Shown here: one piece after another, positions 1 through 33,262 of the stretch
Layout: every line of letters begins with the position of its first letter
Position numbering within the stretch: position 1 is the stretch's first letter
NCBI GenBank assembly: GCA_009843785.1
Contig: VYCT01000290.1
Location: forward strand, 1 to 33,262
Direction of reading: 5' to 3'
DNA: 33,262 bases
Source: Candidatus Poribacteria bacterium
GTDB taxonomy: Bacteria > Poribacteria > WGA-4E > WGA-3G
Notes under the pieces: generated by a model
What the model saw: the letters and a program-made list of their open reading frames with translations, nothing else
What the model was told of the DNA's origin: nothing
The model's database searches: none
Program-made: the position numbers and the translations under genes

Positions 1-52
1 CCTATATACAAGACTGGATGCACTTCTACGAGTTATCAAGGTTTCTTTTCTA

Positions 53-138
53 CCATAGAAGACCGTTGGTTTTCTGTGTTCTGTAGCATAGGCTGTTAGC
101 CTGTGTTCTGTAGCATAGGAGACCGTTGGTTTCCTGTG
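53..138. repeat. Interleaved short direct repeats with small hairpin
   Basis: Two copies of AGACCGTTGGTTT(T/C)CTGTG lie at 60-78 and 120-138, and two identical copies of CTGTGTTCTGTAGCATAGG lie at 74-92 and 101-119 (27-bp period). Between them AGGCT-gtt-AGCCT (90-102) can form a hairpin. Nothing in 1-178 looks coding. This is probably an interspersed intergenic repeat downstream of the minus-strand operon. Confidence 0.7.
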
Positions 139-178
139 GCACGTATTCGCAATGCAAGTTTGCTTTTCAGATTTGGTA

Positions 179-1762
179 TTATTTTTCGTTCATTTCCGCT
201 GGCTTTACAGAAATTTTTGCGCGAAAGGCATTGACACAAACTTCCTCTTCGTCGGAGTATCCCGTAATACCCAACTTAAAAAGTTGACCTTGGTTAAAAC
301 GATGTATAATTTGTCCTGTCTCACCGGATGCACTCCATGCCCACGCAAGGATATCGTCTTTAAATATTCCTTCTTTTCTGGAGAGTTTCTTATCGCCGTT
401 AAGCAGATAAAACGTGCCATCACCATCTCCCCTGCCGACTTCAATATCAATGGTAAGCCTGCCGCCGTTTTCAAAGGCAGTCGTATCAATCACAACGACG
501 GTGTAATGCTGATGATCGCCTATTGGTGTCGAAAAAGTGTCCAATACGTTCTGCGAAGGATGGTCGCTGGTGAGGATAAGATTGCCTAATCCGGGCTGTC
601 TTCCGTTCAAAGCTTCCTTGAGAAATGTGAGATAATACGCATCGCTTTGGAGTCCCCTGGTTCTGCTATCCTTACCGAGTTCATTGACGAGTTGTCTACC
701 TATTAATTCAAAGGCTGGTGATATGACGAGGCAATCTACGGGTGAGCCTTTTTTTGACCCAGCTTTCCAAGCCTTGATAATCGTTTGTGCTAAGGGGTGT
801 GTTGTATCAAATGTTTTGGATTCACGTTCGCGTCTTTTAGCAATCGGTTCCCTTAGGCTGCGAATACGTCCTAATTCAGAGTTAGGCACCCATGTGTTAA
901 TGAAGTTTTCATTCAAGAATTCAATGATTTGATGATTAGAGAGGACACCTGCCCTCAGGCCCTTGCCGCTCCCTCAGCAGGACTCGTCAGCGAGCGGACC
1001 ATCTATCGAAATAGCGTGAATCGGTTTCTGTTGCGCAGGAGCCATTTCCAACGCTTCTTCAAGCGATACCCAGTTAATCTGCTGCGATTTGTAGAAGCAG
1101 CGTATCAATTTGTGCCCTGCTGCTTCTTGTGTAACAGATTCTCTGAATTCAGTGTTCTGCAAAACATCTTCTGTTCCAGCGCGGAGTTCGATTTGTGGGC
1201 AGAAGCCGATGTCTGTAAACCATTGAGAATCGTCAGAACCTCCCGTTTTATTCCACCAAGTGTCAAAGTTCAGAGTGCCTTTAGGAACATGCATCTGAAA
1301 GAAGGCTACCCTCTCGTTGGCTCGATCAATAACAAGATGTCCAGCAAACTGTGACGGTGTAAACCAACCGTTCTCTAACTTAAACTCCGCATGAATGCGA
1401 AACACAATGTCAGCGAATTCAGCGTTGTATGCGCGTAAACATGCCCATAGTCCACAGGAATCCCCTGAATCGCCGTGCATATCAAGATGGGGTTCAGGAT
1501 GGAGCTGCTTCAGCAGTGCCAGAACACCAGCATGTTCAATTTCCCAGAGTGTACCGACAGAAACAGCCTCCTTCGGAAGGAAATCGCAGAAGATTGAGGC
1601 GGCATACTGTTTTTGAGGTTCAGCAACGCACAGATTTATCAACGCGTCCCACTTCTCATGAAAATTGTATTGTGTGTATTCAATCGGCGCAATAAAACCT
1701 TTAACGGACACTTCTGTGTCATTGTTAAGATTAAGGGTTATTTTATTTTCGATCATTTTCAT
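179..1762 (-). CDS. Candidate selenoprotein, copy 2 (Cys-Sec motif, thioredoxin-like C-terminal half)
   Basis: A single reading frame of about 527 residues starts at ATG 1762 and ends at TAA 179-181. It is interrupted once, by TGA at 974-976 (residue 263). A standard caller would give two genes, 974-1762 and about 179-916, but both lie in one frame and the codons between them are open. The UGA sits in SC-UGA-GSGKGLRAG, directly after a Cys, and is followed by a hairpin (941-956). I read it as selenocysteine. The part before it has no family I recognise; the part after it (FLNENFINTW and onward) resembles thioredoxin-like proteins only loosely. The whole gene is a paralogue of its upstream neighbour, whose stop overlaps this start (AAATGAAAATG), so the two are probably translationally coupled. 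The alternative, two separate proteins per copy, is less likely because the second half has no good start of its own. Confidence 0.78.
941..956 (-). promoter_or_regulatory. Bacterial SECIS-like hairpin of copy 2
   Basis: Read on the minus strand, GAGGGC-AGGT-GTCCTC begins 18 nt after the UGA: six pairs (one G-U) closing an AGGU loop. Bacterial SECIS elements lie just 3' of the UGA with the apical loop about 16-37 nt away and a G early in the loop; here the loop is at +24 to +27. The 16 bases are identical to those of copy 1, although flanking wobble positions differ. Confidence 0.72.
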
Positions 1763-3387
1763 TTTTCATTCTTCTCCACAGAAATTTTGGCGTGAAAGGC
1801 GTTGATGCTCCCTTTTTCACTCCAACGGTTCCCAGTAGCACATAATCTAAAAAGTTGACCGTGGTCGAAAGGGTGGGCGATTCGTTCCGTGTCACCAGGA
1901 TCTATGTGCCATACTGTGGCAAGTGCGTCAAGTGCTTTCACATAGTCTGCACCTTGCTGACTATTCCATATGTCGGCATCAATGCCGTCGGGTGCTTTTT
2001 CCGTCGGAAGTGCTTTGGTGCCGTCAAACAGATGGAATTTCCCCTTTGCATCGTCTGTGCCGACGTGAATATCGATAGTGAGCGTGCCACCGTCTTCAAA
2101 GGCTGTGGTATCAATGACGACAACAGTATAATCTTGGTGCGCCACCATCGGCGTGCGAAACGTGTTCAATACCTCCAGAGAAGGTTGTTCTTTTCTCAGG
2201 ATAAGATTCCCCAATCCGGGGCATCTTCCTACCAAGGCATCCTTTAGAAATGTAAAATAATACGCATACGCTCGGAGGCCTCTACGCCTACTGTCGTCGC
2301 CGAGGTCATTGACAGGTTGCCTGCCCATTAATTCAAGACCCGGTGAGATAATGAAACAATCCGCCGGTGAGCTCTTCTTTGAGCCCGTTTTCCATCCCTT
2401 CATGATAGTTTGGGCTAAAGGGTGTGTCGCAAAGTTCTTGGATTTGTGTTCACGTCTTTTCGCGATTGCTTCCGATATATTCGGTTTAGGTGCTAATTCA
2501 GTGGTGGTTATCCACGTATTAATGAAGTTTTCGTTCAAAAATTCAATGTTTTGTTCGTCAGAGAGGACACCTGCCCTCAAACTTTTGCCGCTCCCTCAGC
2601 ACGCTTCGTCAGCAAGTGTTCCGCTTATAGAAATGGCGTGAATGGGTTTCTGCTGTGCCTGTGACATCTCCAACGCGTTTTCGAGCGGTACCCAATTGAT
2701 CTGCTGGGATTTGTAGAAACAGCATGCTAATTTGTGTGCTGCTGCTGCTTCCGTAATAGATTCTGTGAATTTTAAGGCTTGCACACCTTTTTCCGATCCA
2801 GAACGGAGTTCTATTTGTGGGCAATAGCCAGCATCGGTAATCACAATGCCTGGATCCCATCCATCTTCTGTCGTTTCCCAATTGACATCGAAGTTCAGTA
2901 TACCTTCAGGAACGCGTAGTTGGAAAAAGGCTACGGTTTCCTGGCTTCGGTCAATAACGAGATGTCCTGCCAACTGTGAGGGTGTGAACCAACCGTCTGG
3001 TATGGCAAATTCTGCATGGATACGAAACATAATGTCGGCAAATTGATCGTTGTACGCGCACAGGCATGCCCATTTTCCACAGGAATCGCCACCATCGTTC
3101 CGCATGTCCAAAGATGGATTCGGGAGAAGTTGCTGGAGCAACGCGAGGGCACCCTTTTCTTCTACTTCCCAACACTCACCAACAGAGACAGACCGGCCAG
3201 GCAGAAAGGAATCGAAAACGGAGGCTGCATACTGTTTTTCTGGTTCGGCGACTTGCAGATTCGCCAAAGCATTCCATCTCTTATGGAAGTTGCTTTTAGT
3301 GTACGCAATTGGAGCACTGCAGCCTTTAACTGAGACTTCTGCGTCACCGTTAAGATTGACTGTAATTTTGTTGCTGAAAGTTTGCAT
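1759..3387 (-). CDS. Candidate selenoprotein, copy 1 (Cys-Sec motif, thioredoxin-like C-terminal half)
   Basis: The frame runs from ATG 3387 to TGA 1759-1761, about 542 residues, with one internal TGA at 2596-2598 (residue 264) in the context AC-UGA-GSGKSLRAG. Conventional calling splits it into 2596-3387 and about 1759-2580; both are in the same frame. The start at 3387 is chosen because MQTFSNKITVNLNGDAEVSV aligns with the start of copy 2 (MKMIENKITLNLNNDTEVSV) and the promoter lies just upstream; longer starts would include the promoter. The N-terminal half holds WFTPSQLAGHLVID and CPQIELRSGSE, shared with copy 2. The C-terminal half has the NENFINTW segment typical of some thioredoxin-like proteins. 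The final TGA is taken as a real stop: copy 2 has TAA at the aligned position, and no hairpin follows. The Cys-Sec pair suggests a redox or metal/thiol role; this is inference. Confidence 0.78.
2563..2578 (-). promoter_or_regulatory. Bacterial SECIS-like hairpin of copy 1
   Basis: Minus-strand GAGGGC-AGGT-GTCCTC, starting 18 nt after the UGA at 2596-2598, gives a six-pair stem and an AGGU loop. The GGU in the loop recalls the SelB-binding loop of E. coli fdhF (AGGUCU). It is identical to the hairpin of copy 2, while the spacer between UGA and hairpin carries synonymous or near-synonymous changes. Confidence 0.72.
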
Positions 3388-3445
3388 TTTTACTGGTGCT
3401 GTAGCGAACTCACATTTTATTATCAAACGCACGTTAACATAGTAA

Positions 3446-3475
3446 AGTATATCACACCCTCCGAAAAACTGACAA
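3446..3475 (-). promoter_or_regulatory. Sigma-70-type promoter of the selenoprotein operon
   Basis: On the minus strand TTGTCA (3475-3470), an 18-base spacer and TATACT (3451-3446) precede the ATG at 3387 by about 58 bases. Confidence 0.6.
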
Positions 3476-3587
3476 TATTTTATCGGATTTCGGTCAGGGC
3501 CATTCAATTGTCCGTTTTTGGTGTTGTCCTTTTTGCAAGTGTTAATACTTAATATATGTTATGTTTTTTGAAAAACCGCAGAAATTT

Positions 3588-3623
3588 TCGCAGCCTATCG
3601 CAGCCTGTCGCAGCATTTCGCAC
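3588..3623. repeat. Short 10-bp-period tandem repeat
   Basis: CGCAGCCTAT, CGCAGCCTGT and CGCAGCATTT follow one another, then a partial CGCA. It lies in the divergent intergenic region 3388-3778, which otherwise holds only the two promoters. Confidence 0.6.
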
Positions 3624-3699
3624 CGAATTCTGAAAAAAGGATGTCCAATCCAATAATTTCTTAAAATTGTAATGTCTCTGCTGCAACTCCAATTTTCTC

Positions 3700-3729
3700 T
3701 TGACGCAAAAGGTTGATGCAATGTAAAAT
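3700..3729 (+). promoter_or_regulatory. Possible sigma-70 promoter of the lipoprotein pair
   Basis: TTGACG (3700-3705), an 18-base spacer and TAAAAT (3724-3729) lie about 50 bases before the GTG start at 3779. Confidence 0.4.
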
Positions 3730-3778
3730 ATATGATGCAATAGGCGAAACAAGTTCACTAAATCTTAAGGTGATAAAT

Positions 3779-4180
3779 GTGTTAAAATACAACCCACTTG
3801 CGTTCATTGCTATTTTAGTCTGCTTCATGCTGTCGGGATGTGCAGTATTTCGGGACACAACGCAAACCGAAGCTTACAATCGGTTCGCGATCCGTGCCGC
3901 GCAAGCGCAACTCTGGAATGAAGCCATCTTCCGGTGGAAGCAGGTCATCGATGTTGACCCAGATGATTCAAAGGCACACAACAACCTCGGTGTCGCTTAC
4001 GAAGCCGTCGGAAACATCGACGAGGCTATTGCCGCTTACCAGCGCGCAGCGGAATTAGAACCCGACAACAAATATTATCGACTCAACTACCGGCGATGCC
4101 GTATAAACCTTCGACGCAGTGGATTTGACGATGAAGACGCATCGCAAGTAGAAGAGGAGCTCCCGCCTGCAGAAGAGTGA
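3779..4180 (+). CDS. TPR-containing lipoprotein
   Basis: A 133-residue protein. It starts with a lipoprotein signal peptide: a hydrophobic stretch (NPLAFIAILVCFMLSGC) ending in the lipobox LSGC, so the Cys should be lipidated and the protein membrane-anchored. Two TPR units follow (AYNRFAIRAAQAQLWNEAIF; AHNNLGVAYEAVGNIDEAIA), then an acidic tail. GTG at 3779 is chosen because TAAGGTGAT lies just upstream and it gives a compact signal peptide; a longer in-frame start at 3713 would overlap the promoter. TPRs mediate protein-protein contacts. The second lipoprotein gene starts 10 bases downstream, so the two probably form one transcription unit and may work together at the envelope. The exact partner is unknown. 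Confidence 0.8.
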   Translation: MLKYNPLAFIAILVCFMLSGCAVFRDTTQTEAYNRFAIRAAQAQLWNEAIFRWKQVIDVDPDDSKAHNNLGVAYEAVGNIDEAIAAYQRAAELEPDNKYYRLNYRRCRINLRRSGFDDEDASQVEEELPPAEE

Positions 4181-4190
4181 GGGCAACACT

Positions 4191-4907
4191 ATGCAAATAA
4201 CAAAAACAATAGGCATGCTATTGGCGGTTCTAACGCTTTGTGGATGTGGTAGTGCCGTGACGCGCGTCTCTATTCCAGTGAAAGTCCAATCTGAGATTGA
4301 CATTGGTCGGTATTCCAACTTCGCCGTTTTGCCGTTTGTGGCTGAAAAACAGACAGAACGCAACGAAAAACTGCCCGAGGAGATCGGTGCAGAAATTGCC
4401 GCAACGCTCCGTAGAGGTTTGGCACGCCAAAAATACTTTGAAGTCGTCAGCACGCAGGAGACAGCGAGACTGCTTACAGGTGAAACCGTCGGAGAGGAGT
4501 GGCTCTCTGATACAGAACATCTGAGTCAACTCGGAGAGTATTTTGAGGTGAAAGGGATTATCATCGGCAGCTTTCGTTTCTATTCAGATAGCCGCCCGAG
4601 ACGGTATTATGGCGAACGCTACTCCGTACAACGGCAACGCTACGTGATGGATTATCAGGACTATATGCAGAAAACCTATCTGCTCTCACTGAGAGTGATG
4701 ATTATTGATGTCGAAACCGAACAGATTATCTGGGATGAAACTTACCGACGGAGCACTGCAGAAGCACATACCATCGGCTCTTTCATTTTCTCTCAGGCAG
4801 GCCCCCAGGCAAACACGATCAGAGAACTCGGCAAGCGTGCTGCATCGGAATTTACGCGTCAAATTTCGCCACACTATGAGCGTGAAGATAGATATTTAGT
4901 CAATTGA
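4191..4907 (+). CDS. Lipoprotein, possibly CsgG/LpoB/GNA1162-like
   Basis: A 238-residue protein with a clear lipoprotein signal (MLLAVLTLCGC, lipobox LCGC at about residues 17-20). After it comes a domain with FAVLPFVAEK, an amphipathic helix (EEIGAEIAATLRRGLA), YFEVVS, and VKGIIIGSFRFY, ending with VMIIDVETEQIIWDETY. This order of strand, helix and 'I-V-G-x' strand is how CsgG-, LpoB- and DUF799-type periplasmic lipoproteins look, but I cannot assign the exact family. A Tyr/Arg-rich insert lies around residues 140-160. It follows the TPR lipoprotein closely and is followed by a palindromic repeat. Confidence 0.7.
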   Translation: MQITKTIGMLLAVLTLCGCGSAVTRVSIPVKVQSEIDIGRYSNFAVLPFVAEKQTERNEKLPEEIGAEIAATLRRGLARQKYFEVVSTQETARLLTGETVGEEWLSDTEHLSQLGEYFEVKGIIIGSFRFYSDSRPRRYYGERYSVQRQRYVMDYQDYMQKTYLLSLRVMIIDVETEQIIWDETYRRSTAEAHTIGSFIFSQAGPQANTIRELGKRAASEFTRQISPHYEREDRYLVN

Positions 4908-4913
4908 GGAAAT

Positions 4914-5031
4914 AGTTATCAGTTGTCAGTTATCAGTTACAAGAGGGGCTCGTTAAACGAAAACCTCTTATCTGACAACTGAAAGGTTTTTTGAAAAAAA
5001 ACCGTACTGACAACTGACAACTACTAAAAAA
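4914..5031. repeat. Palindromic GTTATCAGTT-type repeat, intergenic copy
   Basis: The left arm is made of direct repeats (AGTTATCAGTTGTCAGTTA) and the right arm of their complements (CTGACAACTGACAACTAC). The middle carries an AAGAGG...CCTCTT hairpin (4948-4975). It fills the gap between the lipoprotein and the protease gene. Confidence 0.75.
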
Positions 5032-5045
5032 CAGAGGTCAGCGGT

Positions 5046-8000
5046 GTGAAAAAAAATAAATACAGAAAGAAGTTTCCAGTTAACAGTTACCAGTTTCCAG
5101 AGAAGAGATCATCAGCTGATAATTCTCTTAACTGGTTACTGGTCACTGGTTACTGGTTACTGGTTATGAGTTTATTGGCACCTTCTGTCGGATGGGCACA
5201 GGCTTTTGGAAAAAACAAGATCACTGCACAACGTTTCGATTGGCACATCCATCGGACAGAGCATTTTGATATACATTACTACCCCAGCGAAGCGAAACTG
5301 GTGCCTATTATGGCTGCCATTGCCGAGGAGGCTTATGAACAGCACAGCGAGGATTTTGAACATGAACTGCGGGATAGAACACCGCTTATCCTTTACAAAT
5401 CCCACAAGGATTTTCAGGAGACGAACATAATCCTCCAAGAACTCCATGAAGGTATTGGGGGCTTCGCGGAACTCTTTAAGCATCGTATCGTTATACCGTT
5501 TACGGGTTCCCTGGAAGCTTTTCGAGAGGTCATCTATCACGAACTCATTCATATCTTCCAGTACGATATTATCTATCAAAAACCGCATGCACGTATCTAC
5601 AGCGGTGAGTTTCTCTATTCACCGCCTATCTGGTTCATAGAAGGGATGGCAGATTATTTCGCTGAAGATAATGACGCAATCGGCGAGATGGTCGTCCGAG
5701 ATGCCAGCATGAATAACAATATTGTCCCGCTACCGCAACTCCGGAACTTCAACCAACTCAGTTCACCCTTCGTCGGATATAAGTTGGGACAATTGGCGGT
5801 GGCATATCTCGCAGAGACTTACGGACGTGAAAAGGTCGCTGAGATTTTGCAAGGGTTAAGACAGAGTCGGACGAAAGACATTGACCGCGTTTTCAGAGAA
5901 GTTCTCGGTGTAGAACTTGAGGAATTTGATAAGGCGTGGCGACAGACAATGCGGAAACGTTATTGGCCCCTCGTTGTTGATCGAGAGTTACCCGACCTCG
6001 TCGCAAAAAACCTTACCGAGGAATCGAGATACTCTCATAACATTAAGCCGGTCTGGTCGCCGAGCGGTGATATGATCGCTTACGTCACTGGAAACGATGG
6101 ATTCCTTGAGATTGTCCTTATGTCCGCAAAAACCGGTGAACGCATTGAGCGAGTTACCAAGCGTTTTTTTCGAGAGAAATATGAGGAAATCCGAACCGAT
6201 TTCGGCGGATTTGGCAGAAGTCTCGCATGGGCACCCGATGGTGATAGGATTGCATTCGTCGCTAAGCATCACGACGCTAACTACCTCCTTGAAGTCAATA
6301 TCCTGACAGGGGAACTCACGCAGTACTTTGAACTCGATTTTGATAGTGTCACTTCCCCAGACTACGATGGCAGCGGTGAACGGATCATCTTTTCTGCACT
6401 TAAAGAGGGCCAGGCAGATCTCTATATTATAGAACTCCAGACAGGTGAAGTTGATAGGCTCACTTTCGATCCATTTAACGACACGCATCCGTCATGGCAC
6501 CCAACAACCCGAAAAATTGTCTATACCTCTGAACGAGGCGGGAAAAATAGGGTTGTATTGATAGATCTTGATCGCGGGACGGAGCGTTTGTTAACCGATG
6601 GGACCTATAATGCTATCAGTCCAGTGTGGACACCCGGCGGAAAATCAATCCTCTTCTGCTCGGATGGACAAGGCATTTACGACATCTATAAACTTTCAGT
6701 AGTTACCAGTAACCAGTTACCAGTTACCAGTGAAGAACCCTCTTTTAACTGTCCACTGGTTACTGGGGACTGGAAACTATCTTTGACACGTTTGACCAAC
6801 ATGATGACGGGCTGCTTCAATCCGAGTTTGTCCCCGAATGGAAAGCGTTTGTTGTTTAGTGCCTATCAGAACGGAAAATACGATGTCTGTGTTATGGAGA
6901 CTTCCAAAACTATTGAAGAAAAAGCGGAGGTTACAGACTTAGCAGAGCCGTCCGTTATTTTAACAGCGGAAGCACCTGAGAATTATAGGATAGCCAAACG
7001 GAAGTATAGTACAAGATCCTCGTTTGCTTTAGATGCGATCTTCCCGGATTTCAGCCTCGGTGCTGACGGTATCCTGAGGAGCACCGTACAAATCGTCGGC
7101 AGCGATATGTTGGGCAACCATCGTATTGGGGTCAGCGTCATGAACCAATCCAGCTACCTCGCACCGGATTTCATTGCACAATACGGGTTTTTGACCCACC
7201 GGACAGATATGGGCGCGATGATCTACAATTATCACGAGTATCATATTTTGGGCGGCATCCAACGGAGGCGCGGCATCCTACAACGGATTACTGGACTCGG
7301 CGCGTATCTCAATTATCCATTTGATAGATACCATCGCCTTGACCTCGACTTCTCAATGTACTCGCAACCGTTTTCCTACAACTTCCAGACAAACCGAACA
7401 TTCGACCCGTATGACGATAGAGGCTTACTTACAATGGGATCCATCGCTTTCGTCGGTGATACAACGATGTGGCGGGAGTGGGCACCCTATACAGGCTCGC
7501 GCTACCGTATTGAACTTGAACAATCTTTCCCAACACTCGGCAGTCAGCTTTCACTGACAAACGCTATTTTTGACGCACGACGCTATTTTGGGCTTGGCAG
7601 ACGTTCTACTCTCGCACTACGTTTGTTACTCGGCGGCAGTTTTGGGGCTGACAAATCCTACTTCTACCTCGGAGGGATTGATACCTTACGCGGCTACAAT
7701 TATGAAGATTTAGTCGGCACACGCATCGGGCTGCTCAACTTAGAAGTTCGCATCCCATTGATAGATGTACTCCATTTTGGATGGCCCGTCCGGTGGACGA
7801 TCGGCGGGATACGCGGTATTATTTTTGCCGATCTCGGCGGCGCATGGTCGGATTGGCAGTACGGTCCGGAAAACCCATTTGATATCATCGTCCGAGAAGG
7901 AAATCGCATTCGACTTGACGATGTTAAAGCCGCTATTGGAGTCGGGATGCGACTGCGGCTCGGGCTGTTTTCAGTAGACTTCGCCGCAGCACGAAATACA

Positions 8001-8060
8001 GACTTTACCCGATTGGAACCCGGTGTCAAATATCACTTCGGGCTTGGGCAAGCATTTTAA
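5046..8060 (+). CDS. Secreted gluzincin protease / TolB-like propeller / Omp85-like barrel protein
   Basis: A 1004-residue protein with three parts. Residues about 30-55 are a hydrophobic signal (WLLVTGYWLLVMSLLAPS). Residues about 65-330 form a peptidase-MA-like domain with HELIH at 165-169 and the likely third zinc ligand Glu199 in WFIEGMADYF. Residues about 335-640 hold at least six propeller blades of the PD40/TolB type (PVWSPSGDMIAYV, LAWAPDGDRIAFV, PSWHPTTRKIVYT, PVWTPGGKSILFC, PSLSPNGKRLLFS). The last ~340 residues resemble the Omp85/surface-antigen barrel, with YLGGIDTLRGYNYED and a C-terminal beta-strand ending in Phe. It is therefore probably an outer-membrane protein displaying a protease. 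GTG is the start (AGAGG upstream). Two copies of the local palindromic repeat lie inside the coding frame: one makes up most of the signal peptide, the other a loop in the propeller. Confidence 0.82.
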   Translation: MKKNKYRKKFPVNSYQFPEKRSSADNSLNWLLVTGYWLLVMSLLAPSVGWAQAFGKNKITAQRFDWHIHRTEHFDIHYYPSEAKLVPIMAAIAEEAYEQHSEDFEHELRDRTPLILYKSHKDFQETNIILQELHEGIGGFAELFKHRIVIPFTGSLEAFREVIYHELIHIFQYDIIYQKPHARIYSGEFLYSPPIWFIEGMADYFAEDNDAIGEMVVRDASMNNNIVPLPQLRNFNQLSSPFVGYKLGQLAVAYLAETYGREKVAEILQGLRQSRTKDIDRVFREVLGVELEEFDKAWRQTMRKRYWPLVVDRELPDLVAKNLTEESRYSHNIKPVWSPSGDMIAYVTGNDGFLEIVLMSAKTGERIERVTKRFFREKYEEIRTDFGGFGRSLAWAPDGDRIAFVAKHHDANYLLEVNILTGELTQYFELDFDSVTSPDYDGSGERIIFSALKEGQADLYIIELQTGEVDRLTFDPFNDTHPSWHPTTRKIVYTSERGGKNRVVLIDLDRGTERLLTDGTYNAISPVWTPGGKSILFCSDGQGIYDIYKLSVVTSNQLPVTSEEPSFNCPLVTGDWKLSLTRLTNMMTGCFNPSLSPNGKRLLFSAYQNGKYDVCVMETSKTIEEKAEVTDLAEPSVILTAEAPENYRIAKRKYSTRSSFALDAIFPDFSLGADGILRSTVQIVGSDMLGNHRIGVSVMNQSSYLAPDFIAQYGFLTHRTDMGAMIYNYHEYHILGGIQRRRGILQRITGLGAYLNYPFDRYHRLDLDFSMYSQPFSYNFQTNRTFDPYDDRGLLTMGSIAFVGDTTMWREWAPYTGSRYRIELEQSFPTLGSQLSLTNAIFDARRYFGLGRRSTLALRLLLGGSFGADKSYFYLGGIDTLRGYNYEDLVGTRIGLLNLEVRIPLIDVLHFGWPVRWTIGGIRGIIFADLGGAWSDWQYGPENPFDIIVREGNRIRLDDVKAAIGVGMRLRLGLFSVDFAAARNTDFTRLEPGVKYHFGLGQAF
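5073..5166. repeat. Palindromic repeat inside the protease signal-peptide region
   Basis: Left arm CCAGTTAACAGTTACCAG, a middle AGAGAAGAGATC...GATAATTCTCTT, right arm of repeated TTACTGG units. The whole element is translated in frame and supplies the hydrophobic core of the signal peptide. Confidence 0.75.
6699..6780. repeat. Palindromic repeat inside the propeller region
   Basis: AGTTACCAGTAACCAGTTAC and CAGTTACCAG on the left face CCACTGGTTACTGGGGACTGG-type complements on the right. It is translated in frame as a segment (VTSNQLPVTSEEP, then PLVTGDWKLS) between two blades. Confidence 0.75.
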
Positions 8061-8199
8061 GAGTTGTCGGTGTTCAGTTATCGGTTGTCGGTTAAAGAGG
8101 TATTGGGGACAAGAAATTGGTCATTGAATCCTGGCTTAACCGAAAACCAAGAAACAAACCACTCTCACTGACAACTGAAAACCGATAACTGATAACTAC
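8061..8199. repeat. Palindromic repeat, intergenic copy
   Basis: GTTGTCGG/GTTCAGTTATCGG units at the left (8063-8092) oppose ACAACTGAAAACCGATAACT at the right (about 8170-8190). It ends at ACTACTAAAGGAGC, so the ribosome-binding site of the next gene lies at its right edge. Confidence 0.72.
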
Positions 8200-8211
8200 T
8201 AAAGGAGCAAC

Positions 8212-11200
8212 ATGGAATCACGAACCAAACGCTTTATTATCACTATCGTCATCCTCGGAATTGTTGGCGGATTAGGCGCACTCTGGGTTAACCTCTATCC
8301 CGACTTTCTATGGTTTGAGATGGTGGAGTATAAACCTGTTTTCACGAAAATTCTATGGACCAAAATTTTCGTCGGGGCAATTGTTGGGGTCTGCTATTTA
8401 GCAATTCTATTAATAAACCTTGCCTTGATTTATCGATTCACACCAGCACATCTGAGTCCGGCATTTATGGGCGGTACCGAATTCACAGGTGGTGCCACAA
8501 GCGACCCAGGTGCCACGCGAAAGATGGTTTACGGTGGACTTACACTCCTCGCGATACTTTTCAGTATCTTGATGGGGTATACTGCAAGCGACCGATGGGA
8601 AATTTATCTGCGTTTCTCCAACTCTAACGAACTCGTTTTCCCTGCTGCCACCCCTATTAACGTGGAAGGAACCATTGATTCAAACGAAATACCTGTCTCG
8701 CAATTGGAACTCCAAGCAAAACATATAAAAGTTGGGGACCAAGTCAATGTTCAGGTAGACGGCATAAATCAGGAAGCGCGCGTTGAAGCTGTGCTGGAAA
8801 ATGCTATCCGATTGGACACGAGTGTCGCAATAGAACCCGGACAAAAAGCGTTTTTCACGTCCCCCGCACGCGATCCGATTTTCAAAAACGATGTCGCTTT
8901 CTACGTTTTCAAAATGCCCCTGCTACGTTATATCTGCGGGACGCTTTTTGGTATCTTTATGTTGGTGACAATATTCGCAACCGTCATCTATTTTTTCCAC
9001 GGACTTATCACAGGCGATACCAGTCAATTCCGGTTCCGCCCACCTTTCAACGTTAAAGCCCATCTGTTCACCCTCGTCGGTGTGACACTCCTCTGCAGAG
9101 CATGGAACTACCAATTTGCTATGTACGATCTCTTGTATGCCTCAAACAAGGTCGTGCGTGGCGGCGGTGGATATGCCGCCATACAGGCACGCCTCCCCAT
9201 ATTGTGGATCATGCTCTGTATCACAGTGCTCTGCGCTTTAATTTTTATTGTTAGTATCTTCCTGAAACGGAATACCTTTGCTTTCGGTGGGTTTGCCGTA
9301 TTCCTAATCGCAGGTTTCCTTGGACAAGTCTACCCGGTGGCTATACAAGAATGGCGAGTTGAACCCAATAAACAGGTCTTAGAAGCCGACTATATCAACT
9401 ATAACATCAAATCGACACTTGAAGCTTACGGTTTAGCCGGGAACACCGTAACCGAAGAAGAGTATCCACTGATAGAGCAGCTCAGTTACGATGACATCAC
9501 CAGTGCTGAAAACGCACCTGTTTTCAACAGTATCCGTCTCTGGGACTGGAGACCCCTACGGAGAACCTTCCGACAACTCCAAGAATTGCGTTCACAGTAC
9601 GATTTCAACGATGTCGATATTGATCGCTATGTCGTTGACGGCGAAATTCGGCAAGTGATGCTTTCAGGACGCGAGCTCAATATTAACGAACTACCCGTAG
9701 AAATCAGAAACGATTGGTATAAGCAGACTTATACCTATACCCACGGATACGGTGCTGTTGTCAGTCCCGTTAACGAGATTGATAACGGCAAACCTAATAT
9801 GTATATCCAAGGGTTACCACCGATTGAGTATAAAGAGCAGTGGCAACACAGGTTTGATGAAACGCCGGGACCCCGTATCTATTATGGTGAACGCACGGAT
9901 CGCTATGTTATTGTGCATCCAGACCGGACCCAAGGCCTTGAGTTTGACTACCCGCAAGAGGGGCAACAATACGCCGAATACGCATATCAAGGAAAAGGGG
10001 GTGTACTCCTAAACTCTTTCTGGCGAAAAATGGTGTACATGCTCAAGTTTGATAACGAAATTAACCTCGTCCTACCGGGTGAAATTTCATCAACAAGCCG
10101 AATCCTCTATAACCGGAATATCAAAAAACGAATTCAGAAAATTGCGCCCTTCTTGCGATACGATGGGGATCCCTACATGATTATCCATAACGGTAGACTC
10201 ATCTGGATGATTGATGCCTATACGATTACGCATCGCTACCCCTATTCCGTTTCTATGAAAGAATTCGTTGACGAGAGAAGACGACAGCTCCCGGATACGC
10301 AGCGGGACGATCAACCTTGGGGTAATTACATCCGAAACTCTGTTAAAGTCGTTGTTGATGCTTACGACGGCACCGCCGATTTTTACATTATGGAACGGGA
10401 ACAGGATCCAATCGCGGAATGCTATAGAAAAATCTTTCCCGGCCTTTTCAAACCGTTTCAAGAAATGCCGGATGAACTCAAAGCGCATATTCGCTACCCA
10501 CTGGCAATGTTCCTCATTCAAGCGCGTGTTTATCAAGATTATCACATGAAGGATCCCGTAACCTTCTATGCAGGTGAAGATAAGTGGGAAATCGGGATGG
10601 AACTCTACGACAATACAGATGCACAAACACAACAAGTGCCACAACAGCCGAGAAGTCCATTTGTGCCACAACAGCAGACTGTACAACGTCCAGCTGCGGA
10701 GGGGCAACCTGTTGAACCTTATTACGTCGTTATCAGGCTACCCGGTGAAGAAAAGCCTGAATTCATGTTGATGCTGCCCTTCACACCGCTCAACAAACCG
10801 AACCTTACCGCATGGCTTGCCGCACGATGTGATCTGCCCCAATACGGGCAGCTTCTCGTCTATCGCTTCCCGAAAGGGAGACAGATAGCAGGACCGATGC
10901 AGGTAGAAAACTTTATTAGCCAAGAACCTGAGATTTCCCAGCAGATTAGTCTCTGGAATACGCAGGGATCCCGGGTACTACGCGGAAATTTGTTGATCTT
11001 GCCGATGAACAACTCCTTGCTCTATGTTGAGCCTATCTACATCCAATCCGAAGATGAGAAAACCGCTATTCCCGAATTGCGGCGAGTCGTCATCGGATAT
11101 GAAAACAAGGTCGTCTGGGGTGAAACCCTTGAGGACGCACTCCGCGAAATGTTCGGACAGAGAACGCGACGCCAGATCACCGAAGCAACTGCAACAACTG

Positions 11201-11376
11201 AAACGACAACCGATCCCAGCACAGAGCAGACCTCATTCCGAGGACTCATTGAGCAAGCAAGCCAGTATTTCAATGAGGCGCAAAGCGCACAGCGTGCCGG
11301 CGACTGGGCAGAGTATGGACGCTTGCACCAACTTTTAGGGGAGACCTTGCAGCAACTCGAAGAAAATACACAGTAA
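8212..11376 (+). CDS. UPF0182 family large membrane protein
   Basis: A 1054-residue protein with the architecture of the UPF0182/COG1615 family. The N-terminal part contains about seven membrane segments: FIITIVILGIVGGLGALWV, IFVGAIVGVCYLAILLI, MVYGGLTLLAILFSILMGY, YICGTLFGIFMLVTIFATV, and others up to about residue 385. The remaining ~650 residues are a large soluble domain with EADYINYNIKSTLEAYG, IRLWDWRPL and QTYTYTHGYG, motifs I associate with this family. A Gln/Pro-rich linker lies at about residues 800-830 and a coiled, Gln-rich tail at the end. The biochemical role of the family is not established. GGAG precedes the ATG. Length is close to the usual ~900-1000 residues. Confidence 0.88.
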   Translation: MESRTKRFIITIVILGIVGGLGALWVNLYPDFLWFEMVEYKPVFTKILWTKIFVGAIVGVCYLAILLINLALIYRFTPAHLSPAFMGGTEFTGGATSDPGATRKMVYGGLTLLAILFSILMGYTASDRWEIYLRFSNSNELVFPAATPINVEGTIDSNEIPVSQLELQAKHIKVGDQVNVQVDGINQEARVEAVLENAIRLDTSVAIEPGQKAFFTSPARDPIFKNDVAFYVFKMPLLRYICGTLFGIFMLVTIFATVIYFFHGLITGDTSQFRFRPPFNVKAHLFTLVGVTLLCRAWNYQFAMYDLLYASNKVVRGGGGYAAIQARLPILWIMLCITVLCALIFIVSIFLKRNTFAFGGFAVFLIAGFLGQVYPVAIQEWRVEPNKQVLEADYINYNIKSTLEAYGLAGNTVTEEEYPLIEQLSYDDITSAENAPVFNSIRLWDWRPLRRTFRQLQELRSQYDFNDVDIDRYVVDGEIRQVMLSGRELNINELPVEIRNDWYKQTYTYTHGYGAVVSPVNEIDNGKPNMYIQGLPPIEYKEQWQHRFDETPGPRIYYGERTDRYVIVHPDRTQGLEFDYPQEGQQYAEYAYQGKGGVLLNSFWRKMVYMLKFDNEINLVLPGEISSTSRILYNRNIKKRIQKIAPFLRYDGDPYMIIHNGRLIWMIDAYTITHRYPYSVSMKEFVDERRRQLPDTQRDDQPWGNYIRNSVKVVVDAYDGTADFYIMEREQDPIAECYRKIFPGLFKPFQEMPDELKAHIRYPLAMFLIQARVYQDYHMKDPVTFYAGEDKWEIGMELYDNTDAQTQQVPQQPRSPFVPQQQTVQRPAAEGQPVEPYYVVIRLPGEEKPEFMLMLPFTPLNKPNLTAWLAARCDLPQYGQLLVYRFPKGRQIAGPMQVENFISQEPEISQQISLWNTQGSRVLRGNLLILPMNNSLLYVEPIYIQSEDEKTAIPELRRVVIGYENKVVWGETLEDALREMFGQRTRRQITEATATTETTTDPSTEQTSFRGLIEQASQYFNEAQSAQRAGDWAEYGRLHQLLGETLQQLEENTQ

Positions 11377-11377
11377 A

Positions 11378-11425
11378 ACCAGTTGTCGGTTAAAGGTTTG
11401 CGTAGCAAACCGTACTGATAACCAC
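11378..11425. repeat. Short derivative of the palindromic repeat with hairpin
   Basis: CCAGTTGTCGGTTAAA and CGTACTGATAACCACT flank a perfect hairpin, GGTTTGC-gta-GCAAACC (11395-11411). It ends at the Shine-Dalgarno of the DUF5069-like gene. Confidence 0.6.
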
Positions 11426-11442
11426 TAAAGGAGGTGAAACAG

Positions 11443-11688
11443 ATGGCTCTTGATTGGAAACCACGCCACAGGGATATGATTATCGGAGGGATCCCATGGT
11501 TAGCCAGAATCAGCGATAAAGCCAACGCACAATTACAGGGCATCATCGGCGAGTATATCTATCCGTGACCGCAGGACAAAATGTTCCTGGAGGAACATAA
11601 GTTAAGTGCTGAGGCGTTTGTCGAAATGGTGAAAGACAACCCTTCAGACGATGAAATGATTGCCGCTATGAAGAAATTGAATGGATAG
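11443..11688 (+). CDS. Candidate DUF5069-like selenoprotein
   Basis: A frame of 81 residues from ATG 11443 to TAG 11686-11688, with one in-frame TGA at 11566-11568 (residue 42). The start has a near-perfect Shine-Dalgarno (AAAGGAGGTGA, 11427-11437). The protein reads WKPRHRDMIIGGIPWLARIS, then GEYIYP-UGA-PQDKMFLEEH, then AEAFVEMVKDNPSDDEMI. This matches the DUF5069 pattern as I remember it, where GEYxYxCPLDQ has a Cys exactly at the UGA position. The UGA is followed by a perfect hairpin (11581-11598). I therefore read residue 42 as selenocysteine. Ordinary callers would see only 41 residues and probably drop the gene. DUF5069 has no known function; a redox role would be inference. It lies after UPF0182 and before a repeat and pheA. 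Confidence 0.75.
11581..11598 (+). promoter_or_regulatory. SECIS-like hairpin of the DUF5069 gene
   Basis: ATGTTCC-TGGA-GGAACAT: seven perfect base pairs and a UGGA tetraloop. The loop lies 20-23 nt after the UGA, inside the range for bacterial SECIS elements, with G at its second and third positions. Confidence 0.7.
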
Positions 11689-11790
11689 TTAACAGTAACC
11701 AGTAACCAGTAACCAGTTAAAGAGATGTTAGATTTACTCAAACTCTCTTTTCTGGTAACTGGAAACTGGCAATTGGAAACTGGTAAACGG
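11689..11790. repeat. Palindromic repeat, intergenic copy
   Basis: Four CAGTAACCAGT units at the left (11691-11717) oppose TGGTAACTGGAAACTGG and GGAAACTGGTAA at the right. The centre holds AAGAGATG...CTCTCTTT. It fills the gap up to pheA. Confidence 0.78.
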
Positions 11791-11801
11791 AGATCTATTT
11801 T

Positions 11802-12869
11802 TTGGAATTAACTGAGTATCGCGACCAGATTAACGAAATTGATGACCAGATTTTAGCGCTGCTACAGAAACGAGCAGAGATTTCCAAGAAGGTCGGGGCG
11901 GTGAAATCAGAGACAGGCGTTGCGCAGGTTTATGTTCCGCACCGGCAGCGGGAAGTCATCGTACGCTTGATGGCACAGAATGATGGTAAGTTCCCTGAAG
12001 CTGCGCTTGAAGCGATCTGGACCGAGATTTTATCGGCATCCCGTGCTTTGCAGGAACCGGAGCGGGTCGCCTTTCTCGGGCCGGTTGGGAGTTTCGGACA
12101 CTTAGCAGCTCGGTGTCATTTCGGCGCGTCAACGGAGTTGATTCCTGTCCATCCGCAGGTTGACATCTTTACTGAGGTTGAATCGGGTAGAGCAGATTAT
12201 GGTGTGGTCGCTATCGAAAATTCGGTGCAGGGGACGGTTCGCGACGTTTTAGAACGTTTCCAACACACACCTTTGTGGATTTGCGCAGAGACATTTCAAC
12301 CGATAAAACAGCACTTGTTATCGAAATCACCGCTCACAGAAGTTCGGTGTGTCTATTCGCATCCGCAACCTTTCGCGCAATGCAGAGCATGGCTCAGCCG
12401 ACATCTTGGGGGTGTTGAACAAGTTGAGGTCGTTAGTACGTCTGAAGCAGCCCAACGAGCCGCCGAAGAACCGTTAACGGCTGCCATTGCAAGCGAACTC
12501 GCAAGCGAAATTTATCAGATTCCAATTGTTGCAAACGCCATTATGGATGAGCCAAATAACACAACCCGCTTCTTTATCATCGGAAGTCAGATGTCAGACC
12601 CAAGCGGACATGATCGGACTTCGCTCTTTTTTGCAATTCGGGACAAAGTCGGAGCACTGCACCGAGTCCTCGGTATTTTAGAGGAAGCCCGGTTGAATCT
12701 GAGTTACCTTGAATCTCTGCCATCACGCACCAAACCTTGGGAGTATGTCTTCTTTGCTGAAATGGATGGTCATATTGCTGACGAACGCGTCATTGTCGCA
12801 CTTGAGCAGCTTGAAGAATTGTGCCGGGATGTCAATGTTATCGGATCCTATCCGCGTGGGACACCTTGA
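11802..12869 (+). CDS. pheA: Bifunctional chorismate mutase / prephenate dehydratase
   Basis: A 355-residue protein of the usual length for the fused enzyme, which converts chorismate through prephenate to phenylpyruvate in phenylalanine synthesis (cytoplasm). Residues 1-90 are an AroQ chorismate mutase (INEIDDQILALLQKRAEISK). Residues about 105-280 are the dehydratase, with VAFLGPVGSFGHLAA, VVAIENSVQGTV and the NNTTRFFII motif. Residues about 285-355 are an ACT domain with GALHRVL and LESLPSR, matching the GALV and ESRP motifs that bind phenylalanine in feedback control. The start is TTG at 11802 behind CGGAG. The stop overlaps the queG start (TGATG), so the two are probably translationally coupled. 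Confidence 0.92.
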   Translation: MELTEYRDQINEIDDQILALLQKRAEISKKVGAVKSETGVAQVYVPHRQREVIVRLMAQNDGKFPEAALEAIWTEILSASRALQEPERVAFLGPVGSFGHLAARCHFGASTELIPVHPQVDIFTEVESGRADYGVVAIENSVQGTVRDVLERFQHTPLWICAETFQPIKQHLLSKSPLTEVRCVYSHPQPFAQCRAWLSRHLGGVEQVEVVSTSEAAQRAAEEPLTAAIASELASEIYQIPIVANAIMDEPNNTTRFFIIGSQMSDPSGHDRTSLFFAIRDKVGALHRVLGILEEARLNLSYLESLPSRTKPWEYVFFAEMDGHIADERVIVALEQLEELCRDVNVIGSYPRGTP

Positions 12870-13999
12870 TGTTAGCACTAACGCAACAAATTCATGCGCA
12901 CGCAAATAAACTCGGATTTGAACTCGTCGGAATTACGCCTGCCGCACAGAGCGAAACGATTGCGCGTTATCGGCAATGGATAGAAAACGGTTATGCTGGG
13001 AAGATGGGCTATCTCGAAAGGCATCTGCCCCTCAAGGTCGATGTTCGCCAACTTTTGACGGAGGCGAAATCTGTCATTAGCCTCGCGATGAACTATTATA
13101 CGCTTGATCCACCGAAGGCACTCGCGGAGGACCCCGCACGGGGACAGATTTCCCGTTATGCCTGGGGGGACGACTATCACGATGTCATCCGTCAACGCCT
13201 TTCTGAACTTGTTGATTTTATTAAGAAGATAGCTCAAACTGAATTGAAAACGCGCGTCTGCGTGGATACCGCGCCCATCATTGAAAGGGAGTACGCACAA
13301 AAGGCAGGGATCGGTTGGATCGGTAAGAATACCAACCTCATCCATTGGCGTTCCGGTTCTTGGTATTTCCTGGCAGAGGTACTCATCAATATTGACTTAG
13401 AATCAGATACCGCTCCGCTCCGCGGGAGTTGTGGGACTTGCACGCGCTGCATTGAAGCATGTCCAACGGATGCGATTATTGAACCGAATCTCCTTGATTC
13501 TCGACTTTGCATCTCTTATCTGACAATTGAACTCAAGGAGAGCATTCCGAAAGCATTACGCCCAAAGATCGGTAACTTAATCTTTGGATGCGACATCTGT
13601 CAGGAGGTCTGTCCATGGAATAGCAAAGCAGTTCCAACGGACGAACCTGCATTCCAACCACGCGACGGAAATCTTTCGCCTAAATTGCTATCACTGATCG
13701 GCATGACACAACAGGAATTTAGCCGAAGGTTCAAAGGGAGCCCGATCAAACGTACGAAACGTCGCGGGTTCCTGCGGAATGTCCTTGTCGCTATCGGGAA
13801 TTGGGGCGAGCCGCGTGCCGTTCCAGCACTCAAAAACGCGTTAACCGATCATGAGCCTTTGGTCCGAAGCCATGCCGCATGGGCATTGGGAAAAATCGGA
13901 GGCGATACCGCCAAGCAGATACTACAGACGCGATTAACTATTGAAACCGAACAAGAAGTTATCACTGAAATTCAGAACGCGCTCTTAGAGACAGATTAA
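12869..13999 (+). CDS. queG: Epoxyqueuosine reductase
   Basis: A 376-residue cytoplasmic enzyme that reduces epoxyqueuosine to queuosine in tRNA, the last step of the pathway, using cobalamin and two [4Fe-4S] clusters. Visible features are the likely catalytic Asp133 in VDTAPIIEREYAQKAG, the first cluster motif CGTCTRCIEACP (Cys188, 191, 194, 198), the second CDICQEVCPWN, and a C-terminal HEAT-like repeat (AVPALKNALTDHEPLVRSHA) that contacts tRNA in known structures. ATG 12869 is used because it overlaps the pheA stop and gives the normal N-terminus (LTQQIHAHANKLGFELVGIT); longer starts would run into pheA. queF, an earlier step, is at 20691. Confidence 0.93.
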   Translation: MLALTQQIHAHANKLGFELVGITPAAQSETIARYRQWIENGYAGKMGYLERHLPLKVDVRQLLTEAKSVISLAMNYYTLDPPKALAEDPARGQISRYAWGDDYHDVIRQRLSELVDFIKKIAQTELKTRVCVDTAPIIEREYAQKAGIGWIGKNTNLIHWRSGSWYFLAEVLINIDLESDTAPLRGSCGTCTRCIEACPTDAIIEPNLLDSRLCISYLTIELKESIPKALRPKIGNLIFGCDICQEVCPWNSKAVPTDEPAFQPRDGNLSPKLLSLIGMTQQEFSRRFKGSPIKRTKRRGFLRNVLVAIGNWGEPRAVPALKNALTDHEPLVRSHAAWALGKIGGDTAKQILQTRLTIETEQEVITEIQNALLETD

Positions 14000-14021
14000 T
14001 CGTCACGGAGGAATAAAAGCA

Positions 14022-14645
14022 ATGCGTGAAACAACGAATGGATATCATCAAATTCCATCTCCCGGTGCTGGCACCAATGGACTTGCATGGCGAGGCACAT
14101 CACTCTGGAGTGTTGAAGGTGTCGGGCCCATCCATGAAATTGATCCTCAGACCGGTGAGGTTTTGCTAACACTTACACCGCCTTACCCCGGTGGTGCCGG
14201 TTTGGAGTGGGCAGGTGAGCATCTTTGGTACAACAGTATATGGCAGCAAACATTTTACAAACTCACAGTACCGGATTTAGAGGTCGTCACAACCTTTTCA
14301 TCGCCCGCGGAAGGGCCCCACGGGTTGGCATGGGATGGTGAGCATCTCTGGAGCGTTGACATGAATACAGGGCGGTTCATCAAACAGTGTCCTGAAACTG
14401 GAGAAATCCTTGCCGAATTGTCAACACCGGGCGGTCGCGCACACGGGCTCGCATGGGATGGCGAAGCACTTTGGAACGCCGATACAAATGACCATGTCGT
14501 TTACCGAATCCACCCCGAATCTGGTGAAGTGCTCGATTCCGTTTCATGTCCAAGCGAACCGCATGGGTTGACTTGGGACGGCACGGCGTTATGGTATGGT
14601 GAAGATAAAGCAAAGAAAATCCATAGACTCAGCATATCCGAGTAA
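14022..14645 (+). CDS. Small beta-propeller protein (Vgb/glutamine cyclotransferase-like repeats)
   Basis: A 207-residue protein built from about five repeats of 40 residues. Each has the pattern GLAWDGEHLWSVD followed by a strand and ETGEIL: for example NGLAWRGTSLWSVE, GLEWAGEHLWYNS, HGLAWDGEHLWSVD, HGLAWDGEALWNAD and HGLTWDGTALWYGE. The spacing suits a five- or six-bladed propeller. Similar repeats occur in streptogramin lyase-like and glutaminyl cyclase-like proteins, but I see no catalytic signature for either. No signal peptide is visible. A GGAGG Shine-Dalgarno precedes the ATG; the gene lies 22 bases after queG and may be read with it. Confidence 0.72.
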   Translation: MRETTNGYHQIPSPGAGTNGLAWRGTSLWSVEGVGPIHEIDPQTGEVLLTLTPPYPGGAGLEWAGEHLWYNSIWQQTFYKLTVPDLEVVTTFSSPAEGPHGLAWDGEHLWSVDMNTGRFIKQCPETGEILAELSTPGGRAHGLAWDGEALWNADTNDHVVYRIHPESGEVLDSVSCPSEPHGLTWDGTALWYGEDKAKKIHRLSISE

Positions 14646-14765
14646 CACTAAGTCCAAGGCGCGGAAAATGGAGTAATTACCGTAGAAGTGTTCAATAGGT
14701 GAACAACGAATTGCAGATCCTGTTGAAAGCGGTCGAAATTCGCCGATTTTATCTGAATTTTCGAG

Positions 14766-14781
14766 TGGCACGTAATTTGCT
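14766..14781 (+). promoter_or_regulatory. Sigma-54 promoter (-24/-12)
   Basis: TGGCACG-TAAT-TTGCT matches the sigma-54 consensus TGGCACGN4TTGCW at every specified base, with GG and GC ten bases apart. The expected transcript start is near 14792, about 95 bases before the FG-GAP gene. An inverted repeat (GTTCA-atagg-TGAAC, 14690-14704) lies upstream and might bind an activator. This would require RpoN and an enhancer-binding protein elsewhere. Confidence 0.6.
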
Positions 14782-14886
14782 ACACGATATGTAGTCCAAA
14801 TGGGTGTTGGAATTTTCACTGATAACAATGGAGAAAAAATTAATTTCAATTATTCCTATAGATTTAGCGGATAGGGATAACATTTC

Positions 14887-17688
14887 ATGGTGAGGAGGAG
14901 AGACTTGAGAAGATTACAGATAACGATACTGACACTGCTCCTTGGAATCGGATTAGCAGGACAAAGCAGTGCTGACCGAGTGCAACTCAATACAAGTGCC
15001 GCTGTCATTCACGATAATCTCGGTGCGAGTGTCGGCATGAGTGGTGATTACGCAATGGTAGGTGTCCCGAAAGATGATACCGACGACGGCAGAAATGCCG
15101 GTTCGGTCCAAGTCTTTTTTCGGAGTGAAACCGGATGGGTCCAACATCAAAAACTGAACGCCAGTGACACAATAGGTGGGGACGAACTTGGCACAACGCT
15201 TGCAATGAGCGGCGATTATGCGATCGTCGGCGCGCCAAGGAGAGACGATTTCGGAAATAACTCTGGTGCCGTATATATCTTTACCCGGCACGGCACGGAA
15301 TGGGTAGAGCAGGCGAAACTCGTCGCACCTGATGCACGCGCAGGCGACTATTTTGGAATTTCGGTCGCGATTGATGGAGACACAGCACTCGTCGGTGCCC
15401 ACCGTATCAATAAACCGACTGCAGACGCAGGATCCGTCTACGTTTTTGAGCGGCTCGGCAATAGCTGGATTCAGACTGCCCATCTCACTGCTCCAGATGC
15501 CACTAAATTCGCATACTTCGGCTTTTCTGTCGGTATTGATGGAGATACTGCTATCATCGGAGCGACCCGTGATGACGAGGCTGGTCTGGATGCCGGGGCC
15601 GCCTATGTCTTTGTACGAAAAGGACTCCAATGGACATTCCAAGAAAAACTTCTCGGTAACAACACCGAATCGGAGGATAACTTCGGATACGCCGTTGATG
15701 TTGATGGCGATTTCGCGATTGTAACTTCACCGAAAAATGAAGGTCAGGGTGCCGCTTACATCTATGAGCGTGAGGGCACCAAGTGGGAGCAAAAAAGAAA
15801 CCGTGTCCGCATCCGGATGATTCCTATTGATCCAGATGGTGCCTCCGCCTTTGGCACCTCTGTCGACATCAGTGGAGAAACTGCCGTTATCGGAGCGGTG
15901 GGGGGTAAGGTCGGTCAAGATTTGGTCGGGGCAGCTTATGTCTTTACACGAAACGAGCCACCATTTTGGAACCAACACACAAAACTCGTCGCGAGTGATA
16001 GTCGTGGCGGTGATCAACTTGGATTTGCTGTCGCAATCAGCGGCAGCGAAGTTATCGCAGGCGCACCAAAACACAGCGCAGGTGGACTCGCTTCTGGTGC
16101 CGCGTACATCTATGAGCAAAAGGAAGATGGACTGTGGATAGAGAGTATCAAATTAAGCGATGGCGAGACCGCTTCTGAAGATCAGTTTGGTATCTCTGTC
16201 GCGATTAGTGGCAATTTCGCCATTTCTGGCGCACAACAAGATGATGATGTTGCCACAAACGCCGGGGCTGCTTATGTTTTTGAGCGGAGCGGCACCCTTT
16301 GGCTACAACGCGCAAAATTTACGGCTAACGATGCCAAAGCGGGGGATCTGTTCGGAAATACTGTCGCTATCAATGGCGAAACCGTGGTTATTGGTGCCCC
16401 CGGTGTCGATGATGTCGGACCAGAGTCGGGCGCGGCGTACGTCTTCATCTATTCAGGCGATGAATGGATTCAACAAGCAAAATTAATCGGGGACGATACC
16501 AGCATGTTCGACCACTTCGGAACAGCTGTGGCTATCCATGAAAATACTGCTATTGTCGGTGCTCACGGAAAAGATGAAGGCACTGTCGATTCTGGGGCTG
16601 CATACATCTTCGTCCGAAACGGGGTTTCTTGGATACAACAGGCGAAACTCGCACATCAAAACCCTGTACCAGGGGATCAGTTCGGGCGTGCTGTGGCTGT
16701 CTACGAAGATAACGCGCTCGTCGGCGCACATCGGAGTGACGCAACAGGTCCCGACTCCGGTGCGGCTTACATCTTTACGCGCAACGGTGGCACATGGAAC
16801 CAAGACTTTGAACTCATCCCAAATGATAGTGGACTCGGTGATGAATTCGGGTACGCTGTCGATTTAACCGGAGGTGTCGCGATTATTGGCGCGCCTAAGG
16901 AAGATCGAAGTGAACCGGATATGGGAGCAGCTTATATTTTCGTCGAGACACGAACAGCTTGGCTACAACAGGCAAAACTTACCGCCATTGAAGCCGAGGC
17001 AGGCGATGAATTTGGGGCAGCAGTCGCCATTCACCAAGACACAGCAGTCGTCGGCGCATGGAAAGACGATCATCCGGCACCTGAGAGCAGAGATCAGGCA
17101 CTGGTGCCACTACAAGTTGACAAAGGTTCAGCTTACTCTTTTCTCAGAGATGGGCTGACGTGGGTGCCGAAACGCAGGATTGTTGCAAGCGGGACAAATC
17201 GTTCCGATCTCTTCGGTGCCTCGGTCGCAATCAGAGGCGCGTTTGCTATCGTTGGAGCTGCGGGCAATGATAATGCGGGTGATAATGCCGGCTCCGCTTT
17301 TATCTATAATCCTATCGACTTGGGATTCCAAGCGGCAGATGTTCCGTTCTCTGTTGATCCAGCCTCCCAGACACTTACGACCCTTGGATACATTAAACAC
17401 ACGACGGTTTTCCAGAACTATCCGAATCCCTTTAACCCTGAAACGTGGTTTCCATATAACTTGGCTGAGCACGCCGATGTTACTGTGAAAATCTACGACA
17501 TCGGCGGCGGGCTTGTTCGTCAATTGAATGTTGGGCTACAAGAGCCGGGTAATTACCAGAGTCAAGATAAGGCTGCGTATTGGGATGGTAGAGACGCATC
17601 CGGAACGCGAGTCGCGAGTGGTATCTATTTCTATACATTTACCGCTGGTGATTTCCAAAGTACCCGCCGGATGGTCATTTTGAAATAA
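14887..17688 (+). CDS. FG-GAP repeat secreted protein with C-terminal FlgD-like domain
   Basis: A 933-residue protein. A signal peptide (LRRLQITILTLLLGIGLAGQSSA) is followed by about twelve to thirteen repeats of roughly 55-65 residues with the pattern F-G-x-x-V-A-I-x-G-D-x-A-I-V-G-A-x-x-D and SGAAYVF, for example DYFGISVAIDGDTALVGAH and SGAAYIFTR. These are FG-GAP repeats of the integrin type, which form a propeller and often bind calcium. Residues about 840-933 form a FlgD/Fn-like domain (NYPNPFNPETWFPYNL, then WDGRDASGTRVASGIYFYTF). Such proteins are extracellular or surface-bound, possibly adhesive. ATG 14887 is given; TTG 14905, directly behind AGGAGGAG, is an equally good start. A sigma-54 promoter lies upstream. 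Confidence 0.85.
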   Translation: MVRRRDLRRLQITILTLLLGIGLAGQSSADRVQLNTSAAVIHDNLGASVGMSGDYAMVGVPKDDTDDGRNAGSVQVFFRSETGWVQHQKLNASDTIGGDELGTTLAMSGDYAIVGAPRRDDFGNNSGAVYIFTRHGTEWVEQAKLVAPDARAGDYFGISVAIDGDTALVGAHRINKPTADAGSVYVFERLGNSWIQTAHLTAPDATKFAYFGFSVGIDGDTAIIGATRDDEAGLDAGAAYVFVRKGLQWTFQEKLLGNNTESEDNFGYAVDVDGDFAIVTSPKNEGQGAAYIYEREGTKWEQKRNRVRIRMIPIDPDGASAFGTSVDISGETAVIGAVGGKVGQDLVGAAYVFTRNEPPFWNQHTKLVASDSRGGDQLGFAVAISGSEVIAGAPKHSAGGLASGAAYIYEQKEDGLWIESIKLSDGETASEDQFGISVAISGNFAISGAQQDDDVATNAGAAYVFERSGTLWLQRAKFTANDAKAGDLFGNTVAINGETVVIGAPGVDDVGPESGAAYVFIYSGDEWIQQAKLIGDDTSMFDHFGTAVAIHENTAIVGAHGKDEGTVDSGAAYIFVRNGVSWIQQAKLAHQNPVPGDQFGRAVAVYEDNALVGAHRSDATGPDSGAAYIFTRNGGTWNQDFELIPNDSGLGDEFGYAVDLTGGVAIIGAPKEDRSEPDMGAAYIFVETRTAWLQQAKLTAIEAEAGDEFGAAVAIHQDTAVVGAWKDDHPAPESRDQALVPLQVDKGSAYSFLRDGLTWVPKRRIVASGTNRSDLFGASVAIRGAFAIVGAAGNDNAGDNAGSAFIYNPIDLGFQAADVPFSVDPASQTLTTLGYIKHTTVFQNYPNPFNPETWFPYNLAEHADVTVKIYDIGGGLVRQLNVGLQEPGNYQSQDKAAYWDGRDASGTRVASGIYFYTFTAGDFQSTRRMVILK

Positions 17689-17726
17689 CGCCTCTTTAGA
17701 AACTAACGCAAATGGATTACGGATGC

Positions 17727-17766
17727 CAATCCCACCCCCAGTGAGGTTTGGCTGCGGGTGGGATTG
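17727..17766. terminator. Hairpin after the FG-GAP gene (terminator-like or repeat)
   Basis: CAATCCCACCC and GGGTGGGATTG form a perfect 11-bp stem with an 18-base loop, 39 bases after the stop codon. No clear U-tract follows, so it may be a repeat rather than an intrinsic terminator. The rest of 17689-18101 is non-coding and AT-rich with several T-tracts (17905-17975). Confidence 0.5.
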
Positions 17767-17980
17767 CTTGGGTGTTTCTGCGGATTCTTCGCGGTTTGGT
17801 GGTGTACTCGCCCCGACGAGTTTCACTGCGAGGTAACACGCGCCCTCAGCGTTGATTCATGTGATCTGATGCTAACAGTACCGGGCATGATTATAAAATC
17901 ACCCAATTAATTTTTTTATTACCCTTCAGCGATTTTTTCATTTCCTTTCCCAAATAATGCATCTTTTTTTTTCTCATTCG

Positions 17981-18041
17981 CGTCATTATATAGTGACGTG
18001 AATTAATAGAGTGCCTCTTCACGATGTGTAGGTACACCTAC
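17981..18041. promoter_or_regulatory. Two inverted repeats upstream of the sigma-clamp gene
   Basis: CGTCA-ttatatag-TGACG (17981-17998) and GTAGGT-ac-ACCTAC (18028-18041) are perfect inverted repeats in the leader of the sigma-clamp gene. Either could be an operator, for example for autoregulation. Confidence 0.4.
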
Positions 18042-18101
18042 CTATGAAGCATAGAAATTGATAAGTTCCTTTGATAAAAGTAGCCTTTCTGGAGATGTCT
18101 A

Positions 18102-19478
18102 ATGAAAAACGACGATGTTACATTGATCCAACGCATCCTTTCAGGTGACGAGACTGCCTTCGCGAGTCTGGTTAGAAAGTACCAGAAACAGGTTCATGCG
18201 CTTGCCTGGCGGAAAATTGGGGATTTCCATATCGCCGAAGACATCATGCAGGAAGCCTTCCTGCAAGTCTATCAGAAATTGGAGACCTTGGAAGATCCGA
18301 CGAAGTTTCCAAGGTGGCTTTATGTGATTGTGGATCGCCTCTGTATCGCGTGGTGCCGAAAAAACCGGCTACAGACCGAACCGTTGGAAGACCCTGATAC
18401 CACGGAAATGGAAACAGAGGCATATTCCCAATTTGTCGCTATGCAAAACGCTCACACTTTTGCTGAGGCGCGACGCGATTTAGTCGAAAATTTGCTTGCT
18501 AAGTTGCAGGAAAGCAGTCGGACAGCCATTACGCTGCACTACTTTAAAGGAATGACCTACGCAGAAATAGGTGACTTTTTAGGGGTATCAGAAGGTACAA
18601 TTAAGAGTCGCATCCGCCGTGCGCGGCACAGGTTAAAGAAGTATAAATTCATGATTCAAGAGGCACCAGACTCCACAATTGAAGCGGAGCATCGCTCCCA
18701 AGAACATTTGAAGGGAGGCTTTGAAATGCAATTAACTTTTGAAAAAGATAATCTTTTGGACGCTTTACAAGTGATGCAGGGTGTCGCGAGTCGGCAGCAG
18801 ACTTTACCAAATATTCTCATCCACGCCGAACGGAACACGGTTGAGTGTATAGCGACAGACACGGAAATTGGTATTAGAATGAGGATTGAAGGAACAATCA
18901 AGGAGAAAGGCACTATCGTTGTTTCCGCCCAAAAATTGGCAGATATTGTTAAAGAGCTGCCGGCTGAGAAGCCGATAGACTTGATAAAGACGGCAGACAA
19001 CCGGGTTGAAATCATTTGTGGGGATGACGTTTACAAGATCGTTGAACTTGCCGATAAAGAATTCCGGCAACTCCCTTCCGTTGGCACGGAAGTATTCACC
19101 ATTGATGGAGGAACCCTACGGTCGGTCCTCTATAAACTTGAATTTTCTACAGATACGACAAAGGTTTCCGAGGAAGTCCGTTACTTCTTTTTAAATGGGC
19201 TCTATCTGGATGAAAGTGGCGTTGGTGCGACTGTTAGAAAACAACTTTCTCGCGCACATTGCGACCCTCTTAAGTTGTCTGAAGATAGCCACGGATTTAT
19301 GGTACCCCTCAAAATCCTCGAAGAAATTGAGCGCACTTTTGTCAATTCTTCAGAAGTAAGAATTTCACGCGTTGAGAATCAGATGCTTTTTGCGGATGAA
19401 CACGCTACTTTGATATTTCCGGTCGGGAAAAGGTATTTTAGAGAGGCATCACTAACGATACCAGGCGTAAATGCTTAA
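18102..19478 (+). CDS. ECF sigma factor fused to a two-domain DNA sliding-clamp (DnaN-like) module
   Basis: A 458-residue fusion. Residues 1-190 are an ECF sigma factor: region 2 (FASLVRKYQKQVHALAWRKI, then AEDIMQEAFLQVYQKL) and region 4 with a helix-turn-helix (GMTYAEIGDFLGVSEGTIKS). Residues 209-458 look like DnaN, the polymerase III beta clamp: domain I (MQLTFEKDNLLDALQVMQGV, then TLPNILIHAE and KLADIVKELP) and domain II (FTIDGGTLRSVLYKLEFSTD to FPVGKRYFREASLTIPG). A normal clamp has about 366 residues and three domains; this one stops where domain III would begin. The clamp part has its own start: AAGGGAGG at 18711-18718, seven bases before an in-frame ATG (18726). So both the fusion and a free clamp-like protein could be made. 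ECF factors direct RNA polymerase to special promoters; the job of the clamp part is unknown. Confidence 0.82.
   Translation: MKNDDVTLIQRILSGDETAFASLVRKYQKQVHALAWRKIGDFHIAEDIMQEAFLQVYQKLETLEDPTKFPRWLYVIVDRLCIAWCRKNRLQTEPLEDPDTTEMETEAYSQFVAMQNAHTFAEARRDLVENLLAKLQESSRTAITLHYFKGMTYAEIGDFLGVSEGTIKSRIRRARHRLKKYKFMIQEAPDSTIEAEHRSQEHLKGGFEMQLTFEKDNLLDALQVMQGVASRQQTLPNILIHAERNTVECIATDTEIGIRMRIEGTIKEKGTIVVSAQKLADIVKELPAEKPIDLIKTADNRVEIICGDDVYKIVELADKEFRQLPSVGTEVFTIDGGTLRSVLYKLEFSTDTTKVSEEVRYFFLNGLYLDESGVGATVRKQLSRAHCDPLKLSEDSHGFMVPLKILEEIERTFVNSSEVRISRVENQMLFADEHATLIFPVGKRYFREASLTIPGVNA
18711..18728 (+). promoter_or_regulatory. Internal ribosome-binding site and in-frame start of the clamp module
   Basis: AAGGGAGG, seven bases, then ATG in the frame of the fusion, exactly at the residue where DnaN similarity begins. 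It is better than the Shine-Dalgarno of many genes in this window. Confidence 0.6.
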
Positions 19479-19528
19479 CGCGTCTATAGACGGACGTTTT
19501 GACCGCCCCCAATGCAGAGGCAGACTTT

Positions 19529-20509
19529 ATGCTGACAACACTCATCCGCCGAGAACTCCTCGACAACCTAATGACCTTTCGATTTGCTGCAGCCGTCCTG
19601 ATTATGCTGTTGCTTGTCGTTGCTACGACTGCTGTGCTTATCAGAGATTACGAGCGGCGGTTGGCAAGTTACAACGCCGCTGTCAAAAAGAATCGGCAGA
19701 AAACGCTAGAAAGAACAACCTATTCAGGAGCCAGGTTAACCATTGATCGTCCGCCCAACCCGTTGAGCATTTTTAGTGTCGGTTTAGACAAACGATTAGG
19801 GAATACACTCCGCGTTAATCATTTGTTCGTGCCAACTCTGTGGGATGCTGGAAAACATGGGGGCGATAACCCGTTTCTCAATCTCTTCTCTTCAATAGAT
19901 CTTGTCTTTATTTTTCAGGGTATTCTGAGCCTATTGGCACTCGTCTTTGCTTATGATACGCTTGCGGGGGAACGTGAACGCGGCACCTTACGACTTGTGC
20001 TGACGCATCCTGTTCGGCGCGGTCAAGTTCTAAAGGAAGTGGACAGGAAAACACTGACAGCGAAGAGCGCGTTTTTCACTGAAAAAGCAGAAATGATAGA
20101 ACATCTAAACCAAGAATACCTCACCAGCCAAATGGCACAGGTTCAACATGCACAGTCTATTACGCGCGTTTCACCTGCTACCCTTCTTCAACATCTCCTT
20201 GAATCTTTTGCCGGAACGGGGTTTGCGCGACATTGGCAATTTGTGGATAATGTGGAACGTTACGCTCGGCAATACCGTGAATTTGTTGTTGACATTGATA
20301 GATCGGATCCGAAGAGCTTCCATATTATCTGTGTGCGTGAAGGTATGACAGAGAAGAAAGTTTTGCCAGCAGCAGTCCCAAAATTTGAAGATACACTGAG
20401 TCTCAGCAAAGATTTTAACGATTCGGCGATGGAGATATTGTTGTTAACGATGTTTGTTGTGCTGTTGCTGTCGGGAACGTATCTTGCGTTTGTGCGTGTT
20501 GAGGTGTAA
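19529..20509 (+). CDS. ABC-2 type transporter permease, internally shortened
   Basis: A 326-residue membrane protein. It opens like an ABC-2/DUF3526-type permease: LIRRELLDNLMTFRFAAAVL and a first membrane helix, a periplasmic segment, a second helix (LVFIFQGILSLLALVFAYD), then TLAGERERGTLRLVLTHPVRRGQVL, the cytoplasmic motif that in the family is followed by GK and several helices. Here it passes directly into EVDRKTLTAKSAFF, a soluble stretch, and then one last helix (ILLLTMFVVLLLSGTYLAF). The central helices are missing with the frame intact. No ATP-binding gene is adjacent. ATG 19529 is preferred over upstream starts because GAGG lies before it and it starts the conserved part. It may be a remnant or a protein with a changed role. 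Confidence 0.68.
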   Translation: MLTTLIRRELLDNLMTFRFAAAVLIMLLLVVATTAVLIRDYERRLASYNAAVKKNRQKTLERTTYSGARLTIDRPPNPLSIFSVGLDKRLGNTLRVNHLFVPTLWDAGKHGGDNPFLNLFSSIDLVFIFQGILSLLALVFAYDTLAGERERGTLRLVLTHPVRRGQVLKEVDRKTLTAKSAFFTEKAEMIEHLNQEYLTSQMAQVQHAQSITRVSPATLLQHLLESFAGTGFARHWQFVDNVERYARQYREFVVDIDRSDPKSFHIICVREGMTEKKVLPAAVPKFEDTLSLSKDFNDSAMEILLLTMFVVLLLSGTYLAFVRVEV

Positions 20510-20581
20510 TACCAAAAATGTTGTTTCTATAGTTTTCGACAGACGTGTTTGACAGTTCAAGCACGCATGGCGTATTTTCAG

Positions 20582-20610
20582 TTGCGCACTATCTGTTTCT
20601 AAGGTATACT
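20582..20610 (+). promoter_or_regulatory. Possible sigma-70 promoter of queF
   Basis: TTGCGC (20582-20587), 17 bases, TATACT (20605-20610), 80 bases before the queF start. Confidence 0.45.
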
Positions 20611-20690
20611 ATAAGTCCACACTTATGCTTCCTTACATAAAGAGAGCTAAATAGCACAAGTCGCATACTTCGCTATTACGGAGACATTAA

Positions 20691-21113
20691 ATGAGCCAGC
20701 ACAACGGTTATGACGATTTACAAACCCATATCCCTGAATTAGAAACACCCGCAATCGAGACATGGGAAAATCAGTATAACCATCGAGATTACACAATTGA
20801 AATTACCAATCTGGAGTTTAGTGCCGTATGCCCCAAAACGGGATTACCTGATTTCGCCACACTCTGTATCACCTATGTGCCGGACCAGCACTGTGTCGAA
20901 CTGAAGTCGTTGAAGGAGTACTTTCTCTTCTACCGAGATGTCGGTATTTTTCACGAGCACGTCGTAAATAAGGTGTTGGAGGATTTTGTTAAGGCGTGCC
21001 AGCCGCGGAAGGCAGAAGTCGTCGGTGATTTCAACATCCGCGGTGGCATCAAGACGGTTGTACGTGCAAGTTATACAATTGGAACAGAACGACCAATCCG
21101 TGCAGACTCATAG
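20691..21113 (+). CDS. queF: NADPH-dependent 7-cyano-7-deazaguanine reductase
   Basis: A 140-residue short-form QueF, which reduces preQ0 to preQ1 in queuosine synthesis (cytoplasm). The nucleophilic Cys47 and the nearby Asp54 are in FSAVCPKTGLPDF; the substrate and cofactor motif is ELKSLKEYFLFYRDVGIFHE, and GDFNIRGGIKTVV is near the end. Length fits the single-domain (YkvM-type) enzyme. CGGAGA precedes the ATG. It converges on the Gfo/Idh gene and the two reading frames overlap by 43 bases at their 3' ends. With queG at 12869 it shows that this organism makes queuosine, though the two genes are not in one operon. Confidence 0.93.
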   Translation: MSQHNGYDDLQTHIPELETPAIETWENQYNHRDYTIEITNLEFSAVCPKTGLPDFATLCITYVPDQHCVELKSLKEYFLFYRDVGIFHEHVVNKVLEDFVKACQPRKAEVVGDFNIRGGIKTVVRASYTIGTERPIRADS

Positions 21114-22108
21114 AGCGCGTCAAAGATCTTCGCTACGTTCAGCACTTCTTCCGCAGGTACCGGAGACGGCAATCCCTCACGAACAGCCTTGTGGAACGAT
21201 TCAAATTCGCTCAGCAACCCTGTAAGAAGTTTCGGTTCATAATTCACCATCTCATCCTTTTTATCAAGATAAATCTGAAGCGGTTCATAAGTCGCACCGG
21301 CTAAGTCACCCATAAAGAACGTCCCGCCGATGTTCTCAATGTGCGATGCCCAAGCAGTTTCCAAAGTCACCGTCAACCCACCTTCAAAACGGATCGTGCC
21401 CATCGCGAAATCCTCAACCTCAAAATCTTCAGGATTCCATTTACCCCACGGGTTGATGACATCCTTTTTATGTCCAAACTTTGTTACCGCCATTCCGAAT
21501 GCCTCAACCGGTTTCGGGCAACCGATCATCCAGAGCAACACATCCAAGATATGCACGCCGATGTCAATCAGTGGGCCTCCGCCTGCGATGGCTTTACTCA
21601 AAAACGATGGCGAAGCAGGGACACCGCGGCGTCGCATCGCCATTGCCCGCGCATAATAGATATCACCGAAAAACCCTTCGTCGTAGAGTTTCCGCAATGT
21701 GCGTGCCTCAGCACGGAACCGGGATTGTAAGCCAATCTGCAGAACTTTACCGCTCGCTTTCTGTGCGTCTACCATCGCTTGTCCGTCAATCGCGTTGGCA
21801 GCAATGGGCTTTTCGCAGATAACGTGCTTACCAGCGTTCAAGGCGGCAATAGTCGGTCCGGCGTGGAAGTTATTCGGCGTGCAAACACTCACTGCATCAA
21901 GTTCATCCATCGCAGCCAATGCCTCATAATCACTGAAAACGTGCGGAATATCGTGCTGTTTCGCGAACGCTTTCGCGCGGGGTTCGTCAATGTCGCACGC
22001 GGCGATAATCGAAACACCCTTGACACCTTTATGACCGGGAAGGTGTTTACCGCCAGCAATACCACCACACCCAACAATACCTACCTTAACTTCTTTAACT
22101 TTAGCCAT
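21071..22108 (-). CDS. Gfo/Idh/MocA family oxidoreductase
   Basis: A 345-residue NAD(P)-dependent dehydrogenase. The Rossmann motif is VGIVGCGGIAGGKH (about residues 9-22), the family signature EKP is at 99-101 (HVICEKPIA), and the C-terminal substrate domain has GGGPLIDIGVHILDVLLWM, where Asp and His are the usual catalytic pair. Members oxidise or reduce sugars, inositols and related compounds; the substrate here is unknown. ATG 22108 is chosen because AAGGAG lies directly before it; a start at 22129 is also possible. The dioxygenase gene lies 27 bases upstream on the same strand, so the two are probably one operon. The 3' end overlaps queF. Confidence 0.88.
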   Translation of the reverse strand: MAKVKEVKVGIVGCGGIAGGKHLPGHKGVKGVSIIAACDIDEPRAKAFAKQHDIPHVFSDYEALAAMDELDAVSVCTPNNFHAGPTIAALNAGKHVICEKPIAANAIDGQAMVDAQKASGKVLQIGLQSRFRAEARTLRKLYDEGFFGDIYYARAMAMRRRGVPASPSFLSKAIAGGGPLIDIGVHILDVLLWMIGCPKPVEAFGMAVTKFGHKKDVINPWGKWNPEDFEVEDFAMGTIRFEGGLTVTLETAWASHIENIGGTFFMGDLAGATYEPLQIYLDKKDEMVNYEPKLLTGLLSEFESFHKAVREGLPSPVPAEEVLNVAKIFDALYESARIGRSVPIV

Positions 22109-22135
22109 TTGTGCTCCTTCTTTACGCATTCTAAT

Positions 22136-22984
22136 TTAAACCGTCACCACCTGCGGTGCTTGTTCTAAGTTCAGATTGTGCGCCGTTGCCCATTCTGTAC
22201 CTGCCCAATGGACACCGTTCGGGTCGCGTCTACCTTGCGTATCTGTGGATGCGCCGAGAAACTGCCTACCAAGATCATCCAGATTTTCAACGACCGTTTC
22301 ATCGGGTTGCAGGCTGTCATTGTAATATCGTAGGTAGTAATCGGGTTTAACCCAGCGATAGTGGTATCCGTAGATGACGACCTTAGAGATGTTCTCTCTG
22401 AAATTCAACCCCGCGGCGTGATAGATACGACTTTCAAACAGAAACGCATCGCCTGCCCGAAGCAGCGGTTCATCATACGTAGGCGGATCAACTTCGCCTT
22501 CAGGGATACGTAGCGGCTCATCCAACTTATGGCTTTGCCGGACAAACCATGTCGCGCCTGAGTTCGGGGCACTGAAATCTGTCAAGCAATAGCCTACCTT
22601 CAGACCGACACGTGGACATCCTTCGTGCCCGACATCTAAATGCACGCCGACATCTCGATGCCAGTTGCGGTTTTCGGGTGTCTCTGGTGCCTGCGGATGT
22701 TTATAGATAAGCGCGGTATTCGTAATGTGGATATTTGTACCGAGCAGTTGAAGAATCAAAGGCACTGCCTTCGACTGTGTTGCAAGATCAGCAAATGCAG
22801 GCTCTTGCACCAAACCGTCCCGCCGATGCGCATAATAACCGTGGTATTCAAACGATTCCATGAGCCGGTCGCCTGTCTCAGTCAAACGACCAATCATCTC
22901 GCTATCAATTGCAGAACGGACAATGAGGTAACCGTTCGCATCAAACTCTTGATGTTGTGCATCAGTCAACTGAACAAATTCCAT
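22136..22984 (-). CDS. Phytanoyl-CoA dioxygenase (PhyH) family protein
   Basis: A 282-residue Fe(II)/2-oxoglutarate-dependent oxygenase. The iron triad is visible: His109 and Asp111 in NWHRDVGVHLD, and His189 in ESRIYHAAGLNFREN, with Arg196 placed to bind 2-oxoglutarate. The N-terminus (EFDANGYLIVRSAIDSEMI) is typical of PhyH proteins. They hydroxylate small molecules; the substrate here cannot be read from sequence. It is the first gene of a two-gene unit with a Gfo/Idh dehydrogenase, which suggests hydroxylation followed by oxidation of the product. Many PhyH genes are, as I recall, typical of Poribacteria. Confidence 0.9.
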   Translation of the reverse strand: MEFVQLTDAQHQEFDANGYLIVRSAIDSEMIGRLTETGDRLMESFEYHGYYAHRRDGLVQEPAFADLATQSKAVPLILQLLGTNIHITNTALIYKHPQAPETPENRNWHRDVGVHLDVGHEGCPRVGLKVGYCLTDFSAPNSGATWFVRQSHKLDEPLRIPEGEVDPPTYDEPLLRAGDAFLFESRIYHAAGLNFRENISKVVIYGYHYRWVKPDYYLRYYNDSLQPDETVVENLDDLGRQFLGASTDTQGRRDPNGVHWAGTEWATAHNLNLEQAPQVVTV

Positions 22985-23021
22985 GTTTCTAATTTTCCTT
23001 GCGGTTAAGGCGAGTGGATTT

Positions 23022-23058
23022 GGGATTTGACGTTCCTTTCTCTGGAGTCGTCAATCCC
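23022..23058. repeat. Imperfect inverted repeat
   Basis: GGGATTTGACG (23022-23032) and CGTCAATCCC (23049-23058) pair with one base unpaired. It begins the 373-base gene-free stretch 22985-23357. Confidence 0.5.
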
Positions 23059-23087
23059 TACGGGCTTGACTTGATTTTTTGAGCTAA

Positions 23088-23197
23088 TTTTATAGTAAAA
23101 TCGGAAAATAAGTTTACACTTCTCGCTCGTAGGGGTTGGGTAACCCAACCCCTACGGTTCCCGATGTGTGCAAGTAATTACGGGCTCTACTATAAAA
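23088..23197. mobile_element. MITE-like element with 10-bp terminal inverted repeats
   Basis: TTTTATAGTA (23088-23097) and TACTATAAAA (23188-23197) are exact inverted copies that bound 110 bases. In the middle is a 13-bp perfect hairpin, CGTAGGGGTTGGG-taa-CCCAACCCCTACG (23128-23156). There is no coding capacity. Non-autonomous repeat is the likeliest reading; no target-site duplication is obvious. Confidence 0.5.
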
Positions 23198-23294
23198 GAC
23201 CTTAACGGACAACCATAGGTTGTGTTGTGCTGTTCTCTGCTTATGTCAAACGCATGTTCATAGATGGACTTGCAAGCTGCACTCTGATAGAGGC

Positions 23295-23323
23295 TTGATA
23301 GACACGTGAAAGTATGCTATCAT
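23295..23323 (+). promoter_or_regulatory. Possible sigma-70 promoter of the TPR gene
   Basis: TTGATA (23295-23300), 17 bases, TATCAT (23318-23323), 35 bases before the ATG at 23358. Confidence 0.4.
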
Positions 23324-23357
23324 AAATGCAAAATCGTGTCTACAGATTAACACAACA

Positions 23358-24500
23358 ATGAAAACATACCTCTTTTGCCCTTTTCTATTGATTTTCTTAT
23401 CCGTAGGGCGTCTCGTGCCAGCGGAACAAGGCGCATCAACCGAGGCAGCACGCGCATACCAAACAGGTTTGCAAGCACTTGCCCAGAAAGATGACCGCGC
23501 TGCGTTCGCTGCGTTCCAGCAAGCAGTAGAACTGGACGTATCGCACGCTGAAGCACATTATCAACTCGGTGTGCTTTACGGCAAACAATCGCAGTGGAAA
23601 CCGGCGATTCAGGCACTTCAGGCTGCTATTAATCTCACGCCTGATTTCGCGGACGCACACGTTCGCCTCGGCGAGGCATATCTTATGGGTATAGCGAACG
23701 CGAAAGATGCCGTTGAACCTTTGCAACGCGCTTTACAACTGCAACCCGACCGCTTTAAAGCACGCAGGCTTTTAGGCACCGCTTACCTGCGTCTGAACCG
23801 AATCGACGAAGCAATTCATCACCTCAAACAGGCACCGCAGGATACTGAAGCACGCTACCTCCTCGGTCTCGCCTACTTCCAAGCGGAGGCTTTTAGGCAG
23901 GCGATACCATATTTTGAAGCAGTTATTAAACGCCAAAACCGGCACGCGAAAGCGCACTTCAATTTGGGGAACTGTTATCTGCGCACAGGGAAAATTACCG
24001 AGGGACGCGCTGCACTCCGGACATTTGAAAAACTCACCCGTGAAGAGGAACAATTAGCTACATTACAACGTCTGATTCTTGATACCCCTCAACGCCTTCA
24101 ACACCGTTATCAACTTGCGGAACTGCACATCAAGCGAACAGAATGGAGACCCGCTATTGTAGTGCTCAAAGCGTGCCTTGCTATCGCTCCAAATGATGAG
24201 AAAGCATCCGAGCTACTCGGCTATATCCATCTTCAGACAGAGGCATACTCGGACGCACTTGAGGTATACGGACCGCTTGTTGAATCGCATCCTGAGAGCG
24301 CAATATACCGAAATAGCCTCGGTATTGCATATATGATGCTAAAAAAAACTCGACAAGCGATTACGCAATTTGAGACCGCAGTCCGTCTTAACACAACGAA
24401 CCCACAACTGTATCGAAACTTAGCAAACGCCTATCGGCAAATCGGTGAAGAGGCGAAAGCGGAACGGGCGTATCAACGCTACCGTTCCCTGAGAAAATAA
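23358..24500 (+). CDS. Secreted TPR-repeat protein
   Basis: A 380-residue protein with an N-terminal signal sequence (MKTYLFCPFLLIFLSVGRLVPA) and about nine to ten TPR units covering the rest: AYQTGLQALAQKDDRAAFAA, AHYQLGVLYGKQSQWKPAIQ, AHVRLGEAYLMG, ARRLLGTAYLRLNRIDEAIH, ARYLLGLAYFQAEAFRQAIP, AHFNLGNCYLRTGKITEGRA, and three more after a break near residue 240. TPRs form a superhelical binding surface; the partner is unknown. The protein should be exported to the periplasm or anchored. The GMC oxidoreductase begins 29 bases downstream, so co-transcription is likely, but a functional link is not shown. Confidence 0.82.
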   Translation: MKTYLFCPFLLIFLSVGRLVPAEQGASTEAARAYQTGLQALAQKDDRAAFAAFQQAVELDVSHAEAHYQLGVLYGKQSQWKPAIQALQAAINLTPDFADAHVRLGEAYLMGIANAKDAVEPLQRALQLQPDRFKARRLLGTAYLRLNRIDEAIHHLKQAPQDTEARYLLGLAYFQAEAFRQAIPYFEAVIKRQNRHAKAHFNLGNCYLRTGKITEGRAALRTFEKLTREEEQLATLQRLILDTPQRLQHRYQLAELHIKRTEWRPAIVVLKACLAIAPNDEKASELLGYIHLQTEAYSDALEVYGPLVESHPESAIYRNSLGIAYMMLKKTRQAITQFETAVRLNTTNPQLYRNLANAYRQIGEEAKAERAYQRYRSLRK

Positions 24501-24529
24501 ACCTCAATTTGCAAGCATCACGCCATATT

Positions 24530-26080
24530 ATGAATAACTCAGAATCTCGATCTTCAAGAATCAATACTTTTTTCGCCTCGCTGCGGCAAAGGAAACTACA
24601 TCAGCAAGAGCATGCAGACGTATGTGTTATCGGTTCTGGAGCGGGTGGTGCAGTCATCGCGAAAGAACTTGCCGAAGCCGGATTATCAGTCGTTATTTTA
24701 GAGGCAGGCGAAAATCACAACCCGAGTACCTTCGGCAGCTACGAACCTGAGATGCTGCGTCGTCTTTTTTGGGATAGCGGCTTACGCCGCACACGGGACG
24801 ATGCCATTGTGATTTCACAAGGCAAAGGCGTTGGCGGTTCAACGGTACATAATCTCTGTTATGCGGTCCGCCCAGCCCAAGCACTCTTATACAAATGGCA
24901 GGTCCCAGAGATTTGGCCCCACTTCAATCAGGTGGAGCAGATCCTCGGCGTTACACAGATCCAAGAAACAGATGTAAATCCGTTAAACACCGTTATCCGC
25001 CGTGGATGTGAGGCGATTCGGTGGCGCGGTGGGTTGCAAAGGCACAACCGCGGCGACTGCCCTACATGTGGTGCCCAGTGTCTTTTTGGATGTCCGGTTT
25101 CCAAAGCAGCGCAAAACGATTCGAGAGGAACAGGGAAGCAAAGCATGGCGGTTACCTATATCCCTTTGGCACTTGCGGCGGGTGCGAAACTTTATAGCGA
25201 CTGCATGGCTGAAAAAATTCACGTGGAAAAAGGTCGAGTCGTTGGTGTATCCGCTCGGTTGCCATCGGGCGAATTGTATGTCCAAAGCAAGATCGTCGTC
25301 CTCGCCGCTGGTGCAATCAACTCGCCACAACTCTGGTTAAAAAGCCGACTTCCCAATGCGAACTGGCGAGTCGGAAAAAATCTCCATCTGCATCCCGCTG
25401 CCTTCGTCGGTGGTGTCTTTAACGAAACCATTGATGGACATCTCGGCATCCCGCAAAGTTACTATATTGATCATTTTTTGGATATGAAACGCCTGCCGGA
25501 CAGCGGTTATCTGCTCATGCCCGCCTTCGGTTCACAGATGATCGTAGCGGCAAGCCTGCCGGGATTCGGTGAAGATCATCGAGAATTGATGGAACGCTAT
25601 CGTCACATTGCCGCGCTCCTCGTTCTCCTTCATGACAGAACAACTGGGCGCGTATCGGTCAATTACAAAGGTGCGCCAAACATCGCATACCGATTACGGC
25701 AGTCAGATAAAAAGGTACTAATAGAAGGGGTAATCAATGCTGCTCGCCTACTTTTTGCTGCAGGCGCGACAGAGATTGTTATGCCCTACACACAACACCT
25801 CCCTATCAAAACAGAAGCCGATCTTGAGATTATCCGCCAACGCGGTATCGTGCCAAACGACATCATGATGGCATCCAGTCATCCGCAAGGCACACTCCGA
25901 ATGGGGGAGAACCCGAACAGGGCGGTCGTCAATCTTTCCGGAGAATCCCACGCGGTTAAAGGCTTGTTTGTCGCTGATGCGAGTCTTTTTCCAACTTCTG
26001 TCGGCGTACCACCGACGTTGACGATCGCTGCGCTCGCTACGCATGTTGCAGGTCAGATAATTGAGAGTGGTATCGTATAG
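24530..26080 (+). CDS. GMC family FAD-dependent oxidoreductase
   Basis: A 516-residue flavoenzyme of the glucose-methanol-choline family, which oxidises alcohols. The FAD-binding motif is VCVIGSGAGGAVIAKELAEA near the N-terminus, followed by the family motif GKGVGGSTVHNLCYAVRP, and the C-terminal SSHPQGTLRMGENP and LFVADASLFPTSVGVPPTLT, where the active-site His lies. A Cys-rich segment (CPTCGAQCLFGCP) is like that of bacterial GMC members related to long-chain alcohol oxidases. ATG 24530 is given; a TTG at 24509 would add seven residues. No strong Shine-Dalgarno is visible. It lies between the TPR gene and a PLP enzyme with short gaps, so the three may be one unit. Confidence 0.88.
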   Translation: MNNSESRSSRINTFFASLRQRKLHQQEHADVCVIGSGAGGAVIAKELAEAGLSVVILEAGENHNPSTFGSYEPEMLRRLFWDSGLRRTRDDAIVISQGKGVGGSTVHNLCYAVRPAQALLYKWQVPEIWPHFNQVEQILGVTQIQETDVNPLNTVIRRGCEAIRWRGGLQRHNRGDCPTCGAQCLFGCPVSKAAQNDSRGTGKQSMAVTYIPLALAAGAKLYSDCMAEKIHVEKGRVVGVSARLPSGELYVQSKIVVLAAGAINSPQLWLKSRLPNANWRVGKNLHLHPAAFVGGVFNETIDGHLGIPQSYYIDHFLDMKRLPDSGYLLMPAFGSQMIVAASLPGFGEDHRELMERYRHIAALLVLLHDRTTGRVSVNYKGAPNIAYRLRQSDKKVLIEGVINAARLLFAAGATEIVMPYTQHLPIKTEADLEIIRQRGIVPNDIMMASSHPQGTLRMGENPNRAVVNLSGESHAVKGLFVADASLFPTSVGVPPTLTIAALATHVAGQIIESGIV

Positions 26081-26096
26081 TGGAGACAACTGTTTT

Positions 26097-27077
26097 ATGA
26101 TTGAATCAATTCCACACCATTCACTCGGAAGCTTTCCGACACCCGTGCAGCGTCTCTCAAATCTTGAGCGCGCCCTCGGCTTTGAGTCGCTCTGGATAAA
26201 ACGAGATGATCTGAGCGGTCCGTTGGGCGGCGGCAACAAGGTCCGAAAACTGGAATATATGTTCGCAGCAGCACATCCCGATGGAAGCGAGCGGAAAAGG
26301 CTTTTCACAATCGGTCCAACAGGTTCTAACCATGTTCGAGCAACAGCAGTCTACGGCAAAGCCTCTGGATTCCACGTAGAATGCCTACTCTTTAAACAAC
26401 CTCCGACCGAGTATTCCGAAACAAACTATCGCATGATTTATGAGCACGCAGCCCAAGTCTACGAGGTTAAGCGTATGCATACGATGTTTATCCGTTACGC
26501 GTATGAACAAATGAAAACGGCTCTTGGGTTTGGTGAGGAACGCTACTTTATTCCAGCGGGCGGTTCGTCGCCGCTCGGTTCTGTCGGTTATGTGAAAGCG
26601 GTTTTGGAACTAAAATCACAGATTGAGGAGGGCATCCTCCCAGAACCACGATTCATCTTTGTACCGGTCGGGACATGCGGGACAATGGCAGGGTTGAGGG
26701 TCGGTGTGCAGCTGACCGGATTGAAAACTCAAGTTGTCGGCATCCGTGTTGCTGACCGAGTGGTGGCAAATCCGCTGGCGATCTCGCGAATGATGAGACG
26801 CACCTTGCATCTTATCGGAGCAGTGGATATTAACAATATTGACCCAAACAGTACTGAACTCTGGCACGGCGATTTTGGAGAGGGATATGCAATCCCAACC
26901 GATGCCGGCACGCGTGCGGTCGCTATGATGGCTGAACATGAAGGTATCACACTTGAAACCACCTACACTGGAAAAGCACTATCAGGACTCATCCACTATG
27001 TAACGGCGCGGCACTGCAAAGCCGAACCGATCCTCTTTTGGCATACCTACGGTGGTGCCCAACAAAACACGATGTAA
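26097..27077 (+). CDS. PLP-dependent D-cysteine desulfhydrase / ACC deaminase family protein
   Basis: A 326-residue fold-type II pyridoxal-phosphate enzyme. IKRDDLSGPLGGGNKVRKLEYMF contains the PLP-binding Lys of the family (GGNKxRKLE). GPTGSNHVRATAVYG is the substrate-binding loop, and FVPVGTCGTMAGLRVG is the phosphate-binding Gly/Thr loop; TYTGKALSGL lies near the end. Members are D-cysteine desulfhydrase, ACC deaminase and L-cysteate sulfo-lyase. I cannot choose among them; sulfo-lyase activity would fit a marine host but is a guess. ATG 26097 follows the GMC stop by 16 bases with TGGAGA before it. Confidence 0.85.
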   Translation: MIESIPHHSLGSFPTPVQRLSNLERALGFESLWIKRDDLSGPLGGGNKVRKLEYMFAAAHPDGSERKRLFTIGPTGSNHVRATAVYGKASGFHVECLLFKQPPTEYSETNYRMIYEHAAQVYEVKRMHTMFIRYAYEQMKTALGFGEERYFIPAGGSSPLGSVGYVKAVLELKSQIEEGILPEPRFIFVPVGTCGTMAGLRVGVQLTGLKTQVVGIRVADRVVANPLAISRMMRRTLHLIGAVDINNIDPNSTELWHGDFGEGYAIPTDAGTRAVAMMAEHEGITLETTYTGKALSGLIHYVTARHCKAEPILFWHTYGGAQQNTM

Positions 27078-27104
27078 TCTAATCACAAAGCGAGAGGAAA
27101 ATAT

Positions 27105-28307
27105 ATGGGAACAGACTTTTGTCAAGCAAGTTTTCGGCTTGCAAGCGGCACCGACTTTTGTCAAGCAAGTTTTCGGCTTGCAAGCGGCACCGACTTCTGT
27201 CAAGCAAGTTTTCGGCTTGCAAGCGGCACCGAAAATTCCAAACCGAGTTTCGTTCAGGCAGGCATGTCTATCATCGACTGCGATCTCCACAACCGGCTAC
27301 CCTCACATCAGATGCTCTATCCATATCTACCCGATTACTGGTGCGACTATTGTGAAGAATCCGGTTTCCCAGGACCGGATGCGGACGACTACCCAGACGG
27401 TGTTCCGACCTCAACGCGTCCTGAAATCACGCATCCCTCTGAGGACCGTCCAGCATCGGATTTGGCACTGCTACGCAAGCACGCACTTGACTTCTGGGAG
27501 GTCGAGTATGGAATACTTACGTGCGGGTATCGCGTACAGAGCGTCCACAATGAGGACCTTGCGGCGGCACTTGCTTCGGCAGTCAACGATTGGCAGGTTG
27601 AACACTGGCTCGACCCAGAACCGCGTTTACGGGCTTCGCTGATTGTGCCAAGCCAAAACCCTGAACTCGCAGCACGCGAAATTGAACGTTTAGGTGAGCA
27701 TCCGGGGTTTGTACAGGTCATGCTACCCGCCCGATCGCAGGCACCTTACGGCAATAGACGCTATCATCCGATTTATGAGGCAGCTATCCGTCATCAACTT
27801 GTCATCGGTATCCATTACGGTGGTGCCCCCGGATTGCCACCGACCTCAGTTGGGTGGCCCTCAACCTATTTGGAGGAATACGTCGGCATGTCGCAGGTAT
27901 TTCAGGCACAAGTGTTGAGTCTCGTCTCTGAGGGAGTTTTTGACAAGTTTCCTGACCTACGCGTCGCGCTCATAGAAACCGGTGTTACATGGATGCCATC
28001 GCTCATGTGGCGGTTTGATAAAGAGTGGCGCGGCTTGCGAAGCCTGACACCGTGGGTCAAACGCCCACCATCAGCATATATACGTGAACACATCCGTTTG
28101 ACACTCCAACCCATTGACGCACCACCGACTGCAGCAGAACTGCTTCAGATTGTTAGTCAACTCGACTCCGAGGACATGTTAATGTTTTCAAGCGACTATC
28201 CACATTGGCATTTTGACACGCCAGAAGAGGCGTTCCCGGCACAGTTGCCCCAGTCATTGGCACGCAAAATCTTATCCGAAAATGCGCGGGAATTCTATCA
28301 CCTCTAA
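27105..28307 (+). CDS. Metal-dependent amidohydrolase (Amidohydro_2 type) with repeat-encoded N-terminus
   Basis: A 400-residue protein. The conserved part starts at about residue 54 (MSIIDCDLHN), where the first metal ligands (Asp/His) lie. Further ligands are probably in VIGIHYGG and in MLMFSSDYPHWHFD near the C-terminus, as in ACMSD-like TIM-barrel hydrolases and decarboxylases. The substrate is unknown. Residues 1-53 are unusual: three copies of a 13-residue unit (DFCQASFRLASGT) encoded by 39-bp tandem repeats. ATG 27105 has a good Shine-Dalgarno (AGAGG, seven bases away), so this segment is probably translated; ATG 27264 would give a normal 347-residue enzyme but has only a weak ribosome site. 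A paralogue begins at 32533. Confidence 0.83.
   Translation: MGTDFCQASFRLASGTDFCQASFRLASGTDFCQASFRLASGTENSKPSFVQAGMSIIDCDLHNRLPSHQMLYPYLPDYWCDYCEESGFPGPDADDYPDGVPTSTRPEITHPSEDRPASDLALLRKHALDFWEVEYGILTCGYRVQSVHNEDLAAALASAVNDWQVEHWLDPEPRLRASLIVPSQNPELAAREIERLGEHPGFVQVMLPARSQAPYGNRRYHPIYEAAIRHQLVIGIHYGGAPGLPPTSVGWPSTYLEEYVGMSQVFQAQVLSLVSEGVFDKFPDLRVALIETGVTWMPSLMWRFDKEWRGLRSLTPWVKRPPSAYIREHIRLTLQPIDAPPTAAELLQIVSQLDSEDMLMFSSDYPHWHFDTPEEAFPAQLPQSLARKILSENAREFYHL
27114..27230. repeat. Three 39-bp tandem repeats inside the amidohydrolase start
   Basis: Units at 27114-27152, 27153-27191 and 27192-27230 are identical apart from one T-to-C change in the third. Each contains the palindrome GCTTGCAAGC. 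The unit length is a multiple of three, so copy number can change without breaking the frame. Confidence 0.9.
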
Positions 28308-28366
28308 AGGGAAATATGGGAACTGAATTAAGAACACTAAAGATCCAACAGAAGTGGACATTTGGT

Positions 28367-28395
28367 TTGACAATCCACAGACAATCTATTATACT
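28367..28395 (+). promoter_or_regulatory. Near-consensus sigma-70 promoter before the HEPN-PIN pair
   Basis: TTGACA (28367-28372), exactly 17 bases, TATACT (28390-28395). It predicts a leader of about 120 bases before ATG 28521; nothing else is recognised in 28308-28520. Confidence 0.65.
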
Positions 28396-28520
28396 TAAAT
28401 GAAAATACAGATGGAAGATTGAAGTCGACTGAGCCTGCTAAAACCAAGTGGGATATTCGTGATTATTGATTTCTCATTTAACTCAGCCTACACGTCTTTT
28501 CTATTTAGGAGGCACTTAAA

Positions 28521-29333
28521 ATGAATCAAAAGTTTAAGAAAAGTCAAAAACTGGAAAAGTGGCTCGGATGGATGAAGACGATTCACGACGAGATTCAAGC
28601 ACTTGTTCAAGATGCAAACATGTTCTGGGAAGTCCAAGACATAATCCGTGAAAATCCACGTATCCAAAAGCCCAATGCTTTCTATAGTTATCTTGCGAGG
28701 ACTTATCTTTCTCATGCATTAGCAGGGCTCCGTCGGCAAACTAAATCGCAGAAGGATAGCATATCTTTCGTAAGATTACTTGACGAAATTGCGAAAAATC
28801 CTGAAGAACTCTCCCTGGACTACTTCAATTCCCGCCATCCCTATTCTAATGGACCTGACTTGGATCAAGTCGTGGGTAAGGCAGGTCTTGAAGCAGTAGG
28901 AATTGTTGACACTTCTCAACTGAAGGAAATCATAAAGATGAATGACTTCGCTCAGTATGCAGATGCAAGTGGGACGTACGTCTGTCCACAGATGATAAAA
29001 GATGATAAGACGCGACTTGAATCCGAAGTGAAAAAACATGTAGAATATGTTGATAAACGGATTGCGCATTGGGATAAGCGCGAACCAAAAGTTGTTCCCA
29101 CCTTCGGGGAACTGGATAACTGCATCAAATTATTAGATCAGACGTATGTGAAGTACCACTTTCTGTTTCACGCTGAATCAATGGACACATTGATGCCGAC
29201 CTATCAATACAAGTGGAAAAGTATTTTCTGTGAGCCTTGGTTAAAAGTTGGCTTTGGAAGTGCCGAAGGACTTATTGACATTAGTGAGGATTTTGACGAT
29301 GAACTTCCAGACTTCAGAGAGTATACCGAATGA
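28521..29333 (+). CDS. AbiU2-like HEPN domain protein
   Basis: A 270-residue hypothetical protein. The N-terminal part has FWEVQDIIRENPRIQKP, SYLARTYLSHALAGLRRQTK and SISFVRLLDEIAKNPE, and later DKRIAHWDKREPKVVPTFGE. This order, with an Arg-x-x-His in the second half, is what I associate with the AbiU2-type HEPN family; HEPN proteins are often ribonucleases in abortive infection or toxin systems. It is mostly helical, with no signal peptide. It has a strong Shine-Dalgarno (AGGAGG) and overlaps the PIN gene by four bases (ATGA), so both are translated together. Whether it is a toxin, an antitoxin or something else is not known from sequence. Confidence 0.58.
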   Translation: MNQKFKKSQKLEKWLGWMKTIHDEIQALVQDANMFWEVQDIIRENPRIQKPNAFYSYLARTYLSHALAGLRRQTKSQKDSISFVRLLDEIAKNPEELSLDYFNSRHPYSNGPDLDQVVGKAGLEAVGIVDTSQLKEIIKMNDFAQYADASGTYVCPQMIKDDKTRLESEVKKHVEYVDKRIAHWDKREPKVVPTFGELDNCIKLLDQTYVKYHFLFHAESMDTLMPTYQYKWKSIFCEPWLKVGFGSAEGLIDISEDFDDELPDFREYTE

Positions 29334-29716
29334 AATATCTGCTGGATACACATACGCTGCTTTGGTTTCTTAAGGGTGATAAGAAACTCAGTGATAAAGC
29401 ACGACAGTTAATCGACAGTCCACACAACGAGAAGTTCATCGGCATCGTCAGCCTTTGGGAGATAGCTATTAAGGTGAGTTTAGGAAAACTTGTTTTAAAC
29501 AAACCTTTTGAGAAGTTGTTTCCAGAACAACTCGATTTCAATCGTATTGGAATATTAGATATTATAGTTGATAGCCTAATCAAGTTGACCACCTTGCCTT
29601 TTCACCATCGATATCCGTTTGGCCGGTTGATAATTGCGCAAGCACTCGTTGAAGGATTTCCAATCATTGGTGCAGATACGGTCTTTGATGCTTACGGGGT
29701 AAACAGAGAATGGTGA
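29330..29716 (+). CDS. PIN domain protein (VapC-like) lacking two acidic residues
   Basis: A 128-residue PIN domain. Asp6 (LLDTHTLLW), Glu44 (SLWEIAIK) and Asp116 (GADTVF) are in the expected places. The usual HHRDPFDRLL motif reads HHRYPFGRLI here: Tyr95 and Gly98 replace two Asp, each by a single base change. VapC toxins are magnesium-dependent RNases that use these acidic residues, so activity is doubtful. A VapB- or Phd-type antitoxin normally precedes such a gene; here the AbiU2-like gene overlaps its start instead. The following 142 bases hold nothing I recognise. Confidence 0.8.
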   Translation: MKYLLDTHTLLWFLKGDKKLSDKARQLIDSPHNEKFIGIVSLWEIAIKVSLGKLVLNKPFEKLFPEQLDFNRIGILDIIVDSLIKLTTLPFHHRYPFGRLIIAQALVEGFPIIGADTVFDAYGVNREW

Positions 29717-29858
29717 TGGTGTAAACCTATAGCAATTTCGTTTTCTGTCCTTAATTCCGAGTCGTCTTCATCGGAAAAACCCTTATTCATTCTATCCTGT
29801 ATCCGATTTCCAACCTTAATACAAATGGTGCTGTACAAGTAAACCAGAGGAAACGATT

Positions 29859-31217
29859 ATGGCAACCCACGAGACACTTGAAGTAAAAGTCGACCAACTG
29901 TTTGCAGAATGGAACAAACCGGATTCTCCGGGTGCCGCCGTAGCGGTTACCAGAGACGGTGAAGTCATCTATAAACAGGGATACGGGACAGCGAATCTGG
30001 AATACGATATCCCAATTACGCCGACAACCGTCTTCGATATCGCTTCAGTATCCAAGCAATTCGCGGCGTTTGCCATCACTACTTTAGCACACGAAGGAAA
30101 ACTTTCATTAGATGACGATATACGGCTACACCTACCGGATGTCCCTGATTTCGGGAACACAATTACAATCCGGCATCTCCTGCATCACACCAGCGGACTA
30201 CGGGATTGGGTACAGTCGCTTGTCATTGCCGGTGTCGCAATGGAGGATGTAATTTCGTTCAAACATATCTTGAAAATGGCACGACATCAGAAAGCACTCA
30301 ATTTTGAGCCGGGGGAGGCGTATCTATACAGCAATACGGGGTACAATCTACTTGCAGAAATCGTCGAAAGGGTGACTGGAGACTCCTTCAGACAATGGAC
30401 AAATGCCAACATCTTCAAACCGCTTGGCATGACGAACTCCCGTTTTCACGATGACCATCAAATGATCCTGAAGAACCGAGCATACTCGTATCAGTCTGTA
30501 GAAAACGGTGCGTTTAAGCATGCCGTTAACAACACAACCGCCCTCGGTTCAAGTTCCCTCTATTCGACCGTGGAAGACCTCGCGAAATGGATTCTAAACT
30601 TTGATAGCACACAGATTGGCGAACAGACAGTGATTGAGCAGATGCACCAACAGGGTGTGCTAAACAACGGCGAACAGATTAGTTACGCCTTGGGGCTGAA
30701 TATCGGCGAATATAGGGGTTTGAAAACAGTCGGGCATAGCGGATCGTGGCGCGGATTTCGGAGCCATTTAATCCGTTTTCCAGATCAGAAATTTGGCGTT
30801 GTCATCTTATGTAATTTGGACACCTTTAACCCGCTCCGTTTAGCAGAACAGGTCACGAATATCTATCTCGCCGATGTCCTCGCTCCCATAGAAGCATCCG
30901 AACCAAAGAAAGCAGCACCGGCTGAGGACATAAAACCTGAAACACTGACACCAGAACAATTGACAGAATTCGAGGGTGACTATTACACCGAAGAACTCGA
31001 TACAACCTACAGCATTCGCGTACACGGAAATCAACTTATAGCACAACATATACGGCACGATGACATATTGCTAACCTACACCGACGGTCATTTCCTTGGG
31101 AACACATGGTTTTTTCCAGAAATCCGTTTCACACGAGACGACACTGAACAGGTTACAGGGTTTGGACTAACAGGAGGCCGAGTCAGAAATTTACATTTTG
31201 AGAAAAAGACGCGTTAA
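29859..31217 (+). CDS. Serine beta-lactamase-like hydrolase (class C / PBP4* type)
   Basis: A 452-residue protein of the beta-lactamase/penicillin-binding superfamily. The catalytic motif SxxK is Ser63-Val-Ser-Lys66, the YxN motif is Tyr157-Ser-Asn159, and His293-Ser-Gly295 replaces KTG, as in esterase- and peptidase-like class C relatives. Residues about 355-450 form a small C-terminal beta domain (DUF3471-like: LTPEQLTEFEGDYYTEELDT). No signal peptide is seen, which argues for a cytoplasmic esterase or peptidase rather than resistance to antibiotics. AGAGGAAA precedes the ATG. It sits among the accessory genes but need not belong to them. Confidence 0.86.
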   Translation: MATHETLEVKVDQLFAEWNKPDSPGAAVAVTRDGEVIYKQGYGTANLEYDIPITPTTVFDIASVSKQFAAFAITTLAHEGKLSLDDDIRLHLPDVPDFGNTITIRHLLHHTSGLRDWVQSLVIAGVAMEDVISFKHILKMARHQKALNFEPGEAYLYSNTGYNLLAEIVERVTGDSFRQWTNANIFKPLGMTNSRFHDDHQMILKNRAYSYQSVENGAFKHAVNNTTALGSSSLYSTVEDLAKWILNFDSTQIGEQTVIEQMHQQGVLNNGEQISYALGLNIGEYRGLKTVGHSGSWRGFRSHLIRFPDQKFGVVILCNLDTFNPLRLAEQVTNIYLADVLAPIEASEPKKAAPAEDIKPETLTPEQLTEFEGDYYTEELDTTYSIRVHGNQLIAQHIRHDDILLTYTDGHFLGNTWFFPEIRFTRDDTEQVTGFGLTGGRVRNLHFEKKTR

Positions 31218-31307
31218 GAACCAACAGATATGCAGTTTAAGCGATAGTAGATAAACGTACCGTAGGTCAACTGCTTTCCAAGCTAGACTTCCCGATTCCT
31301 TCAAAAG

Positions 31308-31336
31308 TTGACAGTTTATAAACTTCATGGTATACT
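31308..31336 (+). promoter_or_regulatory. Near-consensus sigma-70 promoter before the TIR-like gene
   Basis: TTGACA (31308-31313), 17 bases, TATACT (31331-31336), 67 bases before the ATG. Same hexamers and spacing as the promoter at 28367-28395, with an unrelated spacer. Confidence 0.65.
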
Positions 31337-31402
31337 TAAAATAATGATGTACGTATCTTGTTTTTCAAAAGTTTGTACGGACATGAAACCGAGTAGGAAT
31401 CC

Positions 31403-32029
31403 ATGCAGTCAACCCATTATCATGACAATGTTTTTATCAACTGTCCATTTGATTTGGCTTACAAACCGTTGTTTGATGCAATGGTATTTGCTGTCCATGA
31501 TTGCGGTTTTGTTGCCCGCTGTGCACTTGAAGAAGGAGATGCAAGCCAAGTTCGGATTGATAAGATTTATAACATTATTGAGGATTGCCGTTACGGAATT
31601 CATGACATATCCAGAACGGAATTAGATGAGACTTCACGCCTTCCTCGGTTTAATATGCCTTTGGAATTAGGAATTTTTCTCGGAGCGAAGAGATTCGGCG
31701 TAGAAGAACAAGAAAGAAAACAGTGTCTTGTAATGGACAAAGAGCAGTATCGGTATCAAAAATTTATTTCGGATATTGCAGGTCAAGACATTTCGGTTCA
31801 TAGCGACTCCCCTGAAGAAGTCGTAAAGGTTGTCCAGTATTGGCTTTTCACGGCATCAAAGCGCCTGACGATTCCTGGGGGAGGCACTATTTGGCAACGT
31901 TACCAAGATTTTTTAAGCGATTTACCTCAATTGGCTCGAAGGTTGCAGCGAGATGTTGCAGACCTTGAGCACTTCAATGCTTATACTTTTGCTGTTGCGG
32001 AATGGCTGAGTCTGCAGCCACGGAGTTAA
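31403..32029 (+). CDS. TIR-like domain protein, conserved hypothetical
   Basis: A 208-residue protein. VFINCPFDLAYKPLFDAMVF at the start, YGIHDISRTELD in the middle and RFNMPLELGIFLGAKRFG after it follow the pattern of TIR-like and nucleoside deoxyribosyltransferase-like folds, where a Glu (Glu88 here) in N-x-x-x-E-L-G cleaves the N-glycosidic bond of NAD or a nucleotide. I recall the family as a widespread hypothetical protein, often near defence genes, but cannot confirm its activity. The ending (LARRLQRDVADLEHFNAYTF) is helical. A near-consensus promoter lies upstream and a GIY-YIG-like gene follows after 29 bases. Confidence 0.6.
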   Translation: MQSTHYHDNVFINCPFDLAYKPLFDAMVFAVHDCGFVARCALEEGDASQVRIDKIYNIIEDCRYGIHDISRTELDETSRLPRFNMPLELGIFLGAKRFGVEEQERKQCLVMDKEQYRYQKFISDIAGQDISVHSDSPEEVVKVVQYWLFTASKRLTIPGGGTIWQRYQDFLSDLPQLARRLQRDVADLEHFNAYTFAVAEWLSLQPRS

Positions 32030-32058
32030 CCCTAATATGTTTTGAGGAGGTCATTGAA

Positions 32059-32400
32059 ATGGCGAGACATAGAACCGTCAAATACCCGCCTAAACGGGGA
32101 CAGTTCTCAAGATCAAAAATTGAAAAAGCCGTCAAGGAAGTTCTTGAGGCTAGAGGAGTCCCTATAGAACCGAAGCGCGATACTTATAAATATCATCTAA
32201 AGCGAGGTAATAGAATTATCCGTAGTGGAATCACTAACGATTTAGACCGTCGTGAAAAGGAACACCAGCGCGAACTCGGAGATGATGTTCATATTCAGCA
32301 GGTTGGAAAGCGTACGACGCGAGAAGGTGCCAGGGAGTGGGAAAAGAAGCAAAAATGTGGGACACTTGTGCAGCCAGCACCACGCTGTAAGAGTAAATGA
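32059..32400 (+). CDS. Small GIY-YIG-like protein
   Basis: A 113-residue, strongly basic protein. TYKYHLKRGNRIIRSGITND followed by LDRREKEHQRE resembles the GIY-YIG nuclease core, in which a short strand pair leads to GIT-x-DLxRRxxEH with the catalytic Arg; the tail REGAREWEKKQ could hold the metal-binding Glu. The first GIY motif is degenerate (YKYHL). The start at 32059 is fixed by a perfect GAGGAGGT eight bases before the ATG; a longer in-frame start would overlap the previous gene. It probably forms a unit with the TIR-like gene. Nuclease activity is inferred only. Confidence 0.55.
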   Translation: MARHRTVKYPPKRGQFSRSKIEKAVKEVLEARGVPIEPKRDTYKYHLKRGNRIIRSGITNDLDRREKEHQRELGDDVHIQQVGKRTTREGAREWEKKQKCGTLVQPAPRCKSK

Positions 32401-32414
32401 AAAGTAAAACTCGC

Positions 32415-32465
32415 GTGGCCACTGTTTTCATTAAAAAAGTAGCACATACTTTTTACATGGGCCAC
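32415..32465. terminator. Nested hairpin after the GIY-YIG-like gene
   Basis: An outer stem GTGGCC (32415-32420) / GGCCAC (32460-32465) encloses an inner stem AAAAAGTA-gcaca-TACTTTTT (32434-32454). It lies 15 bases after the stop and may end transcription of the accessory block. Confidence 0.5.
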
Positions 32466-32532
32466 CATGAGATTATCAGGGATATTATCTGTGCATGTTT
32501 GCTGAATTCACAACACCTGTAAGGACATAAAG

Positions 32533-33262
32533 ATGAAGAAAACAGGAACGCATGAACAACAGAAACCACCAGTCATCGACTGCGATATCCATAACACCCT
32601 CGCTTCCGAGACAGTGTTATACCCCTATCTCTCCGAACGTTGGCGCAAGCATCATAGTATGGTCGGCACAACCGATCGCGTCGGAGCATACATCCCGCGT
32701 GCCCAGCCTTTCGGTGCCAGATACGACGCATGGACACCCTCCGGACATAGACCCGGTTCCGACCTCGACTTCCTACGCGAGCAGCTCTTGGACACATTCA
32801 ACATCGAATTCGGTGTCCTCAATTGCTTGACACCTGTCTGTGAGATGCCGAATCTCGCGTTCGCAGCAGCTTGGGCAAGTGCCGCGAACGATTGGCAAAT
32901 CGAGGAATGGCTTGAAAAAGAACCGAGACTCCGCGCCTCTATGATTGTCGCATGCGATGACGCAGAATTCACCACCGCTGAGATCAACCGACTGGCAAAA
33001 TATCCTGGGTTCGTGCAAATACTGCTACTCGCTCGCACGATGGAACCCTTGGGGCGGCGTAAGTACTGGAAGATGTATGAAGCAGCAGTCGAACACGACC
33101 TCCCGATAGGCATCCACTTCACCGGTGTCGGCGTAGGACCGATCACCGCTGTCGGTAGACCCTCACACTACATCGAAGACCACGCAGGAATGACGCAGGC
33201 GTTTCAGACACGTCACTTACCCCCATTTTTTTTTGAGGGTAGTCTGTCGTTGATATTGTTAG
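32533..33262 (+). CDS. Metal-dependent amidohydrolase, partial (cut by window end)
   Basis: At least 243 residues, running off the window. It is a paralogue of the amidohydrolase at 27105: VIDCDIHNTLASETVLYPYL, NDWQIEEWLEKEPRLRASMI, PGFVQILLLAR and GIHFTGVG match the same places in that protein. The Asp/His metal ligands of IDCDIH are present and the C-terminal ligands are outside the window. It lacks the repeat-encoded N-terminus. GTAAGGA precedes the ATG. From about 33210 the translation (HLPPFFFEGSLSLILL) no longer follows the paralogue (QVLSLVSEGVFDKF), though the frame stays open. A sequence or assembly error at the contig end, or an insertion, could explain this. Confidence 0.8.
   Translation, partial: MKKTGTHEQQKPPVIDCDIHNTLASETVLYPYLSERWRKHHSMVGTTDRVGAYIPRAQPFGARYDAWTPSGHRPGSDLDFLREQLLDTFNIEFGVLNCLTPVCEMPNLAFAAAWASAANDWQIEEWLEKEPRLRASMIVACDDAEFTTAEINRLAKYPGFVQILLLARTMEPLGRRKYWKMYEAAVEHDLPIGIHFTGVGVGPITAVGRPSHYIEDHAGMTQAFQTRHLPPFFFEGSLSLILL

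What the first reader, a model, noticed from the sequence alone, without database searches (positions are those of the whole stretch)
179..3387. Tandem pair of undescribed-looking Cys-Sec selenoproteins
Two paralogous genes each consist of one long frame broken by a single UGA, at residue 264 and 263, in the same place: (S/A)C-UGA-GSGK(S/G)LRAG. In both, the frame continues for about 260 residues with clear similarity between copies. An identical 16-base hairpin (GAGGGC-AGGT-GTCCTC) follows at the same distance, although the bases between UGA and hairpin differ (GGCAAGGGCCT against GGCAAAAGTTT). Conserved UGA context, continued coding and a conserved hairpin with a GGU loop are the marks of bacterial selenocysteine insertion. 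The vicinal Cys-Sec-Gly recalls the GCUG tail of thioredoxin reductases. I do not recognise the N-terminal half.
Basis: partly seen in the sequence, partly recalled or inferred. Interest (0 to 1): 0.92.

Follow-up and report, generated by a model that had tools for sequence, protein, structure and literature searches.

The report
New selenium-protein family in sponge bacteria
Two neighbouring genes in an uncultured bacterium of the phylum Poribacteria (mostly sponge symbionts) make a previously undescribed kind of selenium-containing, thioredoxin-like protein, and related bacteria carry up to a dozen copies that always use selenocysteine and never ordinary cysteine.

Summary
Both genes are one frame with a single in-frame UGA (codons 264 and 263) inside C-U-GSGK-x-LRAG, 62% identical along their length, followed by the same 16-nt hairpin. 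The genome has selA, selB, selC (tRNA-Sec) and selD. Relatives occur in 65 of 85 Poribacteria genomes. The Cys-UGA motif has 307 hits in 63 of them (up to 12 per genome); the Cys-Cys version has one hit, a chance match. Selection on protein sequence is equal before and after the UGA. The hairpin is kept in 97% of 149 members, against 3.5% expected from the protein sequence alone, with compensatory changes. So these are selenoproteins. The domain carrying Sec is a thioredoxin fold (nearest solved: DsbH type), with Sec at the nucleophile position and Gly in place of the resolving Cys. It follows an N-terminal domain confidently modelled but without a PDB fold match, and precedes a beta-sandwich, nothing, or a TlpA-like thioredoxin. 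No Pfam or NCBIfam model and none of the 119 catalogued prokaryotic selenoprotein families or subfamilies fits. Best reading: a new Sec oxidoreductase or peroxidase family, tandemly expanded in one order of Poribacteria. Substrate unknown. The TrxR comparison does not hold: Sec is internal, not C-terminal.

The parts
1759..3387 (-). Selenoprotein gene 2 (upstream copy, P0002, 542 aa with Sec264; ends at its own true stop UGA 1759-1761)
   Evidence: one frame through UGA; orthologues 81-87% identical, all with the TGA; dN/dS about 0.2 on both sides
179..1762 (-). Selenoprotein gene 1 (downstream copy, P0001, 527 aa with Sec263); start codon overlaps the stop of gene 2 (ATGA)
2596..2598 (-). Sec codon UGA of gene 2
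974..976 (-). Sec codon UGA of gene 1
2563..2578 (-). bSECIS hairpin of gene 2, GAGGGC-AGGT-GTCCTC
   Evidence: stem kept in 97% of the family, compensatory changes
941..956 (-). bSECIS hairpin of gene 1, identical sequence
2755..3387 (-). N-terminal domain of gene 2 (about 211 aa, all-beta meander; no fold match in the PDB)
   Evidence: model pLDDT 91.5; best Foldseek E 0.22
2215..2784 (-). Sec thioredoxin-fold domain of gene 2 (residues about 202-391)
   Evidence: secondary structure order and Foldseek hits to DsbH 2ju5, 7tkv, 2lst; Sec just before the first active-site helix
1762..2184 (-). C-terminal beta-sandwich domain of gene 2 (residues about 402-542)
   Evidence: GOLD / collagen-binding / subtilisin C-domain type beta-sandwich hits
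593..1162 (-). Sec thioredoxin-fold domain of gene 1
   Evidence: aligned with gene 2 in A4

Best explanation
The two genes encode full-length selenoproteins. At the internal UGA, SelB and tRNA-Sec, directed by the hairpin that begins 17 nt downstream, insert selenocysteine. (Shown: frame, selection, hairpin, machinery. Inferred: that insertion happens in the cell.) The Sec sits where the nucleophilic Cys of a thioredoxin WCxxC site would be (C-U-x-x-G-K instead of W-C-x-x-C-K); the resolving Cys is a Gly and an invariant Cys lies just before Sec. (Shown by alignment and model.) Inferred mechanism: the selenolate attacks an oxidised substrate (a disulfide or a peroxide) and the product is resolved either by the neighbouring Cys, as a Cys-Sec selenenylsulfide, or by a second thiol protein, which in one branch is fused on as a TlpA/redoxin domain. 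The N-terminal and C-terminal beta domains probably bind the substrate or partner, and gene amplification diversifies that specificity. About a quarter of the members carry a signal peptide and would work outside the cytoplasm; the window's two do not.
For: Sec machinery: selB 345.6 bits with selC 78.1 bits next to it on C234, selA 600.6 bits, selD 361.5 bits, itself with an in-frame TGA; tRNA-Sec in 73 of 85 phylum genomes, including every family-bearing genome assembled in 1-4 contigs. UGA: all 155 homologous sites are TGA; Cys-UGA motif 307 hits in 63 genomes with 0 in the reversed-pattern control, Cys-Cys motif 1 hit, in a 34-codon stretch. Coding after UGA: dN/dS equal on both sides. bSECIS: 97% against 3.5% under synonymous recoding; Arg AGR 149/149 (background 28%), Ala GCA 140/140 (43%), Leu CTC 143/149 (17%); covariation 0-1 of 500 shuffles for three of the five measures and better than every slid register. 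The same UGA codon is the real stop of gene 2 and of over a third of the relatives (53 of 141 ends). Fold. Redox link: members with TPR + AhpC-TSA/Redoxin/Thioredoxin_8 domains at E 1e-12 to 4e-22, best PDB relatives ResA and TlpA. Invariant C, U, G, K, R at the site across three architectures, Sec kept even where GS became AN (CUANGK). Signal peptides: 36 of 144.
Against: No expression or mass-spectrometry data. No Cys homologue to anchor the site. Sequence profiles do not reach any thioredoxin family, so the thioredoxin assignment rests on an AlphaFold model and Foldseek. Foldseek E-values are modest (1e-4, TM-score about 0.6 on the target) and the output gives no query ranges, so placing those hits on the middle domain is my inference from their type. 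No conserved partner gene in the neighbourhood. Seven family-bearing draft genomes show no tRNA-Sec hit. For the window's own sequences the single-strand minimum-energy fold is an alternative pairing.
Confidence: 0.85

Rival explanations
1. The UGA is an ordinary stop with low-level read-through (Trp or another near-cognate), giving mainly the 263-residue N-terminal protein and a minor extended form; no Sec.
For: A truncated product would include the whole confidently folded N-terminal domain. No direct evidence for Sec exists.
Against: Complete sel machinery, hairpin under selection beyond the protein with covariation, UGA invariant where TAA/TAG would serve equally as leaky stops, equal constraint downstream, invariant redox Cys and GK around it.
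Confidence: 0.04
2. The selenoprotein is a peroxidase (GPx or peroxiredoxin-like use of a lone peroxidatic Sec with no CxxC), not a disulfide oxidoreductase.
For: No resolving Cys two residues on (U-x-x-G); fusion partner in one branch is of the AhpC-TSA/redoxin clan; most catalogued Sec proteins are redox enzymes (PMC13188914).
Against: The nearest fold neighbours are DsbH and thioredoxin-like, not GPx or Prx; no GPx/Prx catalytic signature was found by Pfam in the Sec part.
Confidence: 0.35
3. The vicinal Cys-Sec pair binds or transforms a metal(loid) (mercury, arsenic, copper) or carries selenium, as in CU-motif proteins such as SaoC or HgcA, rather than turning over a redox substrate.
For: CU motifs in catalogued families include metal-linked ones (PMC13188914); one Foldseek hit is the copper-binding CorA; one very weak NCBIfam hit to a vicinal-Cys ArsD relative (E 0.11).
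Against: None of these matches is significant or placed on the Sec domain; no metal-resistance genes conserved nearby.
Confidence: 0.15
4. Assembly or sequencing artefact, or a decayed pseudogene with a nonsense mutation.
For: The window is from a metagenome assembly; some related fragments and relics exist.
Against: The same UGA in 155 distinct sequences from independent assemblies, including closed chromosomes; purifying selection.
Confidence: 0.005

Closest known systems
Thioredoxin_7 / DsbH-type thioredoxin-fold proteins (PDB 2ju5, 7tkv, 2lst)
   Same: Fold neighbours of the full-length model; strand - active site - helix order; Sec at the first-Cys position of CxxC by my alignment
   Different: No significant sequence match; CxxC is replaced by C-U-x-x-G; large unknown N-terminal domain
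UGC-containing TlpA family selenoproteins, Trx7/PDZ selenoprotein and other thioredoxin-like selenoproteins in the 2026 catalogue (PMC13188914)
   Same: Bacterial Sec proteins with a thioredoxin-like fold
   Different: Catalogue motifs are UxxC, CxxU or UGC; none is CUxxGK with this architecture, and no NCBIfam model hits any of 35 members
Thioredoxin reductase GCUG tail
   Same: Vicinal Cys-Sec-Gly
   Different: Here Sec is internal with about 280 residues after it, in a thioredoxin fold, and no flavoprotein domain is found
UGSC-containing protein NF041046 (catalogued selenoprotein)
   Same: U-G-S string
   Different: No hit by its NCBIfam model at E 1; Gly instead of Cys at the fourth position, invariant Cys before Sec

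Membership tests
Bacterial selenoproteins | Sec machinery (SelA, SelB, SelC, SelD) in the genome | tested here: met
   tRNA-Sec across the phylum
Bacterial selenoproteins | Conserved in-frame UGA with protein-coding selection on both sides | tested here: met
Bacterial selenoproteins | bSECIS hairpin just downstream with G in the apical loop | tested here: met
   no Rfam SECIS model hit
Bacterial selenoproteins | Cys homologues at the Sec position | tested here: not met
   none among 85 genomes; other phyla could be searched only with short exact peptides. Usual support, not obligatory
Bacterial selenoproteins | Selenium actually present in the protein | not testable with these tools
   needs 75Se labelling or mass spectrometry
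Thioredoxin fold (Thioredoxin_7 / DsbH type) | beta-alpha-beta-alpha-beta-beta-alpha core with active site before the first core helix | tested here: met
   (predicted model)
Thioredoxin fold (Thioredoxin_7 / DsbH type) | Significant match to a thioredoxin-clan Pfam/NCBIfam/PDB sequence profile in the Sec domain | tested here: not met
Thioredoxin fold (Thioredoxin_7 / DsbH type) | CxxC (or UxxC / CxxU) redox motif | tested here: not met
   C-U-x-x-G in all 33 members of A4
Thioredoxin reductase (GCUG-tail) | Sec as penultimate residue of a flavoprotein | tested here: not met
   Sec at 264 of 542; no flavin domain in Pfam

The most novel reading that the evidence does not exclude
A previously undescribed, Sec-obligate protein family with an N-terminal domain of new fold, using a vicinal Cys-Sec pair in a thioredoxin-like site, amplified to about ten or more paralogues per genome, would make one order of Poribacteria selenoprotein-rich through a single family that never reverted to Cys.
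Probability: 0.65. Interest if true: 0.75.

Novelty: new variant of a known kind. Interest (0 to 1): 0.64.

Why it matters
By the published rule that at least six selenoprotein genes make an organism selenoprotein-rich (PMC5029168), this one family alone puts many Poribacteria in that class; the window genome has 10 sites and two genomes have 12. Standard gene calling splits or truncates every member, so these proteins are likely missing from sponge metaproteomes. The family is a natural test of why Sec is kept: hundreds of paralogues, none with Cys. SelA and SelB were already noted as enriched in sponge symbionts without a known client (PMC5649159); this family is a strong candidate client in Poribacteria.

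Tried and rejected
Cys-at-Sec homologues: only a chance match in a 34-codon stretch. Sequence homology to known families: Pfam and NCBIfam with 35 members, PDB profiles, nothing significant. Plasmids, phages, viral contigs: no relative. Fold search against viral proteins: only generic beta-sandwich noise. N-terminal domain fold in the PDB: no match. Functional partner from gene neighbourhood: only shared synteny in four genomes, next to leuC/leuD and a carotenoid-type cluster. Rfam SECIS models: no hit. Extended base pairing from GGGAG after the UGA to CUCUC: the energy minimum for the window sequences but without covariation. Literature: no paper holds both Poribacteria and selenoprotein; the single-cell Poribacteria genome paper does not mention selenium (PMC3909097). 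Three tool calls failed on my coordinates and were repeated, as was an over-long region request.

Full report
1. Observation. The window is contig C299 of a 6.17-Mb draft genome (97% complete) of the phylum Poribacteria (all named relatives are Candidatus Poribacteria). Reading TGA as Sec, the minus strand holds two complete genes: 1759-3387 (542 aa, Sec264) and 179-1762 (527 aa, Sec263). They overlap by four bases (ATGA), are 62% identical from end to end across the UGA, and carry the same hairpin GAGGGC-AGGT-GTCCTC 17 nt after the UGA (2563-2578 and 941-956).

2. Is the part after the UGA coding? Against orthologues in three genomes (81-87% identical) and against its paralogue, gene 2 has dN/dS 0.15-0.26 before the UGA and 0.18-0.23 after it. 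The two window paralogues are near saturation at synonymous sites (dS about 1.4-1.7), so their shared hairpin is not simply recent duplication.

3. Is the UGA Sec? The genome has selB (345.6 bits) with tRNA-Sec beside it (C234), selA (600.6 bits) and selD (361.5 bits, itself with an in-frame TGA). tRNA-Sec is in 73 of 85 Poribacteria genomes, including every family-bearing genome assembled in 1-4 contigs; seven family-bearing drafts show no hit. The motif site is TGA in all 155 distinct homologous sequences held. Over the phylum, the pattern for Cys-UGA-G-x-G-K has 307 hits in 63 genomes (my sum of the table) and none in the reversed control; the same pattern with Cys has one hit, which lies in a 34-codon stretch. 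Every match listed over the site has at least one TGA inside. Many relatives, and gene 2 itself, also end at UGA (53 of 141 ends), so decoding must depend on context.

4. The hairpin. In 149 distinct members all six pairs form in 145 (130 in the main register, 15 shifted by two), against 3.5% if codons are redrawn with the same protein and codon usage. Folding energy of the 42 nt after UGA is 1.67 sd below synonymous recodings, against -0.25 to +0.19 at six control places in the same genes. Codons in the stem are frozen: Arg AGG/AGA 149/149 (background 28%), Ala GCA 140/140 (43%), Leu CTC 143/149 (17%). Where the stem varies it compensates (GAGAGC/GCTCTC, CAGGGC/GTCCTG, TAGGGC/GTCCTA, GAGAAC/GTTCTC). 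Counting on 31 distinct stems: 0 of 500 shuffles reach the percentage paired or the number of pair types, 1 of 500 the covariation score, and no slid register does as well; the two measures of double changes are weaker (32 and 39 of 500). A longer alternative fold is the energy minimum for the window sequences but shows no covariation. Gly GGG right after the UGA is also strongly preferred (135/149), unexplained.

5. The family. A protein search finds relatives in 65 of 85 phylum genomes, up to 23 matches in one, pieces included. By strict motif sites the maximum is 12 per genome, and 10 in the window's genome. They form tandem arrays, for example six or more in 13 kb in G071. A profile search found none in 20 other Poribacteria genomes, so the family is confined to one order within what is held. 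Named hits in the genome collection are all Poribacteria, but that scan used short exact peptides and would miss distant members. Plasmids, phages and viral contigs have none. G027 and G028 carry the variant CUANGK, still with UGA.

6. Architecture. (a) N-domain + Sec domain + beta-sandwich, as in the window; some have two sandwiches (about 670 aa). (b) N-domain + Sec domain only (about 360-400 aa; G013, G014, G000:C53). (c) N-domain + Sec domain + TPR-like linker + TlpA/ResA-like domain (Pfam AhpC-TSA, Redoxin, Thioredoxin_8). The AlphaFold model of gene 2 has pLDDT 83. Foldseek gives DsbH (2ju5), the DsbH-like domain of 7tkv and a Thermus thioredoxin (2lst) beside beta-sandwich hits. The tool gives no query ranges; I place the thioredoxin hits on residues 205-390 because strand 249-254, the C263-U264 loop, helix 268-274, helix 278-287, strand 289-294, strands 343-347 and 353-358 and a final helix follow the thioredoxin order. 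By that alignment U takes the first Cys of WCxxCK, the preceding invariant Cys takes the Trp, and the resolving Cys is Gly. The N-domain alone models at pLDDT 91.5 and has no PDB match (best E 0.22, TM-score at most about 0.2 on the query), so it may be a new fold. Invariant there: R122 and H124 (FRIH) among others. About a quarter of members (36 of 144) have a signal peptide by a simple hydrophobicity rule; the window copies do not.

7. Mechanism. Shown: frame, selection, hairpin, machinery, invariant C-U-x-x-G-K. Model-based: thioredoxin fold. Inferred: selenolate chemistry on a disulfide or a peroxide, resolved by the vicinal Cys or by a partner thiol protein, with the flanking beta domains as specificity parts. 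I put Sec insertion at about 0.95, thioredoxin fold at about 0.9, a redox catalytic role at about 0.8, and cannot choose firmly between oxidoreductase and peroxidase.

8. Known or new. No Pfam or NCBIfam family is hit by any of 35 members at a meaningful E-value. The 2026 catalogue of 119 prokaryotic selenoprotein families and subfamilies (PMC13188914) has no entry with this motif and architecture. No paper in the library joins Poribacteria with selenoproteins. Enrichment of SelA and SelB in sponge symbionts was noted in 2017 (PMC5649159). So: a new selenoprotein family, a new variant of the known kind thioredoxin-fold selenoproteins. Limits: the literature library is partial, and unannotated members may exist in other phyla.

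Noticed in passing
window 18102-19478 (+): One 458-aa open frame joins an ECF-type sigma factor (Sigma70_r2, r4; residues 23-180) to a DNA polymerase III beta clamp (DNA_pol3_beta E 3.6e-20, central domain E 3.7e-6; residues 209-434). An odd fusion that deserves its own look.
   Followed up: partly
L186 (G029:C1) 1426-2820 (-): Another ECF sigma factor whose C-terminal part matches the same beta-sandwich domain as the selenoproteins. Variable C-terminal domains on sigma factors may be a habit of this group.
   Followed up: partly
L027 (G000:C132:36283-37206): selD of this genome has an in-frame TGA itself, so selenophosphate synthetase is probably also a selenoprotein; a known trait elsewhere.
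   Followed up: no
L190/L192 (G029:C1 near 5456000): A degenerate copy of the N-terminal domain is interrupted by a long coiled-coil insertion and has no Sec domain.
   Followed up: no
codon after the Sec UGA across the family: Gly is GGG in 135 of 149 members although GGG is 16% of Gly codons in these genes; it can pair with CUCUC further on, but that pairing shows no covariation. May be a UGA context effect.
   Followed up: partly
L166 8850-10865 (-), L176 2370-4271 (+), L177 2337-4151 (-): Sec proteins fused to a TlpA/ResA-like domain, in which the CxxC is intact in L177 (CGFC) but has lost its first Cys in L166 and L176.
   Followed up: partly
window 1070-1151 (+): Rfam match to mir-268 below its gathering score, antisense to the selenoprotein gene; a chance match.
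   Followed up: no
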